Assembly: GCF_900114255.1 (NCBI RefSeq)
Contig: NZ_FOSL01000012.1
Span: forward strand, 62,001-126,000
Origin: Neomesorhizobium albiziae
Lineage (GTDB): Bacteria; Pseudomonadota; Alphaproteobacteria; Rhizobiales; Rhizobiaceae
DNA: 64,000 nucleotides
Reading direction: 5' to 3'
This document shows, one piece after another, positions 1 through 64,000 of the stretch. How positions within the stretch are numbered: the first letter of the stretch is position 1; each line of letters begins with the position of its first letter. The position numbers and the translations under genes are program-made. The notes beneath the pieces were generated by a model, which made no database searches, was not told where the DNA came from, and saw nothing but the letters and a program-made list of their open reading frames with translations.

Positions 1-377
1 AGCGCCCATTGCAGTCCGACGACGGCGCCCTTGATCGGGCGCAGCAAGGCCAGCGACAAGCCTATTGTCAGCGGCACCCAGATCGCAAGGTGCTGGCCAA
101 GCGATAGAGTGCTGTTGGCCTCGAAGCTCATGAAGGCGCCAACCACGACGTGGCCGACGATGACGACCACCAGATAGGCGGGCAGGTCGTCGGCGCGGTG
201 ATGGTGCATTTCCTCGCCGCATCGCTCGCAGCGATCGACGATCTTCAGGAAGGAGGCGAAAAGCTTGCCTTCTCCACAGCATGGGCAGCGGCCGAGGAAG
301 CCGCGCATCATGGCGTTCATCAGCGGACGCACCACGCGCCCCGGCCCACGTTCGCCGCCAAACACCTGTTCTTCCAT
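1..377 (-). CDS. DUF983 family protein (partial, runs off the left edge)
   Basis: The reading frame starts at the ATG whose complement is at 375-377 and stays open to base 1, so the C-terminus is outside the window. The N-terminal half has a zinc-ribbon-like pattern, CPCCGEGKLF followed about 16 residues later by CERCGEE, then the RADDLPAY stretch typical of DUF983, followed by hydrophobic segments expected to be transmembrane. The ATG overlaps the rnr stop by one base (TGATG), so translation is probably coupled. DUF983 proteins are small inner-membrane proteins of unknown role that commonly follow rnr in Rhizobiales. The assignment rests on motifs and neighbourhood. Confidence 0.85.
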   Translation of the reverse strand, partial: MEEQVFGGERGPGRVVRPLMNAMMRGFLGRCPCCGEGKLFASFLKIVDRCERCGEEMHHHRADDLPAYLVVVIVGHVVVGAFMSFEANSTLSLGQHLAIWVPLTIGLSLALLRPIKGAVVGLQWA

Positions 378-2707
378 CACCGTCTCCTGCTGTGGGCGCT
401 GCGCCGCGGCTGCGCCGCGCGGGCCCGCGATCTCTGCCCTTTCGCCTTGTGGAACGACCGTTTCGAACCGGGCAGGGGGCGTGGGTCGGTCAGCATCTCG
501 AAGCGCATCGCGCCGGCAAGCGGCGCCACCTCGATCAGGCGAACCTCGACACGATCGGCCAACTGATAACCCTTGCCGGTTCGTTCTCCAAAAAGCGCTC
601 GGGCGGATTCGTCGTAGATATAGTAATCGCCATCCAGGGATGACACCGGTATGAAGCCGTCCGCGCCGTATTGGGGCAATTGGACAAATAGTCCCGACTT
701 GGTCACGCCGGAGATGCGTGCATCGAAGGTTTCTTCTATTCTTTCAGCAAGATAGGCGGCAATCAGCCGGTCGACAGTGTCGCGTTCGGCGGCCATGGCG
801 CGACGTTCGGACGCGGAGATGACCGCTGAAATCTCTTCCAGCCGCTCCTCTTCGCCGCGCGTCAGGCCGTCCTGGCCCAGTCCCAGCGCCGAAACCAGTG
901 CGCGGTGCACGATCAGGTCGGAGTAGCGGCGGATGGGCGAGGTGAAATGCGCATAGCGGTGCAGATTGAGCCCGAAATGACCGATATTGTCGGGCGAATA
1001 CTCCGCCTGGCTCTGCGAGCGCAGCACTACCTCGTTGACCAGTTGCTCCTGTTCGGCGCCGCGCACGCGGGCAAGGATACCGTTGAACTGGCTTGGCCGC
1101 ATCTGCGCGCCACGCGCCAGCGACAGGCCGAGGGTGGCCAGAAATTCCCTGAGCGATTCCTGCTTGGCGAGCGAGGGGCCGTCATGGATGCGGTAAATCA
1201 GTTTGTGGCGCTTCGCCTCGAGGGTCTCGGCCGCGGCGACGTTCGCCTGGATCATGAACTCCTCGATCAGCTTATGGGCGTCGAGGCGGTCCGGAACGAT
1301 AACCCGGTCGACGGTGCCGTCGCCCTTCAGCAGTATTTTGCGCTCCGGCAGGTCAAGCTCCAGCGGTTCGCGCGCATTGCGGCCGCGCTTCAGCACATCG
1401 TAGGCGGCCCATAGCGGCTTCAACACGACGTCGAGGATTTGCCCAGTCGTGTCATCTGGGGCGCCGTCGATGGCGGCCTGCGCTTGGCTGTAGGAAAGGC
1501 GCGCCGCCGAGCGCATCATGATGCGGTGGAAGCTGTGGCGGATCTTCCGTCCCTCGTGCGAAAACGTCATGCGCACCGCCAGCGCCGGCCGCTCGACTTT
1601 CTCCTTCAGCGAGCAGAGGTCGTTGGAGATGCGCTCCGGCAACATCGGCACAACCCGGTCCGGGAAATAGACGGAGTTGCCACGCCGCAAGGCCTCGCGG
1701 TCGAGCGCCGAGCCCGGACGGACATAGGCAGCGACGTCGGCGATGGCGACGGTGACGACAACGCCGCCGGTGTTCCTCTCGTCGCTGTCCGGCTCCGCGT
1801 AAACCGCGTCGTCGTGGTCTTTCGCGTCGGCGGGGTCGATGGTGATCAGCGGCAGTTCGCGCCAGTCCTCGCGGCCGGCCATCGTTGCGGGCTTAGCCGC
1901 TTCGGCTTCCTCGATCACCTCGCGCGGAAAGATATGTGGGATGTCGTGCGCGTGGATGGCAATCATCGAGACCGCCTTTTCGCTGCTCAGCGAACCGACG
2001 ACGGACAGGATCTTGCCCTTGGGCAGGCCGTAGCGCCCGGTGCGCGAGGGTTCGACCTCCACCAGATCGCCGGGCTGGGCGCCATTGCGGAATTCAGCGT
2101 CGATTACCAGTTCAGGCTGGCGCCGCTCAACGGGTTCGATGCGGAACGTCCCGTCTTGCGCGACGCGCAGCACGCCGAGCACGGCCTCCGAACGCTTGTC
2201 GAAGATCTTCATCACCCGCGCCGTGTAGGCGGGGCCTGTCGACTCGTTGGTCGGAAACACCTTGGCCAGGACGCGATCGCCCACTCCAGGTGTCGGACCT
2301 TTAGCGCCGCGCGAAAGTTTCACCGCAACAAGCGGATTCTGCTCGCTGTTGTCGCTTGCCCGTTCGGAGGGGCGAGCCAGCAGGCCGCCGTCGGGATCGC
2401 GCGCAAAGATGTCCAGCACCACGACATGGGGTAGGCTGCCTGACCGGACCAGCCGCTTGCGGCTTTTTTCCAGCAAGCCCTCGTCCGCCATATCGCGCAA
2501 GGTATCCTTCAGCCAGACGCGATCCTCGCCCTTCAGCGAGAAGGCGCGCGAAATGTCGCGCTTGCCGGAACGGTCGGGGTTTTCGGAAACGAAGCGCAGG
2601 ATATCGTCGCGCGTCGGCCGCTGGCCATCGGCGGCTTGAGGGTCACGGCGCGGCTCGCCGGACTGCTTGCCACCCTTGGTGTTTCGTCCGGAGATGCGCC
2701 GTGCCAA
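377..2707 (-). CDS. rnr: Ribonuclease R (3'-5' exoribonuclease)
   Basis: A 776-residue protein of normal RNase R length. It degrades structured RNA from the 3' end and takes part in mRNA and rRNA quality control in the cytoplasm. An N-terminal helix-turn-helix and cold-shock-like region is followed by the RNB catalytic domain, whose metal-binding motif DPADAKDHDD lies at residues 291-300. An S1 RNA-binding domain follows (near the stretch SGVTKSGLFVQL), with a basic Arg/Lys-rich tail. Only 6 bases separate it from the upstream topA stop, and it overlaps the downstream DUF983 gene by one base, giving a topA-rnr-DUF983 operon. Confidence 0.96.
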   Translation of the reverse strand: MARRISGRNTKGGKQSGEPRRDPQAADGQRPTRDDILRFVSENPDRSGKRDISRAFSLKGEDRVWLKDTLRDMADEGLLEKSRKRLVRSGSLPHVVVLDIFARDPDGGLLARPSERASDNSEQNPLVAVKLSRGAKGPTPGVGDRVLAKVFPTNESTGPAYTARVMKIFDKRSEAVLGVLRVAQDGTFRIEPVERRQPELVIDAEFRNGAQPGDLVEVEPSRTGRYGLPKGKILSVVGSLSSEKAVSMIAIHAHDIPHIFPREVIEEAEAAKPATMAGREDWRELPLITIDPADAKDHDDAVYAEPDSDERNTGGVVVTVAIADVAAYVRPGSALDREALRRGNSVYFPDRVVPMLPERISNDLCSLKEKVERPALAVRMTFSHEGRKIRHSFHRIMMRSAARLSYSQAQAAIDGAPDDTTGQILDVVLKPLWAAYDVLKRGRNAREPLELDLPERKILLKGDGTVDRVIVPDRLDAHKLIEEFMIQANVAAAETLEAKRHKLIYRIHDGPSLAKQESLREFLATLGLSLARGAQMRPSQFNGILARVRGAEQEQLVNEVVLRSQSQAEYSPDNIGHFGLNLHRYAHFTSPIRRYSDLIVHRALVSALGLGQDGLTRGEEERLEEISAVISASERRAMAAERDTVDRLIAAYLAERIEETFDARISGVTKSGLFVQLPQYGADGFIPVSSLDGDYYIYDESARALFGERTGKGYQLADRVEVRLIEVAPLAGAMRFEMLTDPRPLPGSKRSFHKAKGQRSRARAAQPRRSAHSRRR

Positions 2708-2713
2708 GCTGCC

Positions 2714-5275
2714 CTAACCCTTTTTCTTGCCGCGGAACGGCTTCTTGCCGTTGCTGCCCTTGGCAGCCTTCTCGGCGACCAGCGTCAGCGCCGCCTCGAG
2801 GCTTACCGCCATCGGGTCCTGGCCCTTGGGAAGCGTCGCGTTGACCTTGCCCCAGTTGACATAGGGCCCGTACTTGCCGTCGCGCACCGTGATCGCGCCG
2901 CCGTCTGGATGTTCGCCGAGTTCCTTCAGCGCGGCCGGCGTGCCGCCGTTGCGGCCGCCCTTGCCCTTCGCCTGCTTCTCCGCAATCACCGATACGGCGC
3001 GGTTGAGGCCGATGGTGAAAACGTCCTCGACGCTCTCCAGGTTGGCATAGGTGCCGTCGTGCAGCACGAACGGGCCGTAGCGACCTATGCCGGCCGAGAT
3101 CATCTTGCCGCTTTCGGGGTGCTGACCGACGTCGCGCGGCAGCGCCAGCAGCGCCAGCGCCTTTTCGTGGTCGATGGCATCGGCAGCCCAGCCCTTCGGC
3201 AGGCTGGCGCGCTTGGCTTCCTTGCCGTCGCCACGCTGCACATAGGGGCCAAAACGCCCGCGCTTCAGCACGATTTCCTCGCTGGTGTAGGGGTCCTTGC
3301 CCAGCACCCGATCGCCGTCTTCGCCTGCTGCCGCCTCGCCATTGCCATTTGCGGCGTCGCTGAGCTGGCGGGTGTAGCCGCATTCCGGATAGTTGGAGCA
3401 GCCGACGAAGGCGCCATACTTGCCGAGCTTGAGCGACAGGTTGCCGGAGCCGCATTTCGGACAGATGCGCGGATTCGAGCCATCCTCGCGCGCCGGAAAG
3501 ACCAGTGGCGCCAGTTCCTCGTTCAACGCGTCGAGCACGTCGGTGACGCGCAATTCCTTGATATCGCCGACGGCTTTGGAGAAATCCCTCCAGAAGTCGC
3601 GCAGGACATCCTTCCACAACAGCTTGCCGTCGGAAATCTCGTCGAGCTTTTCCTCGAGCGAGGCGGTGAAATCATACTCCACATAGTGCTCGAAGAAACT
3701 TTCCATGAACGCGGTGACCAGGCGGCCCTTGGGCTGCGGAACGATCCTGCGGTTCTCTATCTCGATATAGTCGCGGTCCTCGAGCGTCTTCAGCGTCGCG
3801 ACATAGGTCGAAGGACGGCCGATGCCGAGCTCTTCCATCTTCTTGATGAAGGAGGCTTCCGAATAACGCGGCGGCGGTTCGGTGGTGTGAGCGGTGACGT
3901 TGATCGCCTCGCGGGAAATCGGCTCGCCGGCGCGGATCTCCGGCAGGCGCCGGCTCTCCTCGTCTTCCGCGTCCTCGTCCTTCTGTTCCGTGTAGGCGGC
4001 AAGGAAGCCGTCGAAGCGAACCACGGAACCGACCGCGCGCAGTCCGGCGGTCGCAGCACCGTTGCGTGCCTCGATCTCGACGGTCGTGCGCTCGATCTCG
4101 GCAGGCAGCATCTGGCTGGCGATCGCGCGCTTCCAGATCATCTCGTAGAGCCGCGCCTGATCGGCATCGAGATATTTCTTCACCTCCGCCGGCGTGCGGG
4201 AGAAGTCGGTCGGGCGGATCGCCTCGTGGGCTTCCTGCGCGTTCTTCGCCTTGGTGGTGTAGTAGCGCGGCTTCTCCGGCAGGTACTTGTCGCCGAATTC
4301 GTTGACGATGGCGCCGCGCGCGGCAGCGATCGCCTCCGGCGCCATCTGCACGCCGTCGGTTCGCATATAGGTAATCAGGCCGGCGGTCTCGCCGCCGACG
4401 TCGAGGCCTTCGTAAAGCCGCTGCGCCACCTGCATGGTGCGCTGGGCGGAAAAGCCGAGACGCGACGAGGCGGCCTGCTGCAGCGTCGAGGTGGTGAAGG
4501 GCGGGGCCGGATTGCGCTTGGTCGGCTTCGCCTCGACCGAGAGCGCCTTGAACGTGGCGCCGTCGAGCATCGCCTTGATGCCGTCAGCCTGTTCCTGGCT
4601 CTTGATGTCGAGCTTGTCCAGCTTCTTGCCGTCGAACGTGGTGAGCCGGGCTTCGAATTTTTCATTGCGCGGCGTGCCGAGGACGGCTGCGATCAGCCAA
4701 TAGTTCTCGCGCACGAAGCGTTCGATCTCCGCCTCGCGGTCGCAAACGAAACGCAGCGCCACCGACTGGACGCGGCCGGCCGAGCGGGCACCGGGCAGCT
4801 TGCGCCACAGCACCGGCGAAAGGGTGAAGCCGACGAGATAGTCGAGCGCGCGGCGGGCGAGATAGGCATCGACGAGCGGCGGGTCGATTTCGCGCGCATT
4901 GGCCATCGCGTCGAGCACGGCCTGCTTGGTGATGGAGTTGAAGGCGACGCGGCGCACAGGCTTGTCCTTCAGTACGCGCTTCTGCTTCAGAACTTCCAGT
5001 ACGTGCCACGCAATCGCTTCACCCTCGCGATCCGGATCGGTGGCGAGGATGAGCCCATCGGCCTCTTTCACAGCCTTGGCAAGGTCGGACAGGCGCTTGG
5101 CCGAGGCGGAATCGACCGCCCAAGACATGGCGAAATCCTCGTCGGGCTTAACCGAGCCGTCCTTGGCCGGCAGATCGCGGACGTGGCCGAAGGAGGCCAG
5201 AACCTTGTAGTTCTTGCCCAGGTATTTGTTGATGCTTTTGACCTTGTTCGGCGACTCGACGACGACGACGTCCAT
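2714..5275 (-). CDS. topA: DNA topoisomerase I
   Basis: An 853-residue type IA topoisomerase that relaxes negative supercoils. The start MDVVVVESPNKVKSINKYLG is the canonical TopA N-terminus. The TOPRIM acidic motif DPDREGE lies at about residues 80-86 and the catalytic tyrosine is Tyr303 in ITYMRTDG. A four-cysteine zinc ribbon (CPKCG...CSNYPECGY) near residue 600 is followed by repeated C-terminal Topo_C modules (patterns like GRFGPYVQ, GRYGPFVL, GKYGPYVN) and a Lys-rich tail. It is the first gene of the topA-rnr-DUF983 cluster. Confidence 0.97.
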   Translation of the reverse strand: MDVVVVESPNKVKSINKYLGKNYKVLASFGHVRDLPAKDGSVKPDEDFAMSWAVDSASAKRLSDLAKAVKEADGLILATDPDREGEAIAWHVLEVLKQKRVLKDKPVRRVAFNSITKQAVLDAMANAREIDPPLVDAYLARRALDYLVGFTLSPVLWRKLPGARSAGRVQSVALRFVCDREAEIERFVRENYWLIAAVLGTPRNEKFEARLTTFDGKKLDKLDIKSQEQADGIKAMLDGATFKALSVEAKPTKRNPAPPFTTSTLQQAASSRLGFSAQRTMQVAQRLYEGLDVGGETAGLITYMRTDGVQMAPEAIAAARGAIVNEFGDKYLPEKPRYYTTKAKNAQEAHEAIRPTDFSRTPAEVKKYLDADQARLYEMIWKRAIASQMLPAEIERTTVEIEARNGAATAGLRAVGSVVRFDGFLAAYTEQKDEDAEDEESRRLPEIRAGEPISREAINVTAHTTEPPPRYSEASFIKKMEELGIGRPSTYVATLKTLEDRDYIEIENRRIVPQPKGRLVTAFMESFFEHYVEYDFTASLEEKLDEISDGKLLWKDVLRDFWRDFSKAVGDIKELRVTDVLDALNEELAPLVFPAREDGSNPRICPKCGSGNLSLKLGKYGAFVGCSNYPECGYTRQLSDAANGNGEAAAGEDGDRVLGKDPYTSEEIVLKRGRFGPYVQRGDGKEAKRASLPKGWAADAIDHEKALALLALPRDVGQHPESGKMISAGIGRYGPFVLHDGTYANLESVEDVFTIGLNRAVSVIAEKQAKGKGGRNGGTPAALKELGEHPDGGAITVRDGKYGPYVNWGKVNATLPKGQDPMAVSLEAALTLVAEKAAKGSNGKKPFRGKKKG

Positions 5276-5296
5276 GATTTCTCGTTTTTTGTTATG

Positions 5297-5320
5297 GCGC
5301 GGCCAACAGGAAGGCCGCGC
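5297..5320 (-). other. Stem-loop in the topA leader
   Basis: An 8-bp perfect inverted repeat (GCGCGGCC, 8-base loop, GGCCGCGC) lies about 20 bases upstream of the topA ATG on the minus strand. It is not followed by a T-run in either direction, so it is not a simple terminator. A role in leader-RNA stability or control is possible but unproven. Confidence 0.45.
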
Positions 5321-5553
5321 GGCGACGTTCGGAAATTCGCCCGTGACATGGCTGTCGTTTTCCTTCCGGTCAAGGGGAAGACTGCAAATGAGGCTTATGC
5401 CACTTGTTGCAATTTGTTAGATAGGCAAAAATTCCTTGCAACCTACAATTACATAATTTAATGTCATACTACTGAGAATTGAATAAAAAAGACGACCAGC
5501 AGCAAGCCAGGATTGTATCTAAAATTGTGCAGCCGCGAGGAGGTCTTTGCACC

Positions 5554-5787
5554 ATGCGCCCCGAGGCAATGAAGCGGCGAACCGACACGCTCGACTATCT
5601 CCAGCAAATGCTCGGCGAACTGCGAACCATGGCCGAGGCCGGGCGCTACGATATGCTCGCTTATCTCATCGAGATGGCCTACATCGAGGCGAGTGACATC
5701 ATCCGTGGCCAGCGGCCTTCACGAATCCAGGGCGAGCAGGGAGACCGAACCGCCCGCGTGCCGCTCAAGCCGCCCCGCAAGATCTAG
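5554..5787 (+). CDS. Small conserved-looking protein of unknown function (77 aa)
   Basis: I chose the ATG at 5554 over the longer frame beginning at 5479 because a strong ribosome-binding site (CGAGGAGG) sits 9-10 bases upstream and the extra N-terminal residues look unstructured. The product is predicted to be mostly helical (TLDYLQQMLGELRTMAEAG, then LAYLIEMAYIEASDI) with a basic tail and no membrane segment. Its 3' end overlaps that of dprA by 69 bases in convergent orientation. I do not recognise a named family. The upstream 270 bases are unusually AT-rich and probably carry its promoter. Confidence 0.7.
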   Translation: MRPEAMKRRTDTLDYLQQMLGELRTMAEAGRYDMLAYLIEMAYIEASDIIRGQRPSRIQGEQGDRTARVPLKPPRKI

Positions 5788-6861
5788 CTCCAGAAGGATC
5801 ATGAACACTTGCGCCGGATGAAGGCCGGTGTGGCGAATGATTTCGTCGACACCGACCGGCACCGGCCCCAGTGCCTCGATCACGCTTGCCCGGTCGTTGT
5901 CTTGCGGTGGCGAGGTCGCGGAAAAGTCCGGCGGCTCATGCAGCGCAAGCGGCGGCGGCGAGGGCTGGCCAATGAGGGGCGCGATCTGCTCGATCACGTC
6001 GCGCGCGTCGGTCACCAGTACGGCGCCATCCTTCAGCAGCCCGTTGGTGCCGGCGGCGCGCGGATCGAGCGGCGATCCAGGTACCGCGAAAACCAAGCGC
6101 CCCATCTCGCCAGCAAGCCGCGCGCTGATCAGCGACCCGGAACGTTGTGCGGCTTCCACGACGACGAGCCCCAGCGCCAGGCCGGCGACGATGCGGTTGC
6201 GGCGCGGAAAGTCTCTTGGGCGCGGCTCCCAGCCAAACGGCATTTCGGAGATCACGGCGCCGCCGCGTTCCGCGATTTCATTGCAGAGTTCGACATTTTC
6301 CGGCGGGTAGGGTTGGTCGAGGCCGCCGGCCAGTACGGCAACCGTGCCGGTGCCGAGCGCACCCTGATGGGATGCCGTGTCGATGCCGCGCGCGAGACCT
6401 GAAATTATGGCGTAGCCGTCGCGCCCGAGATCGGCGGCCAGCATCCGCGCCATCTTTATTCCGGCGAGCGAGGCATTGCGCGCGCCGACGATCGCCACAG
6501 GGGGCAGCCTGAACACCGCGGCGGCGCCTTTTACGGCGATGAGCGGCGGCGGGTGGTCCATCCGCCTGAGATAGGGCGGATAATCAGCCTCGCCGATGGC
6601 GATGAAGCGGGCGTCCTGCTTGCGGGCAGCTTCCAGTTCGGCTTCCGCCTGAGCGACTGTCGGGATACGAACAAGGCGCTGCGCTCCACCCGACACGGTC
6701 AGTTCGGGCAATATTTCGAGCGCGGCTTCCGCCGAGCCGAAACGGTTGATCAGGTCGCGGAACGTCGCCGGGCCGACATTTTCCGTGCGGATCAGCCGCA
6801 GCCAGTTGATCCGTTGCCGGTCGCTGAGGCGGGGGGCGCCTGCGGCCGGATCGTCGGTCAT
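5719..6861 (-). CDS. dprA: DNA-processing protein DprA
   Basis: A 380-residue protein that binds incoming single-stranded DNA and loads RecA during transformation or recombination. The ATG at 6861 overlaps the plsY stop (ATGA) and gives the usual N-terminus; the open frame extends further upstream only as antisense-like sequence over plsY. An N-terminal SAM/helix-hairpin region is followed by the Rossmann-like domain with [10 protein letters not shown] and [16 protein letters not shown], the [14 protein letters not shown] segment and a C-terminal winged-helix domain. It lies in a pyrB-pyrX-plsY-dprA cluster typical of Rhizobiales. Confidence 0.95.
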
Positions 6862-7439
6862 CCCTTCGACCCGATACGGGATTCGGTGCCGGCCATCAGC
6901 CGCGAAATGTTGGCGCGGTGTTTGATGATGACGATCACCGTCATCACGGCGAAGACGACGGCGTAATCCTGGTAGCCCATCAAGAGCAGCGCAATGGGCG
7001 CCACCACCGCTGCGACCAAAGCGGCAAGCGAGGAGTAGCGGAAAAGCACGGCGACCGCGATCCACACCGCAGCAAAAACCAGCGCCACTTTCCACATCAA
7101 TCCCGCGAGAACGCCGATATAGGTGGCGACGCCCTTGCCGCCCTTGAATCCCAACCAGACCGGAAAGAGGTGGCCGAGAAAGGCGAAGAAGCCGGCAGCA
7201 AGGGCAAAGTCCGGGCCGAACATGCCGGCGATCAGCACCGCGGCGGTGCCTTTCAGGCCATCGAGAAGCAGCGTCAGCGCGGCAAGCTTCTTGTTGCCGG
7301 TCCTGAGAACGTTGGTCGCGCCGATGTTGCCGGAGCCGATCTTGCGCACGTCGCCCAGTCCGGCGGCATGCGTGATCACCAGCCCGAACGGGATCGACCC
7401 GAGCACATAGCCGAACAGCGCGGCCACCAGATAGTTCAT
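6858..7439 (-). CDS. plsY: Glycerol-3-phosphate acyltransferase PlsY
   Basis: A 193-residue multi-spanning inner-membrane enzyme that transfers the acyl group from acyl-phosphate to glycerol-3-phosphate, the first step of phospholipid synthesis. The start [19 protein letters not shown] is canonical and has a GGGGGG-type ribosome-binding site just upstream. Conserved PlsY motifs are present: [12 protein letters not shown] and [13 protein letters not shown]. It overlaps dprA by four bases and lies 11 bases after the dihydroorotase-like gene. Confidence 0.96.
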
Positions 7440-7450
7440 AATTCCCCCCG

Positions 7451-8737
7451 TCAGACGGAGAATACTGTGCGGCCCGCAACCATTGTTTGCAAGACCCTGC
7501 CTTGCATCCGGGCGCCCTCGAAACAGGTGTTTTTCGAGCGCGAGCGGATTTCCTTTTCGGTCACCAGCCATGGCTCGTCGAGATCGACCAGTACAAGATC
7601 GGCGGGAGCGCCGGGCTTCAACGTCCCGCCGGGCAGGCCGAACAGTTTTGCCGGTGCTGTCGACAGCACCTCAACCACCCGCAACAGCGGGAGCTCTTCA
7701 TTGTGATAGAGCCGCAAGGCTGCGCCGAGCAGCGTTTCCAGCCCGATGGCGCCGGCGGCGGCGTCGGCGAAGGGCAGTCGCTTGGTGTCGACATCCTGCG
7801 GGTCGTGCGAGGACACGATGATGTCGACGGTGCCGTCCTTCAGCGCGGCGATCATCGCCAGGCGGTCGTCCTCGTTGCGCAGCGGCGGGGCCAGCCTGAA
7901 GAATGTCCGGTATTCGCCGATGTCATTTTCGTTGAGCGACAGGTTGTTGATCGACACGCCGGCGGTCACGGTGGCGCCATCGTCCTTGGCGCGGGAGACG
8001 GCGGCGGCGGAAAGCGCGGTCGAGATCTTTGCCGCGTGATAGTTACCGCCGGTCAGTCGCGCCAGCATCAGGTCGCGCTCGAGCGGTATGGCTTCCGCCT
8101 CGCGTGGAATGCCGGGCAGGCCGAGCCAGCTTGCGTAAAGCCCTTCATTCATGACGCCGGAGGACGCGAGGTCGGCATCCTCCGTCTCGTGCACGATCAG
8201 CGCGCCGAAATCGCGCGCATAGGTCAGCGCCCGCCGTATCACCAGCGGGTTGGCGATCGTGTGGCGGCCGTCGGTGAATGCGACAGCGCCGGCCTGGCGG
8301 AGCAGGCCGAACTCCGTCATCTCCTCGCCGGCGAGCCGCCTGGTGATGGCGGCAGCCGGGAATACGTTCACCGAAGCTGTTTCGCGTGCGGTACGCATCA
8401 CGAACTCGACCAGCGCGATATCGTCGATCACCGGGTCGGTGTCGGGCATCATGACGATGGAGGTGACGCCGCCGGCAGCGGCCGCGTGGCTCGCCGATGC
8501 GATGGTCTCGCGATGCTCGGCGCCGGGTTCGCCAACAAAGACGCGGCCATCGACGAGGCCGGGAATGATCGCCTTGCCAGCGCAATCGACGATTTCGGCG
8601 CCTTCCGGACGGCCCTGGTTGCGCGCACCGGCCCCGGCGGCGGCAATTTTCTTACCCTCGACGATGACGGTGCCTTTTTCATCGATGCCGCGCGACGGAT
8701 CGACGATCCGGGCGTTTTCGAAAACCGTTACGCTCAT
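7451..8737 (-). CDS. pyrX: Dihydroorotase-like protein, probably non-catalytic (PyrX/PyrC' type)
   Basis: A 428-residue amidohydrolase-fold protein overlapping pyrB by four bases. It aligns along its length with type I dihydroorotases but has lost the metal site. The usual DxHVHxREPG reads [10 protein letters not shown]; the histidine of the YHxxHxST motif is lysine (YHAAKIST); the VTPHHL segment reads VSINNL; and the TDHAPH segment reads SSHDPQ. Such pseudo-dihydroorotases are known in Pseudomonas and relatives as structural partners of aspartate carbamoyltransferase, which fits the overlap with pyrB. A separate active dihydroorotase should exist elsewhere in the genome. Automatic annotation would probably call this pyrC. 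Confidence 0.9.
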
Positions 8738-9696
8738 GCCTTGCCGCCCGCGTTGCGGCGCGGATCGAGCAGCGCCTCCATCACCGCCATGCGCACGGCG
8801 ACCCCCATTTCGACCTGTTCCTGGATGACGCTCTGCGGCCCGTCGGCGATTTCCGAGGCTATCTCGACGCCACGGTTCATCGGCCCGGGATGCATGACCA
8901 GCGCATCCTCCTTGGCCGCCTTCAGCTTTTCCGCGTCGAGCCCGAAATAGCGGAAATACTCGCGCACCGAGGGCACGAAGGCGCCCGACATGCGCTCGCG
9001 CTGCAGGCGCAGCATCATGACGACGTCGGCGTCTTTCAATCCTTCGGCCATCGACCGCGCGACGATGACGCCCATCCTTTCGATGCCGGAGGGCAGCAAG
9101 GTCGACGGCGCCACCACCCGGACCTGCGCGCCGAGCGCGTTGAGCAAAATGATGTTGGAGCGCGCGACGCGCGAATGCAGGATGTCACCGCAGATCGCCA
9201 CGATTAGCTTCGCCAGCGGCCCCTTGGCGCGGCGGATGGTAAGTGCGTCGAGCAGCGCCTGCGTCGGGTGCTCATGCGCGCCATCGCCGGCGTTCACCAC
9301 CGAACAGCCGACCTTCTGGGCCAGCAGCGCCGCCGCGCCCGCCGACTGGTGGCGGATGATCAGAATGTCGGGCCGCATGGCGTTGAGCGTCATCGCCGTG
9401 TCGATCAGCGTTTCGCCCTTCTTTACCGACGAACTGGCCACCGACATGTTCATCACGTCGGCGCCGAGCCTTTTGCCTGCGAGCTCGAACGACGATTGCG
9501 TGCGGGTGGACGCTTCATAGAAAAGGTTGATCTGGGTGCGGCCGCGAAGCGTGGTCGTCTTCTTTTCCGACTGGCGCGAGATCGACACGGCGGCGTCCGC
9601 GCGATCGAGCAGTAGTTCGATGTCGGGGGGTAAAAGATCGCCGATGCCGAGCAGATGGCGGTGGGGGAAAAGCGGCAGGGACAAGGCTTCGATCAT
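8734..9696 (-). CDS. pyrB: Aspartate carbamoyltransferase catalytic subunit
   Basis: A 320-residue ATCase catalytic chain that condenses carbamoyl phosphate with aspartate in pyrimidine synthesis. The carbamoyl-phosphate loop STRTQSSFE begins at residue 63, followed by [13 protein letters not shown] and HPTQALLD. No regulatory chain (pyrI) is adjacent; the overlapping pyrX product is the likely assembly partner. The gene heads the minus-strand cluster, and the 160-base gap to the divergent acyl-CoA dehydrogenase gene must contain its promoter. Confidence 0.96.
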
Positions 9697-9856
9697 CTCA
9701 AGGCGCTGCTATAGGCTGCACGCCCTGCCACGGCAAGACGCGGCTTTGGAAAGCCACAATTCTTTAATCGCGCTTCCTGTATGGGCTGGGCTATAAAGCC
9801 GCCGTGGCGCTTCGGAATCGCACCGCTCGCCTTCGCGTATGAGATAAGGAATCGGC

Positions 9857-11485
9857 GTGACGCACGAGGTTACCAACCAGCCGCCGCTGCTTGCCGGCAC
9901 CAATGCCTGGCGCGGCGACCCGCTGCTGATCCAGCTTGCCGAGGACTTTTCCGAACCGGTCCGCAAGGAACTGGACGGGCTCGGGCGTTTCGTCATGAGC
10001 AACGAGGCGCAGGAGCTGGCGCGCCTTGCCAACACCGACACGCCGAAGCTCAAGACGCATGACCGGCAGGGCCGCCGCATCGATCTGGTCGAGTTTCATC
10101 CGGCCTACCATGCGCTGATGCGGCGCTCCATCGCCAACGGTCTGCATTCCTCGGTGTGGGAGAACGGCGCTGCCGAGACCAATCGGCGCCATCAGGCCCG
10201 CGCCGCACGCTTCTATCTCACCGCCGAGCTCGAATGCGGGCACCTTTGCCCCATCACCATGACCAGCGCCTCGCTTGCCGCGCTGATGGCGAGCCCGAAG
10301 CTGTTTCGCGAATGGGCGCCGCGCGTTACCACCCGCAAATACGACCAGTCGCAGAAGCCACCGGTCGAAAAGACCGGACTGACGCTCGGCATGGGAATGA
10401 CCGAGAAGCAGGGCGGCACGGATGTTCGCGCCAATTCGACGCGCGCCGAGCGTGCGGGCAACGGATTTTATCGCCTGACGGGCCACAAATGGTTCATGTC
10501 GGCGCCGATGTCCGACGCGTTCCTGGTGCTGGGTCAGGTTCCGGAGGGGCTTTCCTGTTTCCTGGTGCCGCGCATTCTGGGCGACGGGTCGGGCAACGGC
10601 TTCCGCTTCCAGCGCCTGAAGGACAAGCTCGGCAACCGCTCCAACGCATCGTCGGAGGTCGAGTTCGTCAACGCTATCGGCGAGATGGTCGGCGAACCCG
10701 GCGCCGGGGTGAAGACGATCATGGACATGGTGACGCTGACCAGGCTGGATTGCGCGGTTGCTTCCTCGGCGATCATGCGCGCCGGCCTTGCCGAAGCTGT
10801 CAACCACACCCGCTACCGTCAAGTGTTCGGCGCGCCGCTGATCGACCAGCCGCTGATGCAGCGGGTGCTGGCCGACATGGCGCTTGATGTCGCCGCGGCC
10901 ACGGCCCTGTCCTTCCGGCTTGCCCGGTCGTTCGACGAGGCTGCCGCCAGCCGGGGCGAGGCGGCTTTTGCCCGCGCCATGACCCCGGTGGTGAAGTACT
11001 GGGTCTGCAAGATCGCGCCGCCGCTGCTCTACGAGGCGATGGAATGCCTGGGTGGCAACGGTTACGTCGAAGAGGCTCCGCTTGCCCGCTTTTATCGCGA
11101 GGCGCCGGTCAATGCGATCTGGGAAGGCTCAGGCAATGTGATGGCGCTCGACGTGCTGCGCGTGCTCGGCCGCGGCCCGGCGCTGTTCGATGAGGTTCTC
11201 GCCGGTATCGAGCGCGATCTCGGGCCGGCCGGGCAGGGCACGATCGGCGTGCTGCGTGCAGCGATGCAGGTGGCCTCGTCCGACGAAGGTTCGGCCCGTA
11301 TCCTGACCGAGCAGCTGGCGCTGGCTGCCGCTGCAGCCGAATTGCGGCGGCTGGGGGCAGGGCGCATTGCCGATGCCTTCATCGAAACCCGCCTGGCCGG
11401 CCAGTGGCGCGGCACCTACGGAATGCTCGATGCGCGTCATGATGCGCGGCTGATTGTCGATACGCTTTATCCCGCGCTCAACTGA
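9857..11485 (+). CDS. Acyl-CoA dehydrogenase family protein, AidB-like
   Basis: A 542-residue flavoprotein starting at GTG. The AidB-type features are an extended N-terminal region (NQPPLLAGTNAW) and the flavin/substrate motif MGMTEKQGGTDVRANST. The C-terminal dehydrogenase domain includes EAMECLGGNGYVEE and the region around FYREAPVNAIWEGSGN. AidB homologues belong to the alkylation-response branch of acyl-CoA dehydrogenases; an isovaleryl-CoA dehydrogenase-like activity is the alternative. Its last 15 codons and stop lie in a 47-bp direct repeat found again beyond vapBC. Confidence 0.9.
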   Translation: MTHEVTNQPPLLAGTNAWRGDPLLIQLAEDFSEPVRKELDGLGRFVMSNEAQELARLANTDTPKLKTHDRQGRRIDLVEFHPAYHALMRRSIANGLHSSVWENGAAETNRRHQARAARFYLTAELECGHLCPITMTSASLAALMASPKLFREWAPRVTTRKYDQSQKPPVEKTGLTLGMGMTEKQGGTDVRANSTRAERAGNGFYRLTGHKWFMSAPMSDAFLVLGQVPEGLSCFLVPRILGDGSGNGFRFQRLKDKLGNRSNASSEVEFVNAIGEMVGEPGAGVKTIMDMVTLTRLDCAVASSAIMRAGLAEAVNHTRYRQVFGAPLIDQPLMQRVLADMALDVAAATALSFRLARSFDEAAASRGEAAFARAMTPVVKYWVCKIAPPLLYEAMECLGGNGYVEEAPLARFYREAPVNAIWEGSGNVMALDVLRVLGRGPALFDEVLAGIERDLGPAGQGTIGVLRAAMQVASSDEGSARILTEQLALAAAAAELRRLGAGRIADAFIETRLAGQWRGTYGMLDARHDARLIVDTLYPALN

Positions 11486-11487
11486 GC
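11441..11487 (+). repeat. 47-bp direct repeat, copy 1 (3' end of the AidB-like gene)
   Basis: These 47 bases match 12262-12308 at 45 positions. They contain the last 15 codons (encoding DARLIVDTLYPALN) and stop of the acyl-CoA dehydrogenase gene. The second copy lies beyond vapBC, so the TA module sits between the two copies like an inserted cassette. Confidence 0.93.
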
Positions 11488-11538
11488 CACTTCGGGCAAG
11501 GCTGTTTTCTGCTGGGCTCTTGGATCGCTTGTCATCGC

Positions 11539-11568
11539 GTGTAGGCGTTGTTATCTTTACGTCTACAC
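11539..11568. promoter_or_regulatory. Inverted-repeat operator candidate upstream of vapBC
   Basis: Arms GTGTAGGCGT (11539-11548) and ACGTCTACAC (11559-11568) are inverted repeats with one mismatch and a 10-base spacer, putting the half-sites about two helical turns apart. The site ends 12 bases before the vapB start and overlaps the ribosome-binding region (CAGGAG). VapB antitoxins usually autorepress from such palindromes. The function is inferred from position and symmetry. Confidence 0.7.
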
Positions 11569-11580
11569 AGGAGTGTGGTC

Positions 11581-11820
11581 ATGCCGCTCAACATTCGTAG
11601 CGAAGAGGTGAATGAGCTCGCCGAAAGGCTTGCCGCACGCAAGCAGTTGAACAAGACGGCGGCCGTCAAGCTGGCGCTGGAAAACGAACTGCGCCGTGCC
11701 GAAGAAGCGATCCCCCTTTGGGAGCGCCTGCGACCATTGCGCGAAAAGGTCGCCGCCTATCCCGATACCGGGCTTGCAGCGGACAAGGCATTTTTTGACG
11801 ATCTCGCCGGTGACTACTGA
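11581..11820 (+). CDS. vapB: VapB-type antitoxin
   Basis: A 79-residue antitoxin of the Rv0623/PSK family. The ATG at 11581 follows ACAGGAG and is preferred over an upstream in-frame start at 11548, which lies inside the operator. The N-terminus MPLNIRSEEVNELAERLAAR resembles a DNA-binding ribbon/helix segment. The C-terminal half (PLWERLRPLREKVAAYPDTG and beyond) is expected to wrap the toxin. The stop overlaps the vapC start (TGATG). Confidence 0.9.
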   Translation: MPLNIRSEEVNELAERLAARKQLNKTAAVKLALENELRRAEEAIPLWERLRPLREKVAAYPDTGLAADKAFFDDLAGDY

Positions 11821-12251
11821 TGTTTGTAGATGCGTCGGCGATCATTGCCATCATGACAGATGAGCCGGAGGCGGAGAGCCTCGCGGCGTTGCTTGATGGG
11901 GCTCGCATTCCAGGCTCGGTCACATCGGTGGTGGCCGCGTGGGAGGCAGCGGTCGGCCTGTTCCGCAAGAAACGCATCCCGATGGCCGAAGCTGCGGCGC
12001 GGGTGCAGGAGTTTCTCGCGACAGCCGAAATTCGGGTGCTGCCCGTTTCGACTGATGAGTTGAGCGCTGCGCTGCAGGCTTTCGATCGCTATGGGCGACA
12101 CCGCTACCCGGACGCCGACCGCAACAACGCGCTCAATCTTGCCGATTGTTTTCACTATGCAGCCGCGAAATCCAACGGGGTGCCGATCCTGACCAAGGAT
12201 GCGGGTTTTGCGCTGACCGATATCGCAACCGCAGGCGCCAGAACTGCTTGA
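11820..12251 (+). CDS. vapC: VapC-type toxin, PIN-domain ribonuclease
   Basis: A 143-residue PIN-domain protein. The acidic metal-binding residues expected for VapC are visible: Asp4 in MFVDASA, Glu42 in the VAAWEAAVGL segment, and Asp109 in NLADCFHYA, with a further Asp near residue 127. VapC toxins cleave RNA, often tRNA or rRNA, and are neutralised by VapB. The gene is translationally coupled to vapB. The whole module lies between 47-bp direct repeats derived from the neighbouring gene. Confidence 0.93.
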   Translation: MFVDASAIIAIMTDEPEAESLAALLDGARIPGSVTSVVAAWEAAVGLFRKKRIPMAEAAARVQEFLATAEIRVLPVSTDELSAALQAFDRYGRHRYPDADRNNALNLADCFHYAAAKSNGVPILTKDAGFALTDIATAGARTA

Positions 12252-12261
12252 ACGAAGCGCG

Positions 12262-12308
12262 GATGCGCGGCTGATCGTCTATACGCTTTATCCCGCGCTC
12301 AACTGAGC
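12262..12308 (+). repeat. 47-bp direct repeat, copy 2
   Basis: This copy differs from 11441-11487 at two positions (a synonymous ATT to ATC change and a GAT to TAT change). It carries a full duplicate of the AidB-like gene's terminal codons and stop, although no coding frame reaches it from upstream. On the minus strand the same bases encode the last residues and TAA stop of the AEC permease gene. The repeat therefore covers the point where two convergent genes would originally have overlapped. Confidence 0.93.
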
Positions 12309-13226
12309 GGTTATGGCCAACACCGCAGGAATCGTCAGGAAGGAAAGGGCGGTCTGCAGCGTCGTCACCGCCGCATAAAGCTCCGCGTCACCGCCGAGCT
12401 GACGCGCCAGCAGATAACCGTTCATCGCAGTCGGAACCGCCCCGCATAGCGCGAGGTAACTCAACTGGACGCCGGTGACGCCGAACGCCATGGCCACCCC
12501 GACCAGCAGCGCCGGGAATAAAGCAAGCTTGAGCACCGTCGGCAGCCAGATCGCGAACCGAAGCCGCACCAGATCGCCGGGCTTGAGGCTGGCGCCGATG
12601 GCGATGAGCCCCATGCCGAGCGCTGCCCGGCCGGCAAGATCGATCGTCTCGTTGAGCGGCGCGTAGAGGCCGAACGGCATGGCGCGCATGACGATTGCCG
12701 CGAGCATCGCCAGAATCAGCGGATTTGTTGCAATGTTCCAGCCGACCTGGCGCCAGTTTGCCGATCGGTCGGCAAAACGCGTGACGACGTATGTCGATGC
12801 AATGTTGAGCGGAATGATGATGACCAGCATCACCAGCGCCACCACCGCCATTCCCGCCGGCAGGAAAATTTTCTGGGCCACCGCCAGTGCGATGAAGCTG
12901 TTCCAGCGCACCGTCGTCTGAAAGACCGACGAGAACTCGCGTTCCCGCACCAGCCCGGTTCGCGCCAAGAGCGGCCACAGCGCGTAGGTGAGGGCACACA
13001 TCAGCGCCACCGAGACCAGCAGCGCCGCCATCATTTCGTCGAGCTGCAGCCCGGTGAAATCGGCGTTCACGATGGTGACGAACAGAAGCGCCGGGTAGAG
13101 GAACCAGTAGCCCAGCTGGTCGAGACCCGGCCATGCCGCGGGAATGATCAGCGGCAACCGGCGCAGCAGATTGCCGGCAAGAATCAGCAGGAAGATCGGC
13201 AGGATGCTTTCGAAGATCGGGAGCAT
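12288..13226 (-). CDS. AEC family (auxin efflux carrier-like) permease
   Basis: A 312-residue membrane protein with about ten hydrophobic segments. The start MLPIFESILPIFLLILAGN is typical of the AEC family; the open frame extends further upstream but without membrane character. Bacterial AEC members export organic acids or other small anions; the substrate cannot be told from sequence. The last codons and TAA stop lie within copy 2 of the 47-bp repeat, so its C-terminus was kept intact when the vapBC module arrived. Confidence 0.88.
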   Translation of the reverse strand: MLPIFESILPIFLLILAGNLLRRLPLIIPAAWPGLDQLGYWFLYPALLFVTIVNADFTGLQLDEMMAALLVSVALMCALTYALWPLLARTGLVREREFSSVFQTTVRWNSFIALAVAQKIFLPAGMAVVALVMLVIIIPLNIASTYVVTRFADRSANWRQVGWNIATNPLILAMLAAIVMRAMPFGLYAPLNETIDLAGRAALGMGLIAIGASLKPGDLVRLRFAIWLPTVLKLALFPALLVGVAMAFGVTGVQLSYLALCGAVPTAMNGYLLARQLGGDAELYAAVTTLQTALSFLTIPAVLAITAQLSAG

Positions 13227-13516
13227 GGGTCCGCATGGCCATTGGTACGCATGCGACCGCTTAGGTTGCGATTCGTGCGCTGTAAACCGCCCACCGGTCG
13301 CTTCCTGTCGACCCAGCGTCCTTTCTGTGCACAAGGCTTTCGAAAATTAACCTTAACGAATGGTTTCATTTGCCGAGGTGCCTCGAGCGCCCCAATGTCT
13401 TTTCTCAAAGGCAAGGGATTCCATGCGCCACGCTCTCACGTCCTTCCCGGCTTTTCACTGGCTGGTCATTTTCGCGCTCGACCTTGCCGGCGACAATTCC
13501 GGCGAGAGTCGCTGAC

Positions 13517-13828
13517 ATGCGCTATCTGATTGCCCTGTGGGTCGCGCCGCTGGCTCTCTTCTGGGGCTGGTATTTCCTGTCGCTCAACGACATCAATTTC
13601 GGCTATGTAATGCTCAGCCGCCAGCTGCACGATCTGGTTTTCCAGCTCTATGGCGAGATGCTCGGCATCGATCCCGCCACGATTCCCGGCCTGCTGGCCA
13701 AGGCCTGCGTATTCGACACGTTCCTGGTTGGATGCCTGATCGCCTTCCGCCGGCGCAAGGCGATTGCCGCCTGGCTGCGCGCGCAACGGGAGCACTATTC
13801 CGGCGAGCGCGCCCCGCGCATCACCTGA
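13517..13828 (+). CDS. Small membrane protein, DUF6105-like
   Basis: A 103-residue protein beginning [20 protein letters not shown], with a hydrophobic N-terminal segment, a second near [19 protein letters not shown], and a basic C-terminus ([14 protein letters not shown]). It looks like a two-span inner-membrane protein and resembles the DUF6105 family of Rhizobiales. No function is known. Its 3' end overlaps that of ruvX by 34 bases in convergent orientation. The 290-base gap upstream contains no convincing gene and presumably its promoter and that of the AEC permease. Confidence 0.8.
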
Positions 13829-14280
13829 AGACGGTCGAGCACCCCCTGCAGGATGAAGGCGGCCGCGGCCGAATCGATCTTGCCGGCGCGTTTCTTCCTG
13901 GAAAAATCCATCTCGATGAGCGTCCGTTCGGCCGCCACGGTCGACAGCCGCTCGTCCCAGAACAAAAATGGCAGATCGGTCATTTTGGCGATGTTGCGCA
14001 CGAAGGCGCGCGACGCCTGGGCGCGGGGGCCTTCGCTCCCGTCCATGTTGACCGGCAGGCCGATCGCCACGGCGCCGGTATTTTCCCCGGCAAGCAGCGA
14101 CAACAGTGCGGCCGCGTCCAGCGAAAACTTCTTGCGCATGATGACCGGCCGGGGGTGCGCGAAAGACAGGCCCCGGTCGGAGACCGCGACGCCGATCGTC
14201 TTGTCGCCGAGATCGAGGCCGGCAAGCGTCTTGCCGCCCGCCAGATGACCGGGCAATTCTTCGATGCTGACGATGGCCAA
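13795..14280 (-). CDS. ruvX: RuvX/YqgF, Holliday junction resolvase-like pre-16S rRNA nuclease
   Basis: A 161-residue RNase H-fold protein. The catalytic-strand motif [15 protein letters not shown] is at residues 21-35, followed by [27 protein letters not shown] and [15 protein letters not shown]. YqgF/RuvX proteins mature the 5' end of 16S rRNA; resolvase activity was the older proposal. The first residues ([20 protein letters not shown]) form a short extension common in rhizobial members. Confidence 0.95.
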
Positions 14281-14357
14281 ATGAACGGCCTTCCCTTTTG
14301 ACTTGACTGCCTGGCGTTCTATCCTTCGATGGACAGAAAATCGAGGAGACCGTTTCG

Positions 14358-15065
14358 ATGAAGATCACCTGGTACGGGCATTCCGCATTCCGCGTCGATG
14401 CGGGTGGCGCCAAAATCCTGATCGACCCCTACCTCACCGACAACCCGTCATGGGGAAAACCCTGGGAGGGACCGGCCGAGGGTGTGACACACGTGCTCCT
14501 CACCCACGGTCATGGCGACCATGTCGGCAATGCCGCCGACATACTAAAGAAGACCGGCGCCATGCTGGTCGCCAATTTCGAGGTCTGCATGTACCTGGTC
14601 GGCCAGGGCGTCAGCGACAAGAAGATCAACCCGGGCAATACCGGCGGCACGGTCGATTGCGGCGGTTTCACCACGACTTTCGTCCAGGCCCAGCACTCTT
14701 CGTCCATGGCCGGCGACGGCGGCTCCAATGTCTATCTCGGCAACCCGCTGGGGCTGGTGCTGCATTTCCCCAACGACAAGACACTTTATCATATGGGCGA
14801 CACCGACATCTTCTCCGACATGGCGCTGATTAACGAACTGCACGAGCCGAAGATCGGCCTCGTGCCCATCGGCGACCGCTTCACCATGGGTGGCGCGGTG
14901 GCAGCTCTTGCCTGCCGCCGCTTCTTCAAATTCGAGACCGTGTTGCCTTGCCACTATGGCACGTTCGGCATCATCGACCAGAACGCCGACAAGTTTGTCG
15001 CGGGAATGGAAGGCTCGGGTGTCGATGTCAAGGTGCCGAAGGTTGGCGGAAGTGTCGATCTATGA
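14358..15065 (+). CDS. Metallo-beta-lactamase-fold metal-dependent hydrolase (UPF0173)
   Basis: A 235-residue protein. The metal-binding motif [10 protein letters not shown] lies near residues 49-58, and further ligands are seen in [15 protein letters not shown] and the [10 protein letters not shown] segment. The start [13 protein letters not shown] is canonical for UPF0173. The physiological substrate is unknown. It is transcribed divergently from ruvX across a 77-base gap. Confidence 0.93.
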
Positions 15066-15150
15066 TGCCGGAAGATCCATTAATTTCATTGTTTTGAAGC
15101 TGGTTGTTGCTGCGTCGGCGCCGGGGGTGAGGCCGATCCGGCCGAAGTGA

Positions 15151-15180
15151 GCGCCTGCGGCCAAACAGGGTCGCAGGCGC
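15151..15180 (+). terminator. Stem-loop downstream of the UPF0173 gene
   Basis: A 9-bp perfect inverted repeat (GCGCCTGCG, 12-base loop, CGCAGGCGC) is followed by GGTCATTTTCC. The T-run is short, so this is a weak intrinsic terminator candidate between the hydrolase gene and gatC. Confidence 0.5.
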
Positions 15181-15290
15181 GGTCATTTTCCTTGAGGACG
15201 CCGTGCCGTCGATGAGGCGCAGGCCGTCATCCATGTTGCGCTGTCGCCGCCACGCCGGTATAGCGCGATCTTCAATTTCCGGAGCAATCC

Positions 15291-15578
15291 ATGTCTGTCG
15301 ATATCGCCACCGTAAAGCGCGTCGCGCACCTTGCCCGCATCGCCGTCTCCGAAGAGGACGCCGAACGCATGACCGGCGAGTTGAACGTCATCCTGGGCTT
15401 CGTCGAGCAATTGAACGAAGTCGACGTTTCCGGTGTCGAGCCGATGACCTCCGTCATCCCGATGGACATGAAGAAGCGGCAGGATGCCGTCACCGACGGC
15501 GACAAGCCGAGCGATATCGTCGCCAACGCTCCGGCCACCCAGGAGAACTTCTTCCTCGTGCCGAAAGTGGTGGAGTAG
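15291..15578 (+). CDS. gatC: Asp-tRNA(Asn)/Glu-tRNA(Gln) amidotransferase subunit C
   Basis: A 95-residue GatC, the linker subunit of the GatCAB amidotransferase that converts misacylated Glu-tRNA(Gln) or Asp-tRNA(Asn). The sequence has the canonical pattern [20 protein letters not shown] and [19 protein letters not shown]. It precedes an acetyltransferase gene and gatA in one operon; gatB is not in the window. Confidence 0.96.
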
Positions 15579-15581
15579 GCC

Positions 15582-16049
15582 GTGACTGTCGCAATAGCGA
15601 TCGAAAGCCCCTTGCAGGACGATGTGCGCACGATGGTGGCTGCGCTGAACGCGCATATGATCCCGTTGACGCCGCGAGAGTTCCAGTTCCAGCTCACGGT
15701 CGAACAGATGGCCGAGCCTGCGGTGACCCTGTTTGTGGCGCGCGGTCCCGACGGGCGTCCCGTCGGCATGGGCGCACTTAAAGACCACGGCGACGGGATT
15801 GGCGAGGTCAAGCGCATGTTCACCTTGCCCGAGGTGCGCGGCCAGCGTGTCGGATCCCAGTTGTTGCAGTCGATCGAGGCGCTTGCACGCGACAAGGGCG
15901 TCACGAGGCTGGTCCTCGAAACGGGCGAGGCTGCGGGCTTCGAGCCGGCCTACCGCGTCTATGAACGCGGCGGGTTCGAGGTCTGCGGCGCCGTGCTCGA
16001 CTATCCCGATTCCGGTTATTCCCGCTTTTATGAAAAGAAACTCGCCTGA
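15582..16049 (+). CDS. GNAT family N-acetyltransferase
   Basis: A 155-residue GNAT protein starting at GTG three bases after gatC and overlapping gatA by one base. The acetyl-CoA-binding region [18 protein letters not shown] and the following LVLETGE and [14 protein letters not shown] segments are clear. The substrate is unknown. A GNAT gene between gatC and gatA is a recurring rhizobial arrangement and suggests co-expression with tRNA amidation rather than a proven functional link. Confidence 0.9.
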
Positions 16050-17614
16050 TGACCGACCTCACCAATCTGACGATTTCGGAAGCGCGCACCAAGCTGCGTG
16101 CAAAAGAGATTACCGCGGCTGAACTCACCGATGCCTATCTCTGCGCGATCGACAGCGCCAACGGGTCGCTGAACGCCTATGTCGCGGTGACGCATGACCA
16201 AGCCCGCGCCATGGCAAAGGCTTCCGACGAGCGTCTTGCCAACAATTCCGGCGGCGCACTGGAAGGCATTCCGCTCGGTATCAAGGACCTCTTCGGGACC
16301 GAAGGCGTGCACACCCAGGCCTGCAGCCATGTGCTCGACGGCTTCAAGCCGCGTTACGAATCGACGGTCACCGCCAATCTGTGGGCCGACGGCGCGGTGA
16401 TGCTTGGCAAGCTCAACATGGATGAGTTCGCCATGGGCTCGTCCAACGAGACATCCTACTACGGCCCGGTCATCAATCCGTGGCGGCGCTCGCGCGCGAC
16501 CACCATCGTGCGGCCCGTCACCCATACGGGCGATGCGGCCTTCGTCTCCGATGGCGGCGTTCGCACCGAACGCACGCTGGACAATATGCAACTCGTGCCC
16601 GGCGGTTCTTCCGGCGGCTCGGCGGCGGCGGTTTCGGCTTTCCTGTGCGCCGGCGCCACGGCGACCGATACCGGCGGGTCGATTCGCCAGCCGGCGGCTT
16701 TCACCGGCACGGTCGGCATCAAGCCGACCTACGGCCGCTGCTCGCGCTGGGGCATTGTTGCGTTCGCCTCGTCGCTCGACCAGGCCGGACCGATCACCCG
16801 CGACGTGCGCGACAGCGCCATCATGTTGAAGTCGATGGCTTCGGTCGATGCAAAAGACACCACCTCGGTCGACCGTCCGGTGCCGGATTACGAAGCCGCC
16901 TTGGGACAGTCGATCCGTGGCATGAAGGTCGGCATCCCCAGGGAATATCGTGTCGACGGCATGCCGGACGATATCGAGGCGCTGTGGCAGAAAGGCATTG
17001 CCTGGCTGAAGGATGCCGGCGCTGAAATCGTCGACATCTCGCTGCCGCATACGAAATACGCGTTGCCGGCCTACTACATCGTGGCGCCGGCGGAAGCCTC
17101 GTCCAACCTCGCCCGCTACGATGGCGTCCGCTACGGCCTGCGCGTGCCCGGCAAGGACATCATCGACATGTATGAAAAGACCCGCGCCGCCGGATTCGGC
17201 CGCGAGGTCAAGCGCCGTATCATGATCGGCACGTACGTGCTCTCCGCCGGCTACTACGACGCCTACTATCTGCAGGCGCAGAAGGTGCGCACCCTGATCA
17301 AGCGCGACTTCGAGCAGGTATTCGCCGCCGGCGTCGATACCATCCTGACGCCGGCGACCCCCTCGGCCGCCTTCGGCGTCGCCGACGAGGACATGGCCGC
17401 GGATCCCGTCAAAATGTACCTCAACGACATTTTCACGGTGACGGTGAACATGGCCGGCCTGCCGGGCATCGCCGTGCCGGCCGGGCTCGACGAAAAGGGT
17501 CTGCCGCTCGGCTTGCAGCTCATCGGCCGTCCCTTCGACGAGGAGACCCTGTACCGCGCCGGCCATGTGATCGAACAGGCTGCCGGCCGCTTCGCGCCGC
17601 AGAAGTGGTGGTAG
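16049..17614 (+). CDS. gatA: Asp-tRNA(Asn)/Glu-tRNA(Gln) amidotransferase subunit A
   Basis: A 521-residue amidase-signature enzyme that generates ammonia from glutamine for GatB. The catalytic lysine is in [14 protein letters not shown] and the serine pair in [16 protein letters not shown]. Compared with typical GatA, an extra stretch of about 28-30 residues (from [15 protein letters not shown] to RTERTLDN) lies between INPWRR and LVPGGSSGG. Both flanking motifs are intact and the frame is unbroken, so it is an insertion in the protein rather than an error. The socA-like gene begins seven bases after the stop. Confidence 0.96.
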
Positions 17615-17621
17615 AACTGTT

Positions 17622-18131
17622 GTGCCCTACGATGCGCGCGAGATTGCGAATTTCTTTGTAGACCGAGCAGGTGAGACCGGCTTGCCGCTCACTCACTTAA
17701 GCCTTCAGAAGATTCTTTTTTTTGCGCATGCGTGGCACTTAGCAAAATATAACGCCCCATTAATTGGTCAACGCTTTGAAGCTTGGAAGCATGGTCCGGT
17801 TGTTCGGGTGGTTTATGATCAATTGAAGGTTTATAAGGATAAAGAAATATCCAGTAGATTAACGAAGATTGATGTAACAACTGGCATTATGTCTTTTGCA
17901 AGATATGATTTAAACTCAAATTTGATGAAGTTTTTAGAAAATATATTCGACTATTACGCAAAGTTTGATGCTGGAAAGCTCGTTGACCTGACTCACGAAG
18001 AGGCCGGGCCGTGGGAAAAGGTGTGGAAAAGTGGCTTGGATGGCGCGGTTGTAGGCATGTACATCCCCGATGAATCAATTAGGTTATGGATTCTACGCGA
18101 GGGAGGACGCGGAAGCTTAATACGCCATTGA
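17622..18131 (+). CDS. Panacea-domain (DUF4065) antitoxin, SocA-like
   Basis: A 169-residue protein whose N-terminal domain carries the DUF4065/Panacea pattern: YDAREIANFFVDRA, LQKILFFAHAWHLA, FEAWKHGPVVRVVYDQL. Panacea domains are interchangeable antitoxin modules; in Caulobacter SocA the domain neutralises SocB and delivers it to ClpXP. The GTG start lies seven bases after gatA with no good ribosome-binding site, suggesting coupling to gatA. The base composition of this and the next gene is clearly more AT-rich than the surroundings, with codons such as ATA, TTA and AGA, indicating horizontal acquisition. SocA identity is inferred; DUF4065 membership is strong. Confidence 0.82.
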   Translation: MPYDAREIANFFVDRAGETGLPLTHLSLQKILFFAHAWHLAKYNAPLIGQRFEAWKHGPVVRVVYDQLKVYKDKEISSRLTKIDVTTGIMSFARYDLNSNLMKFLENIFDYYAKFDAGKLVDLTHEEAGPWEKVWKSGLDGAVVGMYIPDESIRLWILREGGRGSLIRH

Positions 18132-18145
18132 GCGGAGGAGTTTGA

Positions 18146-18841
18146 ATGCGGCATGCCCCCTCGGTACCGGAAATAGTTCGCGTAGATACGTCATCTCTCA
18201 ACAGTGCAGTCGCGCATCTAATTTCGGCTTTAGAGCCGACAGGTGGCAATTTTAACTACCTGGATGGAACCAAGAGAGTTCGTAGTGCTCACAAAGGTCT
18301 ACATGATCTGAAAGCATTGATGTCGGCCTCGCCGTCTCGTGCAAAGATGGTTGGGCATGCTCACAATATGGATGTTGTCAGGCTTGCTGCTCCCAATGCA
18401 TTCGGCCGAAAAACCTCTGTTTTCAATCTGCCTCCGCGTAAGCTTCCTTATGGTGGGGATAGGCTCGCCTCTTACAGACTTCCGTTCTTCTTTGTAGAGG
18501 AGGGGTCTGTGAAAGGTTATTTTCTACAACCCAGGAAGAATACTCATTTTACGACAGAGCAATATGGACTTATGGCAACTGTTGTAAAACGAAATTTGCT
18601 CGATACAGAGTTCTACGGCGAGCGTGTAGAATTTGAGGTGGTCGACGTATCACGAAAGGTAAACGACAACGAGCGTAGCTTGTCTGTTTATACACTGTCG
18701 GAGCTTCAACTTTGGTCTGAAGCCGATGTTGCTCAACATTTTCGTGTTGTTGCGGCTGCGCTGAATATAATAGAAGATGAGCAGCTTGTTAAGAAAGTAA
18801 GGAGGCCGCTACGTGACAAGGAACTGCCTCTCTTCGACTAA
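18146..18841 (+). CDS. Putative toxin partner of the Panacea antitoxin, SocB-like candidate
   Basis: A 231-residue protein with no family I can name with certainty. It starts at ATG behind a strong GCGGAGGAG ribosome-binding site, 14 bases after the antitoxin gene. It has no signal peptide or membrane segment. The extreme C-terminus reads ELPLFD, close to the QL(S/D)LF-type peptide with which polymerases and regulators bind the beta sliding clamp DnaN. Caulobacter SocB, the partner of a DUF4065 antitoxin, blocks replication by binding DnaN, so a SocB-like toxin is the best guess. The gene shares the AT-rich composition of its partner and stops nine bases before the DUF218 gene. Confidence 0.6.
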   Translation: MRHAPSVPEIVRVDTSSLNSAVAHLISALEPTGGNFNYLDGTKRVRSAHKGLHDLKALMSASPSRAKMVGHAHNMDVVRLAAPNAFGRKTSVFNLPPRKLPYGGDRLASYRLPFFFVEEGSVKGYFLQPRKNTHFTTEQYGLMATVVKRNLLDTEFYGERVEFEVVDVSRKVNDNERSLSVYTLSELQLWSEADVAQHFRVVAAALNIIEDEQLVKKVRRPLRDKELPLFD

Positions 18842-18850
18842 ATTTCATTC

Positions 18851-19648
18851 ATGTTTTTCTACCTCTCGAAAATTTTCTGGTTTTTCGCCCAGCCGCTGAA
18901 TTTTTCGATTTTCCTGGTCATCGCGAGTTTGCTGGCGGTCTTTTTCGGCCGCCGGCGTCTCGCGCTGACAAGCCTGTCGGCGGCGTTCCTTATCCTCGCC
19001 CTCTCGGCATGGACGTCGCTTGCCCCGCTCCTGATGCATCCGCTCGAAGACCGATTTCCGCGCCCTGCGAGCCTTCCGGAAAAGGTTGACGGCATCGTCG
19101 TGCTTGGCGGCGGCTTCGAGGGAGCCGTCAACCTTGCCCGCGGCGGCTACGAACTGAACGGTTCCGGCGATCGCTTTGTCGAGACAGCCGTGCTGGCGCG
19201 GCGTTTCCCCGATGCGAAAATTCTGATCTCGGGAGGAACCGGCTCGATGCTGCTGGAGGGTGAGGAGGATGCAAACACCGCGTTCCGCTTGCTTGTAGCA
19301 CTCGGTGTGGCGCCGGAGCGGCTGATCCTCGAAAGCAAGTCCCGCAACACCGCCGAGAATGCACAGTTCTCGAAGGAACTCGTCAATCCGCAAGCCGGCG
19401 AAACGTGGCTGCTGGTCACCTCGGCCTTCCACATGCCGCGCTCGGTCGGGCTGTTCCGCAAGGTGGATTTCCCGGTAATTCCGTGGCCGACAGACTATCG
19501 CACCACAGGCAGGGAGGGCGTCGCCCTGTTCACCGACAACCAAACCGACGCCCTGCAGAACACCACATTGGCGATCCGCGAATGGATGGGCCTTGTAGCC
19601 TATTGGTTGTCGGGCCGCATCGATACGCCGCTGCCGGGACCGGTTTGA
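18851..19648 (+). CDS. YdcF/ElyC family protein (DUF218)
   Basis: A 265-residue membrane-anchored protein. Two hydrophobic segments at the N-terminus (about residues 5-30 and 38-58) precede the DUF218 domain, with DGIVVLGGGFEGAV, ILISGGTGS, ILESKSRNTAENAQFS and LVTSAFHMPRS. ElyC of E. coli, of the same architecture, affects the lipid carrier pool for peptidoglycan synthesis. The 3' end overlaps the convergent DUF599 gene by 49 bases. Confidence 0.88.
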   Translation: MFFYLSKIFWFFAQPLNFSIFLVIASLLAVFFGRRRLALTSLSAAFLILALSAWTSLAPLLMHPLEDRFPRPASLPEKVDGIVVLGGGFEGAVNLARGGYELNGSGDRFVETAVLARRFPDAKILISGGTGSMLLEGEEDANTAFRLLVALGVAPERLILESKSRNTAENAQFSKELVNPQAGETWLLVTSAFHMPRSVGLFRKVDFPVIPWPTDYRTTGREGVALFTDNQTDALQNTTLAIREWMGLVAYWLSGRIDTPLPGPV

Positions 19649-20352
19649 GCCGGAGCTTGCGCCAGCACCGCGGCGCGCGCGGCTGAAAAGAACTGCCGGC
19701 GTATCAGGACAGCCAAAAGCAGCAGCGTGGTCAACGCGAAGACGCCGGCGTTCACGAACCAACCGAGATAGGCAATGGAGAAGAAGATGCCTTGCAAGCC
19801 GGCGGCGAAATGCTTGCCGGCCAGGATGTTCATCTTGGCCGCTCGCACGACCGCCGCTTCCGTCTCGGCGTCGTTTGTCGCCTCGTCACGCGTCACCGGC
19901 ACCGCGCCGATCAGGATCGAGCAGTAGTTGAACAGCCGGTAAGACCAGCCGAACTTGAAAAACGCATGAGCAAGCAGGACGACCAGGCCCAGCACCTTGG
20001 TTTCGAACAGGCCTCGCGACGTCGAGCCGATGTAGGGCATGTCGGAAAGCACTGTAAGAACCCGCTCGCTCGCACCAAGCAGCGCAAAGCAGCCGCCGAT
20101 GGCGAAAATCGAGCTGGAGGCGAAGAATGCCGTACCCTGCTGCAGCCCGATCATGATCGATGTGTCGATCATGCGCAGCTCGCGCCGCGCCATCGTGCGC
20201 ATCCAGGCCTCGCGCTGGGCATTCATCGCTGTCGTCAGCGATACGCGGCTGAACAATTTGCCGTCGGCGGCCAGCGCAAAAAACGCCCATACCAGGAGAA
20301 AGAAGGCGAGAGCCGCCAGGTCGTTGCCGGAGAGAATGAAAGAATCGCCCAT
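19600..20352 (-). CDS. DUF599 family membrane protein
   Basis: A 250-residue inner-membrane protein with about four hydrophobic segments, beginning MGDSFILSGNDLAALAFFLL. The DUF599 pattern appears in MRTMARRELRMIDTSIMIGL, in the segment around FKFGWSYRLFNYCSILIGAVP, and in AAKMNILAGKHFAAGLQGIF. The function is unknown. It is convergent with and overlaps the DUF218 gene. The 259 bases between its start and the serine dehydratase gene contain no convincing gene. Confidence 0.85.
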   Translation of the reverse strand: MGDSFILSGNDLAALAFFLLVWAFFALAADGKLFSRVSLTTAMNAQREAWMRTMARRELRMIDTSIMIGLQQGTAFFASSSIFAIGGCFALLGASERVLTVLSDMPYIGSTSRGLFETKVLGLVVLLAHAFFKFGWSYRLFNYCSILIGAVPVTRDEATNDAETEAAVVRAAKMNILAGKHFAAGLQGIFFSIAYLGWFVNAGVFALTTLLLLAVLIRRQFFSAARAAVLAQAPAQTGPGSGVSMRPDNQ

Positions 20353-20611
20353 CAGGCGATTTTATCACAGGCCGCCACGGCGCAGCAGGCACCGGAAAGG
20401 CGCTACATCTTGAGTGCGTGCATTCGCACGGCACTGATCCCATATCGTGGTTTCCCGCTGCCGGAAGGATTTCCTTTGACTTCAGGCAGTGGCCATGTCG
20501 TTTGCAGCGCACCGGAAGTCGGCCCGCGCGAAGCGGCCAGGTCCGAAATGACGGAAACATCACTTAAAATGCGATACCGTGCGCCAATCCACGGTCCGGA
20601 GCTTGCAGCGC

Positions 20612-22015
20612 GTGTTCCTTTCGGTCTTCGACCTGTTCAAAATCGGCATCGGGCCGTCGAGCTCCCATACGATGGGCCCGATGACGGCCGCCTCTCGCTT
20701 CCTCGCAGAAGTCGCCGGGGATGACTGGCCGCGCCCGGCCGGCGTCAAGGTCGACAGGCTGGGCGCTAGCCTGCATGGTTCGCTCGCCTATACCGGCGTC
20801 GGCCACGGCACCGACCGCGCTGTCATCCTGGGCCTGACCGGCGAGACGCCCATAACCGTCGATCCCGACAAGGCCGATGCACAGGTGGAAAAGGTCAAGG
20901 CCGAGAAACGGGTCTCGCCGCCAGGCCACCCCGGTTACAATTTCGATCCTGCGGTCGACCTCGTGCTCGACAAGAAGACGCCGCTGCTGGGCCACGCCAA
21001 TGGCATGGCGTTTTATGCCTACGATGCCGCCGGCCGGCTGCTGCTAAAGCGCATCTATTATTCGATCGGTGGCGGTTTCGTCGTTTCGGAGGAAGAGTTG
21101 CAGCGCATGAAAACCCGCGGATCGGTGACGACCGAGGGCAAGAAGGTCCCGTATCCATTCAAGAACGCCGTCGAGATGCTGCGCATGGCAGACAAGAGCG
21201 GCCTTTCGATCGCCGAAATGAAACGGATCAACGAAGAAACCCACATGACGCGCGAGGAGCTCGACCAGGGGCTTGACCATATTTGGAGCGCGATGAAGGG
21301 CTGCATCGATCGCGGGCTGTCGCAGGACGGCATCATGCCGGGCGGCCTGAAGGTTCGCCGCCGCGCCCGCCAGTTGCATGACAAGCTTCAGGAACAATGG
21401 CAGCAGAACAGGCCGAACCCGCTGCTGGCCAACGACTGGCTGTCGATCTACGCGATGGCGGTCAACGAGGAAAACGCCGCCGGCGGCCGCGTCGTCACCG
21501 CACCGACCAATGGCGCGGCCGGAACGCTGCCTGCCGTGCTTCGCTACTGGCTGCATTTCCACCCCGAGGCCGACCAGGCGGGCATCCGCGACTTTCTGCT
21601 AACGGCCGCCGCCGTCGGCGGCATCATCAAGACCAATGCCTCGATCTCCGGCGCTGAAGTTGGCTGCCAGGGCGAGGTGGGTTCGGCATCGGCGATGGCC
21701 GCGGCCGGCCTCTGCGCGGTGATGGGTGGCACACCGGAACAGGTCGAAAACGCGGCCGAGATCGCACTGGAACACCATCTTGGCATGACCTGCGACCCGG
21801 TCGGCGGGCTCGTGCAGGTGCCGTGCATCGAGCGCAACGCGCTGGGCGCGGTGAAGGCGGTTACCGCCGCATCCCTCGCCATCAAGGGCGACGGCAAGCA
21901 TTTCGTGCCGCTCGATGCGGCAATAGAGACGATGCGCCAGACCGGCGTCGACATGAACGAGAAGTACAAGGAAACCAGCCAGGGCGGCCTGGCGGTCAAC
22001 GTCGTCGAGTGTTGA
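20612..22015 (+). CDS. sdaA: L-serine ammonia-lyase (iron-sulfur type)
   Basis: A single-chain 467-residue serine dehydratase converting L-serine to pyruvate and ammonia. I prefer the GTG at 20612, giving [20 protein letters not shown], the conserved family N-terminus, with GGAG ten bases upstream; an in-frame GTG at 20579 would add 11 residues. Cysteines that hold the Fe-S cluster are visible in [20 protein letters not shown] and in the [18 protein letters not shown] segment. The hicAB module starts about 35 bases after the stop. Confidence 0.95.
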
Positions 22016-22029
22016 TTTCCTTGTCTCTG

Positions 22030-22046
22030 GTACCATTTTGTGGTAC
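22030..22046. promoter_or_regulatory. Inverted repeat just upstream of hicAB
   Basis: GTACC (22030-22034) and GGTAC (22042-22046) form an inverted repeat with a 7-base spacer, ending three bases before the hicA ATG. The hexamer TGGTAC also occurs twice directly. HicB antitoxins bind such sites to autorepress; this role is inferred from position. Confidence 0.5.
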
Positions 22047-22049
22047 TGA

Positions 22050-22316
22050 ATGAGGATGAGCCTCAAGCGCAGGCACCGGATCACACTCGCACAATTGTTC
22101 TCTCGTCCGGTGAGCGGGTCAATCCGGTGGGCCGACATAGAGGCCCTTTTCGTCGCTTTAGGAGCTGACGTTAGCGAGCGTGAGGGTTCGCGTGTTGGTG
22201 TTTTCCTGTTCGGGGAAGTGCGGGTGTTTCACCGTCCCCACCCGTCCCCGGACACAGACAAGGGTGCGGTTGCAAGCATCAGAAAATGGCTGGAGGGCCA
22301 TGGAGTGAAGCCATGA
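22050..22316 (+). CDS. hicA: HicA-type toxin (mRNA interferase)
   Basis: An 88-residue HicA-like protein. Its double-stranded RNA-binding-like core is SIRWADIEALFVALGADVSEREGSRVGVFLFGE, followed by the histidine motif VFHRPHP expected for the catalytic residue and KGAVASIRKWLEGHG. HicA toxins cleave mRNA and tmRNA. An internal ATG at 22056 is an alternative start. The stop overlaps the hicB ATG by four bases (ATGA). Confidence 0.88.
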   Translation: MRMSLKRRHRITLAQLFSRPVSGSIRWADIEALFVALGADVSEREGSRVGVFLFGEVRVFHRPHPSPDTDKGAVASIRKWLEGHGVKP

Positions 22317-22651
22317 AGAATGTCATTGACGTTGAAGGCCACAAGGCGGTTCTTACATTCGATCCCGAACTCGGGATGATCAGGGGCGAGTTTCTGGGCC
22401 TTGCCGGCGGTGCCGATTTTTATGCTGTGAGCGTCGAAGGATTGCTTGTCGAGGGACGCAAATCCCTTCAAGTCTTTCTCGATTTGTGTGCCGAAAAGGG
22501 TGTCGAACCGTTTCGCGAATTCTCCGGCAGGTTCAATGTGCGCCTCGATCCAAAAACCCATGAAGCGGCTGTGATTGCCGCTGCCGCGGAAAACAAGAGC
22601 TTGAACGAATGGGTGGCAGAGGTGATCGAGACCGCTGCCCAGGCAGCCTGA
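22313..22651 (+). CDS. hicB: HicB-type antitoxin
   Basis: A 112-residue antitoxin. The N-terminal partially degraded RNase H-like HicB domain reads GHKAVLTFDPELGMIRGEFLGL. The C-terminal part FNVRLDPKTHEAAVIAAAAE with SLNEWVAEVI is a ribbon-helix-helix DNA-binding motif. The ATG at 22313 is chosen for its four-base overlap with hicA. The toxin-first order is usual for hicAB. Confidence 0.9.
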   Translation: MKNVIDVEGHKAVLTFDPELGMIRGEFLGLAGGADFYAVSVEGLLVEGRKSLQVFLDLCAEKGVEPFREFSGRFNVRLDPKTHEAAVIAAAAENKSLNEWVAEVIETAAQAA

Positions 22652-22715
22652 TTGCAGCCTGTGGAGAAACTGCTTCTCAGTTGACCTCGGCCCTGGCCGC
22701 GCTAATGCTCATTGA

Positions 22716-23153
22716 ATGGCCCTGAACCTCATCAAACTGTGCGTCGGCTGCGACAGCGTCGAAGACCTGGAAGAGTGGATCGCCTTCCGGCTAGACGAGC
22801 GCAAGCGCGCCGGCGAGCCGGTCGAGCAATGGCACACCACACGTATGGTGCCGACCCGCGCGGCGGAACTCACCGACGGTGGCTCGCTCTATTGGGTCAT
22901 CAAGGGCAGCGTGCAGTGCCGCCAGCGGCTGGTCGATATCCGCCCTTTCGTCGACGGCGAGGGCATCTCGCGCTGCCATCTCGTGCTGGACCCGGTGGTC
23001 ATGCGCACCGAGTGGCAGCCGCGCCGTCCCTTCCAGGGCTGGCGTTACCTAAAGCCCAATGAGGCGCCCGCCGATCTCGGCCAGGGCCGCACGGGTTGGG
23101 CCGAAATGCCGCCCAAGCTGCGGCAAGAACTGGCCGAACTCGGGCTTCTCTGA
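22716..23153 (+). CDS. DUF1489 family protein
   Basis: A 145-residue protein of the alphaproteobacterial DUF1489 family. It has the characteristic start MALNLIKLCVGCDSVEDLEE and the segments TTRMVPTRAAELTDGGSLYW, RQRLVDIRPF and PFQGWRYLK. The function is unknown and there is no membrane segment. It lies 64 bases after hicB. Confidence 0.92.
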   Translation: MALNLIKLCVGCDSVEDLEEWIAFRLDERKRAGEPVEQWHTTRMVPTRAAELTDGGSLYWVIKGSVQCRQRLVDIRPFVDGEGISRCHLVLDPVVMRTEWQPRRPFQGWRYLKPNEAPADLGQGRTGWAEMPPKLRQELAELGLL

Positions 23154-23231
23154 GCACGCTGGCCGCCTGGCCGCTGGGTCTTCCGCAGGACGGGCTTGCA
23201 AGCATCCGCAAGACGCCACATGTTGAAGTGG

Positions 23232-23969
23232 ATGAGCGACAAGAAGCCGCCCGCGCCCCTCGAAACCGACAAGCCGCCGGCAACGCAAAAATCCGGCGCC
23301 AGCGAGATTGATGCGTTCCTGCGCCAGGCGCGCGCGATGGCGCCTTTGTCGGGCAACGGTTCGGGCCGCCTGGTGCTGGCGCTCGACGCCACGATGAGCC
23401 GGCAGCCGACCTGGGATCTCGCCTGCAAGCTCCAGGCCGAAATGTTCGACGCCGTCGCCAAGGCCGGGTCGCTGAAAGTCCAGCTGGTCTATTTCCGTGG
23501 GTTTGGCGAGTGCCGGGCATCGAAATTCGTCAGCGACACCGCCGCGCTGAAGGAGTTGATGGTTCGCATCGACTGCCGCGGCGGCAACACCCAGATCGGC
23601 AAAGTGTTTTCCCACGCCCTCGCCGAAACCGGGCGGGAAAAGATAAATGCGCTCATCTACATCGGCGACGCGATGGAGGAGCCAATCGACGACCTTGCCG
23701 AGAAAGCCGGAAACCTCGGCCTGCGCGGCGTTCCGGTCTTCCTGTTCCAAGAAGGCCGTGACGCCATCGCCGAACATGCGTTCAAGGAATTCGCCCGCCT
23801 GTCGAAGGGTGCGTGGTTCCGTTTCGACCGCAATTCGGCGGCCGCACTTGCGAAACTTCTTTCGGCGGTTGCCGTTTTCGCGACCGGCGGGCTCAAGGCG
23901 CTGGAGGCGCGCGGCCGTCCCGAAGACCATATGATGATCGAGCACCTCAAGGGTGGCAGGGCAGGATGA
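23232..23969 (+). CDS. VWA-like domain protein
   Basis: A 245-residue protein resembling a von Willebrand factor A domain. A first strand ends in a MIDAS-like motif, LVLALDATMSRQ, followed by KVQLVYFRGFGECRASKF, the GGNTQIGKVFSHAL segment and ALIYIGDAMEEP. I chose the ATG at 23232 (MSDKKPPAP); an in-frame ATG at 23220 is an alternative. It overlaps the following J-domain gene by four bases, so the two products are probably made together. Its role is unknown, perhaps a metal-dependent adaptor. Confidence 0.8.
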   Translation: MSDKKPPAPLETDKPPATQKSGASEIDAFLRQARAMAPLSGNGSGRLVLALDATMSRQPTWDLACKLQAEMFDAVAKAGSLKVQLVYFRGFGECRASKFVSDTAALKELMVRIDCRGGNTQIGKVFSHALAETGREKINALIYIGDAMEEPIDDLAEKAGNLGLRGVPVFLFQEGRDAIAEHAFKEFARLSKGAWFRFDRNSAAALAKLLSAVAVFATGGLKALEARGRPEDHMMIEHLKGGRAG

Positions 23970-24661
23970 CCGTCGTCTTCTACAGCCTGGCCGGGCTTCT
24001 CGCGGTCCTGCTCGTCGGCACGGCCTTTCTCCGCAGCAACCCCGCGCGGCTGGCCGAGACGCTGCGCATCAGCGGGCCGCTACTGCTGGCGATCGCTGGA
24101 GGGTTGCTGGTGATTACCGGCCGGGCAGGGATTGGCGGCATGCTTTTGTCCGGGGCGGCTGCCTGGTACGCCTCGAACAAGGTGCGCCGGACGGCGCAGA
24201 AGACACCGGGCAAGCGCTCGACCGTCAGAACAGCGGTGCTTGAGATGGAACTCGACCACGATACGGGTGGGCTGGAAGGGCTGGTTCTTGCGGGCCGTTA
24301 CGAGGGCCGTGCGCTCGGCGCCATGTCAAAGGAGCAGCTGATCGAATTGCTGCGGGAACTGTCGTCGGATTCAGAGAGCAGGCAGCTACTGGAGACCTAT
24401 CTTGACGGCCGGTTTCCCGTCTGGCGAGAAGACGCGAAGGCGAATGACGGCGACCGGCAACGTGTTGCGCCAGGTTCGGGCGCCATGACTAAGGAGGAGG
24501 CCTACGAGATCCTTGGTCTTGAAACGGGCGCCAGTGCGGCGGATGTCCGCAAGGCGCATCGCCGCCTGATGCAGCGCCTGCACCCCGATCTCGGCGGCTC
24601 CTCTTTCCTGGCGACGCGTATCAACGAAGCCAAGGACGTCCTTCTCTCTGATCACCACTAA
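23966..24661 (+). CDS. Membrane-anchored J-domain protein
   Basis: A 231-residue protein with two N-terminal hydrophobic segments (about residues 3-22 and 36-65), a middle region of unknown fold, and a C-terminal J domain: KEEAYEILGLETGASAADVR, then LMQRLHPDLGGSS with the essential HPD tripeptide, and INEAKDVLL. A membrane anchor followed by a C-terminal J domain resembles mitochondrial Pam18/Tim14, which recruits Hsp70. It should stimulate DnaK at the inner membrane. It is translationally coupled to the VWA-like gene. Confidence 0.87.
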   Translation: MTVVFYSLAGLLAVLLVGTAFLRSNPARLAETLRISGPLLLAIAGGLLVITGRAGIGGMLLSGAAAWYASNKVRRTAQKTPGKRSTVRTAVLEMELDHDTGGLEGLVLAGRYEGRALGAMSKEQLIELLRELSSDSESRQLLETYLDGRFPVWREDAKANDGDRQRVAPGSGAMTKEEAYEILGLETGASAADVRKAHRRLMQRLHPDLGGSSFLATRINEAKDVLLSDHH

Positions 24662-24706
24662 CTCTCCTTCGACTGACTACACTTCCCGGAGGTCGATCGG
24701 CCTGAC

Positions 24707-26104
24707 TTATTGCTGAACCGCGTAGCAGGAGATCTTCTTCTTCTTCAGCGCGGCGCATGCGTCCCATGCGGCGGTCTTCGAACCGAAGCCGCCGAACCGG
24801 GCACGGTAGTAGGTGGTACCGTCCTTCACATAAGGAACCGTGAAGGGCGACGCGGAGGCAACAGCCTTGGGGGCCTGCTTGGTCGTCTTGGCGAGGAAGC
24901 CCTGCGCTTCGGCTTCGCTCGGCGAGGAGGCGACCTGCACGGCCCACCCTTCCGGCGCGGTGGACGAGGTGCTGATGGGGTCGACGGTCACCTCGGCCTG
25001 CGGGCGCGGCGCGGCTTTCGGCTGGGGCGCGGGCTCCACGGCGGCATAGGCCTGCACGATCGGCGCGGTCGTCTCCTCGATCACGGTTTCTTGGGCGGCC
25101 ATCTGCTGGCTCTCGGCTTCCTGAACCTCTTCCTCGCTGAGCGCCACGATCACATCGGGACGGGCCTCAGGCGTCGGCGCCTTGCGCTTCGGCAAGATGG
25201 CGGATGCGAGCGCGGCGATCGGCGAATCTCCGCCCCTGGCGATCAATGGGCCGCCGCCGCGGGTCGAGGCCTTCGGCAGGTATTTCTTGATCAACTCGGC
25301 CATCCGCGCATCGCGGGAGCGGCCCGACTGGCCGCCCATCACGACGGCGACGATGCGGCGGTCGCCGTCCGATACCGAAGACACCAGGTTGAAACCGGAT
25401 GCGCGGGTATAGCCGGTCTTGATGCCGTCGACGCCGGCGACACGGCCAAGCAGGCGATTGTGGTTGGCAATGCGTGTCTTGCCGTAGGTGAAGGAGCGGA
25501 CCGAGAATACCTTGTAGTATTGCGGAAAATGCTCGCGCAGCGCGATGCCGAGCACCGACATGTCGCGCGCCGTTGTCTTCTGCGCGGCGTCGGGCAGGCC
25601 GTGGGCGTTCTGGAAAGTGGTGCCGCTCATGCCGAGGCGACGCGCCTTAGCCGTCATCATGCGCGCGAAGTTCTGGCGCGATCCGCCGATCAGTTCAGCC
25701 AGCGCGGTCGCAGAATCGTTGGCCGAGCGGGTCACCAGCGAATAGATCGCGGTCTCGACGGTCACCGAGTTTCCGGCCTTCACACCGAGCTTGGTCGGCG
25801 CCTCGGCCGCCGCCTGCGCGGAGAAGGGCACGCGGCTCGACATCGATAGCTTGCCGGAGTTGAGCGCCTCGAACACCAGGTAGAGCGTCATCATCTTGGT
25901 CAGCGAGGCGGGATAGCGAGGCGCGTCCGCATTCTCGGAAAACAGCGTCTTGCCGGTGTTGGCGTCGACCACGATCGCCGCGGATTTCGCCGCGCTCGCA
26001 CCGGTCGCGGCGCAAAGTGTCATCGCGACGGCCACGATGCCGGCCAGAATTGATTTGAAAGGGGATACCGGAAAGGTCGAAAAGCCTGCCCACGCCTGAC
26101 GCAC
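24707..26104 (-). CDS. D-alanyl-D-alanine carboxypeptidase with C-terminal SPOR domain
   Basis: A 465-residue exported penicillin-binding protein (DacA/PBP5-like) that trims peptidoglycan pentapeptides. The signal peptide ends near residue 39 (ATGASAAK). The catalytic motifs are SxxK at Ser67-Lys70 (ASLTK), SAN at 127-129 and KTG at 229-231. A Pro/Ala-rich linker leads to a C-terminal SPOR domain (EGWAVQVASSPSEAEAQGFL), which binds denuded glycan at division sites. The 297 bases upstream, shared with the divergent phasin gene, contain a 6-bp inverted repeat and the phasin control region. Confidence 0.93.
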   Translation of the reverse strand: MRQAWAGFSTFPVSPFKSILAGIVAVAMTLCAATGASAAKSAAIVVDANTGKTLFSENADAPRYPASLTKMMTLYLVFEALNSGKLSMSSRVPFSAQAAAEAPTKLGVKAGNSVTVETAIYSLVTRSANDSATALAELIGGSRQNFARMMTAKARRLGMSGTTFQNAHGLPDAAQKTTARDMSVLGIALREHFPQYYKVFSVRSFTYGKTRIANHNRLLGRVAGVDGIKTGYTRASGFNLVSSVSDGDRRIVAVVMGGQSGRSRDARMAELIKKYLPKASTRGGGPLIARGGDSPIAALASAILPKRKAPTPEARPDVIVALSEEEVQEAESQQMAAQETVIEETTAPIVQAYAAVEPAPQPKAAPRPQAEVTVDPISTSSTAPEGWAVQVASSPSEAEAQGFLAKTTKQAPKAVASASPFTVPYVKDGTTYYRARFGGFGSKTAAWDACAALKKKKISCYAVQQ

Positions 26105-26186
26105 TGTTATTTCCTTTGAATTTTACTGCACCCGGAGGCGGCAAAGGTTCCCTGCCTCGCATTCGGACAAACCCTAAGCGAACGAC

Positions 26187-26209
26187 GTTACCAATCCGTT
26201 TATGGTAAC
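26187..26209. promoter_or_regulatory. Inverted repeat between the carboxypeptidase and phasin genes
   Basis: GTTACC (26187-26192) and GGTAAC (26204-26209) are perfect inverted repeats with an 11-base spacer, about 80-100 bases upstream of the carboxypeptidase start. The arrangement suits a dimeric repressor site, but the binding protein is unknown. Confidence 0.35.
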
Positions 26210-26324
26210 CGCCGCGTTCATAAATTTGTTCGGTCTTTAGGCGCAATTTACTCAAAATCCGGCGTCTTGCGCCGCGGATGCCGGGGGCGTCGCCATCCTC
26301 GATCACGATTTCGGCATTGACTTT

Positions 26325-26360
26325 TTGTGCAGCGCACAATAGAAAAATTGCATTGCACAA
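26325..26360. promoter_or_regulatory. Two PhaR-like boxes upstream of the phasin gene
   Basis: Box 1 (26325-26339, TTGTGCAGCGCACAA) is a perfect palindrome with the TGC-N3-GCA core. Box 2 (26348-26360, TTGCATTGCACAA) contains TGCATTGCA. The shared GCACAAT ends are 21 bases apart, two helical turns. PhaR/PhbF repressors of polyhydroxybutyrate metabolism recognise TGC-N3-GCA-type sites and control phasins. The regulator assignment is by analogy. Confidence 0.6.
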
Positions 26361-26401
26361 TGGCGTGCTCATCATCCCACTTTTTGAAAAGGGACATGCA
26401 C

Positions 26402-26731
26402 ATGACGCAGACGTTCGAAGATGCCGGCAAATTCGGCAAGGAATTCATGGACAACGGCCTGAAGAGCTTCGCTTCGCTGTCGAAGGGTTTCCAGGCGATC
26501 GCCGTCGAGGCGACCGAGTACACCAAGAAGTCCTTCGAGACCGGCAGCGCCGCGCTCGAGAAGCTGGTCGCCGCCAAGTCGCTGGAAAAGGCGATCGAAG
26601 TGCAGACCGACTACGCGAAGACGGCCTATGAGGCCTTCGTAGCCCAGGCGACCAAGATCGGCGAACTCTACGCCGAAGTCGCCAAGGACGCCTACAAGCC
26701 GTTCGAATCGATTGTCGCCAAGGCGAAGTAA
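26402..26731 (+). CDS. Phasin family protein
   Basis: A 109-residue, Ala/Lys-rich, predicted all-helical protein. The phasin-2 pattern is seen in [36 protein letters not shown] and [20 protein letters not shown]. Phasins coat polyhydroxyalkanoate granules. I chose the ATG at 26402, with AAAAGGG upstream; an ATG six bases earlier is too close to that site. Two PhaR-like boxes upstream and a strong terminator downstream mark it as a single-gene unit. Confidence 0.9.
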
Positions 26732-26775
26732 TTTTCCAAAAATGGCGGGGGTGCGGGTCTTTTGATCCGCAAGCC

Positions 26776-26806
26776 AACCCGGCTGCGTTGCGCAGCCGGG
26801 TTTTTT
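26776..26806 (+). terminator. Rho-independent terminator after the phasin gene
   Basis: A 12-bp perfect stem (AACCCGGCTGCG / CGCAGCCGGGTT) with a 3-base loop is followed by a run of six T. It lies 45 bases after the phasin stop. Confidence 0.92.
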
Positions 26807-26979
26807 CATGCCTTGAATCGCTGTGTTGTTCACGATTGTGCCAAAACACGCGCTTTGCCAAACGCTTCATATTGTCAGCGCTAAAGAAGGCCTTAAAATC
26901 CCTTGGTGAGTTCCCTACATGCGCAACTCATCAGGTTGCGACGAGAGGAAGGAAAAGCTTGATCGTTGGTGGGGATGCC

Positions 26980-27330
26980 ATGCACCAGGGCGCGGCACGA
27001 ATGCAGAATGGCGATGAAGGCGGCAACGGCCCAGGCCGCGGCACCGCAGTCATCACGCGCACCAAACCGAAAACCAAGAAGCCAAGCCTTTATCGCGTTC
27101 TCATCCTCAACGACGACTACACGCCTATGGAGTTTGTGGTTCACGTGCTGGAACGCTTTTTCCAGAAGGACCGCGAGGCTGCGACCCGCATCATGCTCCA
27201 TGTCCACAATCACGGAGTGGGCGAATGCGGGGTCTATACATTCGAAGTGGCCGAGACCAAAGTGTCCCAGGTCATGGATTTTGCCCGTCAGCACCAGCAT
27301 CCGCTGCAATGCGTGATGGAAAAGAAGTGA
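26980..27330 (+). CDS. clpS: ATP-dependent Clp protease adaptor ClpS
   Basis: A 116-residue adaptor that delivers N-degron substrates to ClpAP. The core is unmistakable: [38 protein letters not shown] and the [11 protein letters not shown] segment. The start is uncertain: ATG 26980 has GGTGGGG upstream; ATG 27001 would remove seven residues; TTG 26959 sits behind a good AGGAAGGAAAAG site. Six bases separate the stop from clpA. Confidence 0.94.
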
Positions 27331-27336
27331 GGTAAA

Positions 27337-29811
27337 ATGCCGGCTTTCTCGCAAGGCTTGGAAAAGGCGCTGCATCAGGCGCTTACCCTTGCCAATGAGC
27401 GTCACCATGAATACGCAACGCTCGAACATCTGCTCCTGGCCCTCATCGACGACAGCGACGCCGCCGCCGTCATGCGCGCCTGCAATGTCGATCTCGACGA
27501 ACTCAAGCAAACTGTGCTCACCTACATCGACACGGAACTCGACAACCTCGTCACCGGCTACGACGAGGATTCCAAACCCACCGCCGGCTTCCAGCGCGTC
27601 ATCCAGCGCGCCGTGATCCACGTCCAGTCTTCCGGCCGCGAGGAAGTATCCGGCGCCAACGTGCTCGTTGCCATCTTCGCAGAGCGCGAAAGCCATGCCG
27701 CCTATTTCCTACAGGAACAGCAGATGACCCGCTACGACGCGGTCAACTACATCTCGCACGGCATAGCCAAGCGCCCCGGCGCCAGCGAAACGCGAGCGCC
27801 GCGCGGCGCCGAGGAAGACCAGCCCGGTTCTTCCGGTGGCGATTCCTCGGAAGAGGGCGGCAAGAAGAAGCAGCAGCAGGACGCATTGACCGCCTATTGC
27901 GTCGACCTCAACAAAAAGGCCAAGGCCGGCCGCATCGATCCGCTGATCGGTCGCGAGCCTGAGATCAACCGCACCATCCAGGTGTTGTGCCGCCGCTCCA
28001 AGAACAACCCGCTCTATGTCGGCGATCCCGGCGTCGGCAAGACGGCGATCGCCGAGGGCCTGGCAAAGCGCATCGTCGAGGGCGAGGTGCCGGAAGTGCT
28101 GGCAAACGCCACCATCTTTGCGCTCGACATGGGCACGCTTCTGGCCGGCACCCGTTATCGCGGCGATTTCGAGGAACGGCTGAAGCAGGTCGTCAAGGAG
28201 CTCGAGGATTATCCGGGCGCCATCCTCTTCATCGACGAGATACACACCGTCATCGGCGCCGGCGCCACGTCCGGCGGCGCGATGGACGCCTCCAACCTGC
28301 TCAAGCCGGCGCTTTCGTCCGGTTTGATTCGCTGCATTGGTTCAACCACTTACAAGGAGTTCCGCCAGTTCTTCGAGAAGGATCGCGCGCTGGTGCGCCG
28401 GTTCCAGAAGATCGATGTTAACGAGCCGACCGTGGATGACGCCATCGCCATCATGAAGGGGCTGAAGCCTTACTTCGAGGAATTCCACAAGGTGAAATAC
28501 ACCAACGACGCCATCAAGGCGGCGGTGGAGCTTTCGGCCCGCTACATCAACGACCGCAAGCTGCCGGACAAGGCGATCGACGTGATCGACGAGACCGGCG
28601 CCTCGCAGATGCTTTTGCCCGAGCCGAAGCGCAAGAAGACGATCAGCGTCAAGGAAATCGAGGCGACCGTCGCCACCATGGCGCGCATCCCGCCGAAAAC
28701 GGTTTCGGCCGACGACGAGAAGGTGCTGGCCGGTCTCGAGGTCGAGCTGAAGCGTGTCGTCTATGGCCAGGATACGGCGATCACCGCGCTGTCGTCGGCG
28801 ATCAAGCTGGCGCGTGCCGGCCTCCGGGAACCGGAGAAGCCGATTGGCTCCTACCTGTTCTCCGGCCCGACCGGCGTCGGCAAGACCGAAGTGGCAAAGC
28901 AACTCGCGGCGTCGCTCGGCGTCGAACTCCTGCGCTTCGACATGTCGGAATACATGGAGCGCCATACGGTCAGCCGGCTGATCGGCGCACCTCCGGGCTA
29001 TGTCGGCTTCGACCAGGGCGGCCTTCTGACCGACGGCGTCGACCAGCATCCGCACTGTGTGCTGTTGCTCGACGAGGTGGAAAAGGCTCATCCCGACCTG
29101 TTCAACATCCTGTTGCAGGTCATGGATCACGGCAAGCTGACCGACCACAACGGCAAGCAGATCGACTTCCGCAACGTCATTCTCATCATGACGACGAATG
29201 CGGGCGCGTCGGATGCGCAGCGCGCGGCGATCGGCTTCGGTTCGACGAAGCGCGAAGGCGACGATGTCGAGGCGATCAACCGGCTGTTCACGCCGGAGTT
29301 CCGCAACCGTCTCGACGCGATCATTCCGTTCGGTTCGCTGCCGGTTCCGGTCGTGCATCAGGTCGTCCAGAAGTTCGTCATGCAGCTGGAGGCGCAGCTT
29401 TCGGAGCGCGGCGTCACCTTCGACCTGTCGCCGGAAGCCATCGCGTGGCTTGCCGACAAGGGTTACGACGAGCGCATGGGCGCGCGGCCGCTTGGCCGCG
29501 TCATACAGGAGCACATCAAGAAGCCGCTCGCCGAGGAAGTGCTGTTCGGCAAGCTCAAGAAGGGCGGCACGGTGCGCGTGACGGTCGAGAAGAAGGAGAC
29601 CGGCGAGACCGGCCTGAAGCTCGAATCGCTCGCCGACGAGGTGCCGGTGAAGCCCAAGAAGGAAGAGCCGAAGAAGGATCCGGCTCCCCGCAAGCCGGTG
29701 GCGAAAAAGGCTGTCGCGAAAAAGACAAGTACGCCGAAGGCCAAGGATACACCGTCCGGCAAGGACGGTGGCAAGCGCAGCCTGGTGCCGCAATTGCCGC
29801 GCAAGAGCTGA
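27337..29811 (+). CDS. clpA: ATP-dependent Clp protease ATP-binding subunit ClpA
   Basis: An 824-residue Hsp100 unfoldase that feeds substrates to ClpP. A Clp N-domain (residues 1-140) is followed by two AAA+ modules with Walker A motifs GDPGVGKT and GPTGVGKT; the first Walker B region reads [15 protein letters not shown]. The C-terminus extends beyond the E. coli enzyme as a Lys/Pro/Ala-rich tail of about 50 residues, a low-complexity extension also found in other rhizobial ClpA. It forms an operon with clpS and is followed by a strong terminator. Confidence 0.97.
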
Positions 29812-29830
29812 CGTCGCCCGCGATTATGAA

Positions 29831-29860
29831 AAAGGCCCCGGAAACGGGGCCTTTTGTTTT
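29831..29860 (+). terminator. Rho-independent terminator after clpA
   Basis: A 10-bp perfect stem (AAAGGCCCCG / CGGGGCCTTT) with a GAAA tetraloop is followed by TTGTTTT. It lies 20 bases after the clpA stop and ends the clpS-clpA operon. Confidence 0.92.
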
Positions 29861-30125
29861 GGAGCGGTTCGTGACCGAGCCGGACAGGTCGTCATCCCCA
29901 GCGGGCAGGGCGCGCCGACACCAAACGTGTTTGATAGCTTGCAGCCATTGCGATGGATTCGAGGTGAGGGATGCTTTCGTCCGATGCCGAGCTTTTTGCG
30001 TCGCCGTTGCGGTGAGCCTGTGCTAGAGCGTTGGACCGTAGAGCTGCGTAGCGGCTTTCGAAAAATCCGGTGCGTAACAAATAGGCGTAGCGATTCAGTC
30101 CGAGCGTGCGCCGCTCCAGTCGCGA

Positions 30126-30875
30126 ATGCCGATGCCTAACGATACCGCTTTCCTGTCCGATCCTGTCCTGCACCGCCGCACCTGGTATCTGCGTGGCGTC
30201 CGCGCGTCGTTTTCCATTCCTGGCCTTATTTTGGCCAGCGCCTTCGTCGGTTTTGCCGGGCTTGCCAGGGAAGCCGGACTGACACTTGCCGAGACCGTCT
30301 TCATGACCGGGGTGGTCTGGGCGCTTCCCGCAAAAGTCGTGCTGGTCGGCGCCATCCTGTCGGGAGCGTCGCTGCCGGCGGCGGCGTTTGCGGTTGCGCT
30401 GTCATCGGTGCGCCTGATGCCGATGGTCGTGGCGCTGGTGCCGGAAATGCGCAACGAGCGCACGCCGAAATGGGTGCTCTACCTGCTTTCCCATTTCGTC
30501 GCCGTCACCTCGTGGGTCCTGGCCATGGAAAACCTGCGCCACGTGCCACGCAGCATGCGCACCAGCTACTACGCCGGCCTCGGTTCGACGCTGGTGGTGG
30601 TCAACATGGTCGTCGTCGGGATCGTCTTCCAGATCGCGGGCGCGCTGCCGCCCAGCGCTTCGGCGGCATTGCTCCTGCTCACGCCGATCTACTTCCTGAC
30701 CTCGCTGTGGGGTTCGGCGCGTGAGCGGGCAGGGCACGTCGCCATGATCCTCGGCCTGTTCCTCGGCCCCGTCTTCCATGTCCTGCTGCCGGGGTTCGAC
30801 CTGCTCGCCGCGGGCCTGATCGGCGGTTTCGCCGCCTATGGCTTCCATCGCTTGCGGCGGAGGAAGACGCAATGA
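30126..30875 (+). CDS. azlC: AzlC family branched-chain amino acid exporter subunit
   Basis: A 249-residue membrane protein. The AzlC pattern includes an N-terminal RTWYLRGVRASFSIPGLILA, the helices around EAGLTLAETVFMTGVVWALP, and LSSVRLMPMVVALVPEM. AzlC with AzlD exports branched-chain amino acids or related compounds. The stop overlaps azlD by four bases. The 265 bases between the clpA terminator and this start show no convincing gene. Confidence 0.9.
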   Translation: MPMPNDTAFLSDPVLHRRTWYLRGVRASFSIPGLILASAFVGFAGLAREAGLTLAETVFMTGVVWALPAKVVLVGAILSGASLPAAAFAVALSSVRLMPMVVALVPEMRNERTPKWVLYLLSHFVAVTSWVLAMENLRHVPRSMRTSYYAGLGSTLVVVNMVVVGIVFQIAGALPPSASAALLLLTPIYFLTSLWGSARERAGHVAMILGLFLGPVFHVLLPGFDLLAAGLIGGFAAYGFHRLRRRKTQ

Positions 30876-31222
30876 CCTTCGATGCGATCGAAACCTGGTG
30901 GTGGCCGTTCCTGTTCATCCTCATCGCCGGCTGGCTCGCGACAGATGCCTGGCGTTTTCTCGGCGTCTATCTCGGCGGCCGCATTTCGGAAGACTCCGAC
31001 CTTATCGTGCTGGTGCGCACCGTTGCCACGGCCCTGGTCGCGGCCGTCATCGGAAACCTGATCGTCTTCCCGAGCGGTGCGCTTGCCGATACTTCGCTGG
31101 CGCTACGGCTGGCTGCTGCCCTGATCGGTTTCCTCGCATATCTCTGGATCGGCAGGAAAGTCCTGGTCGGCATCGCCGTGTCTGAGGCTGTTCTGATCGC
31201 CGGGATGGTTCTGGGGCTCTGA
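30872..31222 (+). CDS. azlD: AzlD family transport protein
   Basis: A 116-residue protein with three to four hydrophobic helices, the small partner of AzlC. It starts MTFDAIETWWWPFLFILIAG, overlaps azlC by four bases and has the LVRTVATALVAAVIGNLIVF helix typical of AzlD. It is convergent with the M23 peptidase gene. Confidence 0.88.
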   Translation: MTFDAIETWWWPFLFILIAGWLATDAWRFLGVYLGGRISEDSDLIVLVRTVATALVAAVIGNLIVFPSGALADTSLALRLAAALIGFLAYLWIGRKVLVGIAVSEAVLIAGMVLGL

Positions 31223-31252
31223 GGAATGGCTGCGGTTAGGTCGCGGCCACTC

Positions 31253-32542
31253 TCAGAGATACTGGACCACTTTCTTTCCTGCCTTGAGGAAACGCAACGG
31301 GTCGATGGCGTCGCCATTGCGGCGCACTTCATAGTGCAGGTGAGGGCCGGTCGAGCGGCCTGTGCTGCCGGAATCGCCGACGATGTCGCCGGTCTTGATC
31401 GTCTCGCCGACTTTCACGCGCACGCGGCTCATATGCGCGTAGCGGGTGGAGAAACCGTTGCCGTGGTCGATCTCGACCATCCTGCCGTAGCCACCGTTGC
31501 GGCCGGCCTTGACGACGACTCCCGGTGCGGTGGCATGCACCTGGGTGCCGGTCGGAGCGCGAAAATCCATGCCCGAATGAAGCGCTGGCGTGCCGAGGAT
31601 CGGGTCGCGGCGCACGCCGAAGGTGCTGGTGATCGGCAGTCCTGGAGCAGGATTGGCGATCGGCAAAGTGCGGGCCTGGCTCTTCACGGCATCAAGCGCG
31701 TCGAGCGCCTCGTCGAGCTCCTTGACCTTGGTTTCGAACATCGTCGCCTTGTCGACGGCGATCAGTGGGCCGCCGGTGGCATCCTTGCCGTTGTCGAGAT
31801 CGACCGTGAGGCCGGCCGTCTCCAGCGCTTCCTTGATCGTGTCGGTAGTCTGATAGGCATTTTCGGCAAGCGAATTGATGCGCACCAGTTGCTCATTCTC
31901 GATCGTGCGCAGCGACTGGTTGATCGCCACGAACAGCTTGTCGGCATGATCCGCGCTCGATTCCGTTGAAATCGCGGCGCGCGGCGACCAGAACGAAAAC
32001 GGCGAAGCCGTCGCGGTTGCCCTGAGATCGGTTGCCGATGCAAAGGCGGTCGTCAGGGAATCGGCGCCGGGCAGGGCGGCGCGAACGTCGGGCTTCTCTT
32101 CCTGCCTCGCCGGGGCTGCCGCCGGGACCGCGGTGCTGGCAGCCTCGGCGCGCTCAAGCATCGGGCCGATGCGGCCGTGTCTCTGTGACAGTTGCGATTG
32201 CCGCGCCAGAAGCTCGGTGACCTTGCTTTCCATCAGTTGCTGGTCGAGCAATTGCCGGCTGGTGATGCGATCGACCTGGGCGCGGAGTGCGGAAATGCGG
32301 TCTTCATAGGCCTGCTGCATGCGCGCCTGGCGCGCTGCGGTTGCGCCGAGCAGGTCGTCGCGCAGGACAAGATAGGATGTCGCCAGCAGGTAGCCGACGG
32401 CGATCGCCGCGAGTGCGGATCCGATGAACGCGGCCAGCCAGGGCCGCACCGTGAAGTGCCGGATTTCATCGCCGCGTGCGATGATGAAAGTGTGGGGTTC
32501 CTTGCGCCTGCCGAAGGCTGCTGGCCGAACAGGGTGTTTCAC
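31253..32542 (-). CDS. M23 family metallopeptidase (LytM-like), membrane anchored
   Basis: A 429-residue envelope protein: a short cytoplasmic N-terminus, a membrane segment at about residues 35-60, a long region with coiled-coil character, and a C-terminal M23 domain. The zinc motifs LHSGMDF and PHLHYEV are intact, so it is probably an active peptidoglycan endopeptidase rather than a degenerate activator. The substrate bond is not shown by the sequence. Confidence 0.92.
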   Translation of the reverse strand: MKHPVRPAAFGRRKEPHTFIIARGDEIRHFTVRPWLAAFIGSALAAIAVGYLLATSYLVLRDDLLGATAARQARMQQAYEDRISALRAQVDRITSRQLLDQQLMESKVTELLARQSQLSQRHGRIGPMLERAEAASTAVPAAAPARQEEKPDVRAALPGADSLTTAFASATDLRATATASPFSFWSPRAAISTESSADHADKLFVAINQSLRTIENEQLVRINSLAENAYQTTDTIKEALETAGLTVDLDNGKDATGGPLIAVDKATMFETKVKELDEALDALDAVKSQARTLPIANPAPGLPITSTFGVRRDPILGTPALHSGMDFRAPTGTQVHATAPGVVVKAGRNGGYGRMVEIDHGNGFSTRYAHMSRVRVKVGETIKTGDIVGDSGSTGRSTGPHLHYEVRRNGDAIDPLRFLKAGKKVVQYL

Positions 32543-32691
32543 CGGATTTTTGCTTCCATGCAGGGTGGACCAACATGGTTAATTACACCCGGTTAGGGTT
32601 AACAAAGCTTTGAGAGCGCTACACAAAGTCGAACAATACAGCCGCACAACCCGGAACAATTGCATTACCGCGACGTGACGTGGCGGCGCGA

Positions 32692-32721
32692 TAAAACAAT
32701 GCCCGCCGGCAAGGCGGGCAT
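32692..32721 (-). terminator. Rho-independent terminator on the minus strand
   Basis: A 9-bp perfect stem (ATGCCCGCC / GGCGGGCAT, 5-base loop) is followed on the minus strand by TGTTTTATCG. It lies about 60 bases after the 25-residue peptide gene and supports that gene's transcription. Confidence 0.75.
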
Positions 32722-32782
32722 CGCGCGGGAACTTGAACCGTTTGTCCAGGCCGCCGTTTTCGAGGCAGCAAACGCGGACAGG

Positions 32783-32860
32783 TTAGTCGAGAAAAAGCCA
32801 AAGCAGAATGATGATCGGGATGGGAATGCCGAGCATCCAAAGCAGAACTCCGCGAAGCAT
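32783..32860 (-). CDS. 25-residue single-span membrane peptide
   Basis: A very short gene encoding MLRGVLLWMLGIPIPIIILL followed by WLFLD. Almost the entire peptide is one hydrophobic segment with a central Pro-Ile-Pro-Ile motif. An excellent ribosome-binding site (GAGGAGACGAAA) precedes the ATG, and a minus-strand terminator follows. It is too short for routine gene finders. Peptides of this appearance recur in Rhizobiales, but no function is known to me. The peroxiredoxin gene stops upstream in the same orientation. Confidence 0.65.
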   Translation of the reverse strand: MLRGVLLWMLGIPIPIIILLWLFLD

Positions 32861-32937
32861 TTTCGTCTCCTCTCATGTCTTCTTATCGAAGAGGAAACGC
32901 CATCCGTCCGAAACGGTTCCGCGCTTTGCCGGCTGGG

Positions 32938-33402
32938 CTAAAGCGCCTTCATGGCGGCCAGTACCGCTTCGGCATGGCCCTTGACGCGTACCTTGCGCCA
33001 GATTCTGGCTATTTTGCCGTCCGCTCCGATCAGGAATGTCGCGCGCTCGACGCCCATGTAACGGCGGCCGAACATCTGCTTTTCCATCCATACGCCGTAG
33101 GCTTCAATGGCTTTGCGCTCTTCATCGGCTGCTAAATCGACGGTCAGGTCGTATTTGGCCCTGAATTTGCCATGCTTCTTGATGCTATCGGGCGAAATGC
33201 CGATGACGATCGCACCGGCCGCATTGAACTGCGGCTTCATCCGGGAAAATTCGATCGCTTCGGCGGTACAGGTTTCAGTGTCGTCCTGCGGATAGAAGTA
33301 GAGCACAACGGGTTTGCCCGCGAGGTCCTTGAGGTTCAGATGGCCGGTGTCGGTCGGAAGTTCGACGTCGGGTGCTTTCTGACCCACCTTGAGTTCGGCC
33401 AT
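32938..33402 (-). CDS. bcp: Thioredoxin-dependent peroxiredoxin, BCP family
   Basis: A 154-residue peroxiredoxin that reduces hydroperoxides in the cytoplasm. The peroxidatic cysteine is Cys45 in PQDDTETCTAEA. No other cysteine is present, so it is a 1-Cys-type BCP member. The start MAELKVGQKAPDVELPT is canonical. It is divergent from the large AsmA-like gene. Confidence 0.93.
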   Translation of the reverse strand: MAELKVGQKAPDVELPTDTGHLNLKDLAGKPVVLYFYPQDDTETCTAEAIEFSRMKPQFNAAGAIVIGISPDSIKKHGKFRAKYDLTVDLAADEERKAIEAYGVWMEKQMFGRRYMGVERATFLIGADGKIARIWRKVRVKGHAEAVLAAMKAL

Positions 33403-33497
33403 ATCGATGCCCCTTGTTTGTGGTTACCTCGGTCCGAACCGGGATATATGCTGTTCCTGGATTCGTCCACGATCCAATTTGAACGATAGGAAGCCGG

Positions 33498-36400
33498 TTG
33501 AACCAAGAGGTTCACAAACATGAGAAGATACGGTTCCGGCGGGACGATATCACTTCTCTGACCAAATTTCCGTCAGCGGAAGGCCAGCACCATCTGCTGA
33601 GCCGCAAATCCATGCCGTCGCGTGTAATGCGCGGTTGCGGGTTTGCCGTCGCCGGCGTCGCCGCTCTTCTGTTTCTCGCCGTCTGCGGCATGGTGATCGT
33701 CGGCATGACCGGGCTTGGCAGCGGCAGGCTGCGCCAGGAGGCCGAGGCGGCGATCCAGAAGTTCGCCGGCATGGACGTGGCCGTGAACATCGGCCCGGCA
33801 AACCTGTCGCTCGACCCCCAACGCTTCATCGCGCTCGAAGTGTACGATGTAAAATTCGCGCAGGCGGGCGGAAACGACATGCTGGATGCCGGGCTGGTTC
33901 GCTTCGGCGTGCGCTTCTGGCCGCTGATGTCGGGCCAGGTGCGGTTGGGCAATGCAACGATCAGCGATGCCCGCATCGTCACCGCCGCGCTGCCGTCGCG
34001 CGGCGGACCAGACTGGCAGGCTTCGCTCCTCAATGCCGAGGGACTGATCGATCCCGACCGCGTTATCGAACTTCTATTCGGCAGCTTGCATCGAGCGTTC
34101 GATACGATGGCTGTCGGTTCTACGCGCCGCATCGGACTCGACAATGTCGAGATATTGCTGCCGGAGGGCGGCTCCGTGCGCAGCCTGCTGATTTCAAGCG
34201 CGGAGCTCGACCAGAAGACGAACGGCGAGCTTTCCATCACCGCCGAGGCTGCGATCGATGGGCGCGCGGTTCATATCGAAGGCACCGCCTCGCGTGACAA
34301 CATTTCCCGGCGGATCACCAATGTCGATCTCAAGGCGACGGCGCCCATCGCGGCGGCACAAGGCGATGCCGCCACACAGTCTCCAGCACCGGAGAGCGCG
34401 ACCGGTACCAGGGTCGGCGCGGTCGATGTATCCGTCACTGGCGCCGAAGGCATCGGCGAGGAAGCATCGCAGCTTTCGGCGAAAGTAAAGCTGACCCGGG
34501 CGGTACTCGACCTCGGTTCGCGCGGCGAACTTGCTGGTGACCTCGACGTCACCGCGCGGCTTGCCAAGGGAGCGGCAAAGATCGAGATCGAAGGGCTGCG
34601 TTTCGCGACCGGGCGCTCGCGCTTCAATTTTCACGGCGCCGTTGGCCCCACGCCTAAAACCGACGATGGCCGCGGTGGCGGTACTTATCGCTACGAGCTT
34701 GTCAGCGATGGCTCGACGCTGGCGCCCGCGGATTCGCCCGAAGCGGCGCTCGAATTCGTCGCCCGGATATCGGGCAGCTACGATCCGGTGCAGAAACGGC
34801 TGGCTGCCGATCAGTTCGGCGTCCGCACCGGCCCGGGGGAACTGCTCGGCACCGCGTCGCTGCAATTCGCCGAAGGCAAGGCGCCCGGCATCTTCCTTGC
34901 GATGACCGTTCCCGATATGCCGGTCGCGCATGTCAAGCAGCTATGGCCCTGGTTTGCCGCCAGCGGGGCCCGCCGCTGGGTGATGGAGAACCTTTATGGC
35001 GGCCGCATCCTCGACAGCAACCTGCAGTACCGTGTAGCGGTCGGCCGCATGGGCAATGGCGTGCCGCTTGGCCATGACGAGGTTTTCGGCACGTTCAACG
35101 TCAGCGATACCCGCTTCGACGTGACCGGGCGCATCCCGCCGATGCGTGACGCCGACGGCACCATCGATTTTCGCGGCAATGACATCGATATCGCTCTGTC
35201 GGCGGGCACCGTGTATATGAGCAGCGGCCGCACCGTTTCCGCCAGCAACGGAAAGCTGCTGGTCCGTAACGCCAACCGTCCGCCTGTGATCGGCGACCTT
35301 GCCATGGATGTCGCGGGCGATGCAGCGGCAATCGCCGAACTCGCCTCCTACGAGCCTATCAATGCCATGCGGCATGTGGGCCTCGTGCCCGACGAGTTCA
35401 CCGGCGGCACCGTAACGGGGCATGTCAAGGCGGAAATTCCCCTTCAGAATGGCGTCGACACGTCAAAGCTGGATTGGCTGGTGACGCTCGCATACGAAAA
35501 CCTCTCGCTGTCGAAACCCTTTGATGGCCAGACCGTCAGCGAGGCCGACGGCACCATCGCCATCGATCCCGCAAAGGCGCTCATCGCCGCCAAGGCAAGG
35601 CTGAACGGGGCGCCGGCCGAGATCGCGCTGACCGAGCCGTTGAAGGATGGCGGCCCGGCGCGGGAGCGCGACATCACGATCGTTCTCGACGACAATGCGC
35701 GCGAAGCGCTCATCCCGGGGCTCGGCACGATGTTGGCCGGCCCGGTGAAAGTGTCGTTCAAGTCTGGCGCCGAAAAGACCCAGCAGATCGCGGCCGATCT
35801 GACCGACGCCAAGCTGAGCATCCCATGGGCGGGGTGGAGCAAGGGGCCGGGAGTCGCTGCCGATGTCGAATTTACCCTCGACAAGACCGACGGAAATATC
35901 GACCTTTCCGATTTCAAGCTGTCGGGCAAGAGTTTCGCCCTGGGTGGCGACATCAAGCTTGCCGGCGGAGAGCTTTCAAGCGCCAACTTCGATACGGTGA
36001 AGCTCAACCGCGACGACGACGCCTCGCTCACGATCAAGCGGTCGGGCAAGGGATATGCCGTCAGCATCAAGGGCGACGCACTCGATGCGCGTGCGGTCAT
36101 CAAGCTGTCCACCGCTGATGCCGAAAAGGGGAATGGCTCGGCCGGTTCCGTTCCGCTGTCGCTCGATGCCGACATTGGCACGCTCATCGGCTTCAACGGG
36201 GAACGGCTTTCCAACGTCAAGCTTGCTTACAAGGGTGTCGGCAGCAAGGTTGTCGGCCTCACAGTCTCGGGCGCCACCAAGTCCGGCGCCACGGTGACCG
36301 TCAAGAACGCCACCGAGGGCGACAGGCGCACCATGGCCATGCAATCCGCCGACGCCGGCGCCGTGCTTCGCTTCCTCGACATCTACGAACACATGGAAGG

Positions 36401-36923
36401 CGGCACGATCAAGCTCGCATTGGCCGGTGCTGCCGATGGAGCGTTGAAGGGGCAGGTGGACGCGACAGATTTCTGGGTCGTCGACGAACCGAAGCTGCGG
36501 TCGATCGTGTCGACTGCGCCACAGGGAGACAACCGCAGCCTCAACGAAGCGGTGAAGCGCGACATCGACACGTCTCGCGTTCAGTTCGAGCGGGGCTATG
36601 CGACCATCGACAAGGGAGACGGCCATCTGACGCTGGAGAACGGCGTGCTGCGCGGGCCGCTGATCGGGACCACCTTCCAGGGAACGCTCTACGACAAGGC
36701 TGGCAGGATGGCGATGACCGGCACGTTCATGCCGGCTTACGGCCTTAACCGGCTGTTCGGCGAGCTGCCGTTCGTCGGCATGCTGCTTGGCAACGGGCGC
36801 GACCGCGGCCTGATCGGCGTGACCTACAAGCTCTCAGGCAACGCCAAGTCGCCGGAACTGCAGATCAATCCGTTGTCGGTGATCGCGCCGGGCATCTTCC
36901 GGTCGATCTTCGAGTTCAGGTAA
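33498..36923 (+). CDS. Giant AsmA-like/DUF3971 envelope protein
   Basis: A 1141-residue protein with one N-terminal membrane anchor (about residues 47-72) and a very long periplasmic part. It is rich in beta-strand repeats and ends in an AsmA-type C-terminal domain (the segment around GYATIDKGDGHLTLENGVLR, then MPAYGLNRLFGELPFVGMLL). The size and layout match YhdP/TamB-like proteins proposed to bridge the periplasm and move phospholipids to the outer membrane. The TTG at 33498 has AGGAAG upstream; an internal ATG at 33612 is an alternative start. Confidence 0.88.
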   Translation: MNQEVHKHEKIRFRRDDITSLTKFPSAEGQHHLLSRKSMPSRVMRGCGFAVAGVAALLFLAVCGMVIVGMTGLGSGRLRQEAEAAIQKFAGMDVAVNIGPANLSLDPQRFIALEVYDVKFAQAGGNDMLDAGLVRFGVRFWPLMSGQVRLGNATISDARIVTAALPSRGGPDWQASLLNAEGLIDPDRVIELLFGSLHRAFDTMAVGSTRRIGLDNVEILLPEGGSVRSLLISSAELDQKTNGELSITAEAAIDGRAVHIEGTASRDNISRRITNVDLKATAPIAAAQGDAATQSPAPESATGTRVGAVDVSVTGAEGIGEEASQLSAKVKLTRAVLDLGSRGELAGDLDVTARLAKGAAKIEIEGLRFATGRSRFNFHGAVGPTPKTDDGRGGGTYRYELVSDGSTLAPADSPEAALEFVARISGSYDPVQKRLAADQFGVRTGPGELLGTASLQFAEGKAPGIFLAMTVPDMPVAHVKQLWPWFAASGARRWVMENLYGGRILDSNLQYRVAVGRMGNGVPLGHDEVFGTFNVSDTRFDVTGRIPPMRDADGTIDFRGNDIDIALSAGTVYMSSGRTVSASNGKLLVRNANRPPVIGDLAMDVAGDAAAIAELASYEPINAMRHVGLVPDEFTGGTVTGHVKAEIPLQNGVDTSKLDWLVTLAYENLSLSKPFDGQTVSEADGTIAIDPAKALIAAKARLNGAPAEIALTEPLKDGGPARERDITIVLDDNAREALIPGLGTMLAGPVKVSFKSGAEKTQQIAADLTDAKLSIPWAGWSKGPGVAADVEFTLDKTDGNIDLSDFKLSGKSFALGGDIKLAGGELSSANFDTVKLNRDDDASLTIKRSGKGYAVSIKGDALDARAVIKLSTADAEKGNGSAGSVPLSLDADIGTLIGFNGERLSNVKLAYKGVGSKVVGLTVSGATKSGATVTVKNATEGDRRTMAMQSADAGAVLRFLDIYEHMEGGTIKLALAGAADGALKGQVDATDFWVVDEPKLRSIVSTAPQGDNRSLNEAVKRDIDTSRVQFERGYATIDKGDGHLTLENGVLRGPLIGTTFQGTLYDKAGRMAMTGTFMPAYGLNRLFGELPFVGMLLGNGRDRGLIGVTYKLSGNAKSPELQINPLSVIAPGIFRSIFEFR

Positions 36924-36950
36924 TGCCCTTTCCCCGATGGGGAGAAAATA

Positions 36951-38201
36951 TCAGGCTGGTCTCACCAGTACGTGCTTCTTCCTGCCGACCGATAGCTTGA
37001 TCACGCCATCCTCGGTCACGTCAGCCGCGCCGACGATGCGGCGGTCGTCAGCCACCGGCTCATCGTTGAGCCGCACGGCGCCGCCCTGGACATGACGCCT
37101 TGCCTCGCCGTTGGAGCCTGCCAATCCTGCCTTCACCAGCAGCGCAAGCAGGCCGATGCTTTCGCTCAGCTCCGACTTGGCGACCTCGATCGTTGGAAGG
37201 CTGTCGGCCAGCGTACCTTCCTCGAACGTCTTCCGCGCCGTCTCGGCCGCTGCTTCCGCCGCCTCGCGGCCATGCACGATAGCCGTCACTTCGGTCGCCA
37301 GCACCTTCTTCGCCTCATTGATTTCAGAACCGCCGAGTGCGGCCAGCCGGGCGATCTCGCCGAGAGGCAGGCGCGTGAAGATTTTGAGGAACCGTCCGAC
37401 ATCGGCGTCTTCGGTGTTGCGGAAATACTGCCAGAAATCATAGGGGCTGAAGAGATCGCCATTCAGCCAGACGGCGCCGGAGGCGGATTTGCCCATCTTC
37501 TCGCCGGACGACTTGGTCAGGAGCGGGGTCGTGAGCGCGTAAAGCTGTGGTCCGCCCACGCGATGGGAAAGGTCGACGCCGTTGATGATGTTGCCCCATT
37601 GGTCGGAGCCGCCCATCTGCAGCACCGTGCCATAGCGCCGGTTCAGCTCGACGAAATCGTAGCCCTGCATGATCATGTAGTTGAATTCCAGGAAGCTCAG
37701 CGACTGATCGCGATCGAGCCGCAACTTGACCGAATCGAAGGTCAGCATCCGGTTGACTGAAAAATGCCGGCCGACATCGCGCAGGAACTCGACATAGTTC
37801 AGCTTCAAGAGCCAATCGGCATTGTTGACCATGATGGCGGGGTTCGTCCCATCATAGCGCAGGATGTTGCCGTAGACCTTCTTGATGCTCTCGATGTTGG
37901 TTTCGATCTGCTCGACCGTCAAAAGCTTGCGCTGGTCGTCCCGGAACGACGGGTCACCCACCATCGAGGTGCCGCCACCCATAAGGCTGATCGCCTTGTG
38001 ACCGGTCTCCTGCAGCCAGTAGAGCATGGTGACGGTGATCAGATTGCCGATATGGATACTCGTAGCCGTCGCGTCATAACCGACATAGCCGGTGATCGGG
38101 CCCTTCAAGGCCAGCGCGTCCAGACCTTCGGGGTCGGAAATCTGGTGGATGAAGCCGCGCTCGTCGAGGACGCGCAGGAAGTCGGACTTGAAGGCAGACA
38201 T
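36951..38201 (-). CDS. tyrS: Tyrosyl-tRNA synthetase
   Basis: A 416-residue class I synthetase charging tRNA(Tyr). The HIGH-like motif is in [10 protein letters not shown], the KMSKS-like motif in [14 protein letters not shown], and the tyrosine site region in [20 protein letters not shown]-terminal S4 RNA-binding domain ends the protein. It converges with the AsmA-like gene across 27 bases that hold a short C/G-rich hairpin. Confidence 0.97.
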
Positions 38202-38378
38202 TTTCTTTTCCCGGAAAGGCAGCAGCTTTTAGCGTTGCCATGGCACTACGAAGGCGCGCCTTTAGCATCCGAAGCCGAGGAATCACAAGAACGGCTGGAA
38301 AAATGACTGGAATTTGGAGTGTTTGGATTGATAGCCAGGTGCTTTGGTGGCAGGGCGGAGTGACATCGGGAGACATGA

Positions 38379-38927
38379 ATGGAACAACCTTTCTTGCAGA
38401 CCGATCGCCTCTCGCTACATCTTTGGCATGACCAGGATCTCGATGATCTCATGGAACTGCATTCGAGACCTGATGTCTCGCGCTATCTCTCGCGCAGCGG
38501 CAAACCGTGGACCGCTGAAGAGGCGAAGGACCGCATGACGGGCTGGATGCGCGATTTTGGAACATTCGGCATCGCCAAGTTGAAACTGCTTCGCCGGGAT
38601 GACGGGCGCTTTCTGGGACGTGCCGGGTTTTCATTCTTCGAAGAGGCCAGCCACTTCGAACTGGGCTATTCCCTCGCTCCGGAATATTGGGGGCGGGGTT
38701 ATGCCACCGAGATCGCCGGCGCCCTGGCATGGCATTTTTTCAAGCTGAACCTTGGCGACAATTTCATCGCTTTCGCCCATGTCGACAACGCGGCATCGCT
38801 GAAGGTGATGGAAAGGATTGGCATGCGATACGACCGCACCGGGCCAATGAACGGCCTCCACTGCCATGTGTATTCGATGCATCGCCGGGATATCGACGCG
38901 GCTGTCGGTCGGGCTGAAAGCGCCTGA
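38379..38927 (+). CDS. GNAT family N-acetyltransferase, RimJ/RimL type
   Basis: A 182-residue acetyltransferase. RimJ/RimL-like features: LQTDRLSLHLWHDQDLDDL, the acetyl-CoA loop SLAPEYWGRGYATEIAGAL and VDNAASLKVMERIGMRY. The substrate is unknown, probably an N-terminal or small-molecule amine. It converges with the paiB-like gene. Confidence 0.9.
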   Translation: MEQPFLQTDRLSLHLWHDQDLDDLMELHSRPDVSRYLSRSGKPWTAEEAKDRMTGWMRDFGTFGIAKLKLLRRDDGRFLGRAGFSFFEEASHFELGYSLAPEYWGRGYATEIAGALAWHFFKLNLGDNFIAFAHVDNAASLKVMERIGMRYDRTGPMNGLHCHVYSMHRRDIDAAVGRAESA

Positions 38928-38981
38928 TCGCCCGCACGCCTCCGGTGCCCATTCACCGAAGTTTAAAGCAGGACAGGCGGC

Positions 38982-39629
38982 TCAGCGCTTCTCCAGGCCG
39001 CCGAACGAGCGCACCAACTCCGCCATCTCGGTAGCGGATTGAAGTTCGTCCAGTCCCGCTGCGACGCCGACGCGGTCGGCTACCGGCCTGTTCTGGCTGA
39101 CCTTCCACTTTCCCGAAATCTCTGTGATCGCGATCTCCAGGCCGATGATGCCCTTGATCTGCGCCTCGATGAACGGTGCCGGCGCGTCGGTCACCTGCCA
39201 TGGCTCGGCGCGCGGCGCTTCATGCGTCGCGGTCAATTCGGCGATCTGGCCGGCAAGCCATTCCCTGTCGTCGATGATCCTGGCGTGGCCGCGCACCTGC
39301 ACGATCGCATAGTTCCAGGTCGGCACCACCTTGCCGGTCTCGCGTTTGGTCTCGTACCAGGATGGGGTGACATAGCTGTCGGCGCCCTGGAAGACGACCA
39401 GCACGGGCGTCTGCGGATTTTCAGCGATCAAGCGCCATTGCGGATTGGCCTTGGCAAGATGGGCGCGCAGCCTGCCATGCGGCTCTACCGTCGTGTCGAC
39501 CAGGAACGGCAACGGGTCGGCCACCGGGCCATCCGGTCCGACCGAGATAAGCAGTCCGAGCGGATGCGCCCGGATCAGCGCATGCAGCACGTCCAACCGG
39601 GTCTCGACAAAATGCGGAGGCTGGTACAT
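38982..39629 (-). CDS. PaiB family FMN-binding protein
   Basis: A 215-residue protein of the PaiB/FMN-binding split-barrel family. It begins MYQPPHFVETRLDVLHALI and contains AHLAKANPQW, SWYETKRETGKVVPTWNYA and IEAQIKGIIGLEIAITEISG. Bacillus PaiB was described as a repressor of degradative enzymes, but many members may simply be flavoproteins. It lies 16 bases downstream of the alpha/beta hydrolase gene, suggesting co-transcription. Confidence 0.9.
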   Translation of the reverse strand: MYQPPHFVETRLDVLHALIRAHPLGLLISVGPDGPVADPLPFLVDTTVEPHGRLRAHLAKANPQWRLIAENPQTPVLVVFQGADSYVTPSWYETKRETGKVVPTWNYAIVQVRGHARIIDDREWLAGQIAELTATHEAPRAEPWQVTDAPAPFIEAQIKGIIGLEIAITEISGKWKVSQNRPVADRVGVAAGLDELQSATEMAELVRSFGGLEKR

Positions 39630-39645
39630 CGCCGCGCTCGCCTTC

Positions 39646-40320
39646 CTATCTCAGGCGCTTCGGGCGCGGGTCCGACAGTTCGCCGGCAAGGCGGCGGTCG
39701 AGATAGTCGGCGCATTCCTCGATCAGCAGGTCCGAATCGTTGGCAAAGAAGTGGTTGGCGCCAGGCAGCGTCTTCTGCGTGATGGTGATGCCCTTCTGCG
39801 TATGCAGCTTGTCGACCAGCCCCTGCACGTCCTTCGGTGGCGCCACCTTGTCGGCGTCGCCGTGGATGATCAAGCCGGACGACGGGCAGGGCGCCAGGAA
39901 CGAGAAATCATAAGTGTTGGGCTGCGGCGCGATCGAGATGAAGCCCTCGATTTCCGGACGACGCATCAGGAGCTGCATGCCGATCCAGGCGCCGAACGAA
40001 TAGCCGGCGACCCAGCAGCTCTTGGAATCGGGATGCAGCGACTGGATCCAGTCGAGCGCGGCCGCCGCATCCGACAATTCGCCAGTGCCGTGGTCGAATT
40101 CGCCCTGGCTGCGGCCGATCGAGCGGAAGTTGAAGCGCAGTGTCGTAAAATTGCGCTTCTGGAACATGTAGAAGAGGTCGTAGACGATCTTGTTGTTCAT
40201 CGTCCCGCCGAATTGCGGGTGCGGATGCAGGACGATTGCGATCGGCGCGTTCTTTTCTTTGGAGGGCTGGTAGCGGCCTTCAAGACGACCGGCGGGACCG
40301 GCAAAAATGACCTCGGGCAT
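39646..40320 (-). CDS. Alpha/beta hydrolase
   Basis: A 224-residue alpha/beta hydrolase. The nucleophile elbow GYSFGAWIG, the acidic region around IHGDADKVAP and the late histidine in PGANHFFAND form a plausible Ser-Asp-His triad. It also has the HPHPQFGGTMNNK motif typical of a conserved proteobacterial subfamily. The substrate is unknown. It is divergent from the suf operon. Confidence 0.9.
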   Translation of the reverse strand: MPEVIFAGPAGRLEGRYQPSKEKNAPIAIVLHPHPQFGGTMNNKIVYDLFYMFQKRNFTTLRFNFRSIGRSQGEFDHGTGELSDAAAALDWIQSLHPDSKSCWVAGYSFGAWIGMQLLMRRPEIEGFISIAPQPNTYDFSFLAPCPSSGLIIHGDADKVAPPKDVQGLVDKLHTQKGITITQKTLPGANHFFANDSDLLIEECADYLDRRLAGELSDPRPKRLR

Positions 40321-40413
40321 GAATTACTCCAGTTGCTATGGAAGCCGATGCCGCAGGTGGCGGAAATCATGTCTCCGGCCTTGACGCACCGCAGCCGGCT
40401 CCATAGAAGCTAC

Positions 40414-40430
40414 TTTAGAATGGTTCAAAA
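40414..40430. promoter_or_regulatory. Irr-type iron-control box upstream of the suf operon
   Basis: TTTAGAA-TGG-TTCAAAA matches the alphaproteobacterial iron control element (TTTAGAA-N3-TTCTAAA) with one mismatch. It lies about 120 bases upstream of the cysteine desulfurase start, in the divergent region. Irr controls iron-linked genes including suf operons in Rhizobiales, which fits the location. Occupancy is not shown. Confidence 0.65.
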
Positions 40431-40482
40431 CTGGGCGGTTCCAAACCACCCTTTTGATAAAGCGGGTAAATAGGACGGCTGA

Positions 40483-40498
40483 CCTTGTAATTTCAAGG
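40483..40498. promoter_or_regulatory. Inverted repeat in the suf promoter region
   Basis: CCTTG (40483-40487) and CAAGG (40494-40498) are perfect inverted repeats with a 6-base AT spacer, 55 bases before the desulfurase start. It could bind an Rrf2-type iron-sulfur sensor such as IscR or RirA, or form a leader hairpin. No Rrf2 gene is adjacent. Confidence 0.4.
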
Positions 40499-40552
40499 AA
40501 ATAACGCCAGATCGCCCGCAAATGAGAAACTGAAGAGGTAAATCGCTAGGAA

Positions 40553-41716
40553 ATGGCCGCACGCCGCGCCTACCTCGACTATAATGCAAGCGCTCCGCTG
40601 CTGCCTGCGGCGCGGGCGGCGATGCTTGCCGCCCTCGATGCAGATGCCAACCCATCCTCTGTGCACAGTGAAGGCCGCGCCGCGCGCCGCCTGATCGAGG
40701 AAGCCCGGCGCAGCATTGCTGTGCTGGTCAACGCCAGGGCGGAACATGTCGTCTTCACGTCGGGAGCGACCGAAGCCGCTTCGACGTTGCTCACCCCTAA
40801 CTGGCAGATGGGCCGTAGCGCCGCGCGCATGGCACGCCTCTATGTCTGTGCTGCAGACCATCCCTGTATTCTCGGCGGCGGACGCTTTACCCCCGCGCAG
40901 GTCGAGACGATCGGCGTCGATGGCGAGGGCATCGTCGATGTTAATGCGCTGCGTGCTGCCTTGCAGCGGCATGATCCGAGCGGAGGCTTGCCGCTGGTCG
41001 CCATGCATTTCGCCAACAACGAAACCGGCGTCATTCAGCCGGTGCGCGAGATCGGCGCGCTGGTGAAGGCGGCTGGTGGCGTTCTGGTGCTCGACGCCGT
41101 TCAGGCCGCAGGGCGAATTCCTGTCGACATGACAGAGGGTTACGTCGACTTCCTGATAATCTCGTCGCACAAGATTGGCGGCCCGAAGGGCGCCGGCGCA
41201 ATCATCGGCGCTGCCGATCTCCTGATGCCGAAGCCGCTGGTCACCGGCGGCGGCCAGGAAAAGGGCCACCGCGCCGGCACCGAAAATCCTGCCGCAATCG
41301 CCGGTTTCGGTGCAGCAGCGCGCGAGGCGGCGGCTGCGCCGGGCGAGATGGAAGCGGTGCGCGGCAGACGCAACGCCATCGAAGCGGCGGTGCTCGCGCA
41401 GATCCCTGATGCCGAGATTTTTGGCCGCAGCGCCGAGCGCTTGCCCAATACGACCTTCTTTGGCATTCCCGGCATGAAGGCGGAGACCTTGCAGATCGCC
41501 TTCGATCTCGGCGGCATCGCGCTTTCGGCTGGGTCGGCCTGCTCCTCGGGAAAGGTCGGGCCGAGCCATGTTCTGAAGGCAATGGGCCGCGGCGACAACG
41601 AAGGCGCTCTGCGCGTTTCGATCGGGCGCGCCACGACAGACGAGGACATTGGGCTTTTCGCCGCAGCACTTGCCGCCATCGTGGTGCGACGTGCGGGAAA
41701 GCCGCAGGCCGCCTGA
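40553..41716 (+). CDS. Cysteine desulfurase, NifS/IscS group I type
   Basis: A 387-residue PLP enzyme that removes sulfur from cysteine for Fe-S cluster assembly. The PLP lysine is in SSHKIGGPKGAG and the active cysteine in GSACSSGKVGPSHVL, the mobile loop of group I enzymes. The ATG follows TAGGAA. It opens the suf locus, 173 bases before sufB, and coexists with a group II SufS in the same cluster. Confidence 0.93.
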   Translation: MAARRAYLDYNASAPLLPAARAAMLAALDADANPSSVHSEGRAARRLIEEARRSIAVLVNARAEHVVFTSGATEAASTLLTPNWQMGRSAARMARLYVCAADHPCILGGGRFTPAQVETIGVDGEGIVDVNALRAALQRHDPSGGLPLVAMHFANNETGVIQPVREIGALVKAAGGVLVLDAVQAAGRIPVDMTEGYVDFLIISSHKIGGPKGAGAIIGAADLLMPKPLVTGGGQEKGHRAGTENPAAIAGFGAAAREAAAAPGEMEAVRGRRNAIEAAVLAQIPDAEIFGRSAERLPNTTFFGIPGMKAETLQIAFDLGGIALSAGSACSSGKVGPSHVLKAMGRGDNEGALRVSIGRATTDEDIGLFAAALAAIVVRRAGKPQAA

Positions 41717-41853
41717 AGGCGGGGAGTTTGGGCCATGAGGCCCGTGGAGCAGTGTGTTTTTCCAGGCTGACCGGTGAATTCGGGGCTGGAACGCACTATA
41801 TGGAACTTACGCCGCCCTGCGAGCAGTTCGGGCAGTGCCATAGTTCGAAAACT

Positions 41854-41872
41854 GCCGGGCCTTGAACCCGGC
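41854..41872 (+). promoter_or_regulatory. suf leader hairpin, copy upstream of sufB
   Basis: A 6-bp perfect stem (GCCGGG / CCCGGC) encloses the 7-base loop CCTTGAA. It ends 17 bases before the sufB ATG and is followed by TGGATGGAG, which contains the ribosome-binding region. The same loop and a similar downstream string occur upstream of sufA with a different but still paired stem, pointing to a conserved RNA structure. Confidence 0.65.
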
Positions 41873-41889
41873 GTGGATGGAGAGCGCTG

Positions 41890-43407
<1,518 letters not shown>

Positions 43408-43436
43408 CCGGCGACAGATATTCAGAAAGAAAAAAT

Positions 43437-44192
43437 ATGCTTGAGATCAAGAACCTGCATGCCCGCATCGCCGAAGACGGCACCGAGATCATCCGCGGCC
43501 TCAACCTCACGGTGAAAGCCGGCGAGGTCGCCGCGATCATGGGACCGAACGGCTCGGGAAAATCGACGCTGTCCTATGTGCTTGCCGGCCGCGACGACTA
43601 TGAAGTCACCGAGGGCGACATCCTCTACAACGGCGAGTCGATCCTTGAAATGGATCCGGCCGAGCGCGCTGCTTCCGGCATCTTCCTCGCCTTCCAGTAT
43701 CCGATGGAGATACCGGGCGTAGCCACCATGGAGTTCCTCAAGGTCGCCATGAACGCGCAGCGCAAGGCGCGCGGCGAGGAACCGCTGAAGATCCCCGAGC
43801 TTCTGAAGCGCGTGAAGGAAGCCGCCGGTTCGCTCAACATGGACATAGCCATGCTGAAGCGGCCGCTGAATGTCGGCTTTTCCGGCGGTGAGAAGAAGCG
43901 TGCGGAAATCCTGCAGATGAAGCTTCTGGAGCCGCAGCTCTGTGTGCTCGACGAGACCGATTCCGGCCTCGACATCGATGCGCTGAAGATCGTCGCAGAC
44001 GGCGTCAACGCGCTGCGCTCGCCGGATCGCGCCATCGTGGTCATCACGCACTACCAGCGCCTGCTCGAATACATCGTGCCGGACAGCGTGCACGTGCTCT
44101 ACAGGGGTCAGGTCATCAAGTCGGGCGACAAGTCGCTGGCGCTCGAACTCGAAGCCAACGGTTATGCCGGCGTCATCGACGAGGCGGCATAG
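43437..44192 (+). CDS. sufC: Fe-S cluster assembly ATPase SufC
   Basis: A 251-residue ABC-type ATPase of the SufBCD complex. The Walker A motif is GPNGSGKST, the signature FSGGEKKRAEI, and the Walker B region CVLDETDSGLDIDALK. It binds SufB and SufD and drives conformational change for cluster assembly. It lies 29 bases after sufB and next to sufD. Confidence 0.97.
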   Translation: MLEIKNLHARIAEDGTEIIRGLNLTVKAGEVAAIMGPNGSGKSTLSYVLAGRDDYEVTEGDILYNGESILEMDPAERAASGIFLAFQYPMEIPGVATMEFLKVAMNAQRKARGEEPLKIPELLKRVKEAAGSLNMDIAMLKRPLNVGFSGGEKKRAEILQMKLLEPQLCVLDETDSGLDIDALKIVADGVNALRSPDRAIVVITHYQRLLEYIVPDSVHVLYRGQVIKSGDKSLALELEANGYAGVIDEAA

Positions 44193-44201
44193 GTGACGAT
44201 C

Positions 44202-45473
44202 ATGAACATGCATGCACAGCAACCACAGCGCACTGGCGCCGAAACGGCGCTGCTGGAGGCTTACGACAGCCGCCTTTCGGTGCTGCCGGGCGATGGTGCG
44301 GTGACGGTCAAGCGCGACAACGCGCTGGAAGTCCTGAAGGCCGGCCTGCCGACCAAGCGCATCGAAGCCTGGCACTACACCGACCTTCGCCGCCTGCTGA
44401 CGGCGGTGCCGCAGCACGACGCCTCCGCAGTGGCCGACAAGCTCGGCGCGCTGCTCGACGGCTCGGCGGTCTTGCCGGTGCTTAACGGCGTGTCGTCGGC
44501 CAACTTGCCGTCGGTCGATGGCGTGAGGTTCGAGCGGCTTGAAGACAAGCTGCGCGATGGCAGCTTTGCGCCTGCGCTTGAGGTGCAGGGCACCGACGAC
44601 GCCATCGGCGCGCTAAACGCCGCCTTCGTCGCCGACGGCTATTTCGTCGATATCGAAGCCGACGCTGAAATCGCCGCGCCGATCGAATTGCAGAACATCC
44701 AGGCCGGCGGCCAGACCCACAGCCGTTTTCCGGTGCGGGTCGGCGATCGCGCCAAGGTGACGATCGTCGAGCGCCAGACGGGCGAGGGCGCCGGGCTCTC
44801 CACCTCGATCAGCCATCTCACGCTCGGCGAAGGCGCCGAAGTGCTGTGGATCATCGTCCAGGACCAGCCGGACGATTCCACTTACCTCGGCCAGTTCAAT
44901 GCCGCGCTCGGCAAGGATTCGAAGCTGACGCTGTTCTTCATGAACGCCGGCGGCAGGCTGGTGCGCCAGGAAGTCCGCGTCGGCACGGCAGGCGAGGGCT
45001 CGGATTTCCAGCTGCGCGGCATCAATCTCCTGGCCGGCGACACCCACACCGACGTCACCATGGTGCTAGACCACACCAAGCCGCACACCGGCTCGCGCGA
45101 ACTGATCCGCAACGTCGTCACCGGCAAGGCGCGCGGCGTCTTCCAGGGCCGCATCAACGTGCACCAGATCGCCCAGAAGACCGACGCCAAGATGGCCTGC
45201 AACACACTGCTTTTGTCGGATGACGGCGAGTTTTCGACCAAGCCGGAGCTGGAGATCTTTGCCGACGACGTGCAGTGCGGCCATGGCGCGACGGTCAAGG
45301 AGATCGACCACGACCATCTTTTCTACCTGAAGGCGCGTGGCATCGACGAGAAGACGGCGCGTGGGTTGCTGGTCAAGGCGTTTTTGGCCGAGGTGATCGA
45401 GGAGCTCGAAGTCGAGCCGATCGTCGAGGCGCTCGAAGCGCGTCTCGACCAGTGGTTTGCAACGCACGGGTAA
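44202..45473 (+). CDS. sufD: Fe-S cluster assembly protein SufD
   Basis: A SufD of 423 residues from the ATG at 44202, which has AGGTGA five bases upstream; the GTG at 44193, adjoining the sufC stop, would add three residues. The SufD beta-helix core is seen in LISHLTLGEG-like strands (SISHLTLGEGAEVLWIIVQD), in the region around GKARGVFQGRINVHQIAQKT and in DDVQCGHGATV. It is the structural partner of SufB in the scaffold. Confidence 0.95.
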   Translation: MNMHAQQPQRTGAETALLEAYDSRLSVLPGDGAVTVKRDNALEVLKAGLPTKRIEAWHYTDLRRLLTAVPQHDASAVADKLGALLDGSAVLPVLNGVSSANLPSVDGVRFERLEDKLRDGSFAPALEVQGTDDAIGALNAAFVADGYFVDIEADAEIAAPIELQNIQAGGQTHSRFPVRVGDRAKVTIVERQTGEGAGLSTSISHLTLGEGAEVLWIIVQDQPDDSTYLGQFNAALGKDSKLTLFFMNAGGRLVRQEVRVGTAGEGSDFQLRGINLLAGDTHTDVTMVLDHTKPHTGSRELIRNVVTGKARGVFQGRINVHQIAQKTDAKMACNTLLLSDDGEFSTKPELEIFADDVQCGHGATVKEIDHDHLFYLKARGIDEKTARGLLVKAFLAEVIEELEVEPIVEALEARLDQWFATHG

Positions 45474-45507
45474 GTAATCCGGTTGAGGTGCTGGCGCTCC
45501 GGCGAAC

Positions 45508-45561
45508 ACCCCTCATCCGACCTCGCTCCGCCCGGCCACCTTCGCCTGCAAGGGACGAAGG
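45508..45561. repeat. Rhizobial-type intergenic palindromic repeat
   Basis: The stretch beginning CCCCTCATCCGACCTCGC and ending in a CCTTCG...CGAAGG hairpin resembles a palindromic repeat family scattered through intergenic regions of Mesorhizobium and relatives. It fills part of the 139-base gap between sufD and sufS and may affect transcript processing. Only one copy was recognised here, so the family assignment comes from memory of such elements. Confidence 0.5.
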
Positions 45562-45612
45562 CTAAGCGCTAAGACGGATCGGAAGGAACACGGCGCAAGC
45601 TGGGAACAGATA

Positions 45613-46854
45613 ATGGACCAGAAAGTCTCAGACGCCCCCTATGATGTCGAGGCCATCCGCCGCGATTTCCCGATCCTGTCGCGCGAGGTCTACGGCAAGC
45701 CGCTGGTCTATCTCGACAATGGCGCTTCGGCGCAGAAGCCGCAGGCCGTGCTCGATGCGATCGACCATGCCTATCGCAACGAATACGCCAATGTGCACCG
45801 CGGACTGCATTTCCTCTCGAACGCTGCGACCGACGCCTATGAAAAGGCACGCGAAACCGTCCGCCGCTTCCTGAACGCGCCGAGCACGGACAACATTGTC
45901 TTCACGTCGAACACTACCGCGGCAATCAACACCGTGGCTTACGGGTTCGGCATGCCGAACATCGGCGAGGGCGACGAGATCGTGCTCTCCATTATGGAGC
46001 ACCATTCCAATATCGTGCCCTGGCATTTCATCCGCGAGCGGCAGGGCGCCAAGCTGGTCTGGGTGCCGGTCGACGACCTCGGCGTCCTGCATGTCGAGGA
46101 ATTCGAGAAGCGGCTGACGCCAAGGACAAAACTCGTCGCCATCACGCAGATGTCGAATGCGCTGGGTACTGTCGTGCCGATCAAGGAGATCGTTGAGATC
46201 GCCCATGCGCGAGGCATTCCCGTGCTGGTCGACGGCAGCCAGAGCGCTGTCCACATGCCGGTCGATGTGCAGGAGCTCGACTGCGACTTCTTCGTGTTCA
46301 CCGGTCACAAGGTCTACGGGCCGTCAGGCATAGGGGTGCTCTACGGCAAGAAGGAAATGCTGGAGCGCATGCGGCCCTTCCAGGGCGGCGGCGAGATGAT
46401 CGTCGAGGTGACCGAGGACAACGTTAGTTACAACGAGCCCCCGCACCGCTTCGAGGCAGGAACGCCACCGATCGTCCAGGCGATCGGGCTGGGCGCTGCG
46501 CTCGACTACATGGACAGCATTGGCCGCGAGCGCATCGCCGCACACGAGGCCGACCTGAAGACCTATGCGCATGAGCGGCTGCGTTCCATCAACTCGCTGC
46601 GCATCTTCGGCGACGCACCCGGTAAAGGCGCTATCATTTCCTTCGAGCTGCAGGGCATTCACGCCCATGACGTATCGATGGTGATCGACAGACAGGGAGT
46701 TGCGGTGCGCGCCGGAACCCATTGTGCGCAGCCGCTGTTGAAACGCTTCGGCGTTACATCCACATGCAGGGCATCCTTCGGCATGTACAACACGCGCGCC
46801 GAGGTCGATATTCTGGTCGAGGCGCTGGAAAAGGCGCGGAAATTCTTCGGGTGA
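45613..46854 (+). CDS. sufS: Cysteine desulfurase SufS (group II)
   Basis: A 413-residue PLP enzyme supplying sulfur to the SUF system. The PLP lysine is in VFTGHKVYGPSGIGVLYG, the active cysteine in RAGTHCAQPLLKRFGV and an N-terminal signature in NVHRGLHFLSNAATDAYE. Group II enzymes normally need a sulfur acceptor (SufE or SufU); none is encoded in the window. It overlaps or abuts the SufT-like gene. Confidence 0.96.
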   Translation: MDQKVSDAPYDVEAIRRDFPILSREVYGKPLVYLDNGASAQKPQAVLDAIDHAYRNEYANVHRGLHFLSNAATDAYEKARETVRRFLNAPSTDNIVFTSNTTAAINTVAYGFGMPNIGEGDEIVLSIMEHHSNIVPWHFIRERQGAKLVWVPVDDLGVLHVEEFEKRLTPRTKLVAITQMSNALGTVVPIKEIVEIAHARGIPVLVDGSQSAVHMPVDVQELDCDFFVFTGHKVYGPSGIGVLYGKKEMLERMRPFQGGGEMIVEVTEDNVSYNEPPHRFEAGTPPIVQAIGLGAALDYMDSIGRERIAAHEADLKTYAHERLRSINSLRIFGDAPGKGAIISFELQGIHAHDVSMVIDRQGVAVRAGTHCAQPLLKRFGVTSTCRASFGMYNTRAEVDILVEALEKARKFFG

Positions 46855-46856
46855 CG

Positions 46857-47243
46857 ATGATGGACGATGCAAGCACAACCGTGACCGAAACGCCCGCCAA
46901 CGGCATTTTCTCGGCGTCGGCCATTCCCGCCGACGAACTGGCGCGCATCACCGACGACATCGTCTCTGCGCTGAAGACGGTCTACGATCCCGAAATCCCG
47001 GCCGACATCTATGAACTCGGCCTGATCTACAAGATCGACATCGAGGACGACCGCACGGTCAAGATCGACATGACGCTGACCGCGCCGGGCTGCCCCGTCG
47101 CCGGCGAAATGCCTGGCTGGGTGCAGAACGCAGTCGGCGCTGTCGAAGGCGTTTCAGGCGTCGAAGTCAACATGACCTTCGACCCCCCGTGGACGCCCGA
47201 CCGCATGTCGGAAGAAGCGCAGGTCGCGGTGGGCTGGTACTAG
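46857..47243 (+). CDS. SUF system Fe-S assembly protein, DUF59/SufT-like
   Basis: A 128-residue DUF59 (MIP18-type) protein beginning two bases after sufS, or overlapping it if the GTG at 46851 is used. The conserved core is VYDPEIPADIYELGLIYKI, the MTLTAPGCPVAGEMP segment with the reactive cysteine, and VNMTFDPPWTPDRMSEEA. Proteins of this type assist Fe-S cluster carriage or maturation. Its last 15 codons are imperfectly duplicated at 47691-47736. Confidence 0.92.
   Translation: MMDDASTTVTETPANGIFSASAIPADELARITDDIVSALKTVYDPEIPADIYELGLIYKIDIEDDRTVKIDMTLTAPGCPVAGEMPGWVQNAVGAVEGVSGVEVNMTFDPPWTPDRMSEEAQVAVGWY
47198..47243 (+). repeat. Terminal repeat, copy 1 (3' end of the SufT-like gene)
   Basis: The end of the DUF59 gene, encoding DRMSEEAQVAVGWY. 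It matches 47691-47736 at 35 of the first 40 bases. The copies bracket the DUF1236 gene. Confidence 0.85.
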
Positions 47244-47246
47244 TAG

Positions 47247-47268
47247 GGCGCCCCAAAAACGGGGCGCC
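47247..47268. terminator. Hairpin between the SufT-like and DUF1236 genes
   Basis: An 8-bp perfect stem (GGCGCCCC / GGGGCGCC) with loop AAAAAC lies between the two convergent genes. There is no T-run on either side, so it is a possible but weak bidirectional terminator. Confidence 0.5.
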
Positions 47269-47274
47269 TCAGGG

Positions 47275-47580
47275 TCAGTCCATGATGTGCACGATCTTGC
47301 GCGTTTGCGGGTCGATCAGTGCAGTGCGACCGTCGATGACGACATACTGATATTTGTTCGGCAGCGTGTTTTCAGCGAGTTCGCCCGGCTTGAACATATC
47401 CGGGATGATCGCCCCGACTAACAGCTCAAAGTTGGTCGGACGCTCGACCACGACTGGATTGGTTTTCACGTATTCCCGGACTACAACTTCCTGTTCGGGC
47501 GTGATTACGACAGCCTGGGCAGCCGCGAAAGCGGTTCCCGCGAGAAGGATGGTGGCGGCAATCGTGCTTTGGAAAGTCAT
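47275..47580 (-). CDS. DUF1236 family exported protein
   Basis: A 101-residue exported protein. The ATG at 47580 follows the ribosome-binding site AAGGAGG; the longer frame adds residues without support. A signal peptide ends near AFAAAQA. The mature part has the DUF1236 pattern TPEQEVVVREYV and YVVIDGRTALIDPQTRKIVHI. The function is unknown. It points against the suf genes and lies between two copies of the SufT-like gene terminus, so it was probably inserted there. Confidence 0.88.
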   Translation of the reverse strand: MTFQSTIAATILLAGTAFAAAQAVVITPEQEVVVREYVKTNPVVVERPTNFELLVGAIIPDMFKPGELAENTLPNKYQYVVIDGRTALIDPQTRKIVHIMD

Positions 47581-47690
47581 TTCTGCCTCCTTGGTTTGAT
47601 GTGCGATAACTGCTGTCGTTCGGAACGGTTCCACATATGTGAAGTGTGTTACGGCTGATCGCGAACTTGCATAGGGTGGGAATCTTCATC

Positions 47691-47736
47691 CGACCGGATG
47701 TCAGAAGAGGCGCAGGTCGCGGTAGGATGGTAATGA
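47691..47736 (+). repeat. Terminal repeat, copy 2 (diverged 3' end of a SufT-like gene)
   Basis: In the SufT frame this reads DRMSEEAQVAVGW followed by a stop. The five differences from copy 1 in the first 40 bases all fall at third codon positions and are synonymous; the last Tyr codon is a stop. The remnant therefore looks like the end of a related gene that evolved under coding constraint, probably imported rather than a decayed local duplicate. Confidence 0.8.
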
Positions 47737-47741
47737 ACTAC

Positions 47742-48356
47742 TCACTCTACCTTGCCCCCATGGGCACGGGCGTACGATCGCGGAGTTTCAAAGAAGGCTC
47801 GAAAATCTGTTTCGCTGACGCTTCGCCCGATCCACATAGCGCCTGTTTGATATTTAATGAGTTTAGCGCTGCGACTTAAAGTAAGTGCATTCCAAGCAGA
47901 ATCTTTGATTTTGACTTCAACAGCGATGAGGCGCTCTCGTCCGCGAAAGCTGGTTGATGAAATCTTCATGTCCTCAACAGCAGCCCAAGGTACAATTTCT
48001 GGGGCGATATTGGTATCTGTAAATCCCTCAGGTGATAAGGTCATGATGTGATATCGCGCTCTGATTATCTTTGCAGATTCTAGAATGCAAATCGATGCAA
48101 GAGGAGCGGATATAACAATGGCCAAAACTCTGTATAATGTTGGATAATCGAATCCCCACCACGCAGCGTATATGAAAAACACGGTAAGTGAGGCGAGTAT
48201 TATTATGCGAGGGTAAATATCGTCTACTTTTTCTTTCAATACTATGGTTTGGCTTGTCGCAGATTCGTGCATTTCACATCCAATTTTCGATGTGGGGCTC
48301 GCCCACTGGACGGCAGGGTTTCCGCCGCCCTTGTCATTTGATGTAGATTCAACCAT
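47742..48356 (-). CDS. Small two-span membrane protein, STM3941-like
   Basis: A 204-residue protein of clearly lower GC content than its neighbours. Two hydrophobic segments (around YPRIIILASLTVFFIYAAWW and LYRVLAIVISAPLASICIL) are followed by a PH-like region with VPWAAVEDMKISST and ERLIAVEVKIKD. The layout resembles the STM3941 family of uncharacterised proteins. The start is uncertain; ATG 48272 (MHESATSQ) is an alternative and neither has a strong ribosome-binding site. It lies antisense within the suf locus, between the SufT-like remnant and sufA, and looks acquired. Confidence 0.65.
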   Translation of the reverse strand: MVESTSNDKGGGNPAVQWASPTSKIGCEMHESATSQTIVLKEKVDDIYPRIIILASLTVFFIYAAWWGFDYPTLYRVLAIVISAPLASICILESAKIIRARYHIMTLSPEGFTDTNIAPEIVPWAAVEDMKISSTSFRGRERLIAVEVKIKDSAWNALTLSRSAKLIKYQTGAMWIGRSVSETDFRAFFETPRSYARAHGGKVE

Positions 48357-48371
48357 TTAATATGAAGTTCG

Positions 48372-48388
48372 GCAGGCCTTGAACCTGC
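48372..48388 (+). promoter_or_regulatory. suf leader hairpin, copy upstream of sufA
   Basis: A 5-bp perfect stem (GCAGG / CCTGC) encloses the same loop CCTTGAA as the hairpin before sufB. It ends 21 bases before the sufA ATG and is followed by TGGAATGGAG. The stem sequences of the two hairpins differ but stay paired, as expected for an RNA element. Confidence 0.65.
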
Positions 48389-48409
48389 ATGGAATGGAGT
48401 AGGAAGAAA

Positions 48410-48790
48410 ATGGGACGCTTCGCCGTCATCTCAATGACCGACAAGGCCGCCGATCGCGTGCGCGAGATCATGGCCACGCGCGAGAGCGCGCAAGGCATCC
48501 GGCTTGGCGTCAAGAAGGGCGGCTGTGCGGGCATGGAATATACGGTCGACCTCGTCACCGATCCCAATCCCAAGGACGACCACATCGAGCGCGACGGCGC
48601 CCATGTCTATGTCGCGCCGGAAGCAGCACTGTTCCTGTTCGGCACCGAGATGGATTTCGAGCGCACCGCGCTGCGCACCGGCTTCACCTTCCGCAATCCG
48701 AACCAGAGTTCGGCCTGTGGCTGCGGCGAATCGGTAGAGCTGAAACCCGCCGACCTGAAAGCGCTGGCCGAGGCCCGCGCCGGCGCCTGA
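48410..48790 (+). CDS. sufA: Fe-S cluster carrier SufA/IscA-type
   Basis: A 126-residue A-type carrier. The three conserved cysteines are in KKGGCAGMEY and SSACGCGES. The ATG at 48410 follows AGGAAGAA; the upstream in-frame ATG at 48389 lies within the leader hairpin region and is not preferred. SufA receives clusters from SufBCD and passes them to apoproteins. The gene would directly follow the SufT-like gene without the two inserted minus-strand genes. Confidence 0.94.
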   Translation: MGRFAVISMTDKAADRVREIMATRESAQGIRLGVKKGGCAGMEYTVDLVTDPNPKDDHIERDGAHVYVAPEAALFLFGTEMDFERTALRTGFTFRNPNQSSACGCGESVELKPADLKALAEARAGA

Positions 48791-48826
48791 GCCAATTTTT
48801 CGTCTCCCAACGGAAAAAGAAAAAGC

Positions 48827-49324
48827 TCAGTCTATCCAGAGCCCGTGTTTCTTGTGCCAGTCGGCGATCGAATCCTCAGGATAGAAGTCGAACCTCTTGT
48901 CGCCCTTGCGGGTGTCTGGCTCGACCCATGGTGACTTGTATTTCAGCATGATGTGCACGCGCTCCGGCGCCACAGGCAACTCGCTGTCGATTGCCGAGGC
49001 AAACGGGTGCACCAGTTCGGGCCAGGTTGGATCGTAGAGCCAGAGTGCCGATCCGCAACTCCTGCAGAAATTGCGTTCGCCGGTGGATACTTCGCACACC
49101 GGTCGCTCGTCGTCCTCGATCTTGGCACGATAGACGCCGAGATTGCGCTTTCCCTTGATTTTCAGCGTCGCCGAATCGGCGCCGAGATTGATGGCATAGC
49201 CGCCACCGCCCTGCTGCTTGCGGCAGATCGTGCAATAGCAATACATGTAGGGCACCGGCGTATGGCTCTCGACTTCGAAGCTCACCGCAGCGCAGTGGCA
49301 CGATCCCTTGAGCAGCATTGGCAT
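48827..49324 (-). CDS. GFA family (glutathione-dependent formaldehyde-activating-like) protein
   Basis: A 165-residue zinc-binding protein from the ATG at 49324 (MPMLLKGSCHCAAVSFEV), which has AAGGAG upstream. Cysteine patterns CHC, CYCTICRKQQG and CRSCGS match the GFA/CENP-V fold. True formaldehyde activation is doubtful for most members; the substrate is unknown. It is convergent with sufA. Confidence 0.9.
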   Translation of the reverse strand: MPMLLKGSCHCAAVSFEVESHTPVPYMYCYCTICRKQQGGGGYAINLGADSATLKIKGKRNLGVYRAKIEDDERPVCEVSTGERNFCRSCGSALWLYDPTWPELVHPFASAIDSELPVAPERVHIMLKYKSPWVEPDTRKGDKRFDFYPEDSIADWHKKHGLWID

Positions 49325-49400
49325 TGATGATTTTCTCCTTCGATCGGCGTTACTCGACACATTCCGGCCCGCCGCCGCAAGGCATTTTTGGAGTGCTCAC

Positions 49401-49724
49401 ATGGACAATGATGCGATCGGCGACCTGTTCGCCGGCCTCGGCCCGGTCAGCATCCGCCGCATGTTCGGCGGCAAGGGGATATATTTCAACAATGTCATCG
49501 TGGCGATCGAAATACGCGGCGAACTGATGCTGAAGGCGGATGCAGAGAGCGCGCCGGATTTCGCGGCGGCCGGTTGCACGCAGTGGACCTACACTGGTTC
49601 GCGCCACGGCAAGCTGGTCGCGATGCCGTACTGGACGGTGCCCGACGGCGCACTCGATGATCCCGACGAAATGACGCCGTGGGCCAGGAAGGCATATCAA
49701 GCGGGGCTGAGAGCAGGGAAGTAG
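49401..49724 (+). CDS. TfoX N-terminal domain protein
   Basis: A 107-residue protein consisting only of a TfoX-N domain: IGDLFAGLGPVSIRRMFGGK, IYFNNVIVAI, AEIRGELMLKAD-like strands and MPYWTVPDGALDDPDEM. In gamma-proteobacteria the full-length TfoX/Sxy activates competence genes, but stand-alone TfoX-N proteins in rhizobia have no assigned role. The ATG at 49401 fits the domain start. Confidence 0.87.
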   Translation: MDNDAIGDLFAGLGPVSIRRMFGGKGIYFNNVIVAIEIRGELMLKADAESAPDFAAAGCTQWTYTGSRHGKLVAMPYWTVPDGALDDPDEMTPWARKAYQAGLRAGK

Positions 49725-49921
49725 CGTGTCTGCCCGCCGCTGCCTGACGTTACGTTCGGGTTGGCGTCGCAAAATATCGATCCCATCGCCCGGGTCAGTT
49801 TTCCCGCAGGAGGCGCTAGTCAAGACCGGCTTCCGGAATTGTGATCGTGTCGCATGGCCTTCACTTCGATTGAGACGGCGCTAAATCCGGAGAGCCGATC
49901 CAATTGAAAAGGGTTTCCATA

Positions 49922-51658
49922 ATGACAAAAACCGTTGCCGACCAATTGGTTACTACATTATTTGCTGCGGGTGTGGAGCGCATCTACGGCGTGGTTGGCG
50001 ATAGCCTCAATGGATTGACCGATGCGGTACGGCGACATGGCGGGATCGAATGGATCCATGTGCGTCATGAGGAGTCCGCCGCTTTTGCCGCTGCCGCTGA
50101 AGCCCATCTGACGGGCAAGCTGGCTGTGTGTGCCGGAAGCTGCGGGCCAGGCAACCTGCATCTCATCAATGGTTTGTTCGACGCGCATCGGTCCCGGGTT
50201 CCCGTACTTGCAATCGCCGCCCAGATTCCCTCGGCCGAGATCGGTTCTTGCTACTTTCAGGAGACGCATCCGCAGGAACTTTTTCGCGAATGCAGCCACT
50301 ACTCCGAGCTTGTCTCGGTTGTGCAGCAAATGCCGCGGGTTCTGGAGATCGCGATCCGGGAAGCGGTTGGGAAAACCGGCGTGTCTGTGGTTGTCATGCC
50401 GGGTGATGTTGCCTTGCAGAAGGCTGAAGGCGCTGAGCGCCCGCGAGCGGGTGGCTTGCTGCCCGGCAAACCCGTTGTCGTGCCCATGGCCGGCGAAATC
50501 AGTAAGTTGGCGGAGCTTCTCAGCAAAGACGCGCGCATTACGATCCTGTGCGGAGCCGGTTGCGCAGGGGCACACGACGCACTGCTCGCGATTGCCGGGC
50601 GGCTGAATGCGCCGATCGTTCATGCCCTCGGCGGAAAGGAATTCGTCGAATGGGACAATCCGTTTGATGTCGGGATGACCGGGTTGATTGGCTTTTCGTC
50701 GGGCTATTATGCGATGATGGATTGCGATGTACTCCTCATGCTTGGAACGGACTTTCCATATCGCCAGTTCTACCCCACAGGTTCAGCGGTGCAGATCGCT
50801 CAGGTTGATATCCGGCCTGAGAACATCGGCCGTAGGGCTCCAGTGGATCTCGGGTTGGTCGGCGACGTGCGTGCGACGATCGAGGCATTGCTTGCGCACG
50901 TGCGGCAGAAGACGGACAGGGCCCATTTGGACCGGGCGCTAGACCACTACAGGCGCACCCGGAAGGATCTCGACGCACTAGCTACCGGCAAGGCGGGCAA
51001 GAAACCAATTCATCCTCAACAGATCGCAAAGGCAATCAGCGATCATGCCTCCGAGGACGCGGTGTTCACGTGCGACGTGGGCCTTCCGACCGTGTGGGCG
51101 GCGCGGTATTTGACGATGAACGGAAAACGGCGGTTGATAGGATCGTTTCGTCATGGCTCGATGGCAAATGCAATGGTTCAGGCCATCGGCGCGCAGGCAA
51201 CCTTTCGCCATCGTCAGGTGATCTCGTTGTCGGGAGACGGCGGCTTTGCAATGCTGATGGGCGATTTTCTCACCCTGGTCCAGCTTGGACTGCCCGCGAA
51301 GATCGTCGTATTCAACAACGGCGCATTAGGTTTCATCGAAATCGAGCAGAAATCCGTTGGATTTCTTCCGACCGGCACCGAGCTCAAGAACCCGAATTTC
51401 GCGGCGATGGCCGAAGCGATCGGAGTCAAGGGCATACGCATCGAAGACCCAGCCGATGTAGAAAACGGTATCGCAAAAGCGTTCGCGTATAACGGTCCCG
51501 TTCTGGTCGATGCTGTTGTGGCGCGCACCGAAATACCAGTCCCGCCGGCAATCAGTGTGGACATGGCGAAGGGGTTCAGCCTCTACATGGTCAAGGCGGT
51601 GTTCAGCGGCCGGGGAGATGACCTGGTTGAGCTGGCGCGCACCAATTTCTGGCGCTGA
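49922..51658 (+). CDS. poxB: Thiamine diphosphate-dependent pyruvate oxidase/dehydrogenase (PoxB-like)
   Basis: A 578-residue ThDP enzyme similar in size to E. coli PoxB, which oxidises pyruvate to acetate and CO2 with electrons passed to ubiquinone. An N-terminal pyrimidine-binding domain ([32 protein letters not shown]), a central FAD domain and a C-terminal diphosphate-binding domain with [13 protein letters not shown] and VVFNNGALG are visible. The ATG at 49922 is preferred; a TTG at 49904 would add six residues. Its composition is a little less GC-rich than neighbouring housekeeping genes. Confidence 0.9.
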
Positions 51659-51766
51659 ACCGTGCTGCAAATGGAATTGGCGGTCTTCCGGCGACGTCCC
51701 AAGAAGCCAACCCGAATGCGCTGCGTGCGAACGAGGCGCTGTTCGCGCCCAGCCCGTGCGACGTCT

Positions 51767-53356
51767 CTAAACTTTGGCGCTGACCCGCATGAAAGCCGGC
51801 ATGTCGTCACCGAAGCCGACCGTGCCGTCGTCGTCCTGCTCGCGCTGGCGGCGGTTCTGTTCGGAACGGTCAGGCCGCCCGCCGCGATGATCGTCTCGGC
51901 GCGGGCGGTCGTCCCGGCGCGGCTGCTCGGCGCGCTCCGGCCTTGCCTTGCGCTCGGCGTTGTCTGAGCGGATGGCTTCCTTGCGCTCACGTTTTTCGAC
52001 CGGGGCGTCGGCGGCCACCGCATCGATATCCACGGCCTCCGGTTCGCGCGCCGGCTTTTCGGCATGGCGCTGCGAACGCTCTCGGCCGCCCCGCTTGCGC
52101 TCACCTTCGTCCTTGCGCCCGGCGCGGCGCGGCGCGCCACGGCCGCGACGTGGCGCCTCATCCTCGCCTTCGCTGGCAACCACCGTCGAAAGATCGCCGT
52201 CGTGCCATTCGATCTTCAGGCCGGTCAGCTTTTCGATCGCCGCGAGATATTTGGCGTCGTTCTTGGTGACGATGGTGAAGGATTTGCCCGAGCGTCCGGC
52301 CCGGCCGGTGCGTCCGATGCGGTGCACATAGTCTTCCGCGTGGATTGGCACGTCATAGTTGAAGACGTGGCTGACGTCGGGAATGTCGAGGCCGCGGGCC
52401 GCGACGTCGGACGCCACCAGAAGCTTCAGTTTGCCGTCGCGGAAATTGGCCAGCATCTGCATGCGGGCGCGCTGGTCCATGTCGCCATGCAGGGCGCCGG
52501 CATCGAAATCGTACTTGATCAGCGAGCGGAACAGTTCCGACACTTCGACCTTGCGATTGCAGAAGATGATGGCGTTCTTCAACTCGCCGGATTCGGCGTT
52601 GATGAGTTCGCGCAGCGCAGCCCGCTTGTCCCAGGGCTTCGGTCCGGATTTGACCAGACGCTGGGTGATGTTGGTGCCTGTGCTTGCCGCCTTGGACACC
52701 TCCACACGCACCGGCGCATGCAGGAATTTTTCGGTCAGCTTGGTGATTTCCGGCGGCATCGTGGCCGAGAAGAACAGCGTCTGCCTGGTCAGCGACGGGA
52801 TCATCTCGCAGATGCGTTCAATGTCGGGAATGAAGCCCATGTCGAGCATCCGGTCGGCTTCGTCGATGACCAGGATCTCGACGCCGTTCAGCAACAGCTT
52901 GCCGCGCTCGCGGTGGTCGAGCAACCGGCCGGGCGTGGCGATCAGCACGTCGGCGCCGCGTTCCAGCTTCTTGTCCTGCTCGTCGAAGGACACTCCGCCG
53001 ATCAGTAGCGCGATGTTGAGCTTGGGGTGGTTCTTGCCGTACTTGACGAAATTCTCTTCCACCTGCGCAGCAAGTTCGCGCGTCGGTTCGAGGATCAGCG
53101 TTCGCGGCATACGGGCGCGGGCGCGACCTTTCTCGAGGCGCGTCAGCATGGGCAGCACGAAGGATGCCGTCTTGCCGGTGCCGGTCTGGGCGATGCCCAG
53201 CACATCCTTACCCTGCAAGGCGTGCGGGATGGCGCCGGCCTGGATCGGTGTCGGCACGGTGTAGCCGGCATCGGTGACTGCGGAAAGAACCTTGGGCGAG
53301 AGGCCGAGGTCTGCAAAGGTCAACGCTTCTTGAGCGGTCTGTTCTTCTGAGGACAA
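51767..53356 (-). CDS. DEAD-box RNA helicase, RhlE-like
   Basis: A 529-residue helicase. Motifs: Q motif and AQTGTGKTASF, EPTRELAAQ, TPGRLLDH, VIDEADRMLDMGF, FSATMPPEI and HRIGRTGRAGR. The last 130 residues or so form an Arg/Glu/Asp-rich low-complexity tail likely to bind RNA. Such helicases act in ribosome assembly and RNA turnover. A 6-bp C/G hairpin lies in the leader at 53386-53402. Confidence 0.94.
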   Translation of the reverse strand: MSSEEQTAQEALTFADLGLSPKVLSAVTDAGYTVPTPIQAGAIPHALQGKDVLGIAQTGTGKTASFVLPMLTRLEKGRARARMPRTLILEPTRELAAQVEENFVKYGKNHPKLNIALLIGGVSFDEQDKKLERGADVLIATPGRLLDHRERGKLLLNGVEILVIDEADRMLDMGFIPDIERICEMIPSLTRQTLFFSATMPPEITKLTEKFLHAPVRVEVSKAASTGTNITQRLVKSGPKPWDKRAALRELINAESGELKNAIIFCNRKVEVSELFRSLIKYDFDAGALHGDMDQRARMQMLANFRDGKLKLLVASDVAARGLDIPDVSHVFNYDVPIHAEDYVHRIGRTGRAGRSGKSFTIVTKNDAKYLAAIEKLTGLKIEWHDGDLSTVVASEGEDEAPRRGRGAPRRAGRKDEGERKRGGRERSQRHAEKPAREPEAVDIDAVAADAPVEKRERKEAIRSDNAERKARPERAEQPRRDDRPRRDDHRGGRPDRSEQNRRQREQDDDGTVGFGDDMPAFMRVSAKV

Positions 53357-53549
53357 GTGTCTTGGCTGCTTTGGCTTTTGGGGGCGCGGCGAAATTCGCC
53401 GCGGCAGAGGCTTCGCATCTGCAACATGAGCAACGCGTTACGGATAAGTCTACGATTTGTCAACACAAACCGGCGTGAAAGCGGCGCTTGGCGCAATCCT
53501 ATGCTTAAATCTTAACCTTAAATTCGAGGTGGCCACTTCCATGGCGCCG

Positions 53550-54323
53550 TCAATACCGGAACTGTTCGGTCAAGATACGCTCGTTCCACGAATGGCTGGC
53601 GTCGAACAGAAGCGTCGCCGTGTGCTGCTGCGACTGGCTGACCGTGACCGAGACCACCGACTTGAATTCGGTGTGGTCGGCCGCGACGTTGACCGGACGT
53701 TTGTCGCATTCGAGGATGTCGAAGCGCACAGTGGCCTTTGCCGGGATGAGCGCGCCGCGCCAGCGCCGCGGCCGGAAAGGACTGACCGGCGTCAGTGCCA
53801 GCAGCGGCGCGTCGAGCGGCAGGATCGGCCCGTGCGCGGAAAGGTTGTAGGCGGTGGAGCCGGCCGGTGTCGCCACCATCACGCCGTCGCAGGAAAGTTC
53901 TTCCAGCCGCACCTTGTCGTCGATGGAGATGCGGATCTTGGCCGTCTGGTAGGACTGGCGCCACAGCGCCACTTCGTTGATCGCCAGGGCCTTCGAAGTG
54001 GAGCCGTCGGTGGTGACGGTTTGCATCTCCAGCGGGCGGATGGTTTCGGCGGAGGCTGCCGCGATGCGCTCGGCGAGGCCCAGTTCGCGATACTGGTTCA
54101 TCAGGAAGCCGACGGTGCCGCGGTTCATGCCGTAGACTTTCTTGCCGCTGCCCATCGTTTCGCGCAGCGTCTGCAGCAGAAAGCCGTCGCCGCCCAGCGC
54201 CACCACAACTTCGGCGTCGGCGATATGGTTCTGGCCGTAACGCGCGGAAAGCTGCTCGGCGGCTTTCCTGGCATCGTCCGTGTCGGAAGAAACGAACGCG
54301 AACGTGCTATTTGTCTTGTTCAT
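53550..54323 (-). CDS. nadK: NAD kinase
   Basis: A 257-residue enzyme making NADP from NAD. The GGDG motif is in VVVALGGDGFLLQTL, followed by GMNRGTVGFLMN, INEVALWR and DGVMVATPAGSTAYNLSAHG. The ATG at 54323 gives the usual rhizobial N-terminus (MNKTNSTFAFVSSDTD). It is divergent from a GFA-type gene. The 193 bases between its stop and the helicase start hold an AT-rich stretch and the helicase promoter. Confidence 0.95.
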   Translation of the reverse strand: MNKTNSTFAFVSSDTDDARKAAEQLSARYGQNHIADAEVVVALGGDGFLLQTLRETMGSGKKVYGMNRGTVGFLMNQYRELGLAERIAAASAETIRPLEMQTVTTDGSTSKALAINEVALWRQSYQTAKIRISIDDKVRLEELSCDGVMVATPAGSTAYNLSAHGPILPLDAPLLALTPVSPFRPRRWRGALIPAKATVRFDILECDKRPVNVAADHTEFKSVVSVTVSQSQQHTATLLFDASHSWNERILTEQFRY

Positions 54324-54433
54324 TTTTCCGGTCGCATGAGTAGAGTGCAGCGGATGCCGGGTTAGCACGCGCTGCTGCGGCTGCAAAGAGACGCGACACG
54401 GCCCGCGCCGGCCAGCAAACCACGGAGAATGCG

Positions 54434-54844
54434 ATGAAGATCGACGGTTCCTGCCATTGCGGGAAAATCACCTACGAGGCCGAAATCGATCCAGCGCGTG
54501 TGTCGATATGCCATTGCGTCGACTGCCAGACGCTTACCGGCACGGCGTTCCGCGTCACTATTGCTGTCGCCGAAGCCAACTTCCGGCTGCTTTCGGGCGA
54601 ACCGAAGGTCTATGTGAAGACGGCCGAAAGTGGCAACAAGCGCGCCCAGGCGTTTTGCGGTGATTGCGGCACGCAGCTCTACGCCACATCGGTCGGCGAC
54701 GGCCCGAAGATTTACGGCCTGCGCACCGGTACGGCGCGCCAGCGGGCGCAACTGGTTCCAAGGACCGAGCTTTGGCACAGTTCCGCACTTCCCTGGCTGC
54801 CGGAAATGCAATGTATCGAGACGACGATCGAACGGCAAAGCTGA
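54434..54844 (+). CDS. GFA family zinc-binding protein
   Basis: A 136-residue second GFA/CENP-V-type protein. The cysteine pattern is GSCHCGKITYEAE, ICHCVDCQTLTGTAF and AFCGDCGTQLY. The substrate is unknown. It is only distantly similar to the member at 48827-49324, so this is not a recent duplication. Confidence 0.92.
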   Translation: MKIDGSCHCGKITYEAEIDPARVSICHCVDCQTLTGTAFRVTIAVAEANFRLLSGEPKVYVKTAESGNKRAQAFCGDCGTQLYATSVGDGPKIYGLRTGTARQRAQLVPRTELWHSSALPWLPEMQCIETTIERQS

Positions 54845-54992
54845 AACCGTTGCCACACGATCAGTGGGCGGGGTGGCCGGCATGGTTACGTGTTGACCGT
54901 CGGGTTTGGATGTTTCCAGCGGAAGGGAGGGTCGCCCGAAGCACATTCCACTTTACTGGCGAGACAATTCTCGCTAACCGGTGCGCCGAAGT

Positions 54993-55068
54993 GCCCTTGT
55001 AGCTCAGCTGGTAGAGCAGCGGTTTTGTAAACCGAAGGTCGCGGGTTCGATTCCTGCCGGGGGCACCA
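54993..55068 (+). tRNA. tRNA-Thr (anticodon TGT)
   Basis: The 76 bases fold as a cloverleaf. The acceptor stem is GCCCTTG paired with CGGGGGC (G-T pairs included), with encoded ACCA. The D-arm is TAGCTCAGCTGGTAGAGCA. The anticodon loop TTTGTAA gives TGT and the T-arm is GCGGGTTCGATTCCTGC. The anticodon reads ACA threonine codons. A 6-bp inverted repeat (GCGAGA / TCTCGC) lies about 20 bases upstream. Confidence 0.97.
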
Positions 55069-55089
55069 TAAAATCAAACCTTCGAAAGT

Positions 55090-55374
55090 TCACATATCTG
55101 AGTCCAAAGGCCGGTCGAGAACCTTCTGGAGGTCGTCGCTTTCCCTGCGGCCTTCGGGAACATCGCGCTTCAGAATTTCGCCAAGCACCATCGCCGCTTC
55201 TTTCAGAAGGGCTTTGGTTTCCTGTGGAGTCATGCAGTCAATATGGTCTGCGGCGTCCAAGAGATCGACAACCAGATCAACACCGCGCGCGTGTAGCTGT
55301 GGCATTGCAGGCACCTCCAAAACGAGCCGCCCATTTTCCCAAAATTCGCGCTGCGTTTCAATAAACTTTGACAT
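55090..55374 (-). CDS. Hypothetical protein (94 aa)
   Basis: A 94-residue, acidic, predicted helical protein (PQLHARGVDLVVDLLDAADH, then KALLKEAAMVLGEILKRDVP) with no membrane segment or recognised family. It lies 22 bases beyond the tRNA-Thr 3' end in the opposite orientation, a common place for acquired genes, but no duplicated tRNA end was seen. Coding potential looks real, though the start codon is only moderately supported. Confidence 0.55.
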   Translation of the reverse strand: MSKFIETQREFWENGRLVLEVPAMPQLHARGVDLVVDLLDAADHIDCMTPQETKALLKEAAMVLGEILKRDVPEGRRESDDLQKVLDRPLDSDM

Positions 55375-55501
55375 CCCGTCGGGGCGACCACAGCCATATA
55401 GCTGCCAACTGCGCTGCTCTTATCGGATGGGTAAATCGATGAGATTTATCACTGAGGTTGCGTATATCGACAATCTCGACGTACGCGGGCCGAGGCGCCT
55501 G

Positions 55502-56755
55502 TCAGCCGCCGAATTTGTATCGCACCCCAAGCGAGATAATGTCGGCGCTGCCCTCGGCGGTGCCGGCATAGCGAATGTTTGACGTTGTTTCGTCGACCGG
55601 CGCATCGTCTACAAAAATGTGCGAGTAGCCGAAATCGACGGTAAGCCGCTCGTTCCAATTGTAGCTCGCGCCAATGCTGGCCCAGACCCGGTCGGCGTCC
55701 GGCAGCCTCATCGAGCGGTCCTCGTCGGTGATTGGCGAAATCTCATAGCCCAGGCCGGCGCGGAACGTCCACTCGGGGTTGAATTTGTATTCGCCGCCAA
55801 CCGAAAAGAACCATCCATCGTCGAAATTGAGCGCTAGGCTTGAGCCGGCCGGCGACCCGGAGAACGGCACGGTCTGGATACGGCTCCAATTGGTCCATTC
55901 CATTCCCGCCATCATCGTGAAACTCTCGTTGATCCGCTGGCGCAGGCCAAGCGAGATGGTTTCGGGCAGCGTCACATCGGCCGAAATTGGGTAGGCGCCC
56001 GCCGGAATGGTGCCGATCGGCGTGCGGACCGGGATGTCGAACGTCTGGGTGCCATCCAGGGACTGCTCGATGGACGATCGGAAGCCGACGCCGATGGTCG
56101 TGCCGTCAAACGGTGTGAGCGTGATGCCCGCGACGAAGCCGACATCGGTGGAGTCACCTTCCAGCCGCTGCCTTGGCGGGTTGGCCGTCGGCGCCAGCGC
56201 CGTTGCGATGTCGACGTCGAAATACTGGATCTGCATGCCCACGGCAGCGCTGATGACGTCGTTGAACTTGAAGCCGACCACCGGCGTCGCATTGAGTGAG
56301 AGGGCTTCGGCATCGAGGTGGCTGATCATGCCCACCCAGGGGCGGTCCGAGGTGGTGGAGAAGCCATAGGGCGCATTGAAGCTGATGCCGAGATAGAGCC
56401 TGTCGTTGACCGGCATTGCAAAATAGGCGCCCGGCGCGATGCCGATCTCGCCGACGTTGCCGCCGTTGCCGGTAATGCCCAGCGCCGCAAGGGTCGACCG
56501 CGACAGGTCGACATCGAGCTTCGAGCGCGGGAAGACAGCCGTCAAATTGCCTTCCACCGTCATGCCGGTCACGATGGTGACCGCCGCCGGGTTCCAGAAC
56601 ATCGAACTGATCGAGTCGCCGGGCGCCGCCATGCCGGCAAACGCCGAACCCTGCCCGTATGCGGATTGCTCACGGACGGCGAATCCGCCTGCATGCGCGG
56701 TTGCAATTTCCGCAACGGACATCGCGAGGACAGAAGCAAACAGGGATGCGCGCAT
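55502..56755 (-). CDS. OmpP1/FadL family outer-membrane transporter
   Basis: A 417-residue outer-membrane beta-barrel protein. The signal peptide ends near AEIATAHA, followed by the FadL-type N-terminal hatch region (GGFAVREQSAYGQGSAFAGM). Alternating barrel strands continue to the C-terminal aromatic-ended strand (SLGVRYKFGG). FadL proteins import long-chain fatty acids or other hydrophobic compounds. A 168-base gap upstream contains its promoter. Confidence 0.92.
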   Translation of the reverse strand: MRASLFASVLAMSVAEIATAHAGGFAVREQSAYGQGSAFAGMAAPGDSISSMFWNPAAVTIVTGMTVEGNLTAVFPRSKLDVDLSRSTLAALGITGNGGNVGEIGIAPGAYFAMPVNDRLYLGISFNAPYGFSTTSDRPWVGMISHLDAEALSLNATPVVGFKFNDVISAAVGMQIQYFDVDIATALAPTANPPRQRLEGDSTDVGFVAGITLTPFDGTTIGVGFRSSIEQSLDGTQTFDIPVRTPIGTIPAGAYPISADVTLPETISLGLRQRINESFTMMAGMEWTNWSRIQTVPFSGSPAGSSLALNFDDGWFFSVGGEYKFNPEWTFRAGLGYEISPITDEDRSMRLPDADRVWASIGASYNWNERLTVDFGYSHIFVDDAPVDETTSNIRYAGTAEGSADIISLGVRYKFGG

Positions 56756-56923
56756 GGGATCGTTCCCTCTGGTTCGCCCCCCGCGCGCTCTCAGTGTGTT
56801 TATCCTACGCCATTTCCGGGTTGGCGTAACGGAACGTTGCGAATCCCGCCGGCCGATTGATCCGTATTTGCCGGTCTACGTTGCAGAAAGAACACAAGCC
56901 GTGCCGGCGCGTCGAGCGGCTGT

Positions 56924-57364
56924 TTACGACCGCGGCAGGCCAGGGGTCGAGTTTTGCGAAGCGGCAGTTTTGTCACCGGCATCCTGCGCCGATGGCGCCT
57001 CTTTCGGGAATATCATGTCGACGGGTACACAAAGTGCCTCGGCGATCGCCTTGAACGTTCTGGTGGAGCCCGTTTTCCCCGTACATTCGATCTGGGACAA
57101 CATGCTGGGTGTGATCCCCACCAGTTTGGCGAGGAAGCGGCCGCTGAAGCCACGCCATTGCCGGATGGCGCGAACCGGATTTTCGCCGGCTAAAATTCTG
57201 CGTTCTATTGCGGCGGGGAGGGTAAATACGTCCTCCCGGTTTTTCTTCAGCGCCGCAAGCCCGTTGGCAGCCGCCAATTCGAGAACCCTAAACTGTCTTT
57301 CGGGAAGGATCACCAGACGCTCTCTTGCGCTTGCGTGATCGATATACTGCACATCGAGCTTCAT
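56924..57364 (-). CDS. XRE-type helix-turn-helix regulator
   Basis: A 146-residue protein with a central HTH domain: IRQWRGFSGRFLAKLVGITP, then MLSQIECTGKTGSTRTFKAI and AEALCVPVDMIF. The N-terminal 70 residues (VQYIDHASARERLVILPE) look like an antitoxin-like or prevent-host-death-type leader rather than a sensor domain. A perfect 7-bp inverted repeat lies 45-62 bases upstream and may be its own operator. No toxin gene is adjacent. Confidence 0.82.
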   Translation of the reverse strand: MKLDVQYIDHASARERLVILPERQFRVLELAAANGLAALKKNREDVFTLPAAIERRILAGENPVRAIRQWRGFSGRFLAKLVGITPSMLSQIECTGKTGSTRTFKAIAEALCVPVDMIFPKEAPSAQDAGDKTAASQNSTPGLPRS

Positions 57365-57408
57365 GGATTGCTACCCAAAAAGAGAACACTGACCAAGCCC
57401 GATCCATG

Positions 57409-57426
57409 CGAATACTGCGGTATTCG
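57409..57426. promoter_or_regulatory. Palindrome upstream of the XRE regulator
   Basis: CGAATAC (57409-57415) and GTATTCG (57420-57426) form a perfect inverted repeat with a 4-base spacer, 45-62 bases upstream of the XRE gene. The position and symmetry suit an autoregulatory operator. Confidence 0.55.
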
Positions 57427-57529
57427 TGGTTAATTTCCAGTTAATCCATATTCAGCCGTCTCGTTGTAGAATAGCGTAAATCGACGCGCGAATTCGGACG
57501 AACAATATTTCGCGAGGCCCCGGGTTCCG

Positions 57530-58201
57530 TCACTCGTCCTGTTCGGCGAGGGCCTGCAGCGCGGGAAGGTCGTGAAAAATCAGCCGGCCGTCGCGTTTCT
57601 CGATCAGCCCACGCTTGGCAAGGCTGCTCATCTCGCGCGACACCGCTTCCCTGTGGGTGCTGATCTTCGCGGCCAGTTCGATATGCGTCGGGGCCGGGTC
57701 TAGCGAAGCCCTTCCGAAAACAAGTGTGCTTTCCGCCGTCAGGCGCAGCAACTCGTGGATCAGGCGCTGGCGTACGACCAGGGTGCTGAACTCATAGACC
57801 CGATCGGTCATCCGGCGCAGTTGCACCGACATATGTTCGAGCAGCGCCCAGGCGAACGCCGGGTGGTTGTTTACAATGTCGCGGAATGCGGCAACCGGCA
57901 ATCGCGCGGTGCGTGCCTGCCCGAGCGCCACGACGCTTGCCGACCGCACTTTCCCGTCGATGCCGGCTAGCTCTCCAAAGATCTCGCCGGGTTCGACGTC
58001 GCGATAAGCGATCTCCCTGCCGTCATGCGAGAAAAGCGTTACGCGCGCGTCTCCCTCCAGCAGGAAGAAGACATCGCAGCCGCTGTCGCCATGCGCGATG
58101 ATCAACTCATGATGTTGATAGGTGCGCTCAACCCATCGCGCGGCCAGCGCCGTAAGGACGGAATCCGGCAGTTTCGCTAGAAAGGCCGGGGCCGATTTCA
58201 C
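57530..58201 (-). CDS. Crp/Fnr family transcriptional regulator
   Basis: About 223 residues with an N-terminal cyclic-nucleotide-binding-type domain (HGDSGCDVFFLLEGDARVTL, PGEIFGELAGIDGKVRSAS) and a C-terminal winged HTH (LAAKISTHREAVSREMSSLA). No N-terminal cysteine cluster is present, so it is not a classical oxygen-sensing Fnr. I prefer the GTG at 58201, with AGGAG six bases upstream; an ATG at 58207 has the ribosome-binding site directly against it. Confidence 0.9.
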   Translation of the reverse strand: MKSAPAFLAKLPDSVLTALAARWVERTYQHHELIIAHGDSGCDVFFLLEGDARVTLFSHDGREIAYRDVEPGEIFGELAGIDGKVRSASVVALGQARTARLPVAAFRDIVNNHPAFAWALLEHMSVQLRRMTDRVYEFSTLVVRQRLIHELLRLTAESTLVFGRASLDPAPTHIELAAKISTHREAVSREMSSLAKRGLIEKRDGRLIFHDLPALQALAEQDE

Positions 58202-58207
58202 GAGCAT

Positions 58208-58914
58208 CTCCTTTCGCTAAAGGTTGTCAGTTTCTGCTTCCAAAAGCCCAGGCAACCGGTGGCTGGTCGATGTCGACTGCTGGTGCGGTGCATCGTGTTG
58301 AGGGTGTGCGGATTCCCACAGACCATCATGATGCGGTTTTATACGATATTCCAATGGTTGTTCAGCAGACAATGCTCTGACCGACGATGGAATGGGAACA
58401 TGCGACATTCGGCTTCAATCAAGCAGTTGGCATCGACATTTCGTGAGTTGCTGGTAAGGCGCTACCGGCCGGAACTTCATTACATGCGCGGACCCGGGCC
58501 AGCCAGCGCACGTCGCGCGGCCAGCGTTGAAGGGCGCGTACAAAATTCACCTTTCGTGGGGGGCATCGGTAGCGCGGCACCTTGATGTGGAATCCTGTCC
58601 GCCAAGGTGCAGCGTGACTGCTGGCGTTGGCCACGGGCGGGCAACGCGGTGCAGTCCCAAGCGTCCGACGAATTGCCTGAGAATGGGGGCAGAGAGCGCC
58701 GGACGCCGGGCCGGTGGCGATTTGTGCACAATCGTCTCCAGCGTCTAATACTACTTCACGCTCAATTGAATGTGTATCGGCAAATAGGGCTACCGGTAAA
58801 TCTCTGATGGGCCAGGTTTCAAATCGAATATGTTGCCGCATGAGTTGTGATCTGTAAAATCTACACTTGTAACTGCGCTTGGGTCGCAGGGGTAATTTCT
58901 AGTTTTCAGCGTAT
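58208..58914. other. Gap without a convincing gene
   Basis: About 700 bases with only short overlapping open frames on both strands and no ribosome-binding sites or family motifs. The longest frame (58419-58841, minus) has a biased, cysteine- and arginine-rich composition typical of a shadow. The stretch beside 58210-58330 probably carries the Crp/Fnr promoter. It may contain decayed sequence. Confidence 0.6.
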
Positions 58915-59074
58915 TCAACAAACGCCATCCATGGCTCCTTTGGCCCATTTCAGGTCTTTCAGGATTTTCTCGCCGGCGAGTTGCTTGCGCGCCTTTTCCA
59001 CAACCGTTTACGACGGTCGGGAATTGCGGGTCGATCTTTTCCAGCCGCTCGACAGCTGCAGCGGCGATCTCTAG
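58915..59074 (-). pseudogene. Possible remnant of a broken gene end
   Basis: On the minus strand one frame reads LEIAAAAVERLEKIDPQFPT and, after a one-base frame change near 59005, another reads VVEKARKQLAGEKILKDLKW then AKGAMDGVC and stop. Both pieces look like natural helical protein and would join smoothly, suggesting the frameshifted C-terminus of a lost gene. The family is not recognised and the evidence is thin. Confidence 0.3.
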
Positions 59075-59096
59075 GCATGAACCAAGCCGGTGGTGG

Positions 59097-60113
59097 CTAT
59101 TTGGCTGGCGGGTAGACTGTGAGCCAGTCGTTCTTCATGTCGACGATCGTCCAGCCCTTGGCAGTGCCCTCGTCGAGCGCCTTGTCGAGCTTGCCGATAT
59201 GCGATTGGCGGTCGTAGGCCCATTCGCGGTCGGCGTCAGTGTGATGGACAATGCCGATGAACCGCGCGCCCGGCCCTGCGGCCGTCCATTCCAGCATCTG
59301 CTGATCGCCGTCTGAATTGCCGAAGGCGAAGATCGGCCGGCGGCCGATGAAGTTGTTGATGCCAGAAGGCTTGCCGGGGCCGTCATCGATGAATTCGATC
59401 TTCGACTCCTTCACCAGGACAGGCACGCCATCGCGCAGTTCGAATTTCGTCACGCCCGCCGAGCCGACGACCTGTTCGGGCGGGATGCCGTAGGCCTTTT
59501 CGGCGAAACCACGCATGAATTCCACGCCTCCGCCCGAGACGATGAACGTCTTGAAGCCGTTCGCCCTAAGATAGGCGAGCAATTCCAGCTGCGGCTGGTA
59601 GACCAGTTCGTCGTATGGCCGGTCGAAGCGGGGGTGGCGTGCCGTTTTCAGCCAGTCGGCGACGATCGCGGCGTATTCGTCCGTCGTCATGCCCGAATGC
59701 GTGAGCGCCATGATCTCCATGAGGCCCTTTTCGCCCGCGGCGGCAAGGCCCTTGGTATCTCCGGCCAGCACCGATTTGAACGGCTCGGTGTCATTCCATT
59801 CCGGATGCTGGGGCGCCATGGCCTTGATACGATCCAGCGCGAAGGCAAGCTGGAAGTAGACCGGCTGCTCCGACCACAGCGTGCCGTCATTGTCGAAGAC
59901 GGCGATGCGCTCCTCGGGCGGGACGAAATCGGCGCCGCCATCCTGCGTGACCTTGGCAACGAAATCGGTGATCGCCGACTTCACGGGGCCGTCCTTCCAG
60001 GAGGGCAGGGGATCCGTTTGAGCCACGGCAACGGAAACAAGCGCCAGCAGAAGGAGTGGAATGGAAAGGAAGGCTTGCAAGGAGGAGGTGCGTGAAAGGA
60101 TCATGGAAGTCAC
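59097..60113 (-). CDS. Exported HAD-superfamily phosphatase
   Basis: A 338-residue protein with a signal peptide ending near SVAVAQTD. The HAD motif I is AVFDNDGTLWSE, motif II is in FKTFIVSGGGVEFMRG, and the acidic motif IV region is FAFGNSDGDQQML. It should be a periplasmic phosphatase acting on a small phosphorylated compound. The start may be the ATG at 60113 or nine bases later. It is divergent from an arylsulfatase across 344 bases. Confidence 0.9.
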   Translation of the reverse strand: MTSMILSRTSSLQAFLSIPLLLLALVSVAVAQTDPLPSWKDGPVKSAITDFVAKVTQDGGADFVPPEERIAVFDNDGTLWSEQPVYFQLAFALDRIKAMAPQHPEWNDTEPFKSVLAGDTKGLAAAGEKGLMEIMALTHSGMTTDEYAAIVADWLKTARHPRFDRPYDELVYQPQLELLAYLRANGFKTFIVSGGGVEFMRGFAEKAYGIPPEQVVGSAGVTKFELRDGVPVLVKESKIEFIDDGPGKPSGINNFIGRRPIFAFGNSDGDQQMLEWTAAGPGARFIGIVHHTDADREWAYDRQSHIGKLDKALDEGTAKGWTIVDMKNDWLTVYPPAK

Positions 60114-60457
60114 CTCCAGCTGAACTGCTCATTCCGGATGCTATAGGCGTTTTATCCCATCATCCAGAGCAAAAAGAAATGTCGATGCCTCTATATCCAA
60201 CAGTATCGATACAAATTCAAACAGATGTTGTCGCCACGACCATATTGTCATTTGTTTTTATGACGTTCGCCTGGCTGCCGAAATACCTTTCGGTGTGCCA
60301 AGTTCCTCAAATGGTCTGCCTTCCCTTACATGGAATGCGGTCATAAGGTGACATCGCCGAAAGGAGGTCCGGCACCACGTCCGCCAGCATTTTTGGTCGG
60401 AAACCCTGTCTTGAAAGCACCGGTTCATTCCAACTGATTTCGCTCAGGAGCATGACT
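60114..60457. promoter_or_regulatory. Divergent intergenic region between phosphatase and sulfatase genes
   Basis: These 344 bases are AT-richer than the flanking genes and must contain the two divergent promoters. A 10-base palindrome, GTATCGATAC, lies at 60203-60212. The small open frames inside show no ribosome-binding sites or motifs and were not called. Confidence 0.4.
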
Positions 60458-62020
60458 ATGCGAAAGACAAGCAATCTGAAGGCAATGATGGTCGCGGCGG
60501 CCAGTTGCCTGGCCATTGGGGCGGTTTCGTCCGCCAACGCACAGGACACGCAGAAACCCAACATCCTCGTCATCTTCGGTGACGATGTCGGCCAGACCAA
60601 CATATCTGCCTATTCATTCGGTGTGATGGGCTACAAGACACCCAACATCGACCGGATCGCCAAGGAAGGCATGATGTTCACGGATTACTACGCCGAGAAC
60701 AGCTGCACCGCCGGGCGCTCGACATTCATCACCGGCCAGGTGTGCCTCCGTACTGGCCTGTGCAAAGTTGGCATTCCGGGCGCGACGGTCGGCCTGCAGG
60801 CGCGAGACGTGACCATTGCCCAAGCTCTGAAGCCGCTCGGCTATGCGACTGGACAATTCGGCAAGAACCACCTGGGCGATCGGGACGAATTTCTGCCGAC
60901 CAATCACGGCTTCGACGAGTTCTTCGGAAACCTCTACCACCTCAACGCGGAAGAGGAGCCGGAAAGGCCCTATTATCCCAAGGATGACGCCGAATTCGTC
61001 AAGAGCAACTCGCCTCGCGGCGTGCTGCACAGTTTCGCCGACGGCAAGATCGAAGATACCGGTCCGCTGAACAGAAAGCGGATGGAGACCGTTGACGACG
61101 AGACCACCGCCGCGGCGATTGCCTTCATCGAAAAGCAGGCGAAGGAGGGCAAGCCGTTCTTCACCTGGATGAACACGACGCGCATGCATGCGTTCACCCA
61201 TGTCCGCGAGTCCATGCAGGGACAGAGCGGCATGCCGGGCAACGAATACGCCGATGGCATGGTCGAGCACGACGGCGACGTCGGCAAGCTCCTGAAGGCG
61301 CTCGACGACCTGAACATCGCCGACAACACCATCGTGGTCTACACAACCGACAACGGCCCCAACCAATGGTCATGGCCGGATGCCGCGACGACGCCGTTCC
61401 GCAGCGAGAAGGATACGAACTGGGAAGGTGCCTTCCGCGTACCGGCTCTGGTCCGCTGGCCGGGCCACATCAAGGCCGGTGAAATCTCCAACGAGATGAT
61501 TTCCGGCCTCGACTGGTTCCCGACGCTTGTCGCAGCCGCTGGCGACAAGGACATCAAGGACCGCTTGCTGAAGGGCACCAAGCTGGGCGACAAGGATTTC
61601 AAGGTTCATCTCGACGGCTACAACCAGTTGCCATACCTGACCGGCGAGCAACCGAAGTCCGCACGCCAAGACTTCTACTACTTCAACGACGACGGAGCGC
61701 TCGTCTCATACCGCTACAACAACTGGAAGATCGTGTTCTCAGAGCAGCGCGAGCCAGGCGGCTTCCCCGTCTGGTCCAATCCGTTCACGACGCTGCGTGC
61801 ACCCAAGGTCTTCAACCTGCGCATGGACCCCTACGAACGTGCGGATGTCGTTTCGGATCAGTACTATGACTGGTTGGCCAAGAACGCCTACCTGATCCAG
61901 TATGGCGTCTGGCGGGTGGCCCCGTTCCTCGGGACCTTTAAGGACTATCCGCCGAGCCAGCGGCCAGCGAGCTTCAGCATCGACCAGATGGTGGAATCCC
62001 TGGAGAAGTCGATACAGTAA
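60458..62020 (+). CDS. Exported arylsulfatase
   Basis: A 520-residue sulfatase. The ATG at 60458 has AGGAG seven bases upstream; the ATG at 60452 is too close to it. The signal peptide ends near SSANAQD. The sulfatase signature is NSCTAGRST, where Cys83 would be converted to formylglycine by a maturase (not encoded here). Metal-site residues are in ILVIFGDDVGQTN and VYTTDNGPNQW. It should release sulfate from organic sulfate esters in the periplasm. Confidence 0.93.
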   Translation: MRKTSNLKAMMVAAASCLAIGAVSSANAQDTQKPNILVIFGDDVGQTNISAYSFGVMGYKTPNIDRIAKEGMMFTDYYAENSCTAGRSTFITGQVCLRTGLCKVGIPGATVGLQARDVTIAQALKPLGYATGQFGKNHLGDRDEFLPTNHGFDEFFGNLYHLNAEEEPERPYYPKDDAEFVKSNSPRGVLHSFADGKIEDTGPLNRKRMETVDDETTAAAIAFIEKQAKEGKPFFTWMNTTRMHAFTHVRESMQGQSGMPGNEYADGMVEHDGDVGKLLKALDDLNIADNTIVVYTTDNGPNQWSWPDAATTPFRSEKDTNWEGAFRVPALVRWPGHIKAGEISNEMISGLDWFPTLVAAAGDKDIKDRLLKGTKLGDKDFKVHLDGYNQLPYLTGEQPKSARQDFYYFNDDGALVSYRYNNWKIVFSEQREPGGFPVWSNPFTTLRAPKVFNLRMDPYERADVVSDQYYDWLAKNAYLIQYGVWRVAPFLGTFKDYPPSQRPASFSIDQMVESLEKSIQ

Positions 62021-62063
62021 CAGGCGTTGCTGTTGCTCGGCGATGCACCCGCATCCCAAAAAG

Positions 62064-62086
62064 CGCGCCACCCTCCCGGTGGCGCG
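62064..62086 (+). terminator. Hairpin after the arylsulfatase gene
   Basis: A 9-bp perfect stem (CGCGCCACC / GGTGGCGCG) with a 5-base loop is followed by TCCTTC. The T-tail is poor, so it is a moderate terminator candidate between the sulfatase and moxR genes. Confidence 0.6.
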
Positions 62087-62130
62087 TCCTTCACGGTCTT
62101 CAAATCCCAGTGAACCTGGAGCGACGCAAC

Positions 62131-63105
62131 ATGACCGCACGCGACGATATTCTGGACCTCGGCAAACGCATCGGCCAATCGATCATCGGCCAGGATGCTA
62201 TGGTCGAGCGCCTGCTTTTGGGCCTTTTGAGCGACGGCCACCTGCTGGTCGAAGGCTTGCCCGGGCTTGCCAAGACACGCGCGATCAAGAGCCTGGCGAA
62301 GAATCTCGACGCCAAACTCTCGCGCGTACAGTTCACCCCGGACCTTCTGCCATCCGATATCACCGGCTCGGAGGTCTATTTCACCGAGGGCGGCAAAGGC
62401 GAATTCAAGTTCCAGCAAGGGCCTGTGTTCGCCAATCTCGTCCTTGCAGACGAGATCAACCGCGCACCCGCAAAAGTTCAGTCGGCTCTTCTTGAGGCGA
62501 TGGAGGAACGCCAGGTGACGGTCGGCGGCGACAGCCACCCGCTGCCCGAGTTGTTCCTCGTCATGGCGACGCAGAACCCGATCGAGCAGGAGGGAACCTA
62601 TCCGCTGCCCGAAGCCCAGCTTGACCGTTTCCTGATGCATGTGCGGGTCGACTATCCCGCGCGCGAGGCCGAAGCCGAGATCATGCGGCTGGTGCGCGGC
62701 GAGGAAAACAGCAGCGGCAAAACCGCCGGCAAGCAAGCACCCAAGCTCGACCAGAAATCGGTGTTGGATGCGCGCAAGCAGATCGGCGCGATCACGGTTT
62801 CCGAACCGGTGGAGAACTACATCGTCGCCCTGGTCTACGCGACGCGCGAGCCGGCCAAGCTCGACAAGGATCTGGCAAGCTGGATTCAGGTGGGCGTCAG
62901 TCCGCGCGGCTCGATCGGGCTCGACAAGGTTTCCCGCTCCAATGCGTGGCTCAAGGGCCGTGATTACGCCAGCCCGGACGACGTCAAGGCGGTGGTGCAT
63001 GACGTTTTCCGCCACCGCCTTATATTGTCCTACGAGGCGCATGCCGCGGGCGTCACCGCCGACAAGGTGATCGACCGCGTCGTCGAACTCGTGGCAGTCG
63101 CCTGA
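62131..63105 (+). CDS. MoxR family AAA+ ATPase
   Basis: A 324-residue MoxR-type chaperone-like ATPase. The Walker A motif is EGLPGLAKTRAIKSL, Walker B is LVLADEINRAPAKVQSAL, and sensor 1 is in MATQNPIEQEGTYPLPEAQL. The ATG at 62131 has GGAG upstream; a GTG at 62110 is an alternative. Together with the following DUF58 gene it forms the start of the typical moxR-DUF58-membrane protein-VWA operon linked to envelope or stress functions. Confidence 0.95.
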   Translation: MTARDDILDLGKRIGQSIIGQDAMVERLLLGLLSDGHLLVEGLPGLAKTRAIKSLAKNLDAKLSRVQFTPDLLPSDITGSEVYFTEGGKGEFKFQQGPVFANLVLADEINRAPAKVQSALLEAMEERQVTVGGDSHPLPELFLVMATQNPIEQEGTYPLPEAQLDRFLMHVRVDYPAREAEAEIMRLVRGEENSSGKTAGKQAPKLDQKSVLDARKQIGAITVSEPVENYIVALVYATREPAKLDKDLASWIQVGVSPRGSIGLDKVSRSNAWLKGRDYASPDDVKAVVHDVFRHRLILSYEAHAAGVTADKVIDRVVELVAVA

Positions 63106-63116
63106 CGGAGGCATCC

Positions 63117-64000
63117 ATGGGCTTCTCCTTGTCAGCGCTGGGACGGTCGAAGGGACTTGTCAGGCCGCGCAACGCATCGCCAGAGCCAGCCAGGGGCGTC
63201 CATGTGACCGTCGAAGAGCTGGTGGCGCTGGAGGCTGCGGCGCGGGATTTCAATTTCCTGCGGAAACAGCCGGTCAATCGCCTGCTCGCCGGCCGCCATG
63301 CCTCCAACATGCGTGGGCGTGGCCTTTCTTTCGAGGAACTGCGCGACTATCTGCCCGGAGACGACGTTCGCACCATCGATTGGCGGGTGACTGCGCGAAC
63401 CGGCAAGCCCTTCGTTCGGGTCTATGACGAAGAGAAGGACCGGCCGGCGCTGATCGTGGTCGACCAGCGCATGAACATGTTCTTCGGCAGCCGGCTGATG
63501 ATGAAGTCGGTGTCGGCTGCCGAGACTGCGGCGCTCTGTGCCTGGCGGGTGATGAACCTCGGCGACCGCGTCGGCGGCTTTGTCTTCAACGATACCCGGG
63601 TCGACGAGCTGCGGCCGCATCGCAGCCGGGCCGCGGTTATCGAACTCGCCGGGGCGATCGCCAGGCAGAATGCGGAACTCAGGGCGGATTTGTCCGATCA
63701 TCGCGGCTCGGGACAGCTCGACCTTGCGCTTGCGGCTGTCGCCAATGTGGCGCGCCACGATCACCTGGTGGTCGTTATCAGCGATTTCGAGGGCCACGGC
63801 CCGCGCACCCGCGATCTGTTGCTGCGGCTGACGATCAGCAACGATGTGCTGGCGGTGCTGGTCTACGATCCGTTCCTGATCGACCTGCCCGAGACCGGCC
63901 ATATCGTCGTCAGTGGCGGCGGCATGCAGGCGGAGCTGCCTCTCGGGCATGGCAAGGTCAGGAGCGGCGTCGCCGATTTCGCCAGAAAGCGCGGCGACGA
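63117..64000 (+). CDS. DUF58 domain protein (partial, runs off the right edge)
   Basis: At least 294 residues; the end is outside the window. It starts 11 bases after moxR behind GACGGAGG. The DUF58 signature region is seen in MRGRGLSFEELRDYLPGDDV and RTIDWRVTARTGKPFVRVYD, followed by a VWA-like fold beginning with ALIVVDQRMNM. DUF58 proteins pair with MoxR ATPases and are thought to be their partners in folding or complex assembly. Confidence 0.93.
   Translation, partial: MGFSLSALGRSKGLVRPRNASPEPARGVHVTVEELVALEAAARDFNFLRKQPVNRLLAGRHASNMRGRGLSFEELRDYLPGDDVRTIDWRVTARTGKPFVRVYDEEKDRPALIVVDQRMNMFFGSRLMMKSVSAAETAALCAWRVMNLGDRVGGFVFNDTRVDELRPHRSRAAVIELAGAIARQNAELRADLSDHRGSGQLDLALAAVANVARHDHLVVVISDFEGHGPRTRDLLLRLTISNDVLAVLVYDPFLIDLPETGHIVVSGGGMQAELPLGHGKVRSGVADFARKRGD

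Follow-up and report, generated by a model that had tools for sequence, protein, structure and literature searches.

A divergent SocAB-like gene pair behind gatA in Neomesorhizobium albiziae, with a probable link to sliding-clamp-blocking toxins

Introduction

Two adjacent AT-rich genes lying in an otherwise GC-rich rhizobial gene neighbourhood raise the question of whether they encode a toxin that arrests replication by occupying the sliding clamp DnaN, together with its antitoxin, or an unrelated pair that happens to share a few features with such a system. The reference for this mechanism is the SocAB module of Caulobacter crescentus (type VI; NCBIfam NF047745/NF047746). According to excerpts of the published accounts, a clamp-binding motif lets SocB dock in the hydrophobic cleft of DnaN (PMC9690074, PMC5812544), resistance mutations against SocB fall in this cleft (PMC5694481), and SocA hands SocB to the ClpXP protease (PMC5812544, PMC5422525). 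At the C-terminus, the clamp consensus QL(S/D)LF is said to tolerate more variability (PMC9690074). A survey of Panacea (DUF4065) antitoxins placed SocB in its cluster T10, and the PanAT systems tested there neutralise their toxins by direct binding, Lon and ClpXP being described as not needed in the accessible part of that source (PMC8832971).

Remote SocB relatives whose clamp-type tails vary would indicate a mode of attack on the clamp that reaches beyond one species. They would also supply natural variants of a clamp-blocking peptide, the clamp cleft being an antibacterial target, and would allow asking when ClpXP-dependent neutralisation arose.

Results

An AT-rich gene pair between gatA and a DUF218 gene

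The analysed window, a 64,000-nucleotide stretch of the Neomesorhizobium albiziae genome, carries the following features around the pair:

16049–17614, forward strand: upstream flank, presumed gatA (Glu-tRNA(Gln) amidotransferase subunit A; Pfam Amidase, 472 bits)
17622–18131, forward strand: socA-like Panacea (DUF4065) antitoxin gene, 169 aa, GTG start
18134–18139, forward strand: GGAGGA read from the letters, putative Shine-Dalgarno-like site 6 bases 5' of the toxin-gene ATG
18146–18841, forward strand: SocB-like candidate toxin gene, 231 aa, ATG start, ending in KELPLFD
18821–18838, forward strand: C-terminal ELPLFD (residues 226–231), putative clamp-binding-type tail with similar ends in relatives
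18851–19648, forward strand: downstream flank, DUF218 gene (Pfam DUF218)

All four genes lie on the forward strand, separated by 7, 14 and 9 bases respectively, and the reading frames, their coordinates and the two outer gaps (gatA stop at 17614, DUF218 start at 18851) agree with a preliminary description of the locus. The AT-richness it reported for the pair also holds, with GC contents of 0.441 (socA-like gene) and 0.474 (toxin gene) against 0.648 in gatA, 0.613 in the DUF218 gene and 0.617 in the window, and third-position GC of 0.45 and 0.433 against 0.833 and 0.755 in the two flanks. The socA-like gene is the sole Panacea gene detected in the 6.27-Mb genome (92 contigs), and the toxin protein has no second match elsewhere in it.

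Since the socA-like gene begins so near the end of gatA, read-through from upstream is likely, and the pair would be read from the gatA transcript. Around the pair there are five promoter-like sites (1.2 in shuffled sequence), of which four lie on the reverse strand and the fifth, on the forward strand, falls within socA. Terminator-like sites were at chance level, and Rfam gave no match between 15000 and 21000.

The candidate toxin is a remote relative of SocB

The absence of a recognised family for the 231-residue protein, noted in the preliminary description, was borne out for Pfam, PHROGs and PADLOC (no family at E 1) and very nearly so for NCBIfam, in which SocB_toxin (NF047746) was the sole match at E 1, at E 0.03 and 13.3 bits for an equivalog cut-off of 210, with a collinear alignment of residues 98–202 to model positions 104–207. 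A search with the antitoxin located a counterpart in Neorhizobium sp. SOG26 (L064), where gatA is followed after 1 base by a SocA gene and then by a 231-aa protein 49% identical to the window toxin. SocB_toxin was again its sole NCBIfam match at E 1 (E 3.7e-4, 19.6 bits, below the cut-off of 210), with residues 85–201 aligned to model positions 89–206.

For profile comparison, the reference SocBs were five convincing NF047746 matches (E 2.6e-7 or better) from 385 genomes of the class, matches at E 0.1 or better having been found in 27 genomes, of which the other 22 were discarded as chance. Here and with the canonical-type SocBs below, the comparisons are with homologues and not with the Caulobacter SocB sequence itself. 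Aligned with hhalign, the window and SOG26 proteins matched the five homologues at E 8.6e-8 (probability 94%) over residues 101–230, as compared with 0.031 for the best of 200 column shuffles and 0.22 for the reversed profile. By contrast, all 20 other DUF4065 partners tested gave E 0.1 or worse; these are proteins of 87–165 aa devoid of SocB similarity. The signal persisted against nine canonical-type SocBs (E 2e-6) and after removal of the tails (E 4.8e-6; best of 150 shuffles 0.01). Its significance rests on the SOG26 orthologue and on profiles built from few sequences. Protein length (231 aa against 232–257 aa in the four full-length NF047746 matches) and gene order, antitoxin then toxin, are concordant.

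The two halves of the protein differ in how they relate to SocB. The N-terminal 100 residues gave no alignment with canonical SocB (E 0.14). They did align with the L035/L070 type, at E 1.3e-4 where 100 shuffles reached 0.012 at best, and weakly with L036/L074 (E 0.006). These intermediates are themselves linked to SocB with variable strength. NCBIfam SocB_toxin matched L070 at E 1e-6 and L065 at E 1.1e-13, while L035, L036 and L074, here counted as SocB-like, had no NCBIfam match at E 1; against canonical SocBs, hhalign gave E 1e-7 for L036, 4.7e-5 for L035 and L070 together, 0.003 for L074 alone and 0.015 for L035 alone. Judged from sequence profiles, the C-terminal half can thus be securely described as SocB-like, the N-terminal half appears to be joined to SocB through intermediates only, and homology to SocB in this wide sense is well supported.

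The opposite reading, in which the toxin of this Panacea pair has no kinship with SocB, the likeness being due to chance and the LF ending a coincidence, could draw on the weak single-sequence SocB_toxin match, on the absence of a Pfam family and on BLASTP searches against single SocBs that were mostly insignificant (best 3e-4, with L007). It would also fit the frequent exchange of toxins by Panacea antitoxins at large reported in excerpts of the survey (PMC8832971). The SocB_toxin score of the SOG26 orthologue, the profile tests with their shuffles, the clustering of the antitoxins and the recurrence of the tail (both below) all point the other way, making this reading very improbable. The SocAB-like interpretation originally advanced, which proposed a profile search against SocB as its check, is therefore upheld, and the other option it had left, a new type of Panacea partner, is set aside because the toxin protein is a divergent SocB by profile comparison.

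In the sample studied, antitoxins largely stay with their toxin type

The 169-aa protein is a clear Panacea member (Pfam SocA_Panacea, 82.4 bits, above the cut-off of 25.7) and carries the GPV motif of these antitoxins within EAWKHGPV (EAWKHGPVVRVVY in the sequence), a motif reported as important in them (PMC8832971); Panacea domain, GPV motif and two-gene order are thus shared with the PanAT systems. It matched NCBIfam SocA_antitoxin (NF047745) with 151.1 bits, below the equivalog cut-off of 190, over model positions 1–152 of 176, leaving the final 24 positions unaligned, and is 60% identical to the gene at the corresponding place in SOG26. Inspection by eye indicated that both proteins lack the C-terminal extension of canonical-type SocAs, which is EPSEDTPFA-like in L004, L005, L069, L071 and L105 and looser in L006 and L072. 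With this extension missing, the ClpXP route might be missing as well. The window genes are also 14 bases apart, whereas the canonical-type pairs of L004–L007, L069, L071, L072 and L105 overlap, if their longest ORFs are right.

A class-wide search gave 30 SocA loci, among which seven have a SocB-like partner (the window's own and six others, four of these at the places of L004, L005, L006 and L008) and 20 another tested partner; no downstream ORF was chosen in L048, L054 and L059. We computed a maximum-likelihood tree of 36 SocA-like proteins, 16 with a SocB-like partner and 20 with another, omitting L048, L050, L054 and L059, adding the phage locus L066 with its partner judged by eye, and without a SocA for L073, whose locus ends 21 bases before that gene's start. 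On this tree, the window SocA groups with other SocB-paired antitoxins, and the label "SocB-paired" needs two changes, against a mean of 12.0 for shuffled labels and none as low in 500 shuffles. The tree is rooted at midpoint and leaves 14 of its 33 inner branches open; its starred branches also force two changes, so that a single clade is not shown. In this sample the antitoxins largely stay with their toxin type, unlike the common exchange of partners reported for Panacea as a whole (PMC8832971).

Elsewhere among these loci, L008 (G776:C67) holds an apparently broken SocAB, its SocA frame ending early and running into a SocB without a start; it was used as found. In the alphaproteobacterial loci L038, L039, L042–L045, L047, L049, L051, L057 and L060–L062, the Panacea gene is followed by a short protein (107–165 aa) that looks membrane-like by eye.

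Clamp-type tails recur among SocB-like proteins

A single LF ending proves little, so the evidence on the tail lies in its recurrence in relatives. We compared 16 SocB-like proteins, collected from the 30 class SocA loci, the five NF047746 matches, SOG26, Rhizobium CB3171 and six profile-search loci, with 287 background ORFs (longest non-overlapping ORFs of at least 150 aa in the window and the loci, SocB-like ones removed, some of which may not be genes). The C-termini read as follows:

Window: ELPLFD; SOG26: DLPMFF
L004: GPLL; L005: NPFNF; L006: GRGLF; L007: DDLFS
L008: PDLFDPKK; L035: EPGLF; L036: QLSLI; L065: DEPEPT
L069: GGLFS; L070: EPDLFA; L071: GPLI; L072: NPMGF
L073: GPLI; L074: RDLFDD

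Under a strict pattern, [LM]F within the last four residues, 8/16 SocB-like proteins were positive, the window's included, against 0/287 background ORFs (0/46 within the window), and even in the final six residues [LM]F occurred in only 2/287. A looser hydrophobic pattern retrieved 14/16 SocB-like proteins against 14/287 background ORFs (5/46 in the window). The Fisher p-values (8e-12 strict, 9e-15 loose) are indicative only, because the loose pattern was devised after the tails had been seen and the sequences are related. The recurrence held for the nine proteins found through the NCBI model or SocA (4 strict, 7 loose) and for the six found with our in-house profile, which included the tails (3 strict, 6 loose). 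The NF047746 model does not select for tails, since its alignment stops before the final residues: in L071 it reaches residue 242 of 251, and in L105 residue 244 of 249. L008 fails the pattern with an LF six residues from its end, and L105, outside the 16, ends in GPLI.

The originally proposed likeness of ELPLFD to QL(S/D)LF peptides is a partial one: ELPLF and its SOG26 equivalent DLPMF match the consensus apart from the first residue, where E or D replaces Q. The tail does not stand out by conservation between these two proteins, its 12/18 identities ranking only 186th of 214 segments. Canonical SocBs (L004, L069, L071, L072 and L073) additionally contain, away from the tail, a V/I-E/D/S-L-F/Y-S/T stretch that is easily taken for a clamp motif and could be an alternative or second docking site. 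Its counterpart in the window protein is QLWS, close to where a strand meets a helix in the low-confidence models, and the stretch is absent in the other types; we favour a structural role for it because of this position and this absence.

These data bear directly on a second alternative, in which the protein is a SocB homologue without clamp action, aimed at another target, its LF ending being structural or serving antitoxin binding (for instance as the segment gripped by SocA). The clear SocB relative L065 has no LF tail, ending in DEPEPT, the acidic residue takes the place of the consensus Q, and the window protein shares only 10–19% identity with the seven SocB-like proteins in the alignment other than SOG26, all of which leave room for a change of function. 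Yet the endings vary (LF, MF, LI, LL, FNF, MGF), often after G/T/P-rich stretches, and thereby look like a short docking motif, and the QLSLI of L036 comes near the clamp consensus itself. On balance, absence of clamp action is rather unlikely, and we keep to a probable clamp-blocking toxin docking through its tail, a role suggested by homology and by the tails together.

Structure models

AlphaFold2 models of the 231-aa protein, built from two and three sequences, had low confidence (pLDDT 45 and 48, with 149 and 144 of 231 residues below 50). The tail is unstructured in both, and its low pLDDT says little because the models are low-confidence throughout. A Foldseek search of the PDB with the second model returned no match at E 0.001, and by sequence no PDB entry did better than E 0.05. 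An enzymatic toxin, such as a PD-(D/E)xK nuclease bearing an accessory tail, might be suspected from the top Foldseek rows, which are HincII chains. None of the matches reaches significance (best E 0.057 with a TM of about 0.2, from a model of pLDDT 48) and, by eye, the SocB-like alignment contains no conserved acid followed by an ExK pattern, and we therefore give this idea hardly any credit.

A rare module at a variable site

Among 394 genomes of the family, the 231-aa protein found a convincing match in its own genome only, two others at E about 0.008 being judged chance. No relative was found in phages or plasmids, and scans of the genome and viral contigs for conserved peptides, using the protein or the two-row alignment, retrieved none; the SOG26 orthologue itself was missed by the scans because they seek short conserved peptides. 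Plasmids likewise gave no match to the SOG26 SocB, the L070 type or the L036 type, nor did plasmids or phages to the canonical SocB of L069. In the viral scans, SocA, the L035/L070 type and the L036/L008 type found nothing, and the canonical SocB alignment retrieved one contig, L105 (IMGVR_UViG_3300037604_000088). This 45-kb sequence, classified as viral, bears a canonical-type SocAB pair and may be a case of prophage carriage.

Profile searches identified four matching genomes among 329 of the phylum and five among 327 of the family, the own genome being counted in both. SocA matched 9 plasmid and 47 phage records; in the two of these 56 that were examined, the partner is SocB-like in Rhizobium CB3171 and a 161-aa protein, membrane-like by eye, in a Paracoccus phage. 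The proposed extension of the mechanism to rhizobia calls for some narrowing, SocB-like genes occurring also in 4/326 other family genomes and in Rhizobium sp. CB3171.

Neorhizobium is the nearest named relative of the locus. Whether through common descent or a separate arrival, the SOG26 copy shares the setting of the window pair on its upstream side, with a GatA 80.6% identical to the window GatA and a comparable dip in GC (0.498 and 0.511 in the pair against 0.626 in gatA); no DUF218 match was found in the 4.5 kb downstream. A search of 40 genomes gave 30 gatA loci in which to survey the site, one from the window and 29 from relatives. DUF218 lies 18 bases 3' of gatA in G018 (L092) and, with other DNA between, 801 and 1312 bases 3' of it in G008 and G007; the remaining 26 relatives have no DUF218 in the 1,497 bases after gatA (548 in one). 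As the junction behind gatA is variable, the pair is plausibly an insertion, and the DUF218 gene directly after gatA in G018 means that it may sit in an interruption. The window GatA also contains a 36-residue segment that is much shorter in most relatives: of the 18 in which it can be read, 16, among them SOG26, have 8 residues there, and the remaining two have 12 (L076) and 29 (L079).

AT-rich, foreign composition and rarity within the family might be expected of a decaying or silent remnant without present function. However, both genes have uninterrupted reading frames and plausible start sites, and 49% (toxin) and 60% (SocA) identity have been retained in SOG26 at the same place, leaving a remnant scarcely likely.

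Discussion

Taken together, these observations make a divergent SocAB toxin-antitoxin module the probable identity of the two genes. The 231-aa protein would be toxic when free, probably by blocking DnaN, and the Panacea protein would bind and disarm it, whether by masking it directly (type II) or through delivery to ClpXP (type VI, Caulobacter-like). Horizontal transfer probably brought the module to its place behind gatA. As in Caulobacter SocAB, the Panacea gene precedes a toxin gene coding for about 230 aa, and both products show a remote homology to their Caulobacter-type counterparts; the window pair differs in lying far under both curated cut-offs, in its missing SocA extension and in a tail with E/D instead of Q.

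More tentatively, alphaproteobacterial clamp blockers may form a broader superfamily that has gone largely unrecognised and of which SocB is only the most familiar branch, an idea that we hold possible without yet counting it as probable. Such a superfamily would comprise at least four types (canonical; window/SOG26; L035/L070; L036/L074) that resemble one another little in sequence. The C-terminal docking tail would be their most constant feature, and the Panacea antitoxins would stay with them. Its rhizobial branch, devoid of the SocA extension, would neutralise by direct binding rather than by ClpXP delivery.

The clamp pocket is reported as a target in another lineage, suppressors of the RipA toxin of Streptococcus pneumoniae falling in the same pocket as those of SocB, with no homology reported for the two toxins or for the two antitoxins (PMC12795458). 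The terms "Panacea" and "DUF4065" do not appear in the text of PMC12795458, nor do SocA, SocB, DnaN and "sliding clamp" in that of PMC10440598. In the genome studied here, the predicted target is present as a dnaN gene between dnaA-like and recF-like genes (by eye). A second, divergent DnaN homologue (L107, G000:C10:182217-183314; 157 bits, where the main copy scores 311) adjoins an SSB-like gene by eye, perhaps on a mobile element, and could serve as a spare or resistant clamp.
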